Positions 1 to 64,000 of a stretch of 64,000 nucleotides of DNA are shown piece by piece. The first letter of the stretch is position 1; the number at the start of each line of letters is the position of its first letter. The stretch lies in assembly GCF_000487995.2 (NCBI RefSeq), contig NZ_CP097562.1, positions 2,043,001 to 2,107,000 on the forward strand. The letters are read 5' to 3'. The stretch comes from Mucispirillum schaedleri ASF457 (GTDB taxonomy: Bacteria; Chrysiogenota; Deferribacteres; Deferribacterales; Mucispirillaceae). The notes beneath the pieces were generated by a model. The model was not told the DNA's origin. It searched no databases and saw only the letters and a list, made by a program, of their open reading frames with translations. The translations under genes were made by a program, and so were the position numbers.

Positions 1-99
1 AAAATACAGAACTCAAACCATATAAAATTATAAAATTTGTCCAAAAATTTGGTTTACTCTTACAATTAGAGCTTTTAAATTTATAAGTTTTATATAAAC

Positions 100-447
100 T
101 TATTTTGTAATGCTTTTTACTAATTCTGTAAAAGCTTCAGGAGCATTTATAGCCATTTCTGAAAGAACTTTACGGTTTAAATCTATACCAGCTTTTTTCA
201 GATTACCCATAAGTTTGCTGTATGAAGTATTGTTTAATTTAGCAGCAGCAGAAAGACGAGTAATCCATAATCTTCTCATATCTCTTTTTTTCCTGCGTCT
301 GTCTCTGTAAGCATAGCATAAAGCTCTCTCAACAGTAGGGCGGGCAATATTATAAACTGTCCTTCTTCTGCCTCTGAATCCTTTTGCTAATGCAAGTATG
401 TTTTTTCTTCTTCTTCTGGTTTTATAACCACCTTTAGCTCTAGGCAC
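100..447 (-). CDS. rplT: 50S ribosomal protein L20
   Basis: Encodes L20 (115 aa), an early-assembly protein that binds 23S rRNA domain I. The basic N-terminus (PRAKGGYKTRRRRKN) and the conserved core with RDRRRKKRD and LWITRLSAA are diagnostic, and the length is normal for the family. The start is GTG at 445-447, preceded on the minus strand by a strong AGGAGG. It is the last gene of infC-rpmI-rplT. A perfect 8-bp palindrome (83-90 with 96-103) overlaps the stop codon but has no clear U-run, so it is not a convincing terminator. In other bacteria L20 represses this operon by binding its leader; no such leader structure was identified here. Confidence 0.97.
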   Translation of the reverse strand: MPRAKGGYKTRRRRKNILALAKGFRGRRRTVYNIARPTVERALCYAYRDRRRKKRDMRRLWITRLSAAAKLNNTSYSKLMGNLKKAGIDLNRKVLSEMAINAPEAFTELVKSITK

Positions 448-501
448 TTGTTCCTCCTTGTTAAGTCTCTTTTTGACTTAGGTTATTTGTTTTTGCCTGT
501 C

Positions 502-523
502 ATACGGCGGCCTAATGCCGTAT
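502..523 (-). other. hairpin between rpmI and rplT
   Basis: A perfect 7-bp inverted repeat (ATACGGC ... GCCGTAT) with an 8-nt loop sits in the 107-bp gap between rpmI and rplT, well above the local GC level. No U-run follows, so it is not a simple terminator. It could be an RNA processing or stability element, or a site affecting rplT translation; the role is unknown. Confidence 0.4.
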
Positions 524-554
524 ACATAGCGGATTAAGTTATAAGATAATAATC

Positions 555-758
555 TTAAGCATAAGGCATAATGCGGCGCATGTTTGCAGCCACTGTGTCA
601 GTGATAACGCCTGTTTCTTTTAACTGACGCTTACGCTTTCTACTTAAACCAGTAGCAATGTGTCTCATTCCTTGTTTTTTGAAGATGAGCTTACCATTAG
701 CACTAATTTTAAAGCGTTTTTTTGCACCCTTATGGGTTTTCACTTTGTGCATAGCCAT
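555..758 (-). CDS. rpmI: 50S ribosomal protein L35
   Basis: Encodes L35 (67 aa), a small basic protein of the large ribosomal subunit. KVKTHKGAKKRFK near the N-terminus and the RHIATGLSRKRKRQL stretch are typical. Two in-frame ATGs occur (codons 1 and 3). The first is chosen because AAAGGAG lies 5 nt upstream of it. It sits between infC and rplT in the classic three-gene translation operon on the minus strand. Confidence 0.96.
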   Translation of the reverse strand: MAMHKVKTHKGAKKRFKISANGKLIFKKQGMRHIATGLSRKRKRQLKETGVITDTVAANMRRIMPYA

Positions 759-799
759 GTTGACTCCTTTATAGTTTCTAGCTTTACAAAATTAAGCGT

Positions 800-1336
800 T
801 TATTTAGCTGCCTTTGGGGCAATAATTATCATCTGCTGTTTGCCTAATATTTCAGGTTTTTTCTCCATAGTGCCTAAATCTTCTACATCTACTGAGATTT
901 TATTTAAAAGTTCGGTGCCAGAGTCAAGAAACATTATTTCTCTGCCGCGATAGCGGATAATTATCTTGACTTTATCACCATCAGTTAAAAAGCGTCTTAT
1001 ATGTTTTAATTTAACATTATAATCATGCTCTTCAATTTTAGGGCGGAATTTAATTTCTTTAATATCAACCTGATGTTGACGCTGTTTTTTGCGAGCCTCT
1101 TTTTCTTTTTTGTTTTTTTCAAACTTGTATTTGCTGTAGTCCATAATACGACATACAGGCGGCTTTGCATTAGCAGCAACTTCCACTAAATCCAGTCCTT
1201 TATCCTTAGCAGCACTAATTGCTTCATGTAACGATAAGATACCTAGAGCCTGTCCACTGTCATCAATAAGACGAACTTCTGTGGCAGTTATCTCATCATT
1301 AATCCTTTCTTTGTCTCCATCTTTAACTGACGGTAT
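800..1336 (-). CDS. infC: translation initiation factor IF-3, non-canonical start
   Basis: IF-3 monitors the initiator codon-anticodon pair and keeps 30S subunits free. From the first ATG/GTG-type codon only 128 aa would be read, starting inside the conserved LVEVAANAKPPVCRIMDY segment. The open frame continues upstream through IRLIDDSG-like sequence (TEVRLIDDSGQALGI), giving the full two-domain protein. GGAGG at 1343-1347 points to ATA at 1334-1336 as the start (6-nt spacing, 178 aa); ATC at 1337-1339 is possible but too close. No ATG, GTG or TTG is available at that distance. Rare start codons in infC are known to let IF-3 repress its own synthesis, so the same control is inferred. The C-terminal domain with KEIKFRPKIEEHDYN is intact. 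Confidence 0.93.
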   Translation of the reverse strand: MPSVKDGDKERINDEITATEVRLIDDSGQALGILSLHEAISAAKDKGLDLVEVAANAKPPVCRIMDYSKYKFEKNKKEKEARKKQRQHQVDIKEIKFRPKIEEHDYNVKLKHIRRFLTDGDKVKIIIRYRGREIMFLDSGTELLNKISVDVEDLGTMEKKPEILGKQQMIIIAPKAAK

Positions 1337-1396
1337 GATACACCTCCATAAGAGAAATAATTCCCTTAAAAACCTTTCTAGCCTATATATATAATA

Positions 1397-3319
1397 TTAT
1401 TCAGCCCACAATTCAAGAGATTTTGAATCTACTAATGATTGTAATACACTAATATATGCAGAAAAATCAAGATTATTTTTTGTTTCTCCATTTCTTAAAC
1501 GGACAGAAACTTTATTTTCATTCATTTCATTGTTTCCAACAACTATCATATGCGGCACTTTTTCCATTTGTGCTTCTCTGATTTTGTAGCCTATTTTTTC
1601 ATTTCTTAAATCTTTTTCTACTCTTATGCCAGCCTGTTTTAATTTTCTGTATAAAGTTTCTGCATATTCTGCACTTTCATCTGTAATATTCATTATTTTA
1701 ACTTGAACAGGGGAAATCCATACAGGAAAAGCTCCAGCAAAGTGCTCAATTAATACCCCTAAAAATCTATCAACAGAACCTAATATAACCCTGTGCAGCA
1801 TAACTGGGCGGTGTTTTTCACCATCTTGACCAATATAGCTTAAATCAAATCTTTCTGGCAGGTTAAAATCGCACTGGATAGTTGCACACTGCCAAAGTCT
1901 GCCAATAGCATCTTTTAATTTAATATCAATTTTAGGGCCATAGAAAGCACCATCACCTTCATTAATTGTATATTTCAAACCTTTATCTTCAAGGGCATCA
2001 ATCAATGCTTTTGTTGCAGTATCCCATACTTCAACTGAGCCTATAAATTTTTCTTCTGGTCTTGTAGATACTGTATGTATAAATTCAAAACCAAAAATAT
2101 CCATTACAGTTTTAACAAAATCTAATATGTTTGTGATTTCTTCTAAAAGCTGGTCTTGACGGCAGAAAATATGTGCATCATCTTGAGTAAATGCTCTAAC
2201 ACGCATAAGTCCATGTAACACACCTGATTTTTCGTGCCTGTGCACTGAGCCAAGCTCAAAATATCTTAATGGTAAATCTCTGTAACTGTGTAAATCATTT
2301 TTATATATCATAATGTGAGATAAGCAGTTCATTGGTTTAATGCCAAATTCCACACCATCTATCTCTGTAAAATACATATTTTCCTTATAGTTATCATAGT
2401 GTCCTGAGCATACCCACAAGTCTTTTTTAAGTATTGTAGGACCGTAAACTATGTCATAACCTCTTTTGATATGTTCTTCCCTTTCAAACTGCTCTAAAAC
2501 TGCTCTAAGCATACCACCACGCGGCAGATATATAGGAAAACCTGCTCCTGCATCTTCTTCTATTGTAAAAAGTTTAAGCTGTTTGCCAAGGCGTCTGTGG
2601 TCGCGTTTTTTAGCTTCTTCAAGCATATTTAAATAGTCATCAAGCTCTTTTTTAGAAAACCATGATGTGCCATATATTCTTTGAAGCTGTTTATTTTTTT
2701 CATCACCTCGCCAGTATGCTCCAGCAACTGATAACAGTTTGAAATGCTTTATTTTGCCAGTAGATGATATATGCGGACCACGGCAAAGGTCAGTAAAATC
2801 ACCCTGTTCATAAAGAGAAACTGTATCAACACCTAAATCTTTAATAATTTCAACTTTATATTTTTCATCTTCTTTTGTGAAACGGTCTATTGCTTCACTG
2901 GAAGATATTTCTTTTCTAGTAACAGCAATATTTTCAGCAGAGATTTTTGCCATTTCCTTTTCTATTTTTTCTAAATCTTCCACAGTAAATGGAGTGTCTC
3001 TGTCAAAATCATAATAGAAGCCGTTTTCTACAACAGGTCCAATAGTAACTTTTGTTTCAGGATAAAGCCTTAAAACAGCCTGAGCCATTAAGTGAGCTGT
3101 AGAGTGTCTAAGTATCTCTAATGCTTCCTTATCAGATTCTGTTAATATTTTTATATTATCTTCATTATGGAGTGCAGTATTTAAATCAACAATTTTATCA
3201 TTAACAACACCTGCTACTGCTTTTTTTGCGAGGCTGTTAGAGATTTTTTTGGCAGCATCTAATATAGTAGAATTATCTTCTAGTTCTATTTTACCACCAT
3301 CAGGTAATGTTATATTCAT
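1397..3319 (-). CDS. thrS: threonyl-tRNA synthetase
   Basis: Charges tRNA-Thr with threonine. Domains in order: TGS (residues 1-60, MNITLPDGG...), the editing/SAD domain with the HxxxH motif (RHSTAHLMAQA), the class II catalytic core, and the C-terminal anticodon domain (SPVQVKIMNI...). The zinc ligands expected from the E. coli enzyme are visible as the Cys in MNCLSH, the His in DDAHIF and the His in LHRVILGS. A longer frame opens at 3337, but GGAG lies 6 nt before the ATG at 3317-3319, giving 640 aa, which matches the family. It precedes infC on the same strand with a 60-bp gap, as in many bacteria, and a tRNA-Val gene lies just upstream. Confidence 0.97.
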   Translation of the reverse strand: MNITLPDGGKIELEDNSTILDAAKKISNSLAKKAVAGVVNDKIVDLNTALHNEDNIKILTESDKEALEILRHSTAHLMAQAVLRLYPETKVTIGPVVENGFYYDFDRDTPFTVEDLEKIEKEMAKISAENIAVTRKEISSSEAIDRFTKEDEKYKVEIIKDLGVDTVSLYEQGDFTDLCRGPHISSTGKIKHFKLLSVAGAYWRGDEKNKQLQRIYGTSWFSKKELDDYLNMLEEAKKRDHRRLGKQLKLFTIEEDAGAGFPIYLPRGGMLRAVLEQFEREEHIKRGYDIVYGPTILKKDLWVCSGHYDNYKENMYFTEIDGVEFGIKPMNCLSHIMIYKNDLHSYRDLPLRYFELGSVHRHEKSGVLHGLMRVRAFTQDDAHIFCRQDQLLEEITNILDFVKTVMDIFGFEFIHTVSTRPEEKFIGSVEVWDTATKALIDALEDKGLKYTINEGDGAFYGPKIDIKLKDAIGRLWQCATIQCDFNLPERFDLSYIGQDGEKHRPVMLHRVILGSVDRFLGVLIEHFAGAFPVWISPVQVKIMNITDESAEYAETLYRKLKQAGIRVEKDLRNEKIGYKIREAQMEKVPHMIVVGNNEMNENKVSVRLRNGETKNNLDFSAYISVLQSLVDSKSLELWAE

Positions 3320-3370
3320 AATTAGCTCCTTATACATTTGCAGTTGTATGAGCTGCTATCTTAAAAAATA

Positions 3371-3442
3371 TAGGCGAGAGCGGGATTGAACCGCTGACAT
3401 TTGCCACGTCAAGGCAACGCTCTCCCACTGAGCTACACGCCT
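3371..3442 (-). tRNA. tRNA-Val (anticodon GAC)
   Basis: On the minus strand the sequence folds as a complete cloverleaf of about 72 nt. The acceptor is AGGCGTG with CTCGCCT (one T-T mismatch). The D arm is GCTC/GAGC. The anticodon stem is TTGCC/GGCAA with loop TTGACGT, so the anticodon is GAC (Val). The T arm is AGCGG-TTCAATC-CCGCT. The 3' CCA is not encoded; the discriminator A is followed by a T-rich stretch. It lies about 50 bp upstream of thrS on the same strand. Identity rests on the anticodon by eye, not on a covariance model. Confidence 0.9.
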
Positions 3443-3527
3443 AAAAGATTATACAGTAAATAAAGTTTATAATAGGAAAAAATAGAATAGTCAATAAAAA
3501 TCATATTATTTTATTCAAAAATGATTA

Positions 3528-3791
3528 CTATTTTGGTGGAAAATATTTAAGAGCGATTTTTTTTCCTATAATCTGCCCTGCAATGCCAAAAATCATAAAT
3601 ATAAACACATACCAGAATGAAAACCCTGCAGAGCGGCGAAGTATAGCAGCAACAGGTATTGGTGCATGAATAGATAAAAACCACATAATACTGTATGATG
3701 TAAAGCGACTTCTAACCATACCAAAAGGTACATTTATGAAAAAGCATATAATACCTATTATAAAAATTGTAAAAATTGTTTCATAGCTCAT
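3528..3791 (-). CDS. small integral membrane protein, unknown function
   Basis: 87 aa with three hydrophobic segments (about residues 5-22, 33-50 and 57-77) and a short basic C-terminus (GKKIALKYFPPK). The loop motif FGMVRSRFTSYSIMWFLSIHAPIP looks conserved-protein-like, and I have an impression of similar small proteins in other Gram-negatives, but I cannot name a family. There is no strong Shine-Dalgarno before the ATG. It is divergent from the ankyrin lipoprotein gene at 3838, with only 46 bp between them, so the promoters must overlap. Confidence 0.6.
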   Translation of the reverse strand: MSYETIFTIFIIGIICFFINVPFGMVRSRFTSYSIMWFLSIHAPIPVAAILRRSAGFSFWYVFIFMIFGIAGQIIGKKIALKYFPPK

Positions 3792-3837
3792 AATATTTAT
3801 GTTATAATTATTTTATATCAATTTGTAAAGGTGCTTT

Positions 3838-4842
3838 ATGAGTAAAAAAATAGTAATTTACTTAATATCTACATTATTATTTATTACAGGCTGTAATAAA
3901 AATAATGAAATAAATGAAAGTTTAGATACTAAGCAGGATAATATTTCCAGCAGCAGCGAAGAAGTTTCACTATTAGAGCCATTATCAGAAGATGGAGAAG
4001 TTATCCAAAATGCAGCAGTTCCAAAATCAGAAGGGGAAGGGATAGATGTAATAACATCTGTGCAGGCTGATAAAAATATTCCTGCTGCTACAAGTGAACA
4101 TGATGTGGCAGTATTTTTCCGTGCAATATATGATAATAATACTGCAAAAATCAGCGATTTTTTACATGACGGCTTTGACATTAATGCAATGAATAAAAAT
4201 GGGGAAAATGCAGTAAATGCTGCTATTGCATCAGGCAGTTATTATGTTTTACAGTTTTTAATAGATAATGGAGCAAATCTAAACAGCACATCAGATACAG
4301 GGATACCGCCATTAAGTCAGGCAATTTTAGAATATAATAAACAGGCAGTGGATATGCTTCTTAACAGTAAAAAAGTTGATATGTATTATGTGTGGGGAGA
4401 TATATGGACCGGCTCGCCTTTATATATTGCATGTTCAAAAGCTAATGTTTATGCACTTGAAAAAATGGTAGAAAATGGTGCAGATTTAAATTATGATTTT
4501 AGTGAATACAATGCCGTTCCTTTAATACACTATGCGTTAAATTATAAGCAGTATATAAAACAAGAAGAATACAGGGAGTTAATCGCATTTTTAATATTAA
4601 ATAAGATAAATGTTAATATTAAAAATAATAAAGGGCATACACCTTTAATGACTGCTTTAAAAAATGGTGATATAGATGGCTTTAATGCACTAATTGCAGG
4701 CGGTGCAGACATTACAATAAAAGATGATGATGGTAAAACTGCACTTTTTTATGCAGAACATTTGAAAGGTTCATCAATGCTTCCTGATAATGAATATAAT
4801 AAGATAATTCATTTATTATCAATGGATAATGGAACGAAATAA
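3838..4842 (+). CDS. ankyrin-repeat lipoprotein
   Basis: 334 aa with a lipoprotein signal peptide ending in the lipobox ITGC (Cys19), so the mature protein is inferred to be membrane-anchored in the envelope. Residues about 20-90 are a low-complexity acidic/Ser linker. From about residue 90 on, ankyrin repeats are recognisable by their spacing and motifs (DINAMNKNGENAVNAAIASG, NGANLNS, NGADLNYDF, NVNIKNNKGHTPLMTALKNG, GGADITIKDDDGKTALFYA). AAAGGTG precedes the ATG. Ankyrin repeats mediate protein-protein binding; the partner is unknown. It stands alone, followed by a repeat-filled gap. Confidence 0.85.
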   Translation: MSKKIVIYLISTLLFITGCNKNNEINESLDTKQDNISSSSEEVSLLEPLSEDGEVIQNAAVPKSEGEGIDVITSVQADKNIPAATSEHDVAVFFRAIYDNNTAKISDFLHDGFDINAMNKNGENAVNAAIASGSYYVLQFLIDNGANLNSTSDTGIPPLSQAILEYNKQAVDMLLNSKKVDMYYVWGDIWTGSPLYIACSKANVYALEKMVENGADLNYDFSEYNAVPLIHYALNYKQYIKQEEYRELIAFLILNKINVNIKNNKGHTPLMTALKNGDIDGFNALIAGGADITIKDDDGKTALFYAEHLKGSSMLPDNEYNKIIHLLSMDNGTK

Positions 4843-4901
4843 TATGATATATTAATTACTTGCAGCAGGAACAGATGTAAAGTAAGTAAATAATGTTATA
4901 C

Positions 4902-5040
4902 TGAGCTTGATTTATAAGCGAAGTATCTAAAAATAGATAATTTAAATATATTATACATTGATGTAACATATATAATTTAGATTTTTCGCCTTTAAAAATT
5001 AGGTTCAAAATGACTTATATGATAAAATTTTTGGATAAGG
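4902..5040 (+). repeat. family A palindromic repeat
   Basis: The palindromic core at 4902-5006 has arms reading TGAGCTTGATTTATAAGCGA and, inverted, TCGCCTTTAAAAATTAGGTTCA, joined by an AT-rich centre. After the core, tttttggataagg (5028-5040) resembles the IS-like right end seen at other copies (tttttgggtaagtcca). The 371-bp gap 4843-5213 contains this repeat and the crcB remnant; in 4843-4901 I see nothing. Confidence 0.75.
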
Positions 5041-5043
5041 CTA

Positions 5044-5193
5044 TACTATTTTTCAGCTTTTTCTCTTAATAATGTTGAGCTTTTAAGGCTGGGACACTAT
5101 AAAGTGCTTGCAATTAATGTAATATTAAATATAGTATTAACTTTAATATTTGTTATGGCAGGCGATACTTTATATAAAAAAGTATTTATCTGA
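5044..5193 (+). pseudogene. crcB: crcB 3' fragment (fluoride channel), truncated
   Basis: Reading in frame to the TGA at 5191-5193 gives YYFSAFSLNNVELLR..., then INVILNIVLTLIFVMAGD. This matches the C-terminal third of CrcB/Fluc fluoride exporters (TFSTFS-like motif, then the last transmembrane helix). No start codon or earlier CrcB sequence precedes it. Upstream lies a family A repeat whose end abuts the fragment, suggesting that insertion and deletion removed the 5' part. It is a non-functional relic 20 bp before aroC. I assign CrcB from memory of the family pattern, without a search. Confidence 0.65.
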
Positions 5194-5213
5194 TTATAAA
5201 ACTGGAGCAGTAA

Positions 5214-6272
5214 ATGTATTCAAATTCCTATGGAGAATGTTTTAGAATAACTACATTTGGAGAAAGTCACGGTGCAGCAGTAGGTGTAATAATAGACGGC
5301 TGCCCGTCAGGTTTAGAATTAAACAATGATGATATACAAAAAGAGCTTGATAGGAGAAAGCCGGGGCAGAGCAAAGTTTCTACTCTCCGTAAAGAAGATG
5401 ATATGGTGGAAATTCTTTCAGGAGTATTTGAAGGCAAAACAACAGGGACACCAATAGCTTTAATAGTTAAGAATATGAGCCAGAGAAGTCAGGATTATAA
5501 TGAGATAAAAGACTTATTTCGTCCGGGTCATGCAGATTTTACATACTTTAAAAAATTTGGCATTAGAGATTACAGGGGTGGCGGCAGGGCATCTGCCAGA
5601 GAAACAATAGGCAGAGTTGCTGCTGGTGCTGTTGCAAAAAAAATACTGGCATTAAAAGGCATAGATATTTTTGGTTTTATTGTGCAGATTGAGAATGTAA
5701 AAGCAGAAAATTTTGATAAAGAATTTATAGAGCAAAACCCTGTGCGGACAGCAGACAGGCAGGCTTATCCATTAATGGAAGAAGCTATTTTAAAGGCTAA
5801 AAAAGAGCTTGATTCTGTAGGCGGAGTAGTGGAGCTTTGTATAAAAAATATACCTGCTGGCATAGGGGAGCCAGTTTTTGACAGGCTTAATGCAAGACTT
5901 GCTTATGCGATTATGAGTATTCCTGCTGTGAAAGGTGTAGAGTTTGGGGCAGGGTTTAAAGCTGCATCTATGCGTGGAAATGAAAATAATGATGAAATCA
6001 CACCAGATTATTTCCTTTCAAATAATTCAGGCGGCACTCTTGGCGGCATATCTTCTGGGCAGGATATAGTATTAAGGTTTGCAGTAAAGCCTACATCATC
6101 TATTTTAATACCAAAAAAGACAATAGATATAAATGGACAACCAAAAGAGATTGTTACAAAAGGCAGGCATGACCCGTGTGTTGCTCCCCGTGGAGTAGTT
6201 GTTGCAGAAGCTATGGCTGCATTAACTATTGTTGATATGATGATGATACATACTGGCAGGAATATTATATGA
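5214..6272 (+). CDS. aroC: chorismate synthase
   Basis: Converts EPSP to chorismate with reduced FMN, the last step of the shikimate pathway. The signatures FGESHG (residues 15-20), RPGHADF and YRGGGRASARET are present, as is the C-terminal RHDPCVAPRGVVVAEAM block. The 352-aa length is normal for the short bacterial form. CTGGAG lies 7 nt before the ATG. The stop overlaps the ATG of the next lipoprotein gene (ATGA), so the two are translationally coupled. The 5' side is the crcB relic. Confidence 0.97.
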   Translation: MYSNSYGECFRITTFGESHGAAVGVIIDGCPSGLELNNDDIQKELDRRKPGQSKVSTLRKEDDMVEILSGVFEGKTTGTPIALIVKNMSQRSQDYNEIKDLFRPGHADFTYFKKFGIRDYRGGGRASARETIGRVAAGAVAKKILALKGIDIFGFIVQIENVKAENFDKEFIEQNPVRTADRQAYPLMEEAILKAKKELDSVGGVVELCIKNIPAGIGEPVFDRLNARLAYAIMSIPAVKGVEFGAGFKAASMRGNENNDEITPDYFLSNNSGGTLGGISSGQDIVLRFAVKPTSSILIPKKTIDINGQPKEIVTKGRHDPCVAPRGVVVAEAMAALTIVDMMMIHTGRNII

Positions 6273-6664
6273 GAAAATGCTTATCTTTTGCAGTGATATT
6301 AGTGATAGTATTCAGCTGGGGATGTTCAGCAACTTATAAGAAATACTCCCAGAGAATATCTGTTTCTGCAACACCAAAAGAAATTTTTGATATAGATATA
6401 GAGCTGCGGTTTGTTTCTGCCACATCGCTTGAAAAAAAAGAAATGAAAAAAAAGCTGGCAGAGCAGGGACTGCATGTATTTACAGGATACACAAGGGGTA
6501 TGATGCAAGGCACTGTTATACCAGACAGACAGTTTATTGCATCTATCCGCAGTTTTGTAATAAGGTATAAGCCTTATGTAAATAGTAATGAAAAACAGAT
6601 ATTTGATGAGATATTAAAAGCTCTTGATGAACTTGATTTATATCTGAATAAAAGCTCTAATTAA
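6269..6664 (+). CDS. lipoprotein, unknown function
   Basis: 131 aa with a signal peptide ending at FSWGC (Cys19 is the expected lipidated residue), so it is probably envelope-anchored. The mature part is mainly helical and charged (SLEKKEMKKKLAEQ, KQIFDEILKALDELDLYLNK) with no domain I recognise. It overlaps aroC by 4 nt (ATGA), a common arrangement for coupled genes, though a functional link to chorismate synthesis is not evident. It converges with the TetR gene, and the two stop codons overlap. Confidence 0.75.
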   Translation: MRKCLSFAVILVIVFSWGCSATYKKYSQRISVSATPKEIFDIDIELRFVSATSLEKKEMKKKLAEQGLHVFTGYTRGMMQGTVIPDRQFIASIRSFVIRYKPYVNSNEKQIFDEILKALDELDLYLNKSSN

Positions 6665-7242
6665 TCTTTTCCATAAATAAGTTTAAGGATTTTAACTGAT
6701 TCAAGCCCTGTGATTTCTACTACAAGTTTAGAAAATTCATCTACAGATAGTTTACTGCCGTATATAAACCAGTGAATAAGCAGGCTCACAACTCCAGAAA
6801 CATAGTATTCAATATAATATTCTATATTTTCCTTATGGCAGTTTGCTTTTTTTGCTTCATTTATAAGATTATCCTTGAGCATTTTTTTCATACGCATCAT
6901 AAACCTAGGATTATCATTTTTTGTAAAAAGAACTCGCAGATATTTTTCATTTTTTTTATAGTTATCAATTATAACAGAAAGTTTTTCCTGATTATATGTT
7001 TCATCTATGATAAAGGCTTGTATAAGCTGTGACATTTCTTTAATTTCAAGCATAACTTCTTTTTCAATAACATCAAATATTTCATATATGTTTTTAAAAT
7101 ATAAGTAAAAGACCCCTCTGTTATATCCAGCAAGGTTAGTTATTTCAGAAATTCTTATTTTGCTTATTTCTTTTTCAGAATACAGTTTCCAAAATGCATC
7201 TTTTAAAATTTCAGGTGTTTTTAATTTATTTTTATTGTCCAT
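6661..7242 (-). CDS. TetR/AcrR-family transcriptional regulator
   Basis: About 193 aa. The N-terminal helix-turn-helix is typical (ILKDAFWKLYSEKEISKIRISEITNLAGYNRG, then VFYLYFKN). The ligand-binding C-terminal part is divergent and hydrophobic near its end (VSGVVSLLIHWF). A longer frame begins at 7266, but AAGGA lies 7 nt upstream of the ATG at 7240-7242, which I take as the start. The target is unknown: there is no adjacent efflux or oxidoreductase gene in divergent position, only an 870-bp repeat-rich gap before the nitroreductase gene. The stop codon overlaps that of the convergent lipoprotein gene. Confidence 0.85.
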   Translation of the reverse strand: MDNKNKLKTPEILKDAFWKLYSEKEISKIRISEITNLAGYNRGVFYLYFKNIYEIFDVIEKEVMLEIKEMSQLIQAFIIDETYNQEKLSVIIDNYKKNEKYLRVLFTKNDNPRFMMRMKKMLKDNLINEAKKANCHKENIEYYIEYYVSGVVSLLIHWFIYGSKLSVDEFSKLVVEITGLESVKILKLIYGKD

Positions 7243-7429
7243 AAACTTATCCTTAATATTTAACATATATTATATTTAATCTTAAATTAATTCAACAAAA
7301 AATATGCTTTATTGCATAAAATCTATGATACAAAAAATCAGATAATATCTTAATAGATTAGCAGTTTTTTTAAAAAACTGTTACTTGTAGTGAATATAGC
7401 AAGAGAATTTAAAATAAACTATGTTTTAC

Positions 7430-7731
7430 TGAGCCTTAAAAGCGAAGGAACTTATTTTATCCTTTATTTTCAAATTCATCCTTGAATTTGAAAAACCACG
7501 CTTGGTCGCAGTAAATGCTCCCATCGCTTACTTTCAGACGGGACTTCCTGTCCCTGCATTATCTTACTGAATCTGCTTCTATGGCATACTGAGCTTGATT
7601 TATAAGCGAAGTATCTAAAAACAGATAATTTAAATATATTATATATTGATGTAACATATATAAGTTAGATTTTTCGCCTTTAAAAATCAGGCTCATAATG
7701 ACATAATTGTAATAGTTTTTGGGTAAGTCCA
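7430..7731 (+). repeat. composite repeat, family B followed by family A (unit 1)
   Basis: Family B part (about 7430-7580): CCACGCTTGGTCGCAG, then ATCGCTTACTTTCAGACGGG and a small GGGAC-TTCCT-GTCCC hairpin. The family A palindrome follows (core 7590-7695), ending in tttttgggtaagtcca at 7731, a match to the IS-like end TGGACTTACCCAAAAA. There are no open frames of note. This is the first of two similar B+A units in tandem in the 870-bp gap 7243-8115; in 7243-7429 I see nothing recognisable. Confidence 0.75.
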
Positions 7732-7764
7732 ATTTATTCTTCAGAGTTGCTACAGCACAATGTC

Positions 7765-8043
7765 TATTCTGAGCATAGCGAAGAATCTTAATTTATCCTT
7801 TATTAAAAAATATATTTATATATTTTTTAAACCACGCTATGCCGAAACAAGTTCGTCTATCGCTTACTTTCAGACGGCTCGTCCTGAGCCTGCTTCTATG
7901 TCTTGCTGAGCCAAGGGCTAAGCATCTAAAAAGCAGATAGTTTAAATATATCATATACTATTGCAATATATATAGTTCAGATTTTTCGCCTTTAAAAATC
8001 AGGCTCATAATGACTGATACTCAAAAATTTTTGGGTAAATCCA
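7765..8043 (+). repeat. composite repeat, family B followed by family A (unit 2)
   Basis: Second B+A unit, diverged from the first. Family B has ACCACGCTATGCCGAAACAA, then ATCGCTTACTTTCAGACGG; the A core spans 7907-8006 and ends with tttttgggtaaatcca (8043). The left edge carries a variant of the A arm (tctattctgagcatagcgaa). The tandem order B-A-B-A suggests duplication of a composite unit rather than independent insertions. Confidence 0.7.
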
Positions 8044-8115
8044 GAAATCTATTAAAAAACTTTTTAATAATATTAAATCTCTGTTTTATTATTTATTTAA
8101 TAACTTCATATTTTA

Positions 8116-8646
8116 TTAATATTTATTATAATGAATTTTTGAGCTGTCAAATCTGTCAATAAATTTATGCTTATCTTTAGAATAGCCTATTGCAATTACT
8201 GCAAATGGAGTAATATTTTCTGGCATATTAAAATGTTTTTTTAAACCCTGAATGCGTTTTTCATCTGGATATGTCCCTATCCAGACAGAACCAAGCCCAA
8301 GTTCTGCTGCCTGTAATAATATATTTTGAATAGATGCAGATAAATCCTGCGGATACCATGCAAGTCCATTTTCGCTCCTGTAAGTTGTTTTTTCATTGCC
8401 TAAAACAATTATTACAAGTGGAGCAAGTGATGCAAGCACATAGTGTCTATCAATTGGGGCAATGCTGTCTATTATTTCTTCATCATCAAGAACTAAAAAT
8501 TCCCAAGGCTGTTTATTACATGCTGATGGTGCCTGCATAGCAGCACGAAGAAGTATATCTATTTTTTCCTGCTCAACTTTTTTTTCTTTAATAAATGAGC
8601 GGATAGAGCGGCGGGAAAAAATAGTGCTTTCATTAATATTTTTCAT
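8116..8646 (-). CDS. nitroreductase-family FMN oxidoreductase
   Basis: 176 aa, a single nitroreductase-fold domain. The FMN-phosphate site is SRRSIRSF (residues 11-18), followed by APSACNKQPWEF and, near the C-terminus, AAELGLGSVWIGTYPDE and PFAVIAIGYS. Such enzymes reduce nitro compounds, quinones or other electrophiles using NAD(P)H; the natural substrate cannot be told from sequence. GGGG lies 6 nt before the ATG. It is flanked by repeats on one side and the IS30 element on the other, so there is no operon context. Confidence 0.9.
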   Translation of the reverse strand: MKNINESTIFSRRSIRSFIKEKKVEQEKIDILLRAAMQAPSACNKQPWEFLVLDDEEIIDSIAPIDRHYVLASLAPLVIIVLGNEKTTYRSENGLAWYPQDLSASIQNILLQAAELGLGSVWIGTYPDEKRIQGLKKHFNMPENITPFAVIAIGYSKDKHKFIDRFDSSKIHYNKY

Positions 8647-8717
8647 AAGTAACCCCTTTATATCTTTAATGGACTATTATCTATATTTTTAAATAAATTT
8701 CAAGATACAATTATTTG

Positions 8718-9885
8718 GTAAATTCTAAAAACGATTGCGAAAAAGTGAATAAATAAAAAAGTGGTTGTTAAAACTCTTTAAATAAAATAATATTTTTTAG
8801 CCAAAAAATAGAGTAAGAGAGGTAACAACCACAAATGGATACTACACCAAAAAATCGTAAAAATAAACACTTAAATGCATTTGAGTGTTATAAATTAGAA
8901 GGTCTGTTGAAATCCAAAGTTAGTGTGTTGGAAATAGCGTAGATATTATGCAGGTCTAAAAGCACGATATACCGAGAAATAAAGCGAGGGACAGTGGAAT
9001 TTCTCAACAGTGACTTGAGTGTAAGGAAAGAATATAGTGCATACTATTCTCTAAATATAAGGCAAGGTTTAATGAGTAAAACAGGTAGGAAATTACAATA
9101 TAACATTGAATATGGCTTATTAGACTATATACAGAGTAAGTTAGATGAGAAGTATTCCCCAGATGTTATATCTGGAGAGTTAAGGCATCAGTGTATATCA
9201 ACAATAAGTACCCAAACAATATATAACTATATATCATTAGGACTATTAGAAAGTATAGAATATAGAAAATATACTAAACAATGTAAAAGTAATCCACGAA
9301 CAGCCTATAATAATACACGCGGCAGAAGTATAGACGAACGACCATTTGAACTGAAAGAGCGACTATATGGCAATTGGGAGATGGATACAGTGGTGGGCAA
9401 ACAAGGCAGTAAATCAGCCTTACTGGTGCTTACAGAACGAGTATCACGGTTTGAAATAATAATCAAATTAAGAAATAAAACACAGAAAAGTATAATAGCA
9501 GCATTAGATAAGTTAGAAAGAAAGTATAAAGATAAATTCAGCTTAATATTTAAGAGCATAACAGTAGATAATGGTGTAGAATTTTTAGATATGGCAGGTT
9601 TAGAAAAATCAGTGTATGATAAAGTATCTAAACGAACAACTATTTATTATGCTCACCCTTATTGCTCTTGGGAGAGGGGAAGTAATGAGAATAATAATAA
9701 ACTTATAAGGAAATTTATTAAAAAGAAAACTGATATTAAAAACTTTTCAGCTGCTTATATTAAAAAAATACAAGACTGGATGAATAATTATCCTAGAAAA
9801 TTATTTAATTATAAATCGGCTAATGATATATTTTATGAGAACTTAAACAACTGCTTAAAATGTTGCAATCGTTTTTAGATTTTAC
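8718..9885 (+). mobile_element. IS30-family insertion sequence, 1168 bp
   Basis: Bounded by 21-bp inverted repeats with one mismatch: left 8718-8738 (GTAAATTCTAAAAACGATTGC) and right 9865-9885. The single transposase gene runs the full length, and its last codons lie within the right repeat. I see no clear 2-3 bp target duplication next to the repeats. The transposase has an in-frame stop, so the copy is probably not autonomous. Confidence 0.85.
8835..9878 (+). pseudogene. IS30-family transposase with in-frame TAG
   Basis: Reading from ATG 8835 gives 347 codons with one TAG at codon 36 (8940-8942). It interrupts the N-terminal helix-turn-helix at SVLEIA*ILCRSKSTIYREIKRG, where a sense codon is expected. 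After the stop the frame is intact. The DDE residues are visible as D in GNWEMDTVVG, D in TVDNGVEF and E in ERGSNENNN, the IS30 pattern. A shorter product could start at the GTG at 8994, but it would lack the DNA-binding domain. TAG is a normal stop elsewhere in this window, so read-through is not assumed. Confidence 0.85.
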
Positions 9886-9907
9886 AAAGAAACAATTATT
9901 TATTATA

Positions 9908-9936
9908 TTGTTTTGATTTTTTATAATTTATATGAT
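9908..9936 (+). promoter_or_regulatory. sigma70-type promoter for the XpaC-like/TelA genes
   Basis: TTGTTT and TATGAT are separated by 17 nt, 26 nt upstream of the ATG at 9963, just outside the right end of the IS30 element. Sequence-based call only. Confidence 0.45.
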
Positions 9937-9962
9937 ATAAATATGCCAAGGAGTTATCATAT

Positions 9963-10589
9963 ATGAAATTTTTAGGATTTTCTCTATTTTTATTTTTTGG
10001 AATAGTTGCATTTGCTGCATTATTAGTTGCAGGCGTTATAAAAATAGTAACTCAGGCATTAAAAGATGCGGTATCTATATTTAAAGGTGATAAAAAATCA
10101 CAAAAGAAAACTTATTATTATGGTGAAGGCTTTAAAAGAGAACATGAAGATGATAGTAATATAGTGATAGATGTTGAAATAGTTAAAGATAGTTTTCTGA
10201 AATCATATATTTCAGATATTAAAAAGGCAAATAAAAGTAGTAATGATGAAGAAATCAAAAATTTGCTCAGCAGTCTTATTGATGTGCTGCAAAGTATGGA
10301 TAATTATATTGCAAACCATAGAGATAAAGAAGATGATATAAAAATAATGGCAGAATATTATATACCAGAAATGTTAAGCCATTTAAAAACATATCAGGAA
10401 ATGTGCAGCAGTAAATTTAAAAGTAAACATGAAGAAGCTATAAAACATGAACTTATAGAAACTATTAAAATGATAACAGCTGCATTTTCTACAGTGCTTT
10501 CAGAATTTTATGATAATATGGCACTAAATACTTCGTCAAGTTTAGAAGCATTAAAAGCAAGTATCAAAATGAAAGGATATGTAAAATAA
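9963..10589 (+). CDS. membrane-anchored XpaC-like protein (first copy)
   Basis: 208 aa. A single N-terminal membrane segment (about residues 5-30, FSLFLFFGIVAFAALLV) is followed by a charged linker and a helical cytoplasmic domain. The domain pattern YIPEMLSHLKTYQEM ... LIETIKMITAAFSTVLSEFYDNMALNTSSSLEALKASI parallels the XpaC family (PF10112) found beside TelA-like genes, and the same pattern recurs in the next gene. The family's molecular function is not established. AAGGAG lies 9 nt before the ATG. It is likely in one functional group with the next two genes. Confidence 0.7.
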   Translation: MKFLGFSLFLFFGIVAFAALLVAGVIKIVTQALKDAVSIFKGDKKSQKKTYYYGEGFKREHEDDSNIVIDVEIVKDSFLKSYISDIKKANKSSNDEEIKNLLSSLIDVLQSMDNYIANHRDKEDDIKIMAEYYIPEMLSHLKTYQEMCSSKFKSKHEEAIKHELIETIKMITAAFSTVLSEFYDNMALNTSSSLEALKASIKMKGYVK

Positions 10590-10705
10590 ACAGAAGCAAG
10601 TCTATTTATATTCATATATAAAAATACAAGAAATCTTTAAAACTTGCATTAAAGCAAAAGTGTCTGCATAATAACTATTTTGGTGTATTCTAATTATTCT
10701 AATAT

Positions 10706-10734
10706 TTGATTTTTTAAAAAAATTATGATAAAAT
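10706..10734 (+). promoter_or_regulatory. possible promoter before second XpaC-like gene
   Basis: TTGATT, 17 nt, TAAAAT in the 179-bp gap upstream of the GTG start at 10769. A TATAAT-like hexamer also occurs a few bases downstream. This is a weak call in AT-rich DNA. Confidence 0.35.
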
Positions 10735-10768
10735 TGTATATAATAAAACAAGTTAGTAGGGTGCACTG

Positions 10769-11641
10769 GTGTATAATATAGATGATGGAAGTTCTGCATT
10801 TGGCAGGCTTTCAAGTATGGCAGCAGTAATACAGATTTTTGCTGGATTTGCATTTATCATATTTTCAATAATTTCTTTTAACAACATTATTTTCCTTATT
10901 TTAGGAATTATTCCCGGTATTGTTCTGATTATTATCGGGTTTTTGATATTTGCCCGCTTTATCAGAGCTTTAAAATATTATAATATATATATGTCAGGTG
11001 CTTATTCTTTGCAGGATATTTCTGATATTTTAATGGATTCAAAAAGGAATATAAAAAAAGATATTGAAAAAATGGCTTCGCTTGGTATTATGCCTAATGC
11101 TCGGTTTGATTCCTATGATAATCTAGTATTTTCTAATGATATAAAAGAAGAAGATGTTATTGAAGTATCTGTTGATGAAAACAGCAGCGAAGAAGTGATA
11201 CAGGAAATTTCTTCAATTAATCAGTGGAAAAAATATTTGGTAGAAATAAGCAGTGCTGAAAATGAGTTTAAATCGCAGGATATAGCTTTTAGTCTTTACA
11301 GGTTAGAAAAAATTTTAAGAAAAATATTAGAATATTTAGAAAAACACTGTGAAAAAGAAAAAGATGTTAAAAAACTTATGGACTTTCATCTTCCTTCTGC
11401 ATTAAAATTAATATCATCATACAGAGAGCTGCAAAAATCAGGCTTAAATACTTTTAATATACAAAAAACAAAGGATGATATTGTTTCTGCATGCGATAAA
11501 ATACATGAAGCATTCTGTGGTGTATTAGAAGATTTATATAATGATAAAGCAATAGATGTGTCAGCAGATATTCAGGTATTGAAAATGATGCTTGCAAGAG
11601 AAGGATTGTTAGATAGAGATACATTTAAAATAAAAAAATAA
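10769..11641 (+). CDS. XpaC-like membrane protein (second copy)
   Basis: 290 aa. Two adjacent transmembrane segments (about residues 18-42 and 45-68) are followed by a region with winged-helix-like character (YSLQDISDILMDSKRNIKKDIEKMASLGIM). A C-terminal XpaC-type domain follows (LMDFHLPSALKLISSYRELQ ... IHEAFCGVLEDLYNDKAIDVSADIQVLKMMLAREGL). The start is GTG, supported by AGGGTG 5 nt upstream. The gene is 17 bp before the TelA-like gene. XpaC was named for hydrolysis of an indolyl phosphate dye, but its true role is unclear. Confidence 0.75.
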   Translation: MYNIDDGSSAFGRLSSMAAVIQIFAGFAFIIFSIISFNNIIFLILGIIPGIVLIIIGFLIFARFIRALKYYNIYMSGAYSLQDISDILMDSKRNIKKDIEKMASLGIMPNARFDSYDNLVFSNDIKEEDVIEVSVDENSSEEVIQEISSINQWKKYLVEISSAENEFKSQDIAFSLYRLEKILRKILEYLEKHCEKEKDVKKLMDFHLPSALKLISSYRELQKSGLNTFNIQKTKDDIVSACDKIHEAFCGVLEDLYNDKAIDVSADIQVLKMMLAREGLLDRDTFKIKK

Positions 11642-11658
11642 AATTTAAGGATAAAGCT

Positions 11659-12807
11659 ATGGATAACAAAAAAGAAAATACACTTACAGAAGTAGAGCAG
11701 GCTGTTAAAAGTATTAATAAAGATATTGCTGCACAAACTTCGCAGCTTGCTCCTAAAATGGATATGGAACCATTAAATGATGAAGAATTAAAACAAATAG
11801 AAGATTATGCTGCTTCTATTGATATTCATAATACAAGCACAGTTATTTCATATGGTGCATCAGCTCAAAGAAAGGTTGCTGAATTTTCAGAATCAGCTCT
11901 TGGAAATGTTACAGCAAAAGATTTAGGTGCAGTAGGTGATGCTTTAACAAGTGTTATTACAGAATTAAAAGGCTTTGAAATAGATAAAGACGATAAGGGA
12001 TTTTTCAGCTTTTTCAGACGCAGTGCTAAAAAAGGTGCAAATAAAGTAATGGCACTTAAAACAAGCTATGAAAAAGCAGAAGCAAATATTGAAAGAGTTG
12101 TGCAGGTTCTTGAAAAACATCAGGTTACATTGTTAAAAGATGTGGCTATGCTTGATAAACTTTATGAACTTAATAAAGGCTATTTTAGAGAGCTTACAAT
12201 GTATATTGAAGCAGGCAAGAAAAAACTAGCATCTATTCAGGATAATGAACTGCATAATTTAAGAGCAAAAGCACAAGAATCAAAGCTGCCTGAAGATGCT
12301 CAGGCTGTTAAAGATTTACTTGACTTATACAGCAGGTTTGAAAAGAAAATCCATGATTTAGAGCTTACTAGAACAATATCTTTGCAAATGGGACCGCAAA
12401 TAAGGCTTATTCAAAGCAATGATATTCAAATGAGTGAAAAAATACAGTCTACAATGGTAAATACTATCCCATTATGGAAAAGCCAGATGGTTTTAGCACT
12501 TGGCATAACTCATTCTCAGGATGCTGCAAAAGCTCATAGAGAAGTTACAGATATGACTAATAAACTGCTTACTCAAAATGCTGAAACTTTAAAAATGGCA
12601 ACTATTGAAACTGCAAAAGAAGTGGAAAGGGGCATTGTTGATATAGAGACATTAAAAACAACTAATGCAAATCTTATATCCACGCTTGATGAAGTATTAA
12701 AAATACAAGAAGAAGGCAGACAGGGAAGAAAACAAGCAGAACTTGAATTAAACAAAATAGAAGAAGATTTAAAAAACAAACTGATGGGACTTGCTGATAA
12801 AAAATAA
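11659..12807 (+). CDS. TelA-family protein
   Basis: 382 aa, soluble, almost entirely helical with long coiled-coil-like stretches. It matches the TelA/KlaA family (PF05816): KGFFSFFRRSAKKGANKV, the central YIEAGKKKL region, and the hallmark IRLIQSNDIQMSEKIQST ... NTIPLWKSQMVLALG. Members are linked to tellurite or other toxic-agent resistance and lantibiotic tolerance; the mechanism is not settled. AAGGA lies 7 nt before the ATG. The xpaC-telA pairing is conserved in Firmicutes, and here two XpaC-like membrane proteins precede it, which suggests a membrane-tethered complex. Confidence 0.88.
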   Translation: MDNKKENTLTEVEQAVKSINKDIAAQTSQLAPKMDMEPLNDEELKQIEDYAASIDIHNTSTVISYGASAQRKVAEFSESALGNVTAKDLGAVGDALTSVITELKGFEIDKDDKGFFSFFRRSAKKGANKVMALKTSYEKAEANIERVVQVLEKHQVTLLKDVAMLDKLYELNKGYFRELTMYIEAGKKKLASIQDNELHNLRAKAQESKLPEDAQAVKDLLDLYSRFEKKIHDLELTRTISLQMGPQIRLIQSNDIQMSEKIQSTMVNTIPLWKSQMVLALGITHSQDAAKAHREVTDMTNKLLTQNAETLKMATIETAKEVERGIVDIETLKTTNANLISTLDEVLKIQEEGRQGRKQAELELNKIEEDLKNKLMGLADKK

Positions 12808-12905
12808 TATCATTATGTTATTATGAGCAAATGTGAATAATCTAAATCGTTCAAATTAAGTAACTGTAAACTTTTGTAAACAATAACTGCAAGTAATTCA
12901 GATTT

Positions 12906-13255
12906 TGGACTTATTCAAAAAACTTAGATTACGGTCATACAATGAATATAGAAATAGTATGTATAGTTATTTAAATTTATACCATATAGATTTTTCGCTT
13001 TGCTCAAAATGACAATATGTAAATTATTATAATAGCTATATATAGTCCAACATAATAATTATGAGTATAAAACAACATATTCATGATAATAGATATTACG
13101 ATTATGTCATACTAAGCTTTTAAGCGAAGTATCTAAATTTATCCTTGATTAAAAAATTCATGGGGAGTGTTTTTGCGATGCAAGGACTTTCCAAGCGAGT
13201 AGCTGTGGAATTAAAAGTTCATAGCTGGAAAGTATTTTTTAATATAAATTTATTA
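12906..13255. repeat. degenerate MITE plus family A half-repeat and reversed family B
   Basis: 12906-13049 looks like a decayed element: left end TGGACTTATTCAAAAAA, then an A-type arm (tagatttttcgctttgctca), and a possible right end at AGTCCA (13044-13049). 13107-13135 is a half A arm (aagcttttaagcgaagtatct). 13136-13255 is family B in reverse (GCGATGCAAGGACTTTCC ... ATAGCTGGAAAGTATTTTTT). The IS3 element starts just after. No gene is visible in the 454-bp gap. Confidence 0.6.
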
Positions 13256-13284
13256 AGATACTGAACTTACCCAAAAATTTTGAA

Positions 13285-14085
13285 CTAAGCCACTAAATAA
13301 ATTTCTTTTTCCTGTAAAGGTGTAAGTCCATTAGCTTTTATTCTGTAATTATTATAGAAATCAATATATTTTTCAAGTTCATATTTAAACTGTTCTATAT
13401 TTTTGAATTTGTTAATATAAACCAATTCACATTTTAAAGTAGCAAAGAAACTTTCCATAACAGCATTATCATAGCAGTTGCCACGCCTTGACATACTCTG
13501 CTCTATATTATTTTCCTTTAATAACTTTCTAAATTGATTAGCCTGATATAATATACCCTGGTCTGAATGTATCATTAACCCTGTTGTATCTTTTGTTTTA
13601 TCTATTGCCTGTTTTAAATTATCTATTACCATTTCTTCATTATTATATTTGCTTACACTGTATGCTGTTATTTCTCTGTTATACAAATCCATTATTGCTG
13701 ATAAATACACCTTTTCATTATTAATTTTTATCTCTGCCACATCTGTTACCCATTTTAAACATGGTCTCTCACTTGTAAAGGCTCTGTTTAATTTATTGCT
13801 GCATATATGACTTACTCTGCCTTGTTTATACCTTTTCTTAACCCTGATTAGTGATGAAATTTTTAGTTCTTTCATCAATTTATACACTGTCTTCCTGTCA
13901 TAAGTATAACCCAGTTTCTCTAATACCTTTGATATTCTTGGATAACCATAAGTCTTGTTAGATTTTTCATATATTTCTAATATAGATGTCTTGACTTCTG
14001 CATATTTATCTAATGCAGCAGGCTTTTTAACATTATAATAGTAAGTGCTTCTTTTCATATTACTCACAGACAACAGGATATCCAA
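13285..14085 (-). CDS. IS3-family transposase OrfB (catalytic)
   Basis: 266 aa from its first ATG. It contains the N-terminal HTH_21-like region (KTYGYPRISKVLEKLGYTYDRKTVYKLM) and an rve integrase core with D in WVTDVAEI, D in IHSDQGI and E in AVMESFF. The frame is open upstream of this ATG through the end of orfA, so the native product is probably an OrfAB fusion made by -1 frameshifting at 14121-14126. This is the only full-length OrfB among the copies here and the likely source of transposase acting on the IS-like MITE ends. Confidence 0.93.
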   Translation of the reverse strand: MDILLSVSNMKRSTYYYNVKKPAALDKYAEVKTSILEIYEKSNKTYGYPRISKVLEKLGYTYDRKTVYKLMKELKISSLIRVKKRYKQGRVSHICSNKLNRAFTSERPCLKWVTDVAEIKINNEKVYLSAIMDLYNREITAYSVSKYNNEEMVIDNLKQAIDKTKDTTGLMIHSDQGILYQANQFRKLLKENNIEQSMSRRGNCYDNAVMESFFATLKCELVYINKFKNIEQFKYELEKYIDFYNNYRIKANGLTPLQEKEIYLVA

Positions 14086-14111
14086 ACTGTAATACAGCCT
14101 TAATGCAGTTA

Positions 14112-14669
14112 TTATTTGTGCTTTTTCTGTTGAACTCTCTGTTCCTTTGACTGCATTAAGGCTTCCAGCTTTTTTAAATATGCATTCTCCGCTGACTTGT
14201 AATAAAGCTCTTTTTCAAGCTCTGATATTCTCTCTTTTAATTGTCTTACTTCTTCACTATCATCTGATTTAGTGAGTTTAATATCAGTAGAGTTTGAGTG
14301 TTTACTCTTTTTACTGTTCGGGATATTCTTATCTGACATATTATCTCCAATAAACTTACTGCAAAACTTATTCCAGTCATATATTACTGATGCTGATGGT
14401 ATATTAAAATATAGTGCTGTCTGCTCATAACTTAAATTATTTGATGCCTTATAAGTTAACACATTTAATTTAAAATCTCTACTATATTCATTGCGGGTAA
14501 AGCTATGATGTAAACTTGATTCGCCTGAATGCTTATATCTGTTATAGATATTACATATTACTCCTTTATGAATTTTACAGCATCTTGATAATTCACTGGC
14601 ACTCATTATTCCATTTTCTATGACTGTTACTAGATATTTCTTAAACTCATAGCTGTATTTTCTTGCCAT
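14112..14669 (-). CDS. IS3-family OrfA (DNA-binding)
   Basis: 185 aa from the ATG at 14667-14669, which has AAGGAG 5 nt upstream; a GTG two codons earlier overlaps that site. It has an N-terminal helix-turn-helix (MSASELSRCCKIHKGVICNIYNRY), a second HTH-like region (ASNNLSYEQTALYFNIPSASVIYDW) and a C-terminal leucine-zipper coiled coil (VRQLKERISELEKELYYKS). Near the 3' end, codons CAG AAA AAG CAC (AAAAAG at 14121-14126) form a slippery site; shifting -1 enters the orfB frame without a stop. Confidence 0.9.
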   Translation of the reverse strand: MARKYSYEFKKYLVTVIENGIMSASELSRCCKIHKGVICNIYNRYKHSGESSLHHSFTRNEYSRDFKLNVLTYKASNNLSYEQTALYFNIPSASVIYDWNKFCSKFIGDNMSDKNIPNSKKSKHSNSTDIKLTKSDDSEEVRQLKERISELEKELYYKSAENAYLKKLEALMQSKEQRVQQKKHK

Positions 14670-14799
14670 ATACACTCCTTATATGGCTAGTACAACTTTT
14701 TCGGGTAAGTTCATACTTCCGCCAAAGGCTCAGTATGACCAACAGCTTTCATACCAAATATCCATATAATATTAGCTTAAAAAATAGGTGTATGCAAAA

Positions 14800-15006
14800 T
14801 TATTTATCAAGATTTTTTATTTCATCAGCCACTTTTTTTGTAGAATCTACAATAACTTTTTCTATGTTATTAAAAAAATCATTAATCATTTTATCAGTTT
14901 TTTCTTCCTGAGAAATAGTTTCATTATCACTTTTGTCATCTTCTGCATAAACTGTGCCTGCAAAAGCTATAAAAATTATTAATATAATTACTGTAATTTT
15001 TTTCAT
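14800..15006 (-). CDS. small secreted protein, unknown function
   Basis: 68 aa with a clear signal peptide (KKITVIILIIFIAFAGTVYA, cleavage expected after residue 21) and a short acidic, helical mature part of about 47 residues (TDKMINDFFNNIEKVIVDSTKKVADEIKNLDK) with amphipathic spacing. AGGAAA lies upstream of the ATG. It is 8 bp downstream of the 87-aa membrane protein on the same strand, probably the end of the moeA-mobA transcript. No family was recognised. Confidence 0.6.
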   Translation of the reverse strand: MKKITVIILIIFIAFAGTVYAEDDKSDNETISQEEKTDKMINDFFNNIEKVIVDSTKKVADEIKNLDK

Positions 15007-15014
15007 AAAGTTTC

Positions 15015-15278
15015 CTATTTATTTAATTGTTCTTTTATGTCTTTTTCTACCTGCTGTATGGTTTTATCAGCTGCACTTTCTGTCTGTTTCAATGATTTTT
15101 CAACTGCTCTATCAGCTTTTTTTAATGCATCTTCTACAACCTGCTCTGCCTGATTTACTGCATTATTTACTATCTCATCAACAGAAATACCATACACTTT
15201 AAAATACACTGTCCTAATTACAAAAGCCAATAAAGATAAAAGTATTAATGCTGTTATAATTTTTAATATTTTACTCAT
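15015..15278 (-). CDS. small membrane-anchored helical protein
   Basis: 87 aa: an N-terminal transmembrane helix (about residues 4-24) and then a long amphipathic helix with repeats of about 11 residues rich in A, E, K and Q (AVNQAEQVVEDALKKADRAVEKSLKQTESAADK). This resembles apolipoprotein-like or coiled-coil periplasmic segments. It overlaps the end of mobA by 8 nt, so it is translationally coupled. No named family. Confidence 0.6.
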   Translation of the reverse strand: MSKILKIITALILLSLLAFVIRTVYFKVYGISVDEIVNNAVNQAEQVVEDALKKADRAVEKSLKQTESAADKTIQQVEKDIKEQLNK

Positions 15279-15861
15279 TTTCTACATCCAGTTTATTTAA
15301 GTCTTCTTGAAAATTAATATTTGTAAATATTTTCCTTTTAAACCCAGCAGCAAAAATATCATCTTCACATATATACTTTATATTAAATTTTTCCAGACTT
15401 TTTATTATTTTATAGTTTTTATTTTTATAGTCATAAATCATAGCCTGCAATACATCTCTTTTATAAAAACTCATCAATGTATAACTTTTGCCATTTATTA
15501 CAGGTATTACTCCGTCACAATCTTTAAAGCGAATATATAAAAACTTTATAAACTCCCATGTAATAAGTGGTGCATCTGCACTAACTGCAAAAATATCATC
15601 ATGCTTTGCTTCTTCTGCTGCTTTAATTAAGCCGCTCATAGGGCAGATTTCTTCTAAATCGTCCTGAATATACCGCACATTCTCTAAAAAAGGCTTATAT
15701 TTTTCTGCATCTTTTGAGATATGCATAACATCACAGCTTACTTTTAAGCCTGTTTCAAGACCATATATATATAAAGGTTTTTCTTTATATAATGCTTTTG
15801 TCTTATCACTTCCAAACCGCTTAGCTTTGCCACCACTTAGCATGGCATAAGATATATCCAT
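15271..15861 (-). CDS. mobA: molybdenum cofactor guanylyltransferase-like protein
   Basis: 196 aa, NTP-transferase fold. The N-terminal GTP-binding motif LSGGKAKRFGSDK (residues 8-20) and the later FAVSADAPLITWEF block (metal-binding Asp) fit MobA, which attaches GMP to molybdopterin to make the bis-MGD cofactor. The C-terminal part is more divergent. Its ATG overlaps the stop of moeA (TAATG), supporting a joint role in molybdoenzyme maturation. A different sugar-nucleotide transferase is less likely given the partner gene. Confidence 0.85.
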   Translation of the reverse strand: MDISYAMLSGGKAKRFGSDKTKALYKEKPLYIYGLETGLKVSCDVMHISKDAEKYKPFLENVRYIQDDLEEICPMSGLIKAAEEAKHDDIFAVSADAPLITWEFIKFLYIRFKDCDGVIPVINGKSYTLMSFYKRDVLQAMIYDYKNKNYKIIKSLEKFNIKYICEDDIFAAGFKRKIFTNINFQEDLNKLDVENE

Positions 15862-17081
15862 TAACCAAGCACCTGCTCTGCATTAAATACATAAGCATAT
15901 ATTTCTGTTCCTGCTTTTAGTGTTCCCACCATTTCATTTGTAAATTTTGCATAAGCATTTGCAGCAACAAGGGATTGTATAATATGGGAATCCTGAGTAG
16001 TAAAAGGATATGCTTTCATTACTCCATTTTCTATTTTAAGCTGCACTCTGTCAAACTGAACTCTGCCTTTTTTCTTAAAAACATCTTCTGCTAAAATAAC
16101 TTTTACAGGCTTGTTTCTATGTTCTTTTAAACCCATCATTTTTAAAAGTGCAGGTTTTGTATAATAAAAATTGCAAAACATTGCACTAACAGGGTTGCCT
16201 GGACATGCAAATACTGGTGTATGCCCCATAAAACCAAATGCCATGTGCTGACCTGGTTTTTGGTTAATTTTATTAAAATGCCATTTTATACCAAGCTGGT
16301 CTGCAATTAAATTCATATAGTCAAAATCACCTGCACTAATTCCTGCTGATGTAACAATCATATCAAAATTTTTCAAGGATTTAAATGTATCAAGCAGTGC
16401 CTGTTTATCATCAGGGACAACACCTATATATGAAACTTCTGCTCCAAGCTGCTGAAAAAAGATTTTTGCCATCTGGCTGTTAGAATCAAATATCATATCA
16501 GGATTATCCTGCATTGCAGGGTCTGCAATTTCATTACCTGTAGATATTAATGCAATTCTTGGCTTTCTATATACTGCTGTATAAAATATACCTGCTGAAA
16601 CATATCTGCCTATATGATATGCAGTAAATCTTTCACCTGTTCTTTCTATAACACTGCCATCTTTTAAATCTTCTCCTTTATAGCGGACACAAAAGCCATT
16701 TTTTACCTGCTGAGAAATATTTACAATTTCTTTGCCATTATCTGTAAGTTCATGCTGGATAACACTGTCTGCTCCACAGGGCAAAAATGCACCAGTCATT
16801 ATTCTATAACATTCCCCATTATTAATAGAAAGCCCTGCAACATTATCCCCTGCTGCAATAACCCCTTTTACTTTTAAAGATGCACTGCCATTTGCTGTAT
16901 CTTCTGCTTTTATTGCATAACCATCCATTGCAGATGTATCAAAAGGCGGTAAATTTCTTCTTGAAACCACGCTTTCTGCACTAATTCTATTAACTGCATC
17001 AAAAATAGATACTCTTTCTGTGCTGATTGGCTCTATATGTTTTAAAATAATCTCAACTGCATCATCTGCTTCTAATATCAT
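15861..17081 (-). CDS. moeA: molybdopterin molybdenumtransferase
   Basis: 406 aa. MoeA inserts molybdate into adenylated molybdopterin. Motifs: PPFDTSAMDGYA (about 44-55), MTGAFLPCGAD, ISTGNEIADP, VTSAGISAGDFDYM and FACPGNPVSAMF. The domain IV region is present at the C-terminus and the length is normal. It is the first gene of a minus-strand group moeA-mobA-small membrane protein-small secreted protein. It implies the cell has molybdo- or tungsto-enzymes; moaABC are not in this window. Confidence 0.95.
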   Translation of the reverse strand: MILEADDAVEIILKHIEPISTERVSIFDAVNRISAESVVSRRNLPPFDTSAMDGYAIKAEDTANGSASLKVKGVIAAGDNVAGLSINNGECYRIMTGAFLPCGADSVIQHELTDNGKEIVNISQQVKNGFCVRYKGEDLKDGSVIERTGERFTAYHIGRYVSAGIFYTAVYRKPRIALISTGNEIADPAMQDNPDMIFDSNSQMAKIFFQQLGAEVSYIGVVPDDKQALLDTFKSLKNFDMIVTSAGISAGDFDYMNLIADQLGIKWHFNKINQKPGQHMAFGFMGHTPVFACPGNPVSAMFCNFYYTKPALLKMMGLKEHRNKPVKVILAEDVFKKKGRVQFDRVQLKIENGVMKAYPFTTQDSHIIQSLVAANAYAKFTNEMVGTLKAGTEIYAYVFNAEQVLG

Positions 17082-17360
17082 TTTCTACTCCATTACTATC
17101 TTACTAGTGTATAATGTATCATTTTACAATAAAAAAGGCAATTCATTAATTTTAATCTATTGAAAGCTTTGCTGTTTCTGCATATGTCTCTGCTGTATAT
17201 GAGATTTAAAATTAATGTAGTGTGAAAGCTGCAGGCTTTACTAAGTGAATAAATCCAATTTATGTGATAAATTGCAGTTAAAATTGTTTGCCTTTTAGGA
17301 CAATATTAATTTTTATAGATTAAGTTATTTACTTTTATCATATATAATAGTTGTTACTTA
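17082..17360. other. intergenic region, no feature recognised
   Basis: AT-rich sequence between the terminator of the STAS/PP2C genes and the start of moeA. I found no repeat of family A or B, no tRNA and no convincing open frame. The promoter of moeA must lie at the lower end, but I could not choose a hexamer pair. I looked for a Moco-type aptamer and saw nothing persuasive. Confidence 0.5.
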
Positions 17361-17391
17361 TAAAAAATAAAGCCTGCTTATATGCAGGCTT
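17361..17391 (-). terminator. rho-independent terminator of the STAS gene
   Basis: On the minus strand AAGCCTGC and GCAGGCTT pair around a 6-nt loop (17370-17391) and are followed by TTATTTTTTA (17361-17369 region). It lies 50 bp beyond the stop of the STAS gene. The same AAGCCTGC stem occurs in the terminator at 55784. Confidence 0.85.
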
Positions 17392-17443
17392 AAATAAGTA
17401 GAAAAAAGTAATAAGAGAAATAAAATACAAACTCTAATTACAA

Positions 17444-17734
17444 TTAATATTTCTTAACTTTAAATGTTTCAATTAAATTTAAATCTTCAAGCAGACTGTA
17501 AAGTCTATCATCTTTTACATATACATGAATAGATACTTTATCTTGAAAGATAACCTTAATAAAAAAACCAATAACAGAAGATGTCATAGAAAAACTTTCT
17601 GGAGTTTTAACAATAATACTTTTTGCACCTGACTGCACAAGTGCATTAACATTATCTTTAATAGACTGATAATCACTAGTGTTTTTTATATTACCAGTAA
17701 TGACTATTTCTGAACCTTGTCTTTGTATTTCCAT
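17444..17734 (-). CDS. STAS-domain protein, anti-anti-sigma-like
   Basis: 96 aa from the ATG at 17732-17734 (GAGG 6 nt upstream; an ATG four codons earlier overlaps that site). It has the alternating strand/helix pattern of STAS domains: EIVITGNIKNTSDYQSIKDNVNALV, GAKSIIVK, ESFSMTSSVIGFFIKVI, VSIHVYVKDDRLYSLLEDLNLIETF. The SMTSSVIGF segment occupies the place where SpoIIAA-type proteins have DSSGLG, and its serines are candidate phosphosites. It lies 29 bp after the REC-PP2C-HATPase gene, so it is inferred to be the substrate of that kinase and phosphatase. Confidence 0.8.
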   Translation of the reverse strand: MEIQRQGSEIVITGNIKNTSDYQSIKDNVNALVQSGAKSIIVKTPESFSMTSSVIGFFIKVIFQDKVSIHVYVKDDRLYSLLEDLNLIETFKVKKY

Positions 17735-17763
17735 ACTATACCTCATAAAAAAATTTTATTTTT

Positions 17764-19458
17764 CTATTTAATTTTTATACCTATAAATATTTCTCTTCTA
17801 TCCTCAGAAAAAAAGAAAATATCTGTATAATAGTCTATTATCTTGATACCACGACCATTAAATTTAGTAGTATCTCCAATAGCATTTTTGAATACTGTTT
17901 CTGGGTATCCTGCACCCTCATCACGAATACCTACGATAATGTATTTGCTTTCATTATCATTACAATATACATACCTGATAGTTATCATCTTATCATTATT
18001 TTTTTCTTTTTTCAAGAGTTCTTCTTCATAATCGCCATTTTTTATTAATTCATGCTTAATAGCAAATGTAATTGCAAGATTTCCATGTTCATAAGCATTC
18101 ATAATACATTCAGACAGTGCTGTAAAAAATGAATCATGTCTATCTACATCTATACCGCAGTCAACCATTTCCTGACGAATAGTTTCTGATGCCTCATCAA
18201 GTTTATCATACTTTGTAGGGAAATAATAAACTTTTTCTTTTATTATATTTGTAAATGGTCGTCTAATAAAAAATAAAGTTACATCATCATAAAAATCATC
18301 TAAATAAGTATAAGCATTATTGAAAAAAGATTTAAGAAATGGTGACTGTGAAAAATTTTCATTTAAGTAAGCAGAGTATAATACACCATCTTTTGTTTCT
18401 GATTCTACAATGCCGTCTGTAAATAATGCAACTTTTGAAACATTTGATAAATCAACAGAATCAATAGCAATATCAACAACATAAGGCATAATTGGCAGGT
18501 TATTAGATGGTAATTTTTCTATGCTGCCTGTTGTTGTTTGAAGAAGAATTCGTGGCATTGAAAATGATGCATATTGAAGTTTATTTTCTTTAAAATCAAA
18601 ATAAGCAAATATTGCACATAATACTTCATCTTCTACAAGATTTTCCCGCATAAAAGATACACACTGCTCCGCAATAAACCTGATTTCTTCTTCACTAGAA
18701 ATACATTTATTGCTGTCATGCTGCTTTATTATATAGTTAGTAAGCGAAACAGATACTAATGATGTAATAGCAGCAGAAACACCTTTTCCCATAGCATCTG
18801 CAATAAATATAACTACATTGCCATTATCAAGAGTTCTGCATGTATAAGTATCGCCGCTTACAATATCCAAACTTTTATAAAAAACTTCTACCTGCCAACC
18901 GTTATAAGTAACAGGATTATCCCCATCATGAAAATACTTTTTAAACATATCATTACGCATAATATGCAGCTCTTTTCTTAATGTTGCATCATGCTGTATA
19001 GTGTTATACATATCTTTATATTTTAAAAGCTCTAATTCCTTCTCTCTGCTTTTATTAAGCAGATGCTCTAATACAACAGATTCTACAGTATTATTTATAG
19101 CATTTCTAAGAAGTTTAAACTGTATTGGTTTAGATACAAATTGAGTAATACCTACATTAATTGCTTCAATAAGAAACTGCATATCCACATAGCCGGTAAT
19201 TAATATGAATGGCACTTTTGATTTTATTTGCAGTATTTTTCTAGCAAACTCAATACCATTAAGTCCTGGCAAAAGATAGTCTGTCAAGATTAAATCAAAA
19301 TTACTATTTTGCTTAAATATTTCTAATGCTTCTTCTGCAGAAGTTACAGATAAAAACTGATTAAACTTTGGTGCAAATCTTTTCTCAACAAGCTGAATAA
19401 TATCAACTTCATCTTCTACATATAATACATTAAGGCTTTTTAAAAAACTTTCATCCAT
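17764..19458 (-). CDS. response regulator with PP2C phosphatase and HATPase domains
   Basis: 564 aa, three domains. REC (1-120): acidic E15/D16, phospho-acceptor D60 in LILTDYLLPG, T88 and K110 are all present. PP2C/SpoIIE-type phosphatase (about 165-400): YKSLDIVSGDTYTCRTLDN, FIADAMGKGVSAA, VALFTDGIVES. The C-terminal GHKL ATPase of RsbW type (about 420-564) has the N-box ALSECIMNAYEHGN and G-box GIRDEGAGYP...NGRGIKII. The phosphatase (RsbU-like) and the anti-sigma kinase (RsbW-like) are thus in one chain under REC control. The downstream STAS gene completes a partner-switching unit. The output (sigma factor or c-di-GMP type enzyme) is not visible. Confidence 0.9.
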   Translation of the reverse strand: MDESFLKSLNVLYVEDEVDIIQLVEKRFAPKFNQFLSVTSAEEALEIFKQNSNFDLILTDYLLPGLNGIEFARKILQIKSKVPFILITGYVDMQFLIEAINVGITQFVSKPIQFKLLRNAINNTVESVVLEHLLNKSREKELELLKYKDMYNTIQHDATLRKELHIMRNDMFKKYFHDGDNPVTYNGWQVEVFYKSLDIVSGDTYTCRTLDNGNVVIFIADAMGKGVSAAITSLVSVSLTNYIIKQHDSNKCISSEEEIRFIAEQCVSFMRENLVEDEVLCAIFAYFDFKENKLQYASFSMPRILLQTTTGSIEKLPSNNLPIMPYVVDIAIDSVDLSNVSKVALFTDGIVESETKDGVLYSAYLNENFSQSPFLKSFFNNAYTYLDDFYDDVTLFFIRRPFTNIIKEKVYYFPTKYDKLDEASETIRQEMVDCGIDVDRHDSFFTALSECIMNAYEHGNLAITFAIKHELIKNGDYEEELLKKEKNNDKMITIRYVYCNDNESKYIIVGIRDEGAGYPETVFKNAIGDTTKFNGRGIKIIDYYTDIFFFSEDRREIFIGIKIK

Positions 19459-19488
19459 GACAGTTCCAAATTATTGGTAGTAATAAGA

Positions 19489-19514
19489 CTGTGCTGAAAA
19501 GAATATCAGCACAG
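19489..19514 (-). other. hairpin between chemoreceptor and REC-PP2C gene
   Basis: CTGTGCTG and CAGCACAG pair around a 10-nt loop in the 78-bp gap. The U-run after it on the minus strand is poor, so this may be a weak terminator or attenuator between the chemoreceptor gene and the downstream signalling genes. Confidence 0.4.
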
Positions 19515-19536
19515 CTGTAAAAAATTATTTTATGAA

Positions 19537-21573
19537 TTATACTTGGAATTTACCTAATACTTTATTAAGTTCCCCAGCTTTAAATGCTAAGTGTTCAGAA
19601 ACCTGACTTACATTTTCACTAGCAACTTTGTTATTTGAAGACAAATCAACAAGTGTATGAGCACCCTCAATTAAATCTTTAACTTTTACTGCAATATAAG
19701 ATGTTTTCTTAACAACATCACTTGATACTTCAGTAGAATTTGTAAGGCGGATAACTGCCTCATTACCTTCTTCAATAAGTTTGCCTGCACTGTTTGCAAC
19801 TTCTCTTATGCCATCAGATGACTTTTCCACAAGGTTATATGTTTCATCAACACTTTGGATAACCATTTTTGCCATTTTATTAATGCTGTCAAGAGAGTCT
19901 TGTGTTCTTTCAGCAAGTTTTCTTACTTCATCTGCAACAACGGCAAAGCCTTTGCCATGTTCACCTGCTCTTGCTGCTTCAATAGATGCATTAAGTGCAA
20001 GCAGGTTTGTTTGGTCTGCAATTTCAGAAATAATAGTTAAAACAGTAGTAATCTCTCTTACTCTGTCAGTAACTTCATTCATTTTGTCAGACACAATTTT
20101 TTGCTGTTCATTCTCTTCATTAACACTTGCCACAAGTATATTTAAACTTTCTACAAAGCTGTTAAATATTTTGCGTGTTTCTTCTAAATCTTCAGTAGTG
20201 CTTATTGCTTTTTCTTCTGTAACATCAAGATTTTTACCAATATCTGAAATCAAGTCTTCAGTATTAGATACAAGCTGCATTTGCTCTGAAATAGTGCTTG
20301 AAAGCTCATAAGATGTAGAAGAAAGTTCTTCTGAAGCAGAAGATGTTTCTGTAGAAGCATCAATTGCAACAACTATTGTCTGTTGAATTTTTTCTATAAA
20401 TTTATCAACATATCCTGCTGACCTGCCAAATTCATCTATACTTGTAAAATTTAAACGAGTTCTTAAGTTACCGTCACCTTCAGATAAATCTTTTAACACA
20501 TCAGCTAAATGTTTTACTGGTTTAATAACATTTACAGCAAAAAGCATCATAATAATGATTGTAGATATAATAAATGCTAATATAAATACTGAAAGCAGCT
20601 GTATTGCAACTCCGCTTGCTTTATTAACAATAGCAAATATATTTTCTGCAGGTGTTGCCAGATATAATGTTCCCACATAATCGCCACTGGTTATAGATCT
20701 GTCTGATGATGTTGAAGTAAACATATTAAAATTTACTGGCATAAAAAAGTGGTCTGCTGCTAAAAGAGTAACTGTATCTTTATTAAGTCCATAAGCCTTA
20801 ATAACATCTAAAAGTTTAATGTCTATATCATCACTATTAATCACTAATCCATCATTATAATAAAGGCTGCCTTTAACATTTTTAGCATAAGAATTAAATT
20901 TTGGAGAAAGGTTCAGCATATATATAAAGCCATTTGACTTGACAAAATTATCTACTGTATCTCTTAAATCTTCCACCATTTGCAATGCACCTATCATTTC
21001 GCCATTTTTCACAATAGGGGCTAATGCTCTTAAAATTATACCTTGTTTGTCATAGTCAATAGTAGATACAAAGCCACTTTTAGCTGATATTTTTCTAAAA
21101 GCCCAGCTGTCAGATACATTTTCACCAACTGCCTGAGATATTACACCATCTGCATTTTTCTCTGATGTGGAAGCAACTATTACACCATTTTTATTAATTA
21201 CCTGTATTCTAGTAGTTGTCCCCTTTGCTTCTTTATTAGTCATTCTCAATACTTCATTAATAACATTATCTTTTTGATTATTAATTAACTGTTGAAGAGC
21301 CGCATTATCACCATTTTCAATGGCATCAGCTATTAAAGTATCTTTTGATAAACTTGCAGTTCCAACTAAAAGAACAGTTTTTCTCATATCTATGAATGTT
21401 GTAAGCCTTGATTTAATAAGATGAACTTCGTTTTCTATAGTCTGCTGTTTTAATCCATCAATACCAATAACAGCAACCAAAACTACTATTATAAGAGACA
21501 CTATAATTACCACAATTTGAGGAATAAGAACTTTTGAAGCAACACTTCTTCTATATCTTTCTAATAAAGCCAT
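19537..21573 (-). CDS. methyl-accepting chemotaxis protein
   Basis: 678 aa inner-membrane receptor. TM1 is at about 15-40 ([24 protein letters not shown]). A large periplasmic double-Cache-like sensor follows (40-325), then TM2 (about 325-350), HAMP and the cytoplasmic coiled coil. The signalling tip (about 515-545) has the conserved [22 protein letters not shown] core, then [17 protein letters not shown]. There is no C-terminal CheR pentapeptide. The ligand is unknown. It is followed by the REC-PP2C-HATPase and STAS genes, though the link to chemotaxis is only positional. It implies the organism is motile or has a chemosensory array. Confidence 0.95.
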
Positions 21574-21828
21574 TTTACCTACCTTTTAAAAATCATTATC
21601 ATTCAATTATTCTTGATTAATAACATATTTTTATATATTATGCAATAGGCTTTTTATTACTGGAATATCCATACTTTTCACTGGTAAAATTAAAATAATA
21701 AAATAAAAGTTTAAAACCATAGAAAAATATGTAAAATATGCAGTGAACTCATTAATATTTTCAAAAAATATATACAAACTAACTTAATGCTGTTTTTATT
21801 TATTTAAAAAACAGGGGATGCAGGCTTT

Positions 21829-22170
21829 TTAAAAAAAATACCTGATAACAGCCAGCAGTGATATGCCAAAAATAATAACTGCAAACAAATTTTTAATAAA
21901 AATACCAAATAAAAATGTAAATATCCCTGCTACAAGAAACAAATTATCTAAAGAAATAAATAACTTTTTACTTTCACCATCTATTAAAAGTGCAGGAATA
22001 AGAAGTGCTGCCAGCACAGCAATAGGAACATAACCCATCCATTCAACAATAGATGAGTTTAACTTTTTACCTTTTAATATCACAAATGGCAGTTCTCGTG
22101 AAAAATATGTTACTGCTGCCATTCCTATAATAATCATATAAACATATTCAAGTGGATTATTGCTAAGCAT
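21829..22170 (-). CDS. azlD: branched-chain amino acid exporter subunit AzlD
   Basis: 113 aa with about four hydrophobic segments, typical of the small AzlD subunit (AAVTYFSRELPFVILKGKKL near the N-terminus, WMGYVPIAVLAALLIPALL). It pairs with AzlC to export branched-chain amino acids or analogues. Its start overlaps the end of azlC by 8 nt. Confidence 0.9.
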   Translation of the reverse strand: MLSNNPLEYVYMIIIGMAAVTYFSRELPFVILKGKKLNSSIVEWMGYVPIAVLAALLIPALLIDGESKKLFISLDNLFLVAGIFTFLFGIFIKNLFAVIIFGISLLAVIRYFF

Positions 22171-22870
22171 AATTCATCATCCTTCCTGTATAATATCCTG
22201 CAAATGCACCAGCCACTGCACCTGCAACAACCCCAATATAGACCATATCAAAAAGAGCAAAAGCTGTTGCAGCTATCCCGCCAGTAATCAGTGCTGCAAA
22301 TTGAGCAGTATTCACAAGACGGGGAAGAATTAATGCAATAAATAAAGCATACAGTGTAAAATCAAGACCAAATTTTGAGCTGTCAGGAATAAGGCTTGCT
22401 GATATTCCACCAATAGTGTTGCTTATAACCCATGAAGAATGGGAAAATATATTTAATGTGAATGCCGTAACAGTTGAAACATTGTTTCTGCTCATAAAGC
22501 TTGAATGCATGGCAAATACTTCATCTGTTATTTGTGCTGCAAAAAGCGACTGCTTTAAAAAGCTCCATTTAGATATGTATGGATATAGAACTGATGTATA
22601 TAAAATATGGCGGGAATTAACTATAAATGTTGTAATAATAATAGATAACGGTGATGCACCTGCTGCAATCATCCCACCTGCAATATACTGACCTGCTCCA
22701 GCATAAACAAGAAGCGACATAAGAAATATCTGCATAACACTCATACCTGCTTCTGCACATACTATACCGCATGCAAACCCTAATGGCAGATAGCCTGCAC
22801 CAATTGGAACAAACAGTCTTATTCCATCTACAAAATCCTTGTATTTTACATACAATTTTTTCTGCTCCAT
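22163..22870 (-). CDS. azlC: branched-chain amino acid exporter subunit AzlC
   Basis: 235 aa multi-pass membrane protein of the AzlC/YgaZ family. It shows IGAGYLPLGFACGIVCAEAG, SLLVYAGAGQYIAGGMIAAG, and FIVNSRHILYTSVLYPYISKW with the conserved NSRH. It forms the large subunit with AzlD. Upstream is a repeat/IS region; no regulator gene (Lrp or AzlB type) is adjacent. Confidence 0.93.
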   Translation of the reverse strand: MEQKKLYVKYKDFVDGIRLFVPIGAGYLPLGFACGIVCAEAGMSVMQIFLMSLLVYAGAGQYIAGGMIAAGASPLSIIITTFIVNSRHILYTSVLYPYISKWSFLKQSLFAAQITDEVFAMHSSFMSRNNVSTVTAFTLNIFSHSSWVISNTIGGISASLIPDSSKFGLDFTLYALFIALILPRLVNTAQFAALITGGIAATAFALFDMVYIGVVAGAVAGAFAGYYTGRMMNYA

Positions 22871-22939
22871 AACTATCTCTATTACTCTATTTTATATTGT
22901 GCTGTATAACATCTTATACAGTAATAATCAATAAAATTT

Positions 22940-23077
22940 TAGATTTATCCAAAAATTTTATATTACAGTCATACGGTTTTCACACTATAAGTCATTTTGA
23001 GCCTGATTTTTACAGGCGAAAAATCTAAACTATATATATTGCAGTATTGTATAATGTATTTAGAGTATCTGTTTTTT
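22940..23077 (-). repeat. family A repeat, half, cut by the IS3 end
   Basis: It begins with an IS-like end (TAGATTTATCCAAAAATT), then one A arm (tgagcctgatttttacaggcgaaaaatctaa, given here as two joined motifs TGAGCCTGATTTTTACAGG and CGAAAAATCTAA) and the A centre. It stops at ctgttttttt where the IS3 left end begins (23078). The opposite arm is missing. The segment 22871-22939 shows nothing. Confidence 0.65.
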
Positions 23078-23502
23078 TGAACTTACCCAAAAAAAGTTGT
23101 ACTAGCCATATAAGGAATGTATATGGCAAGAAAATACAGTTATGAGTTTAAGAAATATCTAGTAACAATATTAGAAAGCGGTATAATGAGTGCCAGTGAA
23201 TTATCAAGACGCTGTAAAATCCATAAAGGAGTGATATGTAATATCTATAACAGATATAAGCATTCAGGCGAATCAAGTTTACATCATAGCTTTACCCGCA
23301 ATGAATATAGTAGAGCATTTAAATTAAATAAAGTGATATTGAGCCTGCTTTTGTGTCATACTGAGCTTGAAATATAGCGAAGTATCTAAAAAAGCAGATA
23401 GTTTAAGTAGATTATACACTACTGCAATATATATAATTTAGATTTTTCGCCTATAAAATCAGGCTCACAATGGCTGTATTCTAGGTTTTTTGTGTAAGTC
23501 TA
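23078..23502 (+). mobile_element. IS3 copy 2: IS left end fused to a family A repeat
   Basis: It starts with TGAACTTACCC and the first about 245 bp of the IS, through the orfA codons for EYSRAFKLN (to about 23326). It then changes abruptly to a family A palindrome (core 23362-23466) and ends with ttttttgtgtaagtcta (23502), an IS-like right end. orfB is absent. The same architecture, further shrunk, occurs at 34015-34252, so this looks like an ancestor-type MITE and not a random truncation. 23503-23568 holds nothing else. Confidence 0.7.
23123..23326 (+). pseudogene. IS3 OrfA, N-terminal fragment
   Basis: About 68 codons matching copy 1 OrfA (MARKYSYEFKKYLVTILESG ... SSLHHSFTRNEYSRAFKLN), with AAGGA before the ATG. 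The frame then runs into repeat sequence and stops at 23375-23377. The HTH is intact but the dimerisation and catalytic parts are missing. Confidence 0.85.
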
Positions 23503-23568
23503 TATTCTCTTATAATAACATATATAGCTTTGTCTAATATTTTTTGATAAGTTCAGTTTTGCCCTTGT

Positions 23569-23880
23569 TTATTTTTTATAGTCTGATAGCTTTACAGCCT
23601 TAACTACTGCATCTTTATTAATTTCGCCATATATATGTGGAAAATCTTGATTTAATGATTTAGAATATTCCCATTGAATATTAGATAATAATTTATCAGT
23701 ATCTATAAAAAGCACCATAAAATTCAGGCTGTTTTTTTCAAGGCGTGGTATAATAAGTGGAAACTGCTCCACAGTGCTTGCATGTATAAAATCAGTTTCT
23801 ACTAATAATTCTTTTCCAAAAACACTTTTTTCTTTTATTTTTTCATAATATTCTTCTGAAACATTAACTATTATTATCAT
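23569..23880 (-). CDS. DUF952-family protein
   Basis: 103 aa. The pattern ELLVETDFIHASTVEQFPLII, then LFIDTDKLLSNIQWEYS and DFPHIYGEINKDAVVKAVKL, matches DUF952, whose members resemble ADP-ribosyltransferase-like folds but lack an assigned activity. The conserved FIHAST and PHIYG motifs are present. The ATG overlaps the stop of the upstream LRR gene (ATGA), so it is co-translated with it. Confidence 0.82.
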   Translation of the reverse strand: MIIIVNVSEEYYEKIKEKSVFGKELLVETDFIHASTVEQFPLIIPRLEKNSLNFMVLFIDTDKLLSNIQWEYSKSLNQDFPHIYGEINKDAVVKAVKLSDYKK

Positions 23881-25496
23881 AATCTTTTTTTCCTGCTTTT
23901 AAATCCTGCTATTTTATATAATAAAAATATAAAAGCAAGTATAATCACAATATCTCCGCCTGTTGATTTGCCTTTTATGATAGAGCAGCCTGTCCCCATA
24001 ATAATATCTTTTTCTTTCGCTTCACCATCTGTATTATTATCAAGTGGATTTTCCCACACTTCTCCAGTTATCATATCTACATTTACAATGTTTTCCATAT
24101 CTATAAAAACATTATCTGGCGGATAATTTTCGCACTGGTTTTCAAAATGCACATCTTGAATATTATATAAATATCTTATCTGCCTGTAATTTGATTCTGG
24201 AATACAGTTGTATGTAAACCGCAGAGATAATATATATGTATTTATTTTTATATCTTTTATAGGTGTTACATCTGTAATACTGTTAAAATCAAATATCATA
24301 CTTTTTAAATCTCTTTTATCTGCTATTGGTGCAATATCTGAAATATAGTTATGTTTAAATGATACTTCACCAAGTTTATTTAAATCTTTTAAAGGCTCTA
24401 ATGATGATATTTTATTATGGTCTGCAATAATTGTGTGTAGTGCATAGTTTTTTTCAAATGGTTTAATATCTGTTATGGCATTAATAGACATATCAATACC
24501 AGAAAGCATTGTCATATTATCAAGAGCTTCTATGCTGGTTATTCTGTTATCTCTAATTGATAAATATTTTAATCCTTTTAATGATGACAGGGCTGTAATA
24601 TCTGAAATTCTATTTCCCTGCAGAGATAATTGCTGCAAACTTAAAGGCATAAATTTTAGCGGTGTAATATCCGTAATATAATCAGGTCCCTGATAATTTA
24701 AAACAAGCTGATAAAGTGGATACATATAAGGAAAAAATTTTAAATCTGTAATATGATTGCCGCTTAAATTTAAAGTGTTAAGCATAGGCAGTCTTGTAAG
24801 ATATTCTATATTTTTTATTTCAGAGTTAGGTATTTCAAGACGCTGCAGCCGTTTTAAATTACGCAGTGGCATAACATCATCTATTTTTGTTCCTTGGTCC
24901 CCCATATCTATAAGTTTTAGATTAACAAACTGCTGCAAGCCTTCAAGGCTTGTAATATTAGGGTCTTTGCATTTAATCATAGTTACTGCTTCAGCTTCAG
25001 CACATGATACAGGCCATCTTTTAAAACCTGTAAATTCTCTTACACATTTTTCCAGATTAGTGCCTTTTGGAAATTTTACTAAATCCCATTTATTTTTGCA
25101 TACACTGAAGTCTGTAGCATTCATAAACATTTCTTTTAGATACCTGACTGTTTCATTATCACATGTGCAGTTTTTGCATGTCATATCAAGCAGGTTATCA
25201 AGGTTTGTATCTTTATTACCTGTTATGCTGTTATTTGTATTATTTTTTGTATTAGAGCATGAAGTGCATTTACAGTCTTTTCCGCTTAAAAGTTCTGTTA
25301 AAGTTGTATTATCATATATGCAGTTATCGCAGGAACAGTTTCCAGAATTATCACATGAACAGTTTTTACATATATATGAATTCAGCAGATTTACAGTATC
25401 AAATACAGATAAAGACTGTGAATAAGTCAAATTTTGTGTAAAAAAAATAAAAAACAGACAAAATGTAACTGCGGAAATAAATTTATATGTTTTCAT
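23877..25496 (-). CDS. leucine-rich-repeat surface protein with Cys-rich N-terminus
   Basis: 539 aa. A signal peptide (residues 1-27) is followed by a Cys-rich region (about 40-115) with repeated CxxCxC units (CKNCSCDN, CSCDNCIYDN, CKCTSC, CKNCTCDN). About ten internalin-like LRRs (about 170-430) carry the LxxLxLxxNxIxDIxPL pattern. The C-terminus is tripartite: a GTGC motif (Cys504), a hydrophobic helix (about 515-530) and the basic tail KSRKKRL. Such Cys-plus-helix-plus-basic tails resemble Cys-containing CTERM sorting signals, so processing and surface anchoring are inferred. LRRs of this type often bind host or bacterial surface ligands. It is divergent from the lipoprotein gene at 25625. 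Confidence 0.88.
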   Translation of the reverse strand: MKTYKFISAVTFCLFFIFFTQNLTYSQSLSVFDTVNLLNSYICKNCSCDNSGNCSCDNCIYDNTTLTELLSGKDCKCTSCSNTKNNTNNSITGNKDTNLDNLLDMTCKNCTCDNETVRYLKEMFMNATDFSVCKNKWDLVKFPKGTNLEKCVREFTGFKRWPVSCAEAEAVTMIKCKDPNITSLEGLQQFVNLKLIDMGDQGTKIDDVMPLRNLKRLQRLEIPNSEIKNIEYLTRLPMLNTLNLSGNHITDLKFFPYMYPLYQLVLNYQGPDYITDITPLKFMPLSLQQLSLQGNRISDITALSSLKGLKYLSIRDNRITSIEALDNMTMLSGIDMSINAITDIKPFEKNYALHTIIADHNKISSLEPLKDLNKLGEVSFKHNYISDIAPIADKRDLKSMIFDFNSITDVTPIKDIKINTYILSLRFTYNCIPESNYRQIRYLYNIQDVHFENQCENYPPDNVFIDMENIVNVDMITGEVWENPLDNNTDGEAKEKDIIMGTGCSIIKGKSTGGDIVIILAFIFLLYKIAGFKSRKKRL

Positions 25497-25624
25497 TAAT
25501 TTTTTATCGGTAAAAATAAAAAAATATAAAGTGAAATTTCTTGTAATAATCTATTAATCAGTATAGTATATAAAAGGCATAGTTTTTGCTAGTCTTTAAG
25601 TATTACTAAATAGTGGAGTGTTAT

Positions 25625-26248
25625 ATGAAAAAAGTATATATATTAATAGTTATTTTGCTTGTATCATTTATGTTTTCTTCCTGTGCTAATAAGGCAGTAA
25701 AGCCTGTTGTAAATGCTTATACTTTGGAAGATTTTAACTACCCATGTATGAAAATAGATTTTTCTGACCAAATCAGATATATAGATATGAGCACTGTAAA
25801 AGAAGATAATAATATTGCCTTATTGTATAATCTTGTAATGCCCGGTTATGAAATCAATGTTATCAAAATGTATGCTTTACAAGGTTCATTCAGCTTAGAA
25901 AGTCTGCCGTCTCTTTATGATAACCCATCTAAACTTTTTGAAATAGCAGGCACTGATAATCCAGATAAATCAGCAGTTATAGTCATTGATGATAAAAAGG
26001 ACGGCATATATTTAAAAGGCTCTGTTGGTTATTTTATCCAGTCAGACAGGGTTGTCCGTGTAGATATAAACAGAGTGATTAAAAAAGCAGGCACTTTTAG
26101 ATATGCAGGGCTTGATGAATGGAATAACTCTACAATAGGAAAAAGAACATTAGAAAATATGAAAACTATTGTAGAAACAGTATATTCAAGTATTTCAACT
26201 ACATCATGCCCTAATAAATCAGACTTAAAAAGTAACTGGTGGGATTAA
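25625..26248 (+). CDS. lipoprotein, unknown function
   Basis: 207 aa from the ATG at 25625 (GGAG 7 nt upstream; a GTG four codons earlier overlaps it). The signal peptide ends in FSSC, giving a lipidated Cys. The mature protein has mixed alpha/beta character, with VIDDKKDGIYLKGSVGYFIQSDRVVRVDINR as a possible beta-sheet region. No family was recognised. It converges with sfsA and the stop codons overlap (26245-26248). Confidence 0.75.
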   Translation: MKKVYILIVILLVSFMFSSCANKAVKPVVNAYTLEDFNYPCMKIDFSDQIRYIDMSTVKEDNNIALLYNLVMPGYEINVIKMYALQGSFSLESLPSLYDNPSKLFEIAGTDNPDKSAVIVIDDKKDGIYLKGSVGYFIQSDRVVRVDINRVIKKAGTFRYAGLDEWNNSTIGKRTLENMKTIVETVYSSISTTSCPNKSDLKSNWWD

Positions 26249-26937
26249 AGTTTAATATTTATCTGATTATTTAAATTTATGGAGTTTTCTGTAACAATAC
26301 AGTCGTATGCTAGTATTTTTATGCCTTTTGATTTTGCATACTGCAAAGCCTTTCCAAATTCTTCATGAGTTTTATAGTTTGGTGTAAAATATTCTGGGTT
26401 TTGCATTTGTATTACAAATATAATATATGTATCAAACCCATTTTCTTTTGCATCTATAAGCTCCATAATATGCTTTACACCCCTTTTTGTTGGTGCATCT
26501 GGAAACATTACTATATTATTTTCTTCTAATGTTACACCTTTAATTTCTATAAATATTTTATTATCTGCTGTTTCTGCATATATATCAAAGCGGGATGTTT
26601 TATATTTCTGCTCCATTTTTATAAATGTTAATGGCTCATCAATGTTTAATATATTTTTACCATTATGCAGGGCTTCATATACTGCTTTATTTGGTGCAGA
26701 TGAATCCATATTAATTAATCTGCCATTTTTATTAACTGTTATAAGGTCATATTTAGTTTTTCTGCTGCTTTCTGAAAAATATTCTAAATAAACTTCTGTA
26801 TCTTTTATTAAAAGCTCTCTGCATCTGCCTGTATTTTTCACATGAACAATAATATTTTTATTATCAATACTGCATTCAGCAATAAACCTGTTAGGTCTGT
26901 TTTTAAAAACTGCTTTTACAATATTATTATATATCAT
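26245..26937 (-). CDS. sfsA: SfsA family nuclease/DNA-binding protein
   Basis: 230 aa from the ATG at 26935-26937, which has AAGGA about 10 nt upstream; a longer frame starting at 26985 adds a non-conserved tail. Motifs: KAVFKNRPNRFIAECSID (OB-like N-terminal domain), HVKNTGRCRELL, then the nuclease-like core FDIYAETADNKIFIEIKGVTL with the E-x-K motif and FPDAPTKRGVKHIMEL. Originally described as a sugar-fermentation stimulation protein; the biochemical role is uncertain. Confidence 0.92.
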   Translation of the reverse strand: MIYNNIVKAVFKNRPNRFIAECSIDNKNIIVHVKNTGRCRELLIKDTEVYLEYFSESSRKTKYDLITVNKNGRLINMDSSAPNKAVYEALHNGKNILNIDEPLTFIKMEQKYKTSRFDIYAETADNKIFIEIKGVTLEENNIVMFPDAPTKRGVKHIMELIDAKENGFDTYIIFVIQMQNPEYFTPNYKTHEEFGKALQYAKSKGIKILAYDCIVTENSINLNNQINIKL

Positions 26938-27054
26938 AAACTGATTATCCTTATAATTTTTGAATAAGTTATACAGAATTATCATGAATTTGTCAGTATC
27001 TTTCTATGCTTTATGATTAGATTATCTTTTTTTAGTAAAAACAATATTAAAAAC

Positions 27055-27083
27055 TTGACATTGATATATAAATTGTGTATTTA
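27055..27083 (+). promoter_or_regulatory. promoter of the cold-shock gene
   Basis: A consensus TTGACA at 27055-27060 and TATTTA 17 nt downstream, part of a TGTATTTA stretch. The start codon at 27134 leaves about a 45-nt 5' leader, shorter than in E. coli cspA. Confidence 0.5.
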
Positions 27084-27133
27084 TATATAATGAGTGTTTA
27101 TGCTTGAATGTAAATTTTTTAGGGGTTTGTATA

Positions 27134-27349
27134 ATGAGTCAAAGTGGTGTAGTTAAGTGGTTTAATAACTCAAAAGGTTATGGTTTTTTAACTGATGAAA
27201 ATGGTGCAGATGTATTTGTCCATTTTTCTGCTATTCAAAGCGATGGTTACAAAACATTAAAACAAGGAGACAATGTAAAGTTTGAAGCAATAGAAGGCGA
27301 TAAAGGCTTGCAGGCTCAAAATGTTAAAATAGTAAGTTCAGCAGATTAG
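27134..27349 (+). CDS. csp: cold-shock domain protein
   Basis: 71 aa from the ATG at 27134, where the family starts ([18 protein letters not shown]); an upstream in-frame ATG adds ten atypical residues. A GGGG element lies 9 nt upstream. RNP1 (KGYGF) and RNP2 (VFVHF) are intact. It is a single-stranded nucleic-acid-binding chaperone that melts mRNA structure. It is a single-gene unit with its own promoter and terminator. Confidence 0.95.
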
Positions 27350-27400
27350 TTGAATATATTACTTTTTTTGCATTAAAATTTTATTTTGACAAAAGATTTT

Positions 27401-27437
27401 AAGCTGTGGGATTATATATTTCACAGCTTTCTTTTTT
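27401..27437 (+). terminator. rho-independent terminator of the cold-shock gene
   Basis: AAGCTGTG (27401-27408) pairs with CACAGCTT (27422-27429) around a 13-nt loop and is followed by TCTTTTTT. It lies 52 bp after the stop codon. Confidence 0.85.
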
Positions 27438-27454
27438 ATAGTAATTATTATAAC

Positions 27455-27505
27455 ATAATTATATATTACAGCAGTGAATAATATATTTAAACTATCTGTC
27501 TTTTT
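27455..27505 (-). repeat. family A remnant next to IS3 copy 3
   Basis: ttacagcagtgaataatat and atttaaactatctgtc match the centre of family A (compare 23038-23077). The repeat is cut at cttttt by the IS left end, at nearly the same position as in copy 2. Confidence 0.55.
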
Positions 27506-27549
27506 TGAACTTACCCAAAAAAGTTGGACGAGCCATATAAGAAGTGTAT

Positions 27550-27954
27550 ATGGCAAGAAAATACAGTTATGAGTTTAAGAAATATCTAGTAACAGTCCTA
27601 GAAAATGGAATAATGAGTGCCAGTGAATTATCAAGACGCTGTAAAATTCATAAAGGAGTAATATGTAATATCTATAACAGATATAAGCATTCAGGCGAAT
27701 CAAGTTTACATCATATCTTTACCCGCAATGAATATAGTAGAGATTTTAAATTAAATGTGTTAACTTATAAGGCATCAAATAATTTAAATTATGAGCAGAC
27801 ATCAATACATTTTAATATACCATCATCATCAGTAATATATGATTGGCATAATTTCTGCTGTAATTATAATGGAGATAATATGTCATATAAGAGTCCGAAT
27901 AATAAACATCTTCACTTTGTAAAAGATATTAATAATCAAGGAAAGCAAGAATAG
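27550..27954 (+). pseudogene. IS3 OrfA, variant and truncated
   Basis: 134 codons. The first about 100 match copy 1 OrfA; it then diverges (MSYKSPNNKHLHFV) and stops before the leucine zipper. Copy 4 shares the same variant segment, so copies 3 and 4 form a subgroup distinct from copy 1. Confidence 0.85.
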
Positions 27955-27983
27955 CAGAGCTTGAAAAAGAGCTGTATTACAGT

Positions 27984-28412
27984 TTGGATATCCTGTTGTC
28001 TGTGAGTAATATGAAAAGAAGCACTTACTATTATAATGTTAAAAAGCCTGCTGCATTAGATAAATATGCAGAAGTCAAGGCATCTATATTAGAAATATAT
28101 GAAAAGTCTAACAAGACTTATGGTTATCCAAGAATAACAAAGGTATTAGAGAAACTGGGTTATACTTATGATAAGAAGACAGTAGCAAAATTAATGAATG
28201 AATTAAATATTTCATCACTAATCAGGGTTAAGAAAAGGTATAAACAAGGCAGAGTAAGTCATATATGCAGCAATAAATTAAACAGAGCCTTTACAAGTGA
28301 GAGACCATGTTTAAAATGGGTAACAGATGTGGCAGAGATAAAAATTAATAATGAAAAGGTGTATTTATCAGCAATAATGGACTTGTATAACAGAGAAATA
28401 ACAGCATACAGC
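27984..28412 (+). pseudogene. IS3 OrfB, N-terminal fragment
   Basis: It matches copy 1 OrfB through the first catalytic Asp region (KWVTDVAEIKINNEKV ... MDLYNREITAYS) and then breaks off. The second Asp and the Glu of the DDE triad are missing, so it is inactive. Confidence 0.88.
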
Positions 28413-28414
28413 AT

Positions 28415-28510
28415 GAAGATAGATATAATAATACTGCTAAAACATGCTTAAATTTTAAATCTCCATATGAGATTGTTATTGAAAATAAATTATTGCTTGA
28501 TTTATATTAA
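28415..28510 (+). pseudogene. IS30-type transposase, C-terminal fragment
   Basis: In-frame EDRYNNTAKTCLNFKSPYEI ending at TAA 28508-28510. The pattern (NN-x-x-x-K-x-C-L-x-F-K-S/T-P-Y-E) is the usual C-terminus of IS30-family transposases and differs from the IS30 copy at 8835. It is a relic of a second IS30 element, fused to the IS3 remnant. Confidence 0.6.
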
Positions 28511-28590
28511 GTTAAGATTTATTTTTTACTAAAAGTGTAACATTTGTCCTGTTAGTTAAGAATCTAAAATTACAAAATTTATTTTTTCTC

Positions 28591-28619
28591 TTGACAAATC
28601 AATTAAAGTTATATATAAG
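28591..28619 (+). promoter_or_regulatory. promoter of the ffh-ribosomal protein operon
   Basis: TTGACA (28591-28596), 17-nt spacer, TATAAG (28614-28619). The predicted transcription start falls in or near a small hairpin, TATCCCT/AGGGATA (28623-28645) followed by TTTT, in the 5' leader. Confidence 0.65.
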
Positions 28620-28682
28620 AAGTATCCCTGATTATTTTAGGGATATTTTCATACAAAAGAATAGGACGCAGGAGATTGAAAC

Positions 28683-30038
28683 TTGTTTGCGGATTTAAAT
28701 GAAAAGCTTTCTGGCGTTTTCAAACGTTTAAAAGGGGAAGCTCGCATTTCAGAAGCGAATATTGCAGAAGCTGTTAAACAGGTTCGCATGGCTTTACTGG
28801 AAGCGGATGTTAACTATAAAGTTGTGAAATCATTTATATCAGGAGTGCAGGAAGCTGCTCTTGGTGAATCTGTTATTAAAAGTGTATCTCCAGCTCAGCA
28901 GTTTATCAAAATTGTCCATGATAATCTTGTGGAAATCCTTGGTGGCAAAGATTATGAGCCATCACTTCCATTACAGTCTATACCACCTACAATAATAATG
29001 CTTTCAGGTTTACAAGGTTCTGGTAAAACTACAAGTGCAGGCAAACTTGGCAGATATTTTGCCAAAGATGGTAAAAATGTATTATTAATTGCAGCAGATA
29101 TTTACAGACCTGCAGCTATTGACCAGCTGGAAGTATTAGGTAAAAATTTAAATATAGATGTATATTCAGATAAATCATCAAAAGATGCAGTAAAAATTGT
29201 CCGTGACGGCTTAGAGTATGCAAAAAAAGCTGCAAAAGATATTGTAATAGTAGATACTGCAGGCAGGCTGCATATTGATGAAGAGCTTATGCAGGAAGTT
29301 GAAAATGTTAAAAAAGCAGTTTCACCACATTATACATTCTTTGTTGCAGATGCTATGACAGGTCAGGATGCAGTTAATGCTGCAACAGAGTTTAATAATC
29401 GTCTTGAAATTACTGGTGTTATTTTAACAAAAACAGATGGTGATGCAAGGGGCGGAGCTGCTCTTTCTATCAGATATGCAACAAGCAAGCCGTTAATGTT
29501 TATAGGCACAGGTGAAAAGCCAGACGAATTTGAGCTTTTCCACCCAGACAGAATGGCTTCTCGTATTTTAGGTATGGGAGATATTGTCTCTCTTGTTGAG
29601 CGAGCTCAGGAAGTTATTGATGTAGAAGAAGCTGAAATGATGGCAGGCAAGATAAAAACAGGTCTTGACTATAACGATATATTAAAGCAGTTTTCTATGA
29701 TGAATAAAATGGGCTCCCTTGAAAGCATATTAAAAATGATACCCGGTCTTCCAAAAATCAATAGTGCAGATATTGATGAAAGCCGTATCAAACGCACACA
29801 GGCTATTATATACAGTATGACAAAAAGGGAACGCACAAGACAGGATGCTTTAAATGGCAGCCGTAAAAAGCGTATTGCCCGCGGTGCTGGTGTTTCTGTT
29901 AATGAAGTAAATAAATTAATTGACCAGCTTACTAATATGAATAAAATGATGAAAAAAGTAAGCCGCAAAGTTGGCGGCAAAACACCAGATATGAATATGA
30001 AAGATTTGGCAAAATTAATGAAAGGTATGAAGTTTTAA
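28683..30038 (+). CDS. ffh: signal recognition particle protein Ffh
   Basis: 451 aa SRP54 GTPase that binds signal sequences with 4.5S RNA and docks at FtsY. N domain (1-90), G domain with P-loop GLQGSGKTT (109-117), DTAGRLHIDEEL, TKTDGDARGGAAL and TGEKPDEFE. The Met-rich M domain is C-terminal (about 320-451). The start is TTG at 28683, with AGGAG 8 nt upstream; no ATG is available at the conserved N-terminus. It heads the operon with rpsP, khpA, rimM, trmD and rplS, a conserved order. Confidence 0.97.
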   Translation: MFADLNEKLSGVFKRLKGEARISEANIAEAVKQVRMALLEADVNYKVVKSFISGVQEAALGESVIKSVSPAQQFIKIVHDNLVEILGGKDYEPSLPLQSIPPTIIMLSGLQGSGKTTSAGKLGRYFAKDGKNVLLIAADIYRPAAIDQLEVLGKNLNIDVYSDKSSKDAVKIVRDGLEYAKKAAKDIVIVDTAGRLHIDEELMQEVENVKKAVSPHYTFFVADAMTGQDAVNAATEFNNRLEITGVILTKTDGDARGGAALSIRYATSKPLMFIGTGEKPDEFELFHPDRMASRILGMGDIVSLVERAQEVIDVEEAEMMAGKIKTGLDYNDILKQFSMMNKMGSLESILKMIPGLPKINSADIDESRIKRTQAIIYSMTKRERTRQDALNGSRKKRIARGAGVSVNEVNKLIDQLTNMNKMMKKVSRKVGGKTPDMNMKDLAKLMKGMKF

Positions 30039-30099
30039 AGAAATTATAGAATAAAAATAAATAAAAATAGACTAAGTCTATATAAATTAGGAGGCATAA

Positions 30100-30378
30100 G
30101 TGGCAACAAAAATTAGACTGATGCGTATGGGTCGTAAAAAACGCCCTTTTTACCGTATAGTAGTTGCAGATTCAAGAACAAGACGGGATGGTGCTTTTAT
30201 TGAAATTATTGGAACATATAACCCGTTACCAAATGAGACTGAACTCAAAATTGATGAAGAAAAAGCATTAAAATGGTTATCAGTAGGTGCAATCCCAACT
30301 GATACAGCTAAAAGCCTTATGAGCAAATTAGGCATTATTAAAAAATTTGCAGAAAATAAAGTAAAAGCTGGAAAATAA
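30100..30378 (+). CDS. rpsP: 30S ribosomal protein S16
   Basis: 92 aa. [27 protein letters not shown] is the S16 signature. The start is GTG with AGGAGG 5 nt upstream. A small ATAGAC/GTCTAT hairpin (30067-30081) precedes the ribosome-binding site. It lies between ffh and khpA. Confidence 0.97.
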
Positions 30379-30380
30379 GT

Positions 30381-30611
30381 ATGAAAGAATTAGTTAATTA
30401 TATTGTTACATCAATAGTAGAATTCCCTGAACAGGTTAAAATTGAAGAAGGGGAAAATGAAAAAGGTAAAGTATTAAAACTCTATGTTGCTGAAAGCGAT
30501 TTAGGCAAAGTTATTGGCAAACAGGGAAGAACAGCAAAATCTATCCGTTCTATATTAGCAGCAGCTTCTGCCCGTAAAGGCGAACGCTACGGTTTAGAAA
30601 TTGTTGAGTAA
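30381..30611 (+). CDS. khpA: KH-domain RNA-binding protein KhpA
   Basis: 76 aa, a single KH domain with the GxxG loop in VIGKQGRTAKSIRSIL. KhpA (YlqC) sits between rpsP and rimM in many bacteria and partners with KhpB in RNA binding. It starts 3 nt after the rpsP stop, so it is translationally coupled. Confidence 0.93.
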   Translation: MKELVNYIVTSIVEFPEQVKIEEGENEKGKVLKLYVAESDLGKVIGKQGRTAKSIRSILAAASARKGERYGLEIVE

Positions 30612-30631
30612 TACTTATCAGCAGGTATTAT

Positions 30632-31147
30632 ATGAAGTTTATTTCCATAGGCAGAATAGCAGGAACATACGGGCTTGACGGAGAGCTTAAAATTAAGCCG
30701 AATACAAGCCATCCTGAACTTTTTGACCAAATGGAATTTTTATTATTAACTTATGAAAACGAGTTAAAAAGGTCTTTGAAAATTGAAGATATAAGGGAGC
30801 ATAATAATCTTTTGATTGTCCGCCTTAAAGGAATTGATTCTGAAATAGATGCAGCAAAGCTTAAAGGCTTAAATGTATCAATTACAGAAGATATGCTGCC
30901 AAAAGCAAATGATGATGAAGTTTACTGGTTTGAAATAGAAAATATGCCAGTAGTCTTGCCAAGTAAAAAAGAAATTGGCAGACTAATAGATGTTATGGAA
31001 TCAGGCTCTGTGGATATATTCCGCATAGCATTGCAGGACGGCAGGTTTGCACTTATATCTAATAATAAAGACCATGTGCTTGAAATAAATACAGAAAGTA
31101 AATATATAGTTGTATCAGAGCAGGGTTTAGTGTATGAAGACTTATAA
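30632..31147 (+). CDS. rimM: 16S rRNA processing protein RimM
   Basis: 171 aa, a 30S maturation factor binding S19. The N-terminal RimM domain (ISIGRIAGTYGLDGELKIKP) and a C-terminal PRC-barrel (VYWFEIENMPVVL ... IGRLIDVMESGSVDIFRI) are present. It overlaps trmD by 14 nt. Confidence 0.94.
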   Translation: MKFISIGRIAGTYGLDGELKIKPNTSHPELFDQMEFLLLTYENELKRSLKIEDIREHNNLLIVRLKGIDSEIDAAKLKGLNVSITEDMLPKANDDEVYWFEIENMPVVLPSKKEIGRLIDVMESGSVDIFRIALQDGRFALISNNKDHVLEINTESKYIVVSEQGLVYEDL

Positions 31148-32426
31148 TGTAATAACTATTTTTCCTGAAATGATAGATGCTGTATTCAAGCAAGGTGTTG
31201 TATCAAAGGCTTTAGAAAAAGGAATTATCAGTATTAATCCTGTTAATTTAAGGGATTATGCAGAGGGCCGCCATTTAGTTACTGATGATTATCAATATGG
31301 CGGTGGAGCAGGTCTTGTAATGAAGCCTGAGCCTATATGTGAAGCCGTAGCTGCTCTTAGAGAAAAATCAAATACCTTTGTGGTGCTTTTAGACCCACGA
31401 GGTGTAAAGTTTAATCAAAAGACAGCTGAAAAATTTGCCACAGATTATGATAATATAACATTTATCTGCGGCAGATATGAAGGAGTAGATGAGCGTGTTA
31501 GACAGCTTGTTGTTGATATGGAGCTGTCTCTTGGTGACTTTATACTCACCGGTGGTGAATTTGCTGCAATCACTGTAATAGATTCAATTGCCCGTTTAGT
31601 CCCGGGGGTTCTTGGAGATGAAACAAGTGCAGATGATGAATCATTCACTACGGGGATGCTTGAGTATCCACACTATACACGCCCAGTTGAATATAAAGGC
31701 TTAAAGGTGCCAGATGTGCTTACTCAGGGCAACCATGCAGAAATTTTAAAATGGCGCAGGGATAAAGCTTTAGAGATTACACGAAGAAACAGACCAGATT
31801 TATTAGATATTTCTCTGCAAGATATAGAAAGCAGAAAAAAAATATGTGCAGAGCAGAAACGAGGTTTAAGTAAAAAACTTAAACTTAATGTTGCTTTAAT
31901 GCATTATCCAATGAGAGATAAACAAGGGGATATAGTTGCAACAGCTGTAACAAATTTAGACTTGCACGATATTTCCCGCAGCTGTAGAACATACAGTGTA
32001 GAAAAGTATTATGTAGTAACACCAATTAAAGCTCAAAGGGAGATAGCATCAAGAGTTATAAAACACTGGATGAATGGTTTTGGCTCTACCTATAACCCTA
32101 ATAGAATGGAGGCTTTTGCTCATACTGAGCTAAAGGAAAGTTTTTCTGAAAGCTTACTTGATATTGAAAAACGCCATAAACAGCGTCCATTAATTGTGGC
32201 AACAACTGCCAAAGCAAACAAGGCAACAATTACAGCAAGGCAGTTAGGTGTGCAAGCTGAACAGCAGCCAGTTTTATTAATATTTGGAACAGGCTGGGGT
32301 TTTGCTGATGAAGTGCTTGAAACAGCAGACTATATTGTGGAACCTATAGAGGGAGTTGGAGAGTTCAACCATTTATCAGTCCGCAGTGCTGTTGCAATAC
32401 TTCTTGATAGAATTACAGAAATATAA
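31134..32426 (+). CDS. trmD: tRNA (guanine-N1)-methyltransferase TrmD fused to a second SPOUT-like domain
   Basis: 430 aa against about 240 for usual TrmD. Residues 1-230 are TrmD, which makes m1G37 in t[33 protein letters not shown], and [13 protein letters not shown] of the knot. Residues about 248-430 ([29 protein letters not shown] ... [10 protein letters not shown] ... [13 protein letters not shown]) match the RNA methyltransferase-like domain Methyltrn_RNA_4 (PF09936), also of SPOUT type. In some other bacteria this is a separate gene after trmD. The fusion is continuous, with no stop or frameshift at the junction. It overlaps rimM and is 20 bp before rplS. Confidence 0.93.
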
Positions 32427-32446
32427 GATATTTCAGGAGGAATAAA

Positions 32447-32803
32447 ATGAAAAACAAAATCATCGAGGCGGTTGAGTCAGAATATATGGCGAAAGTTGTG
32501 CCATCGTTCCGCTCAGGCGATACTGTTCGTGTGAACTTCCGCATCGTAGAAGGTAACAAAGAGCGTGTTCAGCCTTATGAAGGCGTTGTTATCAAAATCC
32601 ATAGAGGAGGAGTAGGCAGCACTTTTACAGTTCGTAAAGTTGTTGGTGATGTTGGTGTAGAAAGAACTTTCCCATTATATTCACCAAGAATAGACAGCAT
32701 TGAGCTTAAAAGAAGTGGTCGTGTTCGCAGGGCTAAACTTTTCTATCTCCGTGCATTACGCGGTAAAGCTACTCGCATTAGAGAAAGAAAAAAAGGTTTC
32801 TAA
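32447..32803 (+). CDS. rplS: 50S ribosomal protein L19
   Basis: 118 aa. [22 protein letters not shown] and [28 protein letters not shown] are signature segments. AGGAGG lies 6 nt before the ATG. It is the usual neighbour of trmD. Confidence 0.97.
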
Positions 32804-32903
32804 TATTGTATTAGGAAAATAAGGGAAAATTTAATGTTTTCTCTTGACAATGTTTAATATTTTATTTAAAAAAATCTAACGAATGAATGAGGATTTATAA
32901 ATT

Positions 32904-33335
32904 ATGAAATCAACATGGGCTAAGCCGGGTTCCTTTGAACAAAAATGGTATCTTTATGATGCAGAAAATGTTATATTAGGCAGACTGGCTTCTAAAATTG
33001 CTATGACCCTTATGGGAAAAAACAAACCTATCTATACACCATCTATAGATACTGGTGATTTTGTTGTTGTTGTTAATGCTGAAAAAATTGCTACAACAGG
33101 TAAATTTAAACCAAAAGATAAAAAATATTACTGGCACACAGGCTATCTTGGTGGTATTAAAGAACGCTCTTATGCTGAAATGATGGATAGAAAACCAGAA
33201 GAAGTTCTTCGTCTTGCAGTGGAAAGAATGCTTCCTAAAACTACTCTTGGTCGTAAAATGATAAAAAAATTAAAAATTTATGCAGGTGCAGAGCATCCTC
33301 ATGCAGCTCAAATGCCTGTAAAAGTAGATATGTAG
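32904..33335 (+). CDS. rplM: 50S ribosomal protein L13
   Basis: 143 aa. [31 protein letters not shown] and [25 protein letters not shown] are diagnostic. It is 100 bp after rplS. A TTGACA occurs in that gap (32844) without a good -10, so a separate promoter is possible but unproven. Confidence 0.97.
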
Positions 33336-33348
33336 GAGGAGTTTAAAT

Positions 33349-33738
33349 ATGTCTAACTATAACTACGGAACAGGTAGAAGAAAAACATCAGTTTCTCGTG
33401 TTTTTATCAAACCGGGAAAAGGTGATATTAAAATCAATAATAAAACACTTGAAGAATACTTTGAGCGTATGACACTTCGTCAAATAGTTTTACAGCCACT
33501 TGCTTTATTAAATCAAGAAGGTAAATTTGATTTATATATTACAGTAGCAGGTGGTGGTAAATCAGGTCAGGCTGGTGCAGTTCGTCATGGTCTTGCAAGA
33601 GCTTTAGAACAATTTAACCCAGAATTTCGTTCTGAAATGAAAAAAGCAGGCTTTATGACAAGGGATTCTCGTATGGTTGAAAGAAAAAAATATGGGAAAC
33701 CAAAAGCAAGAAAAAGCGACCAATACTCAAAACGCTAA
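33349..33738 (+). CDS. rpsI: 30S ribosomal protein S9
   Basis: 129 aa. [14 protein letters not shown] at the N-terminus and [18 protein letters not shown] at the C-terminus are typical; the C-terminal tail contacts the P-site tRNA. AGGAG lies 8 nt before the ATG. It is paired with rplM. Confidence 0.97.
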
Positions 33739-33861
33739 TTGTTTGCAGGTATCCGCTTTTACGATATTCTTTATCATTGCCCTATATGTTTTATTATTCC
33801 TCTTGTAAGATATACAGTGGGGCAGGAAGTATTATAAAAATATCAAATTTTATATATTTAT

Positions 33862-33890
33862 GCCATTTGCTTATGCAGGTGGCTTTTTTT
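33862..33890 (+). terminator. rho-independent terminator after rpsI
   Basis: GCCATTTGC (33862-33870) pairs with GCAGGTGGC (33875-33883), including two G-U pairs, around a TTAT loop, then T7. It lies 124 bp after rpsI; between them (33739-33861) I see no gene. The stretch 33891-34014 also shows nothing. Confidence 0.75.
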
Positions 33891-34014
33891 ATGGAGCAGC
33901 ATATCTGCGGTTTAAAATAAAGTATTCTACATTTTTTAATATCATGTAAAAAATAAGTGTATTTTCTTATAAAATACTTGCAATTTATAAGCATTGCATA
34001 TATTACATTAAAGA

Positions 34015-34252
34015 TGGACTTACCCAAAAAAATTAGATTAATCCATATAATTAATCTTATATGGAAATAAAATAATGAATACAGCAATAGCATTTAAGCT
34101 GAATTATGTCTAATATTCAGCCTGAATTATAAGCGAAGTATTTAAAAAATGAGATAATTTAAATATATTATGTGTTAATGTAATATAAATAATTTAGATT
34201 TGCCTTTAAAATCAGGTGCAGAATGACTTATGACAAAATTTTAGTAAGTCCA
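34015..34252 (+). mobile_element. MITE with IS3-like ends and 3-bp target duplication
   Basis: 238 bp. The left end is TGGACTTACCCAAAAAAA and the right end ttttagtaagtcca. The direct repeat AGA lies immediately outside both ends (34012-34014, 34253-34255). The first 55 bp align with the IS3 left end through the orfA start (CCATATAA...TATATGG). AATGAATACAG...GCATTTAA then matches the orfA NEYSRAFKLN region, and a family A palindrome (34118-34220) follows. There is no coding capacity. It is inferred to be moved in trans by the IS transposase. Confidence 0.8.
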
Positions 34253-34280
34253 AGATTAAGTTAGTATGTGGAGAAAATTA

Positions 34281-35849
34281 ATGAGTCTTATTACAGATAC
34301 TCTTAATAAAATGAAAAAAGAGCAGGGCAGTGAAGAAAATGATGAAAAAATGATGGCACCTCCTGCTTTGCGTAATGCTGTTATTAATACTAAAAAATAT
34401 CAGGAATTTGTCAAAAATGCAGAAATTAAAGATATTAATGGCAACAAAGCTCCATTAAAAGGTTTTGTTACTGTAAGTGTTGTTTTATTTGCAGTTATTG
34501 TGGCAGCTTTGATTTATTTTCTTAATAAAGAAGATAATACACTTATTAAACATGCAGGTATTGTTTCAAATAATCAGCAGTCTGCACAGGCAGTAAATAG
34601 TAGTAATAATGTAAAATCTCTTGGTAAGCCATATAATCCTGATCTCCAAAATAATCAGCAAAAGCAGACAGCAGTATCAGCTGATATAAATAAGAAACCT
34701 GCTCCTGATCAAAATATGCAGGGTAATAATAATACAGATACTCAGCCTTTTAATGATATGCAGGGCAGGCAGACTCAAGCTCAAATGGTATCTATGCCTG
34801 ACAGCCATCAAGAGAGTAATGTAAAAAAAGAAAACACTAAAACACAGGTAAAACAGGATCCTGTTAATATTATTCCTGCAAATCAGCTTTTTATTGTTAC
34901 ACCACAGTCTGCACCAGTAAATAATGAGATTACTGAAAAGCCTGCACAAAGTAATTTATCACCTGCTGTTAATACTAAACAAAATAATAAACCTGCAGCA
35001 GAAAAACAAAATATTTCATCTAATGATAAAGCTGAAAATGGAAGTAAAGTAAATTTTGCAGAAATCAGTCAGGAAAATATTAAAAAAGCTAATGAATACA
35101 CCCAAAAACAGGTAGATGAAGAAAAAGCACGAGCTGAAAAAAATGCTCAGGCAATTCAAGAAAATTATGCAGTTAATAATCAAAATTCATCGCTTAATAA
35201 AAGCAGTATAAAAGATTATGCAGATAAAATAGAAATAGCAGAAGTGAAAGCTATTAAAACAAAAGACCCGTCAGGCACAGTTTCAGCAAGCACAATTTCA
35301 TTATATAACCAGTATGTAACAACAGGTAATAAAGCTAAAAATGAAGGTCAGTATGAAAGAGCTATAGAATATTATACAAATGCTCTTGCTTTGAATAAAA
35401 ATGATGTATTATCAGCAAATATTGCAAATATGTATTTAGAGTTAAAAAATCCTAATATGGCATTTCAAGTGGTAGTGAGAAACGGAATGACAGATGCTAA
35501 ATTAATCAGCTCACTGGCTGTCCGTATGGTTAATTCTAAATATTTTCTTGAAAGCAGTAAATTATTGCAGTATGCAAACACATTAGAAAAATCATCATAT
35601 ATTTTATTTGCCAATGGTTACTATTCACAATCACAGGGTCAGTATGATGCTGCTGTCCAATTTTATAAAGATGCAATGGCTGTAAATCCTGCTGATGTAA
35701 GTTCAGCTTATTATGCTGCTCTTTGTTTTGAAGAGCAGGGTAAAAACAGTGATGCTGTGGAAATGTATAAATATATTATCAATAACAGCTCATCACCTGA
35801 AAATATGAAAAAACAGGCATCATCAAAAGTAAAAAAACTTGGCAGTTAA
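34281..35849 (+). CDS. TPR membrane protein, MshN/GspB-like architecture
   Basis: 522 aa from the ATG at 34281 (GGAGA 6-7 nt upstream; a longer frame from 34266 adds five residues). A short cytoplasmic N-terminus (MSLITDTLNKMKKEQ) is reminiscent of the opening of MshN/ExeB-type proteins. A single TM helix (about 62-82) follows, then a long Gln/Asn-rich linker (85-330) and a C-terminal TPR region (about 345-520) with NEGQYERAIEYYTNALALNKND and QGQYDAAVQFYKDAMAVNPAD. This suggests a periplasmic scaffold for a pilus or secretion assembly, but no such genes are adjacent; prepilin peptidase lies 16.6 kb away (52406). Confidence 0.75.
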   Translation: MSLITDTLNKMKKEQGSEENDEKMMAPPALRNAVINTKKYQEFVKNAEIKDINGNKAPLKGFVTVSVVLFAVIVAALIYFLNKEDNTLIKHAGIVSNNQQSAQAVNSSNNVKSLGKPYNPDLQNNQQKQTAVSADINKKPAPDQNMQGNNNTDTQPFNDMQGRQTQAQMVSMPDSHQESNVKKENTKTQVKQDPVNIIPANQLFIVTPQSAPVNNEITEKPAQSNLSPAVNTKQNNKPAAEKQNISSNDKAENGSKVNFAEISQENIKKANEYTQKQVDEEKARAEKNAQAIQENYAVNNQNSSLNKSSIKDYADKIEIAEVKAIKTKDPSGTVSASTISLYNQYVTTGNKAKNEGQYERAIEYYTNALALNKNDVLSANIANMYLELKNPNMAFQVVVRNGMTDAKLISSLAVRMVNSKYFLESSKLLQYANTLEKSSYILFANGYYSQSQGQYDAAVQFYKDAMAVNPADVSSAYYAALCFEEQGKNSDAVEMYKYIINNSSSPENMKKQASSKVKKLGS

Positions 35850-35945
35850 TTTTAAAATAAATTAAAAATAGTAAATTTATTGCAATAGAAAAAGATATAT
35901 GCAATATTGTATCAATAATTTTATATTAATAAATGGAGGTCTCTT

Positions 35946-36885
35946 ATGGATAAGGTTGCAGTTTTAATTCCTTGTTATAATGAAGAATTGACTATTGGTA
36001 AAGTTGTAAAAGATTTTAAAACACATTTACCTGAAGCAGTTATTTATGTTTATGATAATAATTCTACAGATAAAACTGCAGATATAGCAAAAGAACATGG
36101 AGCTATTGTAAGGTATGAAAGAAAGCAGGGTAAAGGCAATGTGATGAGAAGTATGTTTCGTGATATAGATGCAGAATGTTATATTTTAGTAGATGGTGAT
36201 GATACATATCCGGCAGAAGCTGCTCCAGAATTAGTATTTGCAGTTACTGAAAACGGGGGGGGGGGATTTAGTAATAGGAGATAGATTATCTTCTACATAT
36301 TTTACAGAAAATAAGCGTCTGTTTCATAATTCTGGTAATGTGCTTGTAAAAAATCTTATAAATAAATTTTTTAAAAGTAATATTAAGGATATAATGACTG
36401 GATACAGAGGGTTCAGTTATGAATTTGTAAAAACATTTCCAGTATTATCGCAAGGCTTTGAAATAGAAACAGAAATGACCATTCATGCACTTGATAAAAA
36501 CTTTTCTATAAAATCAATACCTATCCAATATAGAGATAGACCAGAGGGCAGCCAGTCAAAATTAAATACATATAAAGATGGTTTTAAAGTAATTATGATG
36601 ATATTTAATTTATATCGCTTATATAAACCATTTCAATTTTTTTCATTATTTGCTTTGTTATTTTTAATATTGTCAGTTGTATTTTTTATTCCAGTATTTA
36701 TAGATTATACCAAAACAGGTATTGTACCAAAATTTCCATCATTAATAGTATCAACAGCATTATTTGTAGTAAGTGCACTATCATTTAGTGCATCATTAAT
36801 ACTAGACAGTGTGCGAAAGAATGGAAGGCAGCAGTTTGAAATATTTTTAAATATGGTTAATACATTAAAAAAAGGAAATAAATAA
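35946..36885 (+). pseudogene. GT2 glycosyltransferase (GtrB-like), switched out of frame by a G11 tract
   Basis: Two frames together encode one GtrB-type protein: an N-terminal GT-A domain (VAVLIPCYNEELTIGKV, YVYDNNSTDKTADIA, DxD at DGDD 83-86) and a C-terminal half starting DLVIGDRLSS, GYRGFSYEF, then two TM helices (PFQFFSLFALLFLILSVVFF; LIVSTALFVVSALSFSASLIL). The junction is a run of eleven G at 36255-36265. With 11 G the protein ends after about 112 aa (FSNRR); 10 or 13 G would join the halves into a 312-aa protein. All other conserved segments are intact, so I read it as a phase-variable gene in the OFF state, not decay. GtrB enzymes charge undecaprenyl phosphate with a sugar. GtrA follows with a TAATG overlap. 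Confidence 0.9.
36255..36265 (+). repeat. homopolymeric G11 tract (contingency locus)
   Basis: Eleven consecutive G inside the GT2 reading frame, exceptional in this AT-rich sequence. Slippage by one base changes the reading frame of the downstream two thirds of the gene. G10 or G13 restores the frame; G11 and G12 do not. Confidence 0.95.
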
Positions 36886-37331
36886 TGAATTTTATAAGTA
36901 ATATTATTTATTTCTTTATGAATAAAGAATTTATGATTTTTCTTTTAATAGGTTTTTTTAATACCCTTTTTGCAATGATATTAACTTATTCAATGTATAA
37001 TTTGCTGCATTCAGGGTATTATATATCTTCATTTACAGGCACATTTAGTGCAGCAGTGCTGGGGTTTTTCTTAAATAGAAGGATTACATTTTCATCAAAT
37101 TGTAAAATATTTTCATCAATGGTGAAATTTTTTACAATTATATTATTAAGTTATATTGTATCATTTACACTATCTCATAAATTATTTTTATATATTTTTA
37201 CTGCATTAAATTTTGATTTATCAGTAAGTATTATAGAGCAGACAGCAATATTATTTGCTCAAATTATTTTTACATTGCTGAACTTTGCAGGTCAAAAACT
37301 GTGGACATTTAAAAACAGGGGCAGAATTTAA
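36885..37331 (+). CDS. gtrA: GtrA-family flippase-like membrane protein
   Basis: 148 aa, four TM helices. FLLIGFFNTLFAMILTYSMYNLL, FLNRRITFSS and the C-terminal NFAGQKLWTFKN match GtrA-family proteins, which flip bactoprenol-linked sugars to the periplasm. Its ATG overlaps the stop of the GT2 gene, and it overlaps the next gene by one base, so all three are coupled. Loss of GT2 translation by the G-tract may also lower its expression. Confidence 0.88.
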   Translation: MNFISNIIYFFMNKEFMIFLLIGFFNTLFAMILTYSMYNLLHSGYYISSFTGTFSAAVLGFFLNRRITFSSNCKIFSSMVKFFTIILLSYIVSFTLSHKLFLYIFTALNFDLSVSIIEQTAILFAQIIFTLLNFAGQKLWTFKNRGRI

Positions 37332-39169
37332 TGAAAATGTTTTTTAAAGCAAATAATTTATTAATTTTAAAAATAATATTAACAATATATACATTGTATT
37401 CATTAAAATATTTTTATCGTTTAAAGCATATAGAATCAGAATTTTATATGAATATGACATTCATATTTATTATTGCAGCAGTTTATTTATTGATTAATTA
37501 TGCAGTAAATTTATTAAAAAATGGAATAGATAGAAGATTACTTATAATATCTTTAATAGTGGGTTTATATTTTGCATTTGCTGCAGTGCTTGGAGCATAT
37601 TATGAAGGAGCTGTAAAAGGTGAAAGGTATGCTGAAGTGTTAGATTTTACACTTAATGACTTTACAAACTCAATGATATATATTCCAGCTATATGGTTTT
37701 TATTTTCAAGCTGCATATTTTTTATCTATATTCAAATCCCAAAAATGTATAATAATTATATAAACCAAAATAGTTCATATACAGAAATGCCAAAAATGTT
37801 TAATTCTATATATAAAATATGGCTTTTTATTTTTATTTGCTGGCTGCCGTATTTTATTTTACTGTATCCCGGATATTTATATTGGGATGCAGGTTCGCAA
37901 ATATCTCAGTTATTTACAGGCAGATTTAATACTCATCATCCTATACTAACTACATTATATATGTATTTTATATACATATATTATAAAATATCAAATAACG
38001 GTATATTAAGTATAGCTTTATTTATAATTATTTTTCAAATGATACCGTTATCTTTTATTTATGCTTATATGATAAATAAATTAAATAAGATATATAATGT
38101 AAATAAAATGACAGTTGTATTTTTAATATTATTTGCTGCATTATATCCTGTTAATCCTGTAATATCCATTATAGTTGAAAAAGGAATATTATTTATATTT
38201 TTTTTAATATTATTTATTGTTAAAATAATAGAATTAGTTGAAAATATAGAGCTAAAAGGGCAGAAAAAATATTTTATACAGCTTATTATTATAGGAATTA
38301 TACTATGCCTTTCAAGGAATAATGTTATTTATGGATTTATTATTGTTATGCCAATTATGTTACTGTTTGCAAAAAGGTATAGAAAATATATATTTGTATC
38401 ATTTGCAGGTATTTTTATTGGATATATACTTTTAAATACTGCAATTATTAAAATAACAGGTGCAAATAAAGGTGAATTTAGAGAAAGTATGTCTATGCCT
38501 ATACAACAGCTTGCAAGAGTTTATAAATATCATAAAGATACATTAAATGCAGATGAAATTAAATTTATTGAAAAAATTGTAAAAAATAAAAATGATTTGA
38601 ATAATTATCTGCCAAAAAGAGCTGATAATGTAAAAAACTACACAAATTCACACTTTTTTAAGACAAAAGAATTTATAACAGGTTATATGTAGCTTGGTTT
38701 AAAATATACTGCCAGCTATTTAAATTCATTTTTAATTATGTCAAGTGCATTTTTATATCCTTTTAATAATAGTTTATGGTTTGAAGGACTGCATATAGTA
38801 ATTCCAAATAATAAATTTATAAATGCCAGCAAATCAGATTATTATAAACATAAAAATAAGTTACTAAGTTCTTATTTGTCAAAAACACAGAGTTTTGTAA
38901 AACAAAATAATTCAATGTCAGCATTTATTTTAGTTAATCAAAGTATATTATTTTATATTCTGGTTTTTGCATTTATTTATTTTATATATAAAAAAGTATA
39001 TAAGAATGCTTTTATACTACTTATCCCCTTATGCTATGCAGCTACATTATTGTTAGGTCCTATAATTTATTTTAGATATACTTATTATTTAATGGTTATT
39101 TTTCCTATTATTATTATGATGCTTGCAAATAATAATATGGATTTATCTAAAAATTTTATGCAGCAGTAA
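37331..39169 (+). pseudogene. polytopic glucosyltransferase-like membrane protein with in-frame TAG
   Basis: 612 codons in one frame with a single TAG at 38690-38692 (FITGYM*LGLKYTASYLNSFLIMSSAF), where a Trp codon (TGG) would fit. More than ten TM helices are visible. The first large loop contains LLYPGYLYWDAGSQISQLF, and a further loop has FNTHHPILTTLYMYFIY, as in DUF6020-type and GtrII-type proteins that transfer a lipid-linked sugar to a surface glycan. It is the type-specific third gene expected after gtrB and gtrA. The upstream part (453 aa) and downstream part (143 aa from ATG 38738) are both well preserved, so the mutation is recent. Confidence 0.8.
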
Positions 39170-39172
39170 TTT

Positions 39173-39275
39173 TGAGCCTGATTTATGGGCGAAAAATCTA
39201 AATTATATATATTGCAGTATAGTATAATATATTTAAATTGTCTTATCTTTTTAGTTACTTCGCCTTTCAGGCTCA
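39173..39275 (-). repeat. family A palindrome, complete
   Basis: One of the cleanest copies. The left arm is TGAGCCTGATTTATGGGCGA and the right arm TTCGCCTTTCAGGCTCA, with an AT-rich centre (attgcagtatagtataatat). It begins 4 bp after the stop of the glucosyltransferase-like gene, so it may serve as its terminator. Confidence 0.8.
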
Positions 39276-39381
39276 GTATAACATAATCGCAACAGCTACT
39301 ATCATTAATAAGTTGTTTTATACTCATAGTTATTGTGTTGAACTATATATAATTATCACAATAATTCACATATTGTCATTT

Positions 39382-39660
39382 TGAGCCTAATTTTTAAAGG
39401 CGAAAAATCTATAATTATATATGTGATACGGAAACAGGATCAGAACAAGCCGTCTGAAAGTAAGCGACTGGAGCATTTACTGTGACCAAGTGTTATTTTT
39501 TAAATTCAAGGGGAGTATATTGTGCGACGCAAGGACTTTCTGATCAAGCAGTGATGGAATGAAAAGTTCGCAGCTGGAAAGTATTTTTTAATAAAGGATA
39601 AATAAAGCGAAAAATCTAAATTATATACATGGATTTACTAAAAAAATCATAAAGATACTT
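39382..39660 (-). repeat. family A half-arm and reversed family B
   Basis: 39382-39412 carries an A arm (tgagcctaatttttaaagg, cgaaaaatct). 39437-39600 is family B in reverse (CAAGCCGTCTGAAAGTAAGC, GCGACGCAAGGACTTTC, GCAGCTGGAAAGTATTTTTT). Near 39640-39660 lies an IS-like end (tggatttactaaaaaaatc). Nothing else is visible in the 621-bp gap up to rpmE. Confidence 0.65.
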
Positions 39661-39750
39661 TACTGTGATACTGAAAAGTGAGAATATTAAAAAAATATCT
39701 TGAATTTTATATTATATTGTGATATGAGTATCTACTTTATAAAGGACTAT

Positions 39751-39767
39751 GACGGTCAGAAACCGTC
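39751..39767 (+). promoter_or_regulatory. leader hairpin before rpmE
   Basis: A perfect GACGGT-CAGAA-ACCGTC stem-loop in the 5' leader of rpmE, 10 nt before the AAGGAG ribosome-binding site. It could be a translational operator for L31 or a 5' stability element. No U-run, so it is not a terminator. Confidence 0.45.
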
Positions 39768-39790
39768 AAATATAATAAGGAGCCCTAATA

Positions 39791-40021
39791 ATGAAACAAG
39801 GAATTCATCCAGATTATCATGAAGTAGTATTTAAATGTGCATGCGGAGCAGAGCATAAAACTCGTTCTACTACTACTAAAACATCTATTGCAATCTGCTC
39901 TAACTGCCACCCATTTTACACAGGCAAACAAAAATTTGTTGATACTGCCGGCAGAGTTGAAAAATTTATGCGTAAATACGAACAGGCACAAAAACAAGCA
40001 GATAAAAAAGGCAAAAAATAG
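39791..40021 (+). CDS. rpmE: 50S ribosomal protein L31 (zinc form)
   Basis: 76 aa. [27 protein letters not shown] ... [26 protein letters not shown] is L31. It is the zinc-binding type, with Cys16, Cys18, Cys37 and Cys40. AAGGAG precedes the ATG. It leads a long plus-strand block with thyX, the DUF1385 gene and prfA, close to the usual rpmE-prfA neighbourhood. Confidence 0.96.
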
Positions 40022-40095
40022 TTTATTTTATATAATTACAGCTTATAATATTTATAGGCTGTATTTATATTCATTAGTATTAAGCAGGAAATTAA

Positions 40096-40812
40096 ATGCA
40101 AAAAAATACAGAATTAAAAGTAGAACTCTTGCAGCATAATGCAGAGCCAGAAATGATAGCAGCACTGGCAGCTAAACTTTGCTACTCTGGAGCAGAGCTT
40201 TCTGATTTGCAGAAAAAAGTGTCTAGTGCGGAGCAGACTGATTTTATACAAAAATTAATTGGTATGGGTCATTTTTCTGTTTTTGAGCATATTTCCTTTT
40301 CATTTGGCATAGAGGGTGTATCTCGTGCATTAACTCATCAGCTTGTCCGCCACAGGCTTGCAAGCTATTCACAGAAATCTCAGCGTTATGTTAAAGCAGG
40401 AGCTGAATTTCCATATATTATACCGCACACTATTAAGAATAACAGTGAAGCTCTTGAAATTTTTAATAATGCTATGAGCCAGATAGCAGAATGTTATAAT
40501 AAACTTTCTGCCCTTGATATTCCATCAGAAGATGCAAGGTATGTGCTGCCTAATGCATGTGAAACAAAAATTATTGTTACAATGAATGCAAGAGAGCTTT
40601 TACATTTTTTTGCATTAAGGTTATGTAACAGAGCTCAGTGGGAAATAAGAGAGCTTTCTGATAAAATGCTTGCTTTATGTTATGATACAGCACCTGCTGT
40701 ATTTGAAAAAGCAGGTCCCGGCTGTTGTAATAAAGGCTGCACGGAAGGAAAATTTACCTGCGGTCAGGCTGCACTTGTTCGCAAGCGTATAGCTGCTCTT
40801 AAAAAACATTAG
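40096..40812 (+). CDS. thyX: flavin-dependent thymidylate synthase
   Basis: 238 aa. Makes dTMP from dUMP with FAD, NADPH and methylene-THF. The ThyX motif RHRx7S is present (RHRLASYSQKS, residues 85-95), as are GHFSVFEHISFSF and the C-terminal NARELLHFFALRLCNRAQWEIRELS. A Cys-rich tail (PGCCNKGCTEGKFTCGQ) is seen in some members. It suggests the organism may lack thyA, which cannot be checked here. Confidence 0.96.
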   Translation: MQKNTELKVELLQHNAEPEMIAALAAKLCYSGAELSDLQKKVSSAEQTDFIQKLIGMGHFSVFEHISFSFGIEGVSRALTHQLVRHRLASYSQKSQRYVKAGAEFPYIIPHTIKNNSEALEIFNNAMSQIAECYNKLSALDIPSEDARYVLPNACETKIIVTMNARELLHFFALRLCNRAQWEIRELSDKMLALCYDTAPAVFEKAGPGCCNKGCTEGKFTCGQAALVRKRIAALKKH

Positions 40813-40971
40813 CGTCCCTTATATATTTCATATTATTATTCTTGAAGAAAAAGTGTCTTTTTGTAAAAAAGGTATTTATTATTGTATTAATTCAACTAAT
40901 ATTTAAAGCAGATTTTTAAGAAATTTAAAAAAAGTAGTATATTTTAATGAAATAATAAAAAGGTGAGTAAA

Positions 40972-41904
40972 ATGAGTGAAAAAAAGAAAAATATAGGAGG
41001 GCAGGCTGTCATAGAAGGTGTTATGATGAGAGCACCGAATAAGTTTGTTATAGCTGTCCGCCAGCCTAATGGCATAATTGCAGTTAAAAGAGATGATATA
41101 AAGCTTGATTCCAATAAAATATTAAAGAAACCTATTCTTCGTGGATTAATAGGTCTTTATGATGCATTAGTATTAGGAATAAAAGCATTGAATTTTTCAG
41201 CAGAGAAAGCAATGCCTGATGAATTTGAAAAAGAGGGTCAATCATCTAAATTAGAAACTTTTTTTTCAATGGGTTTAGGTTTGCTTTTAGGTATATTATT
41301 ATTTTTATATCTTCCGTTACAGCTTACTGAATTATCTAAAAAACTGTTTCCTATTGTTGAGCATTCTTTTTTAGTGTTTAATTTTGTAGACGGTGTTATA
41401 AGAATAATATTTTTTGTGCTTTATTTGTTAATAATATCTCAAATGAAAGATATAAAAAGAGTTTTTTCTTATCACGGAGCAGAACATAAGTGCATATTTA
41501 CTTATGAACAGGGTCAGGAGTTAACAATTGAAAATGCAAGAAAAATGAGTAGATTTCACCCAAGATGTGGCACAAGTTTTCTGCTTATTGTGTTAATTGT
41601 TTCTATTTTTGTATTTTCATTAATCCCAAAAGATTCTCATTTTTTAATAAAACTTTCTTCACGGATTATTTTTATGCCGCTTATAGCAGGCATTAGCTAT
41701 GAAATACTTAAATTAAGCGGCAGGTATGCAGATAATTTTATAGTAAAAATATTAATAGCACCGGGGCTTTGGCTTCAACATATTACTACAAGAGAGCCAG
41801 ATGATTCCATGCTTGAAGTTGCTATTGTATCTATTAAAGAGGCTTTAAGAAAAGATGATGATGAAACATATCAAAAGCCTGAAAATGTGGAATATTGTAA
41901 TTAA
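40972..41904 (+). CDS. DUF1385 (YqhQ-like) membrane protein
   Basis: 310 aa from the ATG at 40972 (AGGT 7 nt upstream; a GTG three codons earlier overlaps it). The family pattern is clear: IGGQAVIEGVMMRAPN at the N-terminus, four TM segments, and a conserved FSYHGAEHKCIFTYEQGQELTIENARKMSRFHPRCGTSFLLI with His/Cys residues that could bind metal. The function is unknown; it sits next to prfA in many phyla. Confidence 0.9.
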   Translation: MSEKKKNIGGQAVIEGVMMRAPNKFVIAVRQPNGIIAVKRDDIKLDSNKILKKPILRGLIGLYDALVLGIKALNFSAEKAMPDEFEKEGQSSKLETFFSMGLGLLLGILLFLYLPLQLTELSKKLFPIVEHSFLVFNFVDGVIRIIFFVLYLLIISQMKDIKRVFSYHGAEHKCIFTYEQGQELTIENARKMSRFHPRCGTSFLLIVLIVSIFVFSLIPKDSHFLIKLSSRIIFMPLIAGISYEILKLSGRYADNFIVKILIAPGLWLQHITTREPDDSMLEVAIVSIKEALRKDDDETYQKPENVEYCN

Positions 41905-41923
41905 TATTAGGAGATAAAAGAAT

Positions 41924-42991
41924 ATGTATGATAAATTAGAGGAAGTAGCTGCACGGTATGACGAATTAACTGCCATACTTTCTGACCCTGAAATATTAAA
42001 AGACCAGAATGCTTTTGCAAAATATTCAAAAGAGCATGCAGAAAAACGACCTATTGTAGAAACTTTTTTAAGATTAAGAGAAGTAAAGCAGTCATTAGAA
42101 GATGCTTATGAAATATTAAAAGGTGATGATAAAGAATTAAAAGAGCTTGCAGAAATGGAAATAGAGGAATCAAAAGAGACTATTCCTGCTTTAGAGCATG
42201 AATTAAAACTTCTTCTTTTACCAAAAGACCCTTATGCAGATAAAAACATATATCTTGAAATAAGGGCAGGCACAGGCGGCGATGAAGCATCACTTTTTGC
42301 TGCAAATCTTTTTAGAATGTATACAAGATATGCAGAGCTTAATAGATGGAAATTTGAAATTGTTGAAATGAATGAAACAGGTGTTGGCGGTTATAAAGAG
42401 ATAATTGCTGCAATTCGTGGCAAATCTGTATACAGCAAGTTAAAATATGAAAGCGGCGGTCATCGTGTGCAGCGTATTCCAGATACAGAATCTTCCGGCA
42501 GAATACATACTTCTGCATGCACTGTTGCAGTTCTTCCTGAAGCAGATGATGTGGAAGTGCAGATTGAACCAAAAGATTTGCGTATTGATGTATACCGCTC
42601 AGGTGGTGCAGGTGGTCAGCATGTAAATACTACTGATTCAGCAGTTCGTATTACTCACCTGCCTACAAATATAGTGGTTACATGTCAGGATGAAAGAAGC
42701 CAGATAAAAAATAAAGAAAAGGCTATGAAGTTATTGAAGTCAAGACTTTTAGAAGAAGAAATCAGGAAAGCAGAAAATGAGCGTTCTGAAGAAAGAAGAC
42801 TTCAGGTTGGCTCAGGAGACCGCTCTGAAAGAATAAGAACATATAACTTTCCACAAAACAGGCTTACAGACCACAGGATAAATTTAACAGTATACAGCCT
42901 TGATAAAGTTATGGAAGGCGAACTGGAAGATATTTTAGAAGCATTGGCATCTTATGATCAGGCTGAAAGATTAAAAAGTGCTGGATTATAA
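41924..42991 (+). CDS. prfA: peptide chain release factor 1
   Basis: 355 aa. Releases peptides at UAA and UAG. The GGQ motif is at 230-232 ([16 protein letters not shown]), and the codon-recognition tripeptide PDT (186-188, in [16 protein letters not shown]) marks RF1 and not RF2. AGGAG precedes the ATG. It is followed 2 nt later by prmC, which methylates the GGQ glutamine. Confidence 0.97.
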
Positions 42992-42993
42992 TA

Positions 42994-43818
42994 TTGATTG
43001 TCAAAAGCTTTATAAAAAGGGCAGAAAAATATAATCTGCCTGTTTCTCAAGTTTATGATTTAATATCCTTTATGCTTGGTATAGATTATTCTAAGGCAAA
43101 GTATGCTCATAATAAAGAAATAGATAATGAAAAGGCAGAATATGTATTATCGCTTCTTGAAAAAAGAGAGCCTGCTGCATATATAACAGGCAGGCGTGAG
43201 TTTTACGGCAGAGAGTTTATTATAAACCATAACACTCTTATACCGCGGGTAGAAACTGAGATATTAATTGAAGAAGTAATTAAAAGATACAGACGGGCAG
43301 AAAATATAGAGCTTATAGATATATGTTCTGGAAGCGGAGCAATAGGTTTAACTTTAATGCAGGAGCTTAATATATCTTTTTTAACACTTTTAGATATAGA
43401 TGATAAAGCACTTGAAGTATCAAAACAAAATGCAGATAAATTTAATATTACAAAAAATATAGAATTTGTATGCAGTGATATATTAAACTATACTACTAAA
43501 CAAAAATATGATATAGTAGTCTGCAATCCTCCATATATATCAGAAAATGAATATGATTTATTGCAGGAAGAAGTAAAAAAAGAGCCTTATCATGCCTTAG
43601 TTGCAGATGATAATGGGCTGATTTTTTATAAAAAAATATTGAGTAATTTTGAAAATTTGTGTAAAAGTAACGGAATAATATTTTTTGAAATAGGGGCATA
43701 TCAGGCAGGCAGTATTTGTGATTATGCTGCTGAATGTAACCTTTATGCAGAGTGTGTGAAAGATTACATTAATAATGACAGAGTAATTGTAGTTAAAAAC
43801 AGTAAAAGAGGTATTTAA
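42994..43818 (+). CDS. prmC: release factor glutamine methyltransferase
   Basis: 274 aa. Methylates the GGQ Gln of RF1 and RF2. It has an N-terminal helical domain, the SAM motif LIDICSGSGAIGL and the substrate motif NPPY in VVCNPPYISE. The start is TTG, with no strong Shine-Dalgarno; translation is probably coupled to prfA, whose stop is 2 nt upstream. The stop overlaps the murA ATG (TAATG). Confidence 0.95.
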   Translation: MIVKSFIKRAEKYNLPVSQVYDLISFMLGIDYSKAKYAHNKEIDNEKAEYVLSLLEKREPAAYITGRREFYGREFIINHNTLIPRVETEILIEEVIKRYRRAENIELIDICSGSGAIGLTLMQELNISFLTLLDIDDKALEVSKQNADKFNITKNIEFVCSDILNYTTKQKYDIVVCNPPYISENEYDLLQEEVKKEPYHALVADDNGLIFYKKILSNFENLCKSNGIIFFEIGAYQAGSICDYAAECNLYAECVKDYINNDRVIVVKNSKRGI

Positions 43819-45080
43819 TGGAAAAACTGATTATAGAAAGCTGTCCAGCATTACATGGCGAGGTGGTAATAAGCGGTGCAAAAAATTCATCACTGCCTAT
43901 TCTTGCTGCAACTATTTTAGCAGCAGGCAGATACCATATAAGCAATATTCCAGCTTTAAGAGATATAAACACAATGTTTAAACTTCTTAAAAATGCTGGT
44001 ATAGAGTCCAGTTTTGAAAATAACAGTGCTGTTTTAATAAATAATGATACAGAAGATTTTGAAGCACCTTATGAGCTTGTGAAAACAATGCGTGCATCTA
44101 TTTTAGTATTAGGTCCGCTGCTTGCAAAAAAAGGCAAAGCAAAAGTATCACTTCCCGGAGGATGTGCAATTGGAGAAAGACCAGTTGATTTGCATATTGC
44201 AGCTCTTGAAAAAATGGGTGCAAAAATAGAAGTAAAAGATGGTTATATATTTGCTGAATGTGAAAAATTAACAGGCATAGAAATAATATTTGATAAAGTA
44301 ACAGTTACAGGCACAGAAAATATTATGATGGCGGCAGCAATAGCTGAAGGAACAACAATATTAAAAAATGCTGCACAAGAGCCAGAAGTGCAGGATTTAG
44401 CAGATTTTCTTCGTAAAATGGGTGCTGAAATTGAAGGTGATGGAACAAATACAATTACTATACATGGAGTTTCTAACCTCCACAGTGCAGACCATCAAGT
44501 TATGGCAGATAGAATTGAAGCAGGCACATTTTTATGTGCTGTAGCAGGTGCAGGCGGCGATATTACATTAAAAAAATGTCCTGTATATGCTCTTGATGCT
44601 GTAATAGAAAAACTTCGCCTTGCAGGTCTTGAAGTAAATATTATTGATAATGAAACAATTAATGCAAAAATGAATGGTAAAATAAAAGCAGTAAATGTGC
44701 AGACAGCACCATATCCTGCTTTTCCAACTGATATGCAGGCTCAATTTATGGCAGTAATGCTTAAAAGTGACGGGGTATCAGTTATAAATGAGTCTATTTT
44801 TGAAAACAGATTTATGCATGTTCCAGAGCTTAAAAGAATGGGAGCAGATATATCATTAAATGATTCAAATGCAGTAGTAAAAGGTGTGACAGCTTTCAGT
44901 GGTGCACCAGTTATGGCATCTGATTTAAGAGCCAGTGCAGGGCTTGTTATAGCTGCACTTATGGCAGACCATACAAGCTCAGTGCATAGAATATATCATT
45001 TAGACAGGGGTTATGAAGGTTTTGAAAAGAAACTTAACAGCCTTGGTGCAAAAATAGTCAGGACAGAAGATAATGAGTAA
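43818..45080 (+). CDS. murA: UDP-N-acetylglucosamine 1-carboxyvinyltransferase
   Basis: 420 aa. First committed step of peptidoglycan synthesis. SGAKNSSLPILAATILA (Lys22-type), RASILVLGPLLA, and LPGGCAIGERPVDLH with the catalytic Cys that fosfomycin attacks. The C-terminal DLRASAGLVIAALMA is intact. The order prfA-prmC-murA-hisG is conserved in several Gram-negative phyla. Confidence 0.97.
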   Translation: MEKLIIESCPALHGEVVISGAKNSSLPILAATILAAGRYHISNIPALRDINTMFKLLKNAGIESSFENNSAVLINNDTEDFEAPYELVKTMRASILVLGPLLAKKGKAKVSLPGGCAIGERPVDLHIAALEKMGAKIEVKDGYIFAECEKLTGIEIIFDKVTVTGTENIMMAAAIAEGTTILKNAAQEPEVQDLADFLRKMGAEIEGDGTNTITIHGVSNLHSADHQVMADRIEAGTFLCAVAGAGGDITLKKCPVYALDAVIEKLRLAGLEVNIIDNETINAKMNGKIKAVNVQTAPYPAFPTDMQAQFMAVMLKSDGVSVINESIFENRFMHVPELKRMGADISLNDSNAVVKGVTAFSGAPVMASDLRASAGLVIAALMADHTSSVHRIYHLDRGYEGFEKKLNSLGAKIVRTEDNE

Positions 45081-45696
45081 TACAATACGAGTAGCACTGC
45101 CAAAAGGCAGACTTGCGGAAGAAACTCTTGAATTATTTATAAAAAAAGGTATTTGTAGAGATGATGTTGTGGATTTTGATTCCAGAAAGCTTATTTTTAC
45201 AGATGAAGAAAATGATATAAGTTTTTTATTAATTAGAAATACTGATATACCTGCTTATGTAGAATATGGGGCTGCTGATTTTGGTGTTGCAGGAAAAGAT
45301 GTGCTTGCAGAAAGCAAAAGCCCTCTTTATGAGTTTATGGATTTAGGTTTTGGCTTTTGCAGGCTTTGTTCTGCAGGCATTGCAGGCAGAGATAATTCTT
45401 ACAGGCAGAATATGAAAATAGCTACAAAATATCCACATATAACAAAAGAGTATTTTGCTAAAAAAGGTATTATGGTAGATATTATTAAACTTTACGGCTC
45501 AATAGAGCTTGCACCAATTGCAGGTCTTTCTGATTTGATTGTGGACTTAGTATCAACTGGAGAAACAATGCGGAAAAATGGCCTTTGTGAAGTGGAAACT
45601 ATTATGGAATCAACTGCACGCCTTGTTGCAAATAAAAGTTTATCAAGAGCAAAGCATGTGCGAATAAAAGAAATTTTAAACTTACTGGAGCAATAA
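45073..45696 (+). CDS. hisG: ATP phosphoribosyltransferase, short form
   Basis: 207 aa. Catalyses the first step of histidine synthesis. The short form lacks the C-terminal regulatory domain and normally needs HisZ. Motifs: RVALPKGRLAEETLELF, EYGAADFGVAGKDVL, and KLYGSIELAPIAGLSDLIVDLVSTGETMRKNGL. It overlaps murA by 8 nt. hisZ is not in this window. Confidence 0.95.
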   Translation: MSNTIRVALPKGRLAEETLELFIKKGICRDDVVDFDSRKLIFTDEENDISFLLIRNTDIPAYVEYGAADFGVAGKDVLAESKSPLYEFMDLGFGFCRLCSAGIAGRDNSYRQNMKIATKYPHITKEYFAKKGIMVDIIKLYGSIELAPIAGLSDLIVDLVSTGETMRKNGLCEVETIMESTARLVANKSLSRAKHVRIKEILNLLEQ

Positions 45697-45701
45697 TTAT
45701 A

Positions 45702-47978
45702 ATGACGAAAAGAATATGGCTTATTTTTTTTACAGCTGTTATTGCAATAATATCTTTTAATATAAATAATATTTATGCTGCTGTTATAGATGAAGTTCGT
45801 TTTGAAGGAAATAAACGAATTCCTGATACAAGAATTACTCCATACCTTATAAAAGCTGGTAACGAGTTTGATATTAAAGAATTTAATGAAAGCATAAAAA
45901 AATTATATGGCACAGGTCTTTTTTTAAATATAGATGGTGATTTATCTGTTGATGGTGATAAATTTGTTTTAACATATATTCTTGAAGAAATGCCTATTGT
46001 TGGAAGTATTATATTTAAGGGTAATAAGGAAGTAAAAAATTCTAAGTTAAAGGAAGATTTTCCATTTAAAACTGGTTCAGTATTAAGTTTTGCAAGTCTT
46101 GAAAAAGCTCTAACAAAAATCAAAACAGTATATGAAGAAGAAAATAGATATGGCACTAAGGTAAATTTTAGAATAGAGCCAAGAACAGTAAACAGTGTTG
46201 ATATTTATTTTGATATAGAAGAAAAACCAAAGGCGAAAATTTATAATATTTATATATATGGCAATGATAATATAACACGAGATGCAATAATTGCAGCTAT
46301 TCCAACAAAAGAGCGTGGCTTCTGGTCTTTTATTACAAGCAGTGGTAAAATATCACAGGAAATGATGGATGCAGATAGAGAATTAATAAGAATGCTCTAT
46401 CTTGAAAAAGGTTATGCAAAAGTATCTGTTGGTCATCCTGAATTAGTTTATGAAAAAGATGCTCCAGATAGAGCAAGCCTTTATTTCAGAGTGCAGGAAA
46501 ACGACCAGTATTTTGTCCGCTCTGTAGACCTTATGGGTAATGAAAAACTTTCAAAGGAAGAGCTTTCAGCATATATTAAATTAAAGCCAAAAGATGTGTT
46601 TAATATTAGACAGTATCAGGAAGATATTGCAAAACTTACAGAAGCATATACATCTATTGGTTATGCTTATGCCAATGTGGAGCCTGTAATTAACCTTGAT
46701 GATGAAACAAAAGAAGTTGATATTACATATAAAGTGGAAGAAAGTTTCCTTGTTCATATTGGCAGAATAAATATTAAGGGCAATACCGTTACAAATGACC
46801 GTGTAATAAGACGGCAGATAGACCAGATGGAAGGGGCTCTTTATAACAGCCGTCTTATCCGTGAAGCAAAAGCTAATACAATGGGAACTGGCTATTTTGA
46901 AAATGTGCAGATAGCTGAAAGAAATGTTACAAAAGATGTGGTAGATTTAGATGTAACAGTAAAAGAGCAGTCCACAGGCACATTTAGTTTAGGTGCAGCT
47001 TATTCAACAATAGATGGTCTTTTAGGTATGGTGCAGTTATCCCGTAATAACTTTATGGGATGGGGACATTCTCTTTCATTAAGAGCAGAAATATCTCAGG
47101 AAAGAATGGACTTTTATTTCAGCTATACAGACCCATGGCTTTTTGACTGGCCAGTGTCAGCTGGTATTGATTTATTTTCTCTTGAAAGGGAATGGTATGA
47201 ATACAGCAGGCGTTCTATTGGTGGAGCATTGCGTTTAGGGCATTCTATTATAAAACGCAGACTTTTTATGAATTATAGATTTTCTATTTATACAGTAGAT
47301 ATATTTGATATACAGGACGATGCATCTTACTATGTAAGACAGCAGCAGGGTATGCTTGAAACACACAGTTTTTCTCCATCTATTATGTGGAACAGTCTTG
47401 ATAATCCAATGGACCCTACAAGAGGAAATAAAAGCCAGCTTTACTTTGATTTTGCAGGCAGTTTTTTAGGTGGTGATGCTCAGTTCTTTAAAATAGGTGC
47501 AGAAACTACTCAGTATTTTCCTGTGGCTTTAAATGGTGCACTTGGCTTTATGCTGCATGGCGAAGCTGGCTATATCACATCTATTAAAGATGGAGTGCCT
47601 TTACCTATAGACGAAAGGTTCCGTCTTGGTGGTATTAACAGTGTCCGCGGATATGATTATGGTGATATAAGCCCTATTGACAGAGATGGTCACAGATATG
47701 GCGGCGATGCATATTATCAAGTAAATGCAGAGTTTATTTTCCCTATTAAACAGGATATTAAGTTAAAAGGTGTAATATTTGTAGATATGGGACAGGCAGT
47801 AGATACTAAAACTGAAAATTATTTTGGCAAAATGCCGCTTTTTACTGCGGGTGTAGGTTTAAGGTGGGTTACACCTATGGGACCTTTTAGGATAGAATGG
47901 GGTTATAAACTTAATAGAGAAGCCCATGATACTTCACAGCCATATAAATTTGAATTTTCTATTGGTGGAACATTCTAA
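45702..47978 (+). CDS. bamA: outer membrane protein assembly factor BamA
   Basis: 758 aa. A signal peptide (about 1-26) is followed by five POTRA domains (about 27-420; for example IVGSIIFKGNKEV, AKIYNIYIYGNDNIT, VGRINIKG-like HIGRINIKGNTVT), then the Omp85 barrel ending in FEFSIGGTF with a terminal Phe. The lid-loop motif VRGYDYGD corresponds to the conserved VRGY/F of Omp85 proteins. It inserts beta-barrels into the outer membrane. It is followed by skp and the lipid A genes. Confidence 0.96.
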   Translation: MTKRIWLIFFTAVIAIISFNINNIYAAVIDEVRFEGNKRIPDTRITPYLIKAGNEFDIKEFNESIKKLYGTGLFLNIDGDLSVDGDKFVLTYILEEMPIVGSIIFKGNKEVKNSKLKEDFPFKTGSVLSFASLEKALTKIKTVYEEENRYGTKVNFRIEPRTVNSVDIYFDIEEKPKAKIYNIYIYGNDNITRDAIIAAIPTKERGFWSFITSSGKISQEMMDADRELIRMLYLEKGYAKVSVGHPELVYEKDAPDRASLYFRVQENDQYFVRSVDLMGNEKLSKEELSAYIKLKPKDVFNIRQYQEDIAKLTEAYTSIGYAYANVEPVINLDDETKEVDITYKVEESFLVHIGRINIKGNTVTNDRVIRRQIDQMEGALYNSRLIREAKANTMGTGYFENVQIAERNVTKDVVDLDVTVKEQSTGTFSLGAAYSTIDGLLGMVQLSRNNFMGWGHSLSLRAEISQERMDFYFSYTDPWLFDWPVSAGIDLFSLEREWYEYSRRSIGGALRLGHSIIKRRLFMNYRFSIYTVDIFDIQDDASYYVRQQQGMLETHSFSPSIMWNSLDNPMDPTRGNKSQLYFDFAGSFLGGDAQFFKIGAETTQYFPVALNGALGFMLHGEAGYITSIKDGVPLPIDERFRLGGINSVRGYDYGDISPIDRDGHRYGGDAYYQVNAEFIFPIKQDIKLKGVIFVDMGQAVDTKTENYFGKMPLFTAGVGLRWVTPMGPFRIEWGYKLNREAHDTSQPYKFEFSIGGTF

Positions 47979-48095
47979 GATAATTAATAAAATTAATTTT
48001 CTTAAAAACTTGCCTGTGTTGAAGATTTATGCTATAACTATTAGAAATATTTAATAAAAATAAATAGATTAGAATACAAAAAATAGGAGATTACA

Positions 48096-48623
48096 ATGAA
48101 AAAATCTTTATTATTAGTAGTTTTATTTTGCTTTTTAGCAGCTAATACTGTTTTAGCACAGGGAAAGACAGCTGTTATTGATATGCAGGCAGTTACATTA
48201 CAGTCAAAGGCAGGTATGAAAGCTGTTGAAGAATTAAAAGCATTAGAAGAAGGAGCTGTTAAAAAATTACAGTCAAAAGATGCAGAAGTTAAAAAGCTGG
48301 CAGATAGTATTAATAAACAGAAAGCATCACTTTCTACAGCAGCTCTTCAAGATAAAAACATTGAATTAAACAAAAAAAGTGTTGAACTTGAAAGGCTGCA
48401 AAAAGATTTACAGACAGAATTGCAAACTAAACAGGCTATTAAACTTGATGAACTTTTTAAAGAATTAGACCCAGTTATATCTGACTATGCAAAAGAAAAG
48501 GGATATGATATTATTTTCATTAAGCGTCCAGATATTATGGCTTATGCAAACCAGTCAGTAGATATTACAAGTGATATAATTTCAAGATTTGATATTAAAT
48601 GGTCAAAAAAAGGAACTAAATAA
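48096..48623 (+). CDS. skp: periplasmic chaperone Skp/OmpH
   Basis: 175 aa with a signal peptide (cleavage after about residue 21, VLA-QG) and the Skp pattern [24 protein letters not shown], a long coiled-coil hairpin, and [16 protein letters not shown]. It carries unfolded outer-membrane proteins to BamA. AGGAG precedes the ATG. A 117-bp gap separates it from bamA, with no clear terminator. Confidence 0.92.
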
Positions 48624-48637
48624 AAGGTAAGCTTTTC

Positions 48638-49648
48638 ATGGCACATCATAATATAAAAGTTAAACTTTCTAATATAGCCACTTTATTAGGCGGCTCTTTG
48701 CAGGGAGAAGATATTGAAATTACTGGTTTCTGCACTCCAGAAAATCAGGAAAGCGGCTCAATATGTATTATTTCTTCAAAACAGTATCTTAAATATGCAA
48801 AAGAAGGTGCAGCATCAGCATATATTGTAACAGAAGGCTTAAATATTGAAACAGATAAGCCTTTAATTATTGTTAAAGATGCAAGACCTGCACTTGTTAA
48901 AATCTTGTCATATATTTATCCAGCAGAGCAGGTTAAGCAGTATATTTCAAAATTTGCAGCATTAGATGAAAGTGCAGTTATTGCAGAACCATGTCATATT
49001 GATAATTTCGTATCAATTGGTAAAAATGTTCGTATAGGTAAAAATACAAAAATTTATCCTAATGTAGTTATTGGTGATGATGTTACAATAGGCGAAAACT
49101 GCATAATATATGGCAATGTTACTTTGTATGAAAATATTACTATTGGAAATAATGTAATTATTCATGCAGGAGCAGTTATTGGTGCAGATGGCTTTGGGTT
49201 TATACCTGACGAAAATCCTATAAAAATTCCACAAAAAGGCACTGTTATACTGCATGATTTTGTAGAAATTGGTGCAAATGCCTGCATAGACAGGGCAACA
49301 ATTGGCTCTACAGAGATAGGTTTTGGAACAAAACTTGATGATTTAGTTATGGTTGGTCATAACACTCATCTTGGTAAAGCATGTTTAATTGCAAGTCAGG
49401 TTGGTTTCAGCGGCAGTATTAAAGCTGGAGATTTTATTATAGCAGGTGGTCAGGTTGGTTTTGCAGACCATATTACAATAGCCTCAGGCTCAATGTTTGG
49501 CGGTCAAAGTGGAGTGCCAGCAAGTATTGAAAAAAAAGGTATGTATCTTGGCACACCTTGTATGGAGTTTGGCAGGTTTGCGAAATCTCATGCAGTTTTT
49601 CAGGAGCTGCCTGAATTAAAACGGAGGGTTAAGAATCTTGACAAATAG
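48638..49648 (+). CDS. lpxD: UDP-3-O-acylglucosamine N-acyltransferase
   Basis: 336 aa. N-acylates UDP-3-O-acyl-GlcN in lipid A synthesis. The N-terminal uridine-binding domain ([20 protein letters not shown]) and a left-handed beta helix with hexapeptide repeats ([20 protein letters not shown]) are present; the catalytic His is likely in [12 protein letters not shown]. It overlaps fabZ by 11 nt. Confidence 0.96.
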
Positions 49649-50084
49649 AATAATAGAAATAGATGAAATAAAGCAAATACTTCCTCACAGGTATCCATTT
49701 TTACTTGTGGATAGAGTTACAGAAATAACTGATAATAAGATAACTGGTTATAAAAATGTGACAATAAATGAAGAATTTTTTAATGGTCATTTTCCAGATT
49801 TTCCTGTTATGCCGGGAGTATTAATTATAGAAGCCCTTGCTCAGATTTCTGGTATATTTGGAATTTTAAAAATGAAAGAAGACGGCACATATAAAGAAGG
49901 ACTTAAAACATTATTTACAGGTATAAATAATGTTAAATTTTCACACCCTGTAAGACCGGGGGACAGACTTATACTGGAAGCAGAATTTGTTAAGCAGAAA
50001 ATGGGTATCTGGTGGTTTAATGTTTTTGCAAAAGTTGATGATAAATTAGCTGTAAAAGCTGAATTATCTGCAGCCTTAAAGTAA
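49638..50084 (+). CDS. fabZ: 3-hydroxyacyl-ACP dehydratase FabZ
   Basis: 148 aa hot-dog fold enzyme. [14 protein letters not shown], then [20 protein letters not shown], which holds the catalytic His and Glu. The start is TTG inside the end of lpxD, with GGAGG 10 nt upstream. Its place between lpxD and lpxA reflects competition for 3-hydroxyacyl-ACP between fatty acid and lipid A synthesis. Confidence 0.96.
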
Positions 50085-50098
50085 ATCAGGGGGAATAT

Positions 50099-50875
50099 AT
50101 GGCAATACACCCAAGTGCAGAAGTGCATAAAAGTGCAATAGTAGCAGAAAGTGCAGAGATAGGCAGAAATGCTTATGTTGGACCACATTGTGTAATAGGT
50201 GAAAATGTAAAAATAGGTATGAATGCAATAGTAGAATGTCATACAGAGATAGGGGACAGAACTATTTTATCTCCAAATGCACATGTGGGTGGTGCACCGC
50301 AGGATTATTCCTTTAAAAATGAAGATACAAAACTAATCATAGGCACAGACTGTCTAATTAGAGAATTTGCTCCAATTCACAGAGCCACCACAAAAGAAGA
50401 CTGGAAAACAGTGATAGGCAATGGCTGTATGATTATGGCTTTATCACATATTGGACACGACTGTAAATTTGGAAATAATGTTACACTTGTAGCATCTATG
50501 ATACCAGGTCATGTTCATATTGATGACTATGTATTAATTTCTGGCTATGCAGGAATACATCAAGGTGTTCATGTTGGCACAATGGCTATGGTTGCAGGTA
50601 TGAGCCATATTTCATTAGATGTGCCGCCATACTGTATTGCAGCAAACCCAGTTAAAGGCAGAATTGCAGGGCTTAATGTGGTTGGTTTAAAAAGGCGTGG
50701 AGTATCAAGCGAAGCTAGACGAGAGCTTGCTCGTGCTTTAAAAATATTTCTTGACAGGTCATATACATTAGATGCTGCAAAAGAAAAATTAAAAGAATTA
50801 GAACAGTTTAATGAAATTGTTACTTTTAGAAATTTTATAGAAGAATCTTCCCGCAGAGGAATAACAAGAGTTTAG
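50099..50875 (+). CDS. lpxA: UDP-GlcNAc acyltransferase
   Basis: 258 aa. First step of lipid A synthesis. Hexapeptide beta helix, AHVGGAPQDYSFKNEDTKL, FAPIHRATTKEDWKTVIGNGCMIMALSHIGHDCKFGNN (catalytic His in SHIGHD) and the C-terminal helical domain. GGGGGAAT-type ribosome-binding site before the ATG. Next is a Gfo/Idh oxidoreductase, which could make the substrate a diamino sugar (see there). Confidence 0.96.
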   Translation: MAIHPSAEVHKSAIVAESAEIGRNAYVGPHCVIGENVKIGMNAIVECHTEIGDRTILSPNAHVGGAPQDYSFKNEDTKLIIGTDCLIREFAPIHRATTKEDWKTVIGNGCMIMALSHIGHDCKFGNNVTLVASMIPGHVHIDDYVLISGYAGIHQGVHVGTMAMVAGMSHISLDVPPYCIAANPVKGRIAGLNVVGLKRRGVSSEARRELARALKIFLDRSYTLDAAKEKLKELEQFNEIVTFRNFIEESSRRGITRV

Positions 50876-50962
50876 TTGTTTATATTTGCTGCACTGTTTC
50901 ATAAGCAGTATTTTCTGACTGGATAATGATAAATATTGGTATTCACTTATAGAGGTGTTAAT

Positions 50963-51934
50963 ATGTTGAATGTAGGTTTAATCGGACTTGGTAAAATGGG
51001 AAAATATCACTTAAATTTATACAGTGATATTAGTGATGTTAAATTGATGGGTATTTGTGATGCAAACCCTGATTTAGTAAATGAATTATCAGAAAAAACT
51101 GGTGTGCAGGGTTACACTAATTATAAAGAAATGTTTCCTTATGTAGATGCAGTCACTATTGCAGCACCAACAAGATTTCATTATGAGATAGCTAAAGATT
51201 GTCTGCTTGCAGGTAAACATTTACTTGTAGAAAAACCTATTACAACTAACTATGACCATGCTCGTGAGCTTTTTGATATTGCAATATCAAAAAACTTAGT
51301 TCTCCATATTGGTCATGTGGAGCGTTTTAATGGTGCAGTGCAGGAAATTAGGAAAATTACAGAAAACCCAAGATTTGTGGAAACAAAAAGGGTTGCTCAG
51401 TTTAATCCTAACTTTAAAGCAGATAGTATTGTTCTTGATTTAATGATACATGATATTGACATAGTGTTAAATCTGATTGGCAGTCCTGTGAAAGCAATTC
51501 AAGCTGTGGGCTCAAAAGTTCATACTGATTTAGCTGATTTTGCATCAGTAAATATTGCTTTTGAAAATGATGCTGTTGCAAATTTATATGTGAGCCGTAT
51601 GAGCCAGATAAAAGAAAGGTTTATGACAGTTTATGAAGATAATGCTCTTTATAAACTTGATTTTACTACTCAGGATATAAATATTTATCGTCAGGGGCAG
51701 ACTCAGCAGACTTTTAGTGAAAAAGAATTACGATATAAAAATGAATTCATACAAGAAAGGTTATTTGTATATAAAGAAAATCCATTAAAAAGCGAAATAA
51801 TGCACTTTATTAACTGTGTAACAGGTAAAACAAAAAGAACAGTTACTGTTGAGCATGATTTACTTTCATTAAATGTTGCTCTTAAAACAGATGAACTTTT
51901 ACGCAAAGGCATATTTGGGCAAGTAGAGTTATAG
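50963..51934 (+). CDS. Gfo/Idh/MocA oxidoreductase, GnnA-like candidate
   Basis: 323 aa from the ATG at 50963 (AGAGGTG 6 nt upstream; the frame opens earlier at 50936). Rossmann N-terminus VGLIGLGKMGKYHLNLY, the EKPITTNYDHA motif and the catalytic-region GHVERFNGAV, then LDLMIHDIDIVLNLIG. It sits between lpxA and the LpxI domain gene. In Acidithiobacillus, GnnA of this family oxidises the 3-OH of UDP-GlcNAc and GnnB aminates it to make GlcN3N-type lipid A. The same role is possible here, but no gnnB-like aminotransferase is in this window. Confidence 0.85.
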   Translation: MLNVGLIGLGKMGKYHLNLYSDISDVKLMGICDANPDLVNELSEKTGVQGYTNYKEMFPYVDAVTIAAPTRFHYEIAKDCLLAGKHLLVEKPITTNYDHARELFDIAISKNLVLHIGHVERFNGAVQEIRKITENPRFVETKRVAQFNPNFKADSIVLDLMIHDIDIVLNLIGSPVKAIQAVGSKVHTDLADFASVNIAFENDAVANLYVSRMSQIKERFMTVYEDNALYKLDFTTQDINIYRQGQTQQTFSEKELRYKNEFIQERLFVYKENPLKSEIMHFINCVTGKTKRTVTVEHDLLSLNVALKTDELLRKGIFGQVEL

Positions 51935-51941
51935 TAAATAT

Positions 51942-52406
51942 ATGGAGCAAAAAAATCAGGCACCAATAACTGCAGGCATTTATTCAAAAGTAAAGCCGGA
52001 TAAAAAAATATTATCAGATACTGCTTTTGGATACTATATCAGTAAAGATATAGGCAGAAATGATGCAGGTCAGACTGTTGTTGTAAAAAATAATACTATA
52101 ATGGCAGTTGAAGCATTTGAAGGCAGGCTTGATACTATCAGCAGAGGCTGTCATTTTGCAAATGGAAAAGCTGTAATAGTTATTTCAGGCAAGCATTCTA
52201 AAAGTGACGAAAGTATAAATCCATTAATAGATTTATCTCTTTTACGATATGCTTTAGAGTGTGGCAGCAAAGCTGTTGCTCTGGAAGCTGAAAGAGTTAC
52301 TGTATCAAATCTTAAAGAATGTATAAATTATGCAGTAAAAAGTGGGCTTGTTTTTTTTGCATTTAATGGCACAGAAATATTAAGATATATGAAAAAGAGC
52401 AGCTGA
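51942..52406 (+). CDS. lpxI: LpxI C-terminal (catalytic-type) domain, stand-alone
   Basis: 154 aa against about 270 for LpxI. The segment FGYYISKDIGRNDAGQTVVVKNNTIMAVEAFEG ... GKAVIVISGKHSKSDESI ... SKAVALEAERVTVSN corresponds to the LpxI/DUF1009 C-terminal domain, which in the full enzyme hydrolyses UDP-2,3-diacylglucosamine to lipid X. The N-terminal domain is absent, and the space upstream is filled by the Gfo/Idh gene. There is no strong ribosome-binding site; the start is 7 nt after that gene's stop. Activity without the N-terminal domain is uncertain. Its stop overlaps the next ATG (ATGA). Confidence 0.8.
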   Translation: MEQKNQAPITAGIYSKVKPDKKILSDTAFGYYISKDIGRNDAGQTVVVKNNTIMAVEAFEGRLDTISRGCHFANGKAVIVISGKHSKSDESINPLIDLSLLRYALECGSKAVALEAERVTVSNLKECINYAVKSGLVFFAFNGTEILRYMKKSS

Positions 52407-53194
52407 TGAATGTGTTATTAATTATTTTTATTGGCATTATTGGTTTAGTTTTTGGCAGCTTTATGAATGTATTAATAATGCGTGTGCCAAAAAATATCAG
52501 CATAGTAAAGCCTTCGTCATTTTGTCCACAGTGTATGGAAAATATTTCATGGAAAGATAACATACCAGTAATCAGTTATATTTTATTAAAAGGCAGATGC
52601 AGGCACTGCAAAAAAAGTATACCCATAATGTATCCGCTTACAGAAATTCTTTCATCACTTCTATTTGTTGTAATTTATTTAAAGTTTGGTTTATCATTAA
52701 TGTTTTTTAAGTATGTTATATTTATATTTTTAGTTCTTGTAGTTTCACTAACAGATATATATACATCTACTGGAGATTTTGAAACTGGTATGATACCAAC
52801 AGTTTATATTGCACTTGGTATTTTAGCAGGGCTTATATTTGCTTTCTTTGAAGGCTATACTGCTTATTATCTTGCAGGTATTGCAGCGGGATATTTAGTG
52901 CTTTTTTTCCCAGCTTATTTTTATTCTCTAATCAGGCATAAAGAAGGTATGGGGGAAGGTGATTTTATGTTTTTTGCAATGGCAGGTGCTTTTACAGGGC
53001 TTGGTTCAATACCTGCTATTTTAACTTTTGCAGCATTTTTTGGAATAGTGGCAGGTATAGTAGTGGTGACAGTAACAAAAGATAGAAACTATCCAATACC
53101 TTTTGCACCAATGCTTGGTGTATCAGCTATAATATATGTATTTTTTGAGGAACTGCTTAACAGTTACAACTGGAGCAGTTTTATAATAAATTAA
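52406..53194 (+). CDS. pilD: prepilin peptidase (type IV leader peptidase)
   Basis: 262 aa integral membrane aspartic protease that cleaves and N-methylates type IV prepilins and pseudopilins. The N-terminal zinc site has Cys40, Cys43, Cys65 and Cys68 (FCPQC ... GRCRHC). Catalytic Asp candidates are the Asp in SLTDIYT and the GxGxxD-type Asp in GMGEGDFMFFA. About seven TM helices. It is translationally coupled to the LpxI gene. It implies type IV pili or a type II secretion system elsewhere. Confidence 0.93.
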   Translation: MNVLLIIFIGIIGLVFGSFMNVLIMRVPKNISIVKPSSFCPQCMENISWKDNIPVISYILLKGRCRHCKKSIPIMYPLTEILSSLLFVVIYLKFGLSLMFFKYVIFIFLVLVVSLTDIYTSTGDFETGMIPTVYIALGILAGLIFAFFEGYTAYYLAGIAAGYLVLFFPAYFYSLIRHKEGMGEGDFMFFAMAGAFTGLGSIPAILTFAAFFGIVAGIVVVTVTKDRNYPIPFAPMLGVSAIIYVFFEELLNSYNWSSFIIN

Positions 53195-53211
53195 TTTAGT
53201 GAGGATTGCTC

Positions 53212-54390
53212 ATGCATGATATTGAAAGCCAGTTAGAGCTTATAAAACGCGGCACAGCAGAGATTATTTCAGAGGAAGACTTAATTGCAAAATTAAAACA
53301 AAATAGACCACTGAATGTAAAAGCAGGTTTTGACCCAACAGCACCAGATTTACATTTAGGTCATACTGTTGTGCTGCAGAAAATGAAACATTTTCAAGAG
53401 CTCGGGCATAATGTTACATTTTTAATTGGTGACTTTACAGGTATGATTGGTGACCCTACTGGCAAATCAGAGACAAGAAAACCGCTTATAAAAGAGCAGG
53501 TATTAGCAAATGCAGAAACATATAAAGAGCAGGTATTTAAAATATTAGACCCAGAAAAAACTAAAATATGCTTTAATTCTGCATGGCTTGAGCCGTTAAC
53601 TATGAAAGAAACTTTATCTTTAATGGCAAAATTTACAGTAGCAAGAATTATAGAAAGGGATGATTTCCAAAAAAGATATAAATCTGGCGAGCCTATTGGT
53701 ATGCATGAGTTTATGTATCCCATAATGCAGGGCTTTGATTCTGTAAATATGAATGCAGATATAGAGCTTGGTGGAACAGACCAGAAATTTAATCTGCTTG
53801 TAGGAAGAGATTTATTAAGGCAGTATGGAAAAGAAGCACAGGTTGCAATTACTATGCCTATTATTGAAGGTCTTGACGGCGTGCAGAAAATGAGTAAATC
53901 TCTTGGTAACTATGTTGGCATATCAGAAAGTCCAAAAGATATGTTTGGTAAACTTATGTCTATAAGTGATGAGTTAATGTTTAGATATTACACATTATTA
54001 AGCGATATGAGCTTAAAAGACATAGAAAAAATGAAGCAGGATATAGAAACTGGCGATTTTCATCCAATGACAGCTAAGAAAAACCTGGCAAAAGAAATCG
54101 TTTCCCGTTATCATGGCACAAAAGCAGGTGTTGAAGCAGAAGAAGAGTTTGTAAGAGTGTTTTCAAATAAAAATGTTCCAACAGATATTCAGGAATATAA
54201 AATACAAGGCTGCTTTTTAGATATTATACTAGCATTAAATTTTGCGTCATCTAAATCTGAAGCAAGAAGACTTGCAGAACAGGGCGGTATACATTTTGAA
54301 AATGAAAAAGTGTATGACTTAACTACTGCACCAGAACATGAAGGAATACTTAAAGTTGGCAAAAGAAAATTTGCTAAATTAATAAAATAA
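53212..54390 (+). CDS. tyrS: tyrosyl-tRNA synthetase
   Basis: 392 aa from the ATG at 53212 (GAGGA 6 nt upstream; an upstream TTG is in frame). Class I motifs: HLGH (in [12 protein letters not shown]) and KMSKS ([11 protein letters not shown]). The C-terminal S4-like domain is present ([20 protein letters not shown]). It looks like the TyrZ-type subgroup by length and KMSKS spacing. A weak AT-rich hairpin follows. Confidence 0.96.
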
Positions 54391-54453
54391 ACTAATCTAG
54401 GCAAAATATACTTGTAATGATTATCTTAATATGATAAAAAGACAATTAATGTT

Positions 54454-54491
54454 TAGATTATATAGATTAAAGAAATCTAATTTTAATTTTT
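54454..54491 (+). terminator. possible weak terminator after tyrS
   Basis: TTAGATT (54454-54460) could pair with AATCTAA (54475-54481) around a 14-nt loop, then TTTTAATTTTT. The stem is AT-only apart from one G-C pair per arm, so this is tentative. Confidence 0.3.
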
Positions 54492-54515
54492 AGCTTTATA
54501 GCAGGAGGCAATACT

Positions 54516-55775
54516 GTGGCTATTGTTAGGCCTTTTAGAGGCGTAAGATATGATACTGAACAAGTGTTATTAAAAAATGTTATTACACCACCTTACGATG
54601 TTATTACACCAGAAATGAGAGCTGCCTATGCAGCTAAATCTCCTTACAATGTGGTCTTAATTGATTTACCTGTTGGAGATGACGACAGATATGCTGTTGC
54701 TGGTAATCTATATCGTAAATGGAAAGATGCAGGTATATTGATAAAAGGTCAAGATAAATCTTTCTATCTTTATGAACAGGTGTATGAATATGGCGGTAAA
54801 ACTTATGTCCGTTCTGGGTTTGTTGGAGCTTTAAAATTATCAGAATTTGGCAAAGGTCAAGTTTTCCCACATGAAAAAACACTTTCAGGTCCAAAAGCTG
54901 ATAGATATGAGCTTATGAAAGCATCAAAAGCTAATTTTTCACAAATTTTTGGCTTATATCAGGATAATGAAAACAGGCTTTCAGTATTATTTAATGATGT
55001 GAAAAAAGCAATGCCTTCTGCGTCAGCTATTGATGAAACTGGTGTAAAACATTCTGTATGGACAATATCTGATGAAAACTCTATTACAAAAATAGAAAGC
55101 TTTATGAGAGATAAAGCAATTTATATTGCTGATGGTCATCACAGGTATGAAACAGCTTTAAAATACAGAGATGATATGCGTGTTCAAGAAGGTCTTACAG
55201 AGGGGGAAGAGCGTTATTATGATTATGTTATGATGATGTTTGTGAACTTTATGGATGAAGGTTTAAAAGTATTCCCTACTCATAGAGTTATAGATGTTGC
55301 AGACAATTTTGAAGATAAAGATTTTATTGAATATGCCTCATCATTATTTGAAGTATGTAAATTAGAATCAAGAGAAAGTGCAGAAAAATTTTTAAAAGAT
55401 AATATAAATATTCCTGGAGCATGGGTATACTATGGTAAGCAGGGAATATATGGTATGAATTTATTACAGGAATCTGTTGAAAAGCAGCACCCAGTATATA
55501 GAAAAGTAAGCACATACCTTTTAGAAGATTTAGTGTTAAAAGGCTATTTTAAATACAGCGACGAAAGGCTGCTTGCAAAAGCAGGTATTCATTTTATTCA
55601 AAGCTGGGAAGAAATAGATGATTATAAAAAAGAAAATTCTTCAGTTGCATTTATATTAAATGGGGAAAATATGGAATCTATCAGAGATGTTTCTGAAAGC
55701 GGTCTTGTTATGCCTCAAAAATCAACTTATTTCTATCCAAAATTAGCAACAGGATTATTATTTAATGATTTATAA
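54516..55775 (+). CDS. DUF1015-family protein
   Basis: 419 aa. The whole-length pattern matches DUF1015: VRPFRGVRYDTEQV ... VITPPYDVITPEMRAAY at the start, SGFVGALKLSEFGKGQVFPHEKTLSGPKADR, then IADGHHRYETALKYR. The HHRYET segment suggests an active site, but the function is not established. The start is GTG with AGGAGG 7 nt upstream. It is a single gene with its own terminator. Confidence 0.92.
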   Translation: MAIVRPFRGVRYDTEQVLLKNVITPPYDVITPEMRAAYAAKSPYNVVLIDLPVGDDDRYAVAGNLYRKWKDAGILIKGQDKSFYLYEQVYEYGGKTYVRSGFVGALKLSEFGKGQVFPHEKTLSGPKADRYELMKASKANFSQIFGLYQDNENRLSVLFNDVKKAMPSASAIDETGVKHSVWTISDENSITKIESFMRDKAIYIADGHHRYETALKYRDDMRVQEGLTEGEERYYDYVMMMFVNFMDEGLKVFPTHRVIDVADNFEDKDFIEYASSLFEVCKLESRESAEKFLKDNINIPGAWVYYGKQGIYGMNLLQESVEKQHPVYRKVSTYLLEDLVLKGYFKYSDERLLAKAGIHFIQSWEEIDDYKKENSSVAFILNGENMESIRDVSESGLVMPQKSTYFYPKLATGLLFNDL

Positions 55776-55783
55776 TATTTTAT

Positions 55784-55815
55784 AAGCCTGCTTATGAAAA
55801 TAAGCAGGCTTTTTG
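55784..55815 (+). terminator. rho-independent terminator after the DUF1015 gene
   Basis: AAGCCTGCTTA (55784-55794) pairs perfectly with TAAGCAGGCTT (55801-55811) around a 6-nt loop and ends in TTTTT. It lies 8 bp after the stop. Confidence 0.93.
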
Positions 55816-55849
55816 TATTATATAATTTCATAATTTTAAAATAACTTAT

Positions 55850-56040
55850 TTCAGTATTTAAGGCGAAGTATCTTAATTTGTCCTTTATTAAAAAATTCAT
55901 CCGTGAATTTTTTAAATCACGCTCTGCCGAAACAAGTTTGTATATCGCTCACTTTCAGACGGGACTTCCTGTCCCTACCTTAGTCATACTTAGCCTGTAA
56001 GGCGAAGTATCTAAATTTTACAGATTTTGTTTCACAGGCT
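55850..56040 (+). repeat. family A arms flanking family B
   Basis: The A arm (aaggcgaagtatctta) is at 55860. Family B follows at about 55876-55980 (ATCACGCTCTGCCGAAACAA, ATCGCTCACTTTCAGACGGG, GGGACTTCCTGTCCC), then another A arm (tagcctgtaaggcgaagtat) to about 56040. It fills the gap before the histidine kinase gene. Confidence 0.65.
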
Positions 56041-56051
56041 ATAAAATAAAT

Positions 56052-58331
56052 CTACTTTCCTTTATGTATTGGCAGATTTAAGATAATTTGTGCGCCTTTT
56101 TCTCCATCATCTCTGTTTTTAACATTAAGTATGCCATTCATTTTCTTTTCTATAATTATTTGAGCCATATACATACCTATGCCTGTTCCTTGAGAGCCTT
56201 TAGTTGTATAGTGCATTTCAAATATTTTTCTTAAATCTTCTTCACTAAGACCTGAGCCGTTATCTGTAATGCTTAAAATAATTCTTTCATCATTATGAGT
56301 GTCTATTTTAATAGTAATTTGTCCTTTTAATTCAGGTTTTTTTTCTTTTCTTGATACAATGGAATCTTTGCCATTGACAATAATATTCATAATAACTTGT
56401 TTTAAATCATTAGTAACCCCAAAGACTTTTAAATTTTCAAACTGAGCAGGCATATCATATATGACTTCAATATTACTTTTTTTCAAAACAGGTGTTAAAA
56501 GAACCATAATAGATTTAACTGCCTGACTTACTTTGAATGGAACACTAATATCTTCTGATTTAAAGAAATTTTTAAAGTTTTCCATAGTTTCAGACATAAA
56601 CATTACATGGTTCATAATGGACTGCATCATCTCTACTAACTCTTCTTTATCAAATTCATCATCTTCTTCTAAAATATCTTCAGTATTTTGTGCAATAAGT
56701 CCGATAGCATTTAGCGGCTGTTTCCACTGGTGAGTAATAAAACCAATCATAGTTCCTATTGTTGCAAGTTTTTGATACTGTGCCAATATTAACATATTTG
56801 ATTCTAATGTGTTTTTTAAATAATCACTATATGATGATATTAAATTATTTGCTTCTTTTATACATCTTTGCTTTTCAATTGTTTCTGTAATATTTGTAAA
56901 AGAAACAACATAGAATGTATTTGTATTATTTTCCATTAATGTAGATTTTATGTTAAATATATTATAGTTGCCTGTTTTATCATTCATACCTACCATATAT
57001 TCAATATTCTGGTGTTCAATAGGCAGTATAAACCAGTTATCTTTATGAGCATTTGTAATAAACATATTATTATCATTACTATCTAAAAATCTTGAAGAAA
57101 TATCGCCAATATTATGTATAGCTTCTTCTATGGACGCATAACCAAAGAAATCTAAAAATACTTTGTTGCACCTTGTAAGCATGTGATTTTCATTAAAAAC
57201 AGCAATCATATTTGGCTGAATATTAAAAATTTCTGATGTGAAATCAGTTTGGTTTTCCATTAATCGTGCAACAGCAATATGTTCCGTTAAATCTCTAACA
57301 ATATATACCATAGAGTATTTATTTAAGTTATCAAAGGACTGCACTTTTAATGCACCGTTGAACTGTGTTTTATCTTTTCTAACACCAACAAACATAATAG
57401 ATGAGCCTTTTACTATGGAAACATTATCAATATATTGAGATGCATCTGGTATAAGAAGTGAAAGCGGCTGATTTATTAATTCTTCTTTATCATAATGCCA
57501 TAAATTACATACAGCATTATTAACATCTATTATTATACCGTTATTTACAATAAGAATACCATCAGAAATAGAGCGAGTTAAAAACTGATAGCAGAGAAAA
57601 TCTTCACTGATTTGGTCTCTTTGTATTTCTATTTCTCCAAAAATATCTCTCAACATAAATATAACTTTATATTCTTTTTTACAATCTTGAGATTCTTTTT
57701 TAATTATAGGTATTACTTCAAATATCATTGTTTTATTTATTAATAAATTATAATAGCTGATTAAAAAAGTTTTATTATATGGCAGGTTTGAATTTAAGTA
57801 TTTATTTATTATATGAGCACTTTCATGGAAAAGGCTTGCTATATACATATTTCTGATATGCTCAACAGGAATACCGCATATTTTTGAAAAAGCATTATTT
57901 GCAGTTTCTATTTTTTTAGTATGAAAATCAAATATAACACAAGGCTGAGGCACATTCATAAAAAAATATTCTTCTGTAATTACAGCACAATCAGTATTAT
58001 AGTTATACTTATTTTCTGGAATTATTGATATTATAGTAAAGTTAATAGATTCATTAATAGATTTTCTATACTCTTTTAAAGCATAATATTTTACATCTTT
58101 ATATTTGGCTTCTAACTTTTCAGAATATCTGCTGTTAATAAAGTTAAAAACTTTATTTTCACTCATAGAAAAAAGGTTTTGCATAGCATCTATTAAATTA
58201 GGGAAGTCTTTGAATGTATTTATATATGCATCATTATACCATATATTATCTGTTTGTCCGTTAATTATTGCAGCAGGTATTGGTGATTGGTTAAGTAATT
58301 TGGCTATTGATGAGTTCATTATTATCTGCAT
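56052..58331 (-). CDS. multi-PAS sensor histidine kinase
   Basis: 759 aa, no clear TM helix, so probably cytoplasmic. Four to five PAS-like segments lie in the N-terminal 480 residues (for example SPIPAAIINGQTDNIWYND, PQPCVIFDFHTKKIETANNAF, DGILIVNNGIIIDVNNAV, NMIAVFNENHMLTRCNKVF). A dimerisation helix with phospho-His534 (FITHQWKQPLNAIGL) and the HATPase with N-box DLKQVIMNIIVNGKDSI and G-boxes ITDNGSGLS, GSQGTGIGMYMAQII complete it. AAGGA lies 7 nt before the ATG. It is an orphan: no response regulator is adjacent. The cue is unknown. Confidence 0.93.
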   Translation of the reverse strand: MQIIMNSSIAKLLNQSPIPAAIINGQTDNIWYNDAYINTFKDFPNLIDAMQNLFSMSENKVFNFINSRYSEKLEAKYKDVKYYALKEYRKSINESINFTIISIIPENKYNYNTDCAVITEEYFFMNVPQPCVIFDFHTKKIETANNAFSKICGIPVEHIRNMYIASLFHESAHIINKYLNSNLPYNKTFLISYYNLLINKTMIFEVIPIIKKESQDCKKEYKVIFMLRDIFGEIEIQRDQISEDFLCYQFLTRSISDGILIVNNGIIIDVNNAVCNLWHYDKEELINQPLSLLIPDASQYIDNVSIVKGSSIMFVGVRKDKTQFNGALKVQSFDNLNKYSMVYIVRDLTEHIAVARLMENQTDFTSEIFNIQPNMIAVFNENHMLTRCNKVFLDFFGYASIEEAIHNIGDISSRFLDSNDNNMFITNAHKDNWFILPIEHQNIEYMVGMNDKTGNYNIFNIKSTLMENNTNTFYVVSFTNITETIEKQRCIKEANNLISSYSDYLKNTLESNMLILAQYQKLATIGTMIGFITHQWKQPLNAIGLIAQNTEDILEEDDEFDKEELVEMMQSIMNHVMFMSETMENFKNFFKSEDISVPFKVSQAVKSIMVLLTPVLKKSNIEVIYDMPAQFENLKVFGVTNDLKQVIMNIIVNGKDSIVSRKEKKPELKGQITIKIDTHNDERIILSITDNGSGLSEEDLRKIFEMHYTTKGSQGTGIGMYMAQIIIEKKMNGILNVKNRDDGEKGAQIILNLPIHKGK

Positions 58332-58508
58332 AATACAATCCTTATATGAGAGACTAAAAGAATATATAACTTTCTGCTCTATTATATTACTTATTTAGTT
58401 ATATGTCTAATATTTTTTATTAATACACTTTATTTTTTATATATTTGTTTAATTATGAAGTAATAATATAAAAATTTAATGGAATTGAACTTACCCAAAA
58501 ATTTTGAA

Positions 58509-59282
58509 CTAAGCCACTAAATAAATTTCTTTTTCCTGTAAAGGTGTAAGTCCATTAGCTTTGATTCTGTAATTATTATAGAAATCAATATATTTTTCAA
58601 GTTCATATTTAAACTGTTCTATATTTTTGAACTTGTTAATGTAAACAAATTCACATTTTAATACAGCAAAGAAACTTTCCATAACAGCATTATCATAGCA
58701 GTTGCCACGCCTTGACATACTCTGCTCTATATTATAGGACTTTAATAAATTTCTAAACTCATTAGCCTGATATAATATGCCCTGGTCTGAATGTATCATT
58801 AACCCTGTTGTATCTTTTACTTTATCTATTGCCTGCTTTAAACTATCAATTACCATATCTTCATTATTATATTTACTTATGCTGTATGCTTTGACTTCTC
58901 TGTTATATAAATCCATTATTGCTGATAAATACACCTTTTCATTATTAATTTTTATCTCTGCCACATCTGTTACCCATTTTAAACATGGTCTCTCACTTGT
59001 AAAGGCTCTGTTTAATTTATTGCTGCATATATGACTTACTCTGCCTTATTTATACCTTTTCTTAACCCTGATTAGTGATGAAATTTTTAGTTCTTTCATC
59101 AATTTATACACGGTCTTCCTGTCATAAGTATAACCCAGTTTCTCTAATGCCTTTGTTATTCTTGGATAACCGTAAGTCTTGTTAGATTTTTCATATATTT
59201 CTAATATAGATGCCTTGACTTCTGCATATTTATCTAATGCAGCAGGCTTTTTAACATTATAATAGTAAGTGTTTCTTTTCAT
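58509..59282 (-). pseudogene. IS3 OrfB with nonsense codon
   Basis: It matches copy 1 OrfB from MKRNTYYYNVKKP to the end. A TAA at 59046-59048 replaces the CAA of RYKQGRVSH, splitting it into two pieces. The catalytic D, D and E are all still encoded downstream of the stop. Confidence 0.88.
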
Positions 59283-59655
59283 ATACAAAGTGAAGATGTT
59301 TATTATTCGGGCTCTTATATGACATATTATCTCCATTATAATTACAGCAGAACTTATGCCAATCATATATTACTGATGCTGATGGTATATTAAAATGTAG
59401 TGCTGTCTGCTCATAACTTAAATTATTTGATGCCTTATAAGTTAACACATTTAATTTAAAAGCTCTACTATATTCATTGCGGGTAAAGATATGATGTAAA
59501 CTTGATTCGCCTGAATGCTTATATCTGTTATAGATATTACATATTACTCCTTTATGAATTTTACAGTGTCTTGATAATTCACTGGCACTCATTATTCCAT
59601 TTTCTAGGACTGTTACTAGATATTTCTTAAACTCATAACTGTATTTTCTTGCCAT
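59257..59655 (-). pseudogene. IS3 OrfA, C-terminally truncated
   Basis: About 132 codons from the ATG at 59653-59655. The HTH regions are intact, then the variant tail MSYKSPNNKHLHFV runs into the orfB start in the wrong frame (YEKKHLLL) and stops. The leucine zipper is missing. Confidence 0.85.
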
Positions 59656-59702
59656 ATACACTCCTTATATGGCTTGTCCAACTTTGTTGGGTAAGTTCAA
59701 CC

Positions 59703-59895
59703 GAACTTATTTCGGCAGAGCGTGATTTAAAAAATACAAGAGGAATGTCTTTTACTATGCTCCGCTCTGAGTATAGAAAACGGCTTGCATTAATATAGGC
59801 AAGACCCCATTTTTGCGATGCAAGAACTTTTCAAGCAAACAGCGATGGAATCAACAGTCCGCAGCTGGATAGTATTTGAGAATAAAGGATAAATT
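59703..59895 (-). repeat. family B, degenerate and reversed
   Basis: GAACTTATTTCGGCAGAGCG at the start, then TTTTGCGATGCAAGAACTTT, AACAGCGATGGAATC and CCGCAGCTGGATAGTATTTG. No coding frame. The remaining 59896-60043 is AT-rich with no feature visible. Confidence 0.6.
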
Positions 59896-60043
59896 AAGCT
59901 GCTTTACTATTTTAGAGACTACTTAAATATAAATAGTTTTAACTATAAATAATTTTAATGACTTTTTTATACTATAATTACTATTATAAACTATTATTTT
60001 ATTGTTTTAATTATACTTAAATAAAATATTTATTTAATTAATA

Positions 60044-60550
60044 TTATTTCAAGCTTTTTGCAAAATTAGAAAGAGTGTTTCCTGCAAGGCGGTGAGTAGT
60101 CCATTCTGTCATTTTAACTGCGCCTATGCTTCCATAAAAATCAAGTGATGGTTTATTCCAGTTAAGGCATGTCCATTCCATTCTGCCACAGTTTCTTTCA
60201 ACTGCAGTATGTGCAGCAAAAGCTAGTAACAATTTACCATATCCTTTGCCCCTTTTTTCAGGTATAACAAATAAGTCTTCTACATATATTCCTGCTCTGC
60301 CAACAAAAGTAGAGTAGTTATGGAAAAATAAAATAAATCCAACTGGTTTGCCATATTCTTCACCAATATATGTTTCTGCAGTTTTTTTCTCAAATAACCA
60401 TTCTTTTATCATTTCTGGAGTATTTTCTACTTCATCAAGCATTTTTTCATATTCAGCAATACCTTTGATAAGCTCATAAATAGTAAGTGCATCTTCTTTT
60501 TCAGCACATTTGATTTTAAAATTTTCTTTTTCAAATACGATCTTACTCAT
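60044..60550 (-). CDS. GNAT-family N-acetyltransferase
   Basis: 168 aa from the ATG at 60548-60550. GNAT fold with the acetyl-CoA site VIPEKRGKGYGKLLL and the preceding strand AGIYVEDLFV. The WTCLNWNKPSLDFYGSIGA region is like the diamine acetyltransferase (SSAT)-type subgroup, so a polyamine or amino-acid substrate is possible. The only ribosome-binding region is a run of ten G immediately upstream (GGGGGGGGGG-AATAAA-ATG). A second in-frame ATG overlaps the stop of the DUF255 gene and reads through the G run (MGGGNKMSK). Confidence 0.9.
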   Translation of the reverse strand: MSKIVFEKENFKIKCAEKEDALTIYELIKGIAEYEKMLDEVENTPEMIKEWLFEKKTAETYIGEEYGKPVGFILFFHNYSTFVGRAGIYVEDLFVIPEKRGKGYGKLLLAFAAHTAVERNCGRMEWTCLNWNKPSLDFYGSIGAVKMTEWTTHRLAGNTLSNFAKSLK

Positions 60551-60556
60551 TTTATT

Positions 60557-60566
60557 CCCCCCCCCC
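60557..60566 (-). repeat. homopolymeric G10 tract at the GNAT translation start
   Basis: Ten C on the plus strand (ten G on the coding strand) between the DUF255 stop and the GNAT ATG. The tract starts with the G of a TAATG stop/start overlap and ends 6 nt before the main ATG. A change in length would alter Shine-Dalgarno strength and spacing, and shift the coupled upstream start out of frame. Confidence 0.93.
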
Positions 60567-60567
60567 A

Positions 60568-62334
60568 TTATTTATTAATTAATTCTAATGCTCTAATCAT
60601 TGTAGGGTGTCCTGTTGGAAATCTGGCTGCTCTGTCTTCTGCATAAGCAATAAGCTGTTTATCTGCCTGCATATTTAATTGTAAGCCATATTTATTGATT
60701 AAATATAAATATAATCCAACTGGGTTTGGCTTATCATCATCAAAGCTGTCTATTATTCTATGACTGGTATCTAAATAAGGGATACCATCTTTAACAAAAG
60801 TATTTTCTATTTCTTTTATAATATTTTTTGCGATTAAAAGAAATTCATTTTCGTTTGTTATTTCATAAAATTTTAAAGTTGCTTCAAGATAATATACATG
60901 GTCAGATAATACTCTGTGGTTAATAATATATTCTTCTAAATATATATTATCTTTATCAGAATTTGCCTGCATAACTTTATTTATTTCATCTTCTACAGCA
61001 TAAAGTCCTCTATATACTTTACTGTCATAGACTACTAAATGACGGAGTTTATGATAAAGAGCAAGTGCCTGCTCAAGTTCATAAGGTTCATTTTCTGCTT
61101 CATACATATTTAAAAGGGTAGTGCAGAACATAAAGTTATGTCCGCTTACAGCTTTGTTATCAGGTTCAGGATGTGATTTAATAGTGCTTATTCTGTCAGC
61201 TGCTTTTTTTAAAGATACATCAAGAGCGGCAGCTTTTATATATTCTTTATGTTTAAAATATATCACACCATTATGAACTCCTGCTTCATTAGGAAAGTTT
61301 TTTAATTCTTTTTCATTTAAAACTGTAAAATCCCTGTCAGTTACTTTATAAAAGTATCCTTCTTCATAGTCGCCATTATTATTTGGCGAATCAGCATCAA
61401 GACTGTCTAAATATCCATAATCAGTTCTAATAGAGCCATACATTACAAAATCTATGGCTTTTTGAGCAGTAAATAAATAAAGCCTGTTACCAGTTTTTCT
61501 GTAAAGCTGTATTAAAAATGATGATATTTGAGCATTATCAGAAAGCATTTTTTCAAAATGCGGCATCTGCCACATTCTGTCTACTGTATATCTGAAAAAA
61601 CCGCCAAAAAGGTGGTCGCAAAGCCCCATAGTGCATATTTTATCCGCAGTATTAATCAAAAAAGCTGCATACTCTTTTTCCTGAAAGTTATCAAGAAGAT
61701 ACATCATAGATGGAATATAAGGGAATTTTACACCAACTCTAAAACCAAAATATACAGGGTCAAAAATTTTTATAAATTCATTTTTTCTGTATTCTTTTAT
61801 TTTATCTTCTGAGATAAGTGGTTTATTTATCTGATTAAATGATGTAATAAATTCTTTTCTTGTATTTATTACTTTTTCTATTTCATCATATTTATTATGA
61901 AATACACTATTTATGCTTTCCAGTATAGTTTTAAATGCAGGCTTTGCACTGTTTTTTTCTTTTGGAAAATAAGTTCCTGCAAAAAAAGGCTCTTTATCTG
62001 GAGTTAGAAAAACAGATAAAGGCCAGCCGCCAGCATCACCAGTTGACTGGATATAGAACTGATATTCTTTATCTATATCAGGGTATTCATCTTTATCTAC
62101 TTTTACAGGAATATATTTTTCATTTAATATTTTTGCTGTTTCTTCATCTTCAAATGATTCTTTTTCCATTACCCTGCACCAGTGGCACGAAGAATAACCT
62201 ATGCTTACAAAGACGGGTTTATTTAATTTTTTTGCCATGCTAAATACTTTATCATTCCAAGGCTGCCAGTGGACTGGATTATGGGCATGTCTTGCAAGAT
62301 AAAGTGATTTTTCTTTATTTAAAATATTTTCCAT
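60568..62334 (-). CDS. DUF255 / YyaL-like thioredoxin-domain protein
   Basis: 588 aa from the ATG at 62332-62334 (AGAGG upstream; the frame opens ten codons earlier). The N-terminal thioredoxin-like domain has [34 protein letters not shown] (CHWC in place of CxxC) and [20 protein letters not shown]. The large C-terminal region is an (alpha/alpha)6 barrel-like domain ([36 protein letters not shown]), as in the spermatogenesis-associated protein 20 family. The function is unknown. It is coupled to the GNAT gene. Confidence 0.92.
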
Positions 62335-62346
62335 ATTACCTCTTAT

Positions 62347-62380
62347 AAAAAATTGAGCCTGCACACATCTGCAAGCTCAA
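62347..62380 (-). terminator. terminator after nhaC
   Basis: On the minus strand TTGAGC-TTGCA and TGCAG-GCTCAA form a stem with one internal mismatch and a 6-nt loop, followed by T6 (62347-62352). It lies between the nhaC stop and the DUF255 start. An A-run on the other side would let it work in both directions. Confidence 0.8.
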
Positions 62381-62405
62381 AAAAAATAGATTATTTAGAA
62401 GATGG

Positions 62406-63965
62406 TTATTCATCACCATATAAACTTCTGTTTTTTTTATTCAGCACAATTAGTATAGTTATAAGTAAAATCAAAGCTGCTCCAAATGAAAACAGCCAGC
62501 TTTTTGTAAGTCCTGCTATAATAAAGCCTATAAGAGATACTGACGCAACAATAGAAGCATAAGGGATTTGTGTTGTAACATGGTCTATATGGCTGCATGC
62601 AGCACCTGTTGATGAAAGGATAGTTGTATCTGAAATAGGCGAGCAGTGGTCACCAAAAACAGAGCCTGCAAGAGTAGCTGCAAGGTTAATAACAAGCAGT
62701 TCTGGTGCAACACTTTCAGATACTGTTACCATAATAGGTATTAATATACCAAATGTTCCCCATGATGTTCCTATTGAAAAAGAAAGCAGGGCAGCAATAA
62801 GGAAAACTATTGCAGGAATTAATACTACCGGCATATTTGATGTTTCTACTATATGGCTTACATATTCACCAGTAGAAAGTATATCACATGTTCCTTTAAT
62901 AGTCCATGCAAATGCAAGTATCATACATGCAGTTACCATTGATTTAACACCAAGAACTATACCATCCATAAAATCATAGAAGTTAAGCACTTTCCGTGGC
63001 AGAAATAATATAAAAGCAACTATTACTGCACCAAAGCCCCCTAAAACAAGTGATTTTGTAGGGTCAGTATCACCAAAAGCCTGAAATAATGTTTTATTTT
63101 CGCTAAAATATCCGCCAGTATAAAGCATTGCTAAAACTGAAAATAATATTAATGCAAATATTGGTATTAATAAGTCATATACTTTACCTTTTTCTGATAT
63201 ATTTCTATTAGAAAAATCATCAGTATGGGTTGAAACTGTTTTAATATCATCAATAGTTTTTCTATGTTTTGCATGTCTTTCAAATTTTGCCATTGGTCCA
63301 AAATCTAAATTCCATATAGAAAGCAGAATTACCATTACAATAGTCAAAATAGCATAAAAGTTAAATGGAATAGTAGTTAAGAAAAGTTTCATTCTATCAA
63401 CATCTTCTGGAAGATATGTTAAAATAGAAGCTGCCCAGCTGGATATAGGGGCAATAATACATATTGGAGCAGCCATAGCATCTATCAGGTATGCAAGTTT
63501 TTCACGGGATATTTTATGCTGGTCTGTAACTGGACGCATAACAGTTCCCACAGTTAAGCAGTTAAAATAGTCATCAATAAATATAACAATACCTAAAATA
63601 GATGTAGCAAGTTTTGCACCAACAGGTGATTTTACTTTTTTAGAAGCCCACTGTCCGTAAGCTCTTGCACCGCCTGCTAATGTAACAACTGCCACTAATG
63701 CACCAAGTATACACATAAATATAATCATCATAACATTAAATTTATCTGCCATAATCGTAAACATATATTCTAATGAAAGAATAAGTTTATTAAAAAAGGA
63801 AGATTCTGCTGCACCATCTTTAACTGGCATATTAAATGTATAGATAACTGTGCCTGACAAAATACCTATAATCAAAGAAGATACAACATCTTTTGATTTT
63901 AAGGCTAAAACGATTGCAATAATCGGTGGTAAAATAGATAAAAAGCCAACATTAATATGTTCCAC
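62406..63965 (-). CDS. nhaC: NhaC-family Na+/H+ antiporter
   Basis: 519 aa, about 11-12 TM helices. The pattern fits NhaC/YqkI-type antiporters: NVGFLSILPPIIAIVLALKSKDV, GARAYGQWASKKVKSP, IFIDDYFNCLTVG, SSWAASILTYLP, IGTSWGTFGILIPIM and VFGDHCSPISDTTILSSTGA. The charged FIDDYFN and GDHCSPISD segments are likely in the ion path. The start is GTG with AGGAGA 6 nt upstream. It is probably inner-membrane sodium and pH homeostasis. It is monocistronic, with a terminator downstream. Confidence 0.93.
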   Translation of the reverse strand: MEHINVGFLSILPPIIAIVLALKSKDVVSSLIIGILSGTVIYTFNMPVKDGAAESSFFNKLILSLEYMFTIMADKFNVMMIIFMCILGALVAVVTLAGGARAYGQWASKKVKSPVGAKLATSILGIVIFIDDYFNCLTVGTVMRPVTDQHKISREKLAYLIDAMAAPICIIAPISSWAASILTYLPEDVDRMKLFLTTIPFNFYAILTIVMVILLSIWNLDFGPMAKFERHAKHRKTIDDIKTVSTHTDDFSNRNISEKGKVYDLLIPIFALILFSVLAMLYTGGYFSENKTLFQAFGDTDPTKSLVLGGFGAVIVAFILFLPRKVLNFYDFMDGIVLGVKSMVTACMILAFAWTIKGTCDILSTGEYVSHIVETSNMPVVLIPAIVFLIAALLSFSIGTSWGTFGILIPIMVTVSESVAPELLVINLAATLAGSVFGDHCSPISDTTILSSTGAACSHIDHVTTQIPYASIVASVSLIGFIIAGLTKSWLFSFGAALILLITILIVLNKKNRSLYGDE

Positions 63966-64000
63966 AATTATTCTCCTAAAAAGTAAAATATCAGGTAATT

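Follow-up and report, generated by a model that had tools for sequence, protein, structure and literature searches.

A MITE-type insertion with IS3-family ends around a REPIN/BIME-like palindrome in Mucispirillum schaedleri

The insertion between rpsI and a TPR-repeat gene

The window studied here is a stretch of 64,000 nucleotides from the genome of the gut bacterium Mucispirillum schaedleri ASF457, and all positions refer to it unless marked as genome positions. It holds, at 33349-33738, a gene that we take from its sequence to be rpsI, followed by a TPR-repeat gene, relatives of which were found in Mucispirillum assemblies only. The leader of the TPR-repeat gene contains an insertion of 238 bp, composed as follows:

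34012-34014, unstranded: AGA target duplication, left copy
34015-34252, + strand: MITE-type insertion, 238 bp, delimited by sequence, terminal inverted repeats, target duplication and empty-site comparison
34015-34074, + strand: IS3-like left end, pairing with bases 1-58 of the resident IS, orfA ATG included
34072-34108, + strand: orfA remnant (IS about 222-252), joined directly to the core, with modest statistics against the long form
34109-34229, + strand: REPIN/BIME-like core, A+T-rich palindrome flanked by two inverted hairpin arms
34230-34252, + strand: IS3-like right end (AAAATTTTAGTAAGTCCA)
34253-34255, unstranded: AGA target duplication, right copy
34266-35849, + strand: TPR-repeat gene whose leader holds the element

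The insertion has TG..CA inverted ends, and its junctions (marked by slashes) read ...TTACATTAAAGA/TGGACTTACCCA...TTAGTAAGTCCA/AGATTAAG or, in a longer reading, ...ATTAAAGA/TGGACTTACCCAAAAAAATTAG...GACAAAATTTTAGTAAGTCCA/AGATTAAG. The terminal inverted repeat is perfect over its outer 9 bp and agrees at 12 of 15 positions overall. When all 63,497 start positions of the window are considered, the element at 34015 is alone in combining a perfect 9-bp terminal repeat with a spacing of 238 bp and a 3-bp target duplication. The same gap between rpsI and the TPR gene aligns cleanly in four close Mucispirillum relatives (L090-L093), where it lacks the insert and carries a single AGA, which demonstrates that the 238-bp insertion is real; the insert is likewise absent from three more diverged sequences (L094, L095 and L096). 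An earlier note on this DNA, which had proposed a MITE at 34015-34252 flanked by AGA on both sides, thus had the coordinates exactly right, and the single AGA of the empty-site alleles identifies the repeat as a true target duplication.

The element contains no complete open reading frame of at least 60 aa, nor does it hold a terminator or promoter beyond what chance would give. The insertion lengthens the TPR leader by 241 bases and directly follows a conserved stretch with a promoter-like TTGCAA-17-TATTAC pair, read by eye and not listed by the promoter scan. We also considered whether the longer leader hides the ribosome-binding site, which is not predicted: the unpaired share of the Shine-Dalgarno stretch is put at about 95% for the leader lacking the insert and at about 80% for the leader carrying it. 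The insert probably has little effect on initiation of TPR translation.

The ends resemble a resident IS3-family element

The resident IS3-family element has one full-length copy in the window:

13262-14713, - strand: full-length IS3-family element, inserted in a degenerate core arm, target duplication TAC (GTA on the other strand)

It is 1452 bp long, has TGAACTTACCC ends and encodes OrfA and OrfB of the IS3 family (NF033516, 1.5e-83) in intact frames, between which an A6G slippery site is found at nt 539 of the IS. The genome contains 12 full-length copies at 99-100% identity and one at 86%. This element (13262-14713 and its kin) is the likely source of transposase for the insertion; the remaining PF00665 hits fall into lower-scoring groups, and one of these may be the source instead. 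Two further integrase-type transposase families (PF00665), one with 25 hits of 319 aa and the other with 9 hits of 311 aa, are present in many identical copies, one of which sits in the window at 8994-9878.

The left 95 bp or so of the insertion and its last 25 bp or so resemble the resident IS, with a palindrome of about 125 bp between them. Bases 1-60 match the start of the IS through the orfA ATG, as the earlier note had stated, with 45 of 60 positions identical (BLAST, E 6e-7). The note had aligned a later segment with the orfA NEYSRAFKLN region; against the intact IS this match (bases 58-95) does not rise above shuffles, whereas against the 425-bp long form described below an orfA remnant is supported (score 16; 5 of 500 shuffles scored at least as high). 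Similarly, its statement that the ends are one base off those of the resident IS (TGAACTTACCC) is correct for the left terminal repeat but not for the right end, which reads TTAGTAAGTCCA rather than GGTAAGTCCA, so that only the outer 9 bp of the repeat are perfect (12 of 15) and the CCC block is lost there. The deviation from the IS at base 3 of the ends and the several bases missing from the right end count against the explanation that we prefer below.

The core is an independent intergenic repeat

When the interior of the element was compared with the IS by BLAST, significant matches were confined to the end sequences and none was obtained for the core of about 125 bp. The palindrome reported in the earlier note is real (fold z -4.1), but rather than being a derived part of the IS it belongs to a separate repeat found throughout the genome. 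Its left arm reads ATACT-GA-GC..loop..GC-GA-AGTAT and its right arm, in reverse, ATTTT-GA-GCC..loop..GGC-GA-AAAAT, which is the same hairpin design. Compensated stem changes in the hairpin arm exceed those in all 500 shuffles, the counts being somewhat inflated by 3 of the 57 rows, which represent neighbouring repeats or the other arm. Support is limited to this short arm; applied to the full 150-nt core, RNAalifold yielded no conserved structure. Kindred hairpins with ATTCT/AGAAT and ATTAT/ATAAT stems adjoin some core copies, and a further Mucispirillum genome (L133, L136) has the core hairpins as inverted doublets that lack IS ends. Of 51 genomes from the phylum, 4 contain the hairpin CTGAGCGNAGCGAAGAATC, which shares the tandem G.A design of the core arms and reaches as many as 9 copies (genome positions 984479, 1042493 and 2179979; also in G004, G026 and G041).

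BLAST found about 45 copies of the core in the 2.35-Mb single-contig genome, and a model built from 29 copies found at least 150, a lower bound. Genome sequence was examined in stretches around members of the repeat family and IS copies. None of the 150 copies listed lies inside an open reading frame of 120 aa or more, compared with 238 of 400 random positions. The core thus fits the REPIN/BIME layout in being an inverted hairpin pair, of high copy number (at least 150) and intergenic. An IS3-like right end accompanies 81 of the 150 listed copies and is lacking from about 69; a convincing IS-like left end (score of at least 22, reached by 1 of 750 shuffles) was found upstream of 18. Copies with a right end in the window, besides the element itself, include:

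4894-5043, + strand: core copy with IS-like right end
7582-7731, + strand: core copy with IS-like right end
7899-8043, + strand: core copy with IS-like right end
39138-39283, - strand: core copy with IS-like right end
23078-23502, + strand: 425-bp long form, IS bases 1-251 followed by core and IS-like right end

From these data we conclude that the core of about 125 bp is an independent repeat and not IS-derived. The element could in principle be a simple MITE, that is, an internal deletion derivative of the IS within which the palindrome arose, and the IS-like character of the left end, the orfA remnant and the right end agrees with such an origin. This view is nevertheless strongly disfavoured, and we regard it as very improbable, by the lack of a significant IS match in the core, by the roughly 69 of 150 listed core copies without an IS right end, and by the hairpin doublets without IS ends in another species. 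Of the proposal in the earlier note, the MITE with IS3-family ends therefore stands and the simple deletion derivative, with its middle of about 125 bp that has no significant IS match, does not; the note had spotted the insertion correctly, and the interior was beyond recognition from its reader's view.

Age and distribution of the family

Both IS-like ends are present on about 14 core copies, so other paired-end copies, for which the earlier note had proposed a genome-wide search, do exist. Exact 3-bp duplications are retained in only 3 of them, the element at 34015 included, which counts against the explanation preferred below. In the long form (23078-23502), IS bases 1-251 are collinear with the core. 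At genome position 393846 relatives lack the insert, with a flank too diverged for the junction to be read; at 1554675 and 571053 no junction-spanning match was obtained in any relative.

The mean pairwise identity of core copies is 75%, and that to the nearest neighbour has a median of 86% (84% for the copy at 34015). The copies are thus old and degenerate, and none is nearly identical to the 34015 copy, which likewise counts against the explanation preferred below; present mobility is not indicated. Core matches were detected in 3 of 9 other genomes of the genus (6, 4 and 4), so that the expansion is lineage-specific, allowing for some incomplete assemblies.

Two arrangements around the core may be mentioned here. 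Genome positions 2001991-2003270 hold a tandem array, repeating every 347 bp or so, in which core units take turns with the final 70 bp of the IS. Another conserved repeat (AAATCACGCTCTGCCGAAACAAGTTCG.CTATCGCTTACT...) is frequently the immediate left neighbour of the core (e.g. window 7400-7600, genome 1052666 and 438462) and looks like a further unit of an intergenic mosaic.

The IS targets the core

Core sequence was found within 10 bp of the junction for 9 of 13 full-length IS copies; the corresponding figure for positions drawn at random from the window is 11 of 500 (Fisher p 2e-11). A tenth copy, that at 13262-14713, lies in a degenerate arm (GGCGGAAGTA/GTATCT) that the core model did not score, and for several copies the point of insertion is within or next to GCGAAGTATCTAAA. 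The IS prefers the core as a landing site. Four IS copies (genome 770110, 918314, 1234571 and 1826289) lack a matching 3-bp duplication and have the core at one or both flanks, suggestive of recombination or deletion between repeats.

This preference also fits a view in which it is the core that moves, as a REPIN driven by some RAYT-like activity, with the IS ends left behind as scars of IS insertions into it. The core is far commoner than the paired-end copies, and it is always intergenic among the 150 copies listed, which is in line with such a view. Yet the bounds of the insertion at 34015-34252, as fixed by the empty site and the AGA, coincide with the IS-like ends and not with the core, and no match to Y1_Tnp (PF01797), the RAYT gene, was found in the genome. 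We therefore hold this account of the insertion to be improbable; the core's own spread could still have involved a RAYT-like activity.

Formation and dispersal of the chimeric unit

The reading that we consider probable is that of a non-autonomous MITE-type insertion in which IS3-family ends enclose a REPIN/BIME-like palindrome, joined and moved in trans as set out here. The IS, prone to land in the intergenic palindrome, would have become fused to one palindrome copy through recombination or an internal deletion, giving a product with left inverted repeat, orfA remnant, palindrome and right inverted repeat, represented by the 425-bp long form. Later internal deletion may then have produced the 238-bp form and others of about 210 bp, in an order suggested by the long form itself. 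The IS3 transposase, acting in trans, would recognise the TG..CA ends and insert the unit with a 3-bp duplication; the IS-like ends and this duplication point to such dispersal.

A single local history could also leave a duplication and two ends: a full IS might have inserted with the AGA duplication and lost its interior in situ, never having moved as a unit. Local loss, however, brings in no core, yet the core lies inside the ends, and unlinked loci share both this arrangement and its junctions, so that we regard in situ decay as the least probable of the explanations weighed here. The identical succession of IS left end, orfA remnant, core and IS right end at unlinked loci indicates instead that the chimeric unit was formed first and dispersed afterwards. 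The paired-end copies are best read as a mostly old MITE family that combines IS3 ends with a REPIN/BIME-like core and was once moved in trans by the IS3 transposase.

Relation to known systems

MITEs that a parental IS mobilises have been described from bacteria, e.g. MITEPsy1 (PMC3189936) and MITECca01 of an IS982-family IS (PMC9769881). The element at 34015 resembles these in being short and non-coding, in sharing terminal inverted repeats with a resident IS, and in its short target duplication and several copies; it differs in combining IS3-family ends with an independently high-copy repeat, and in being known from sequence alone. A 2024 review of prokaryotic MITEs (PMC10969869) makes no mention of IS3, and the paper on the M. 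schaedleri genome (PMC5285517) reports transposases and mobile elements in its main text, where neither a MITE nor IS3 is named.

Targeting of REP repeats is known for the IS3-family elements IS1397, ISKpn1 and ISPsy8, according to a passage in PMC1525189, and like these the resident IS is concentrated in an intergenic palindromic repeat. In contrast to what that passage describes, copies of the target repeat are here enclosed by the IS's own ends. REPIN and BIME repeats are high-copy, intergenic, inverted hairpin pairs (PMC3116915, PMC2817692). The core shares all of these features, but no RAYT gene accompanies it, its hairpin sequence is another one with G.A/A.G mismatches, and part of its copies have IS3-like ends. 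A search of open papers for the hairpin sequence ATTCTGAGCGAAGCGAAGAAT gave no hit. The kind of element is therefore known, and IS3 ends around a REPIN-like core that doubles as IS target are an uncommon variant.

In this bacterial MITE, for which the empty site is verified, the cargo is a REP-like palindrome also targeted by the parent IS, and the case joins two phenomena that are usually treated apart, IS-derived MITEs and REP-targeting IS elements. It is conceivable, albeit rather unlikely, that the IS3 element, by way of its own ends, disperses non-autonomous copies of its preferred target palindrome. If the IS does spread its own landing pads in this manner, MITE and IS would reinforce each other in intergenic space while genes are largely spared, which would help to explain both the multiplication of the IS in a small genome and the dispersal of a REP-like repeat without a RAYT.
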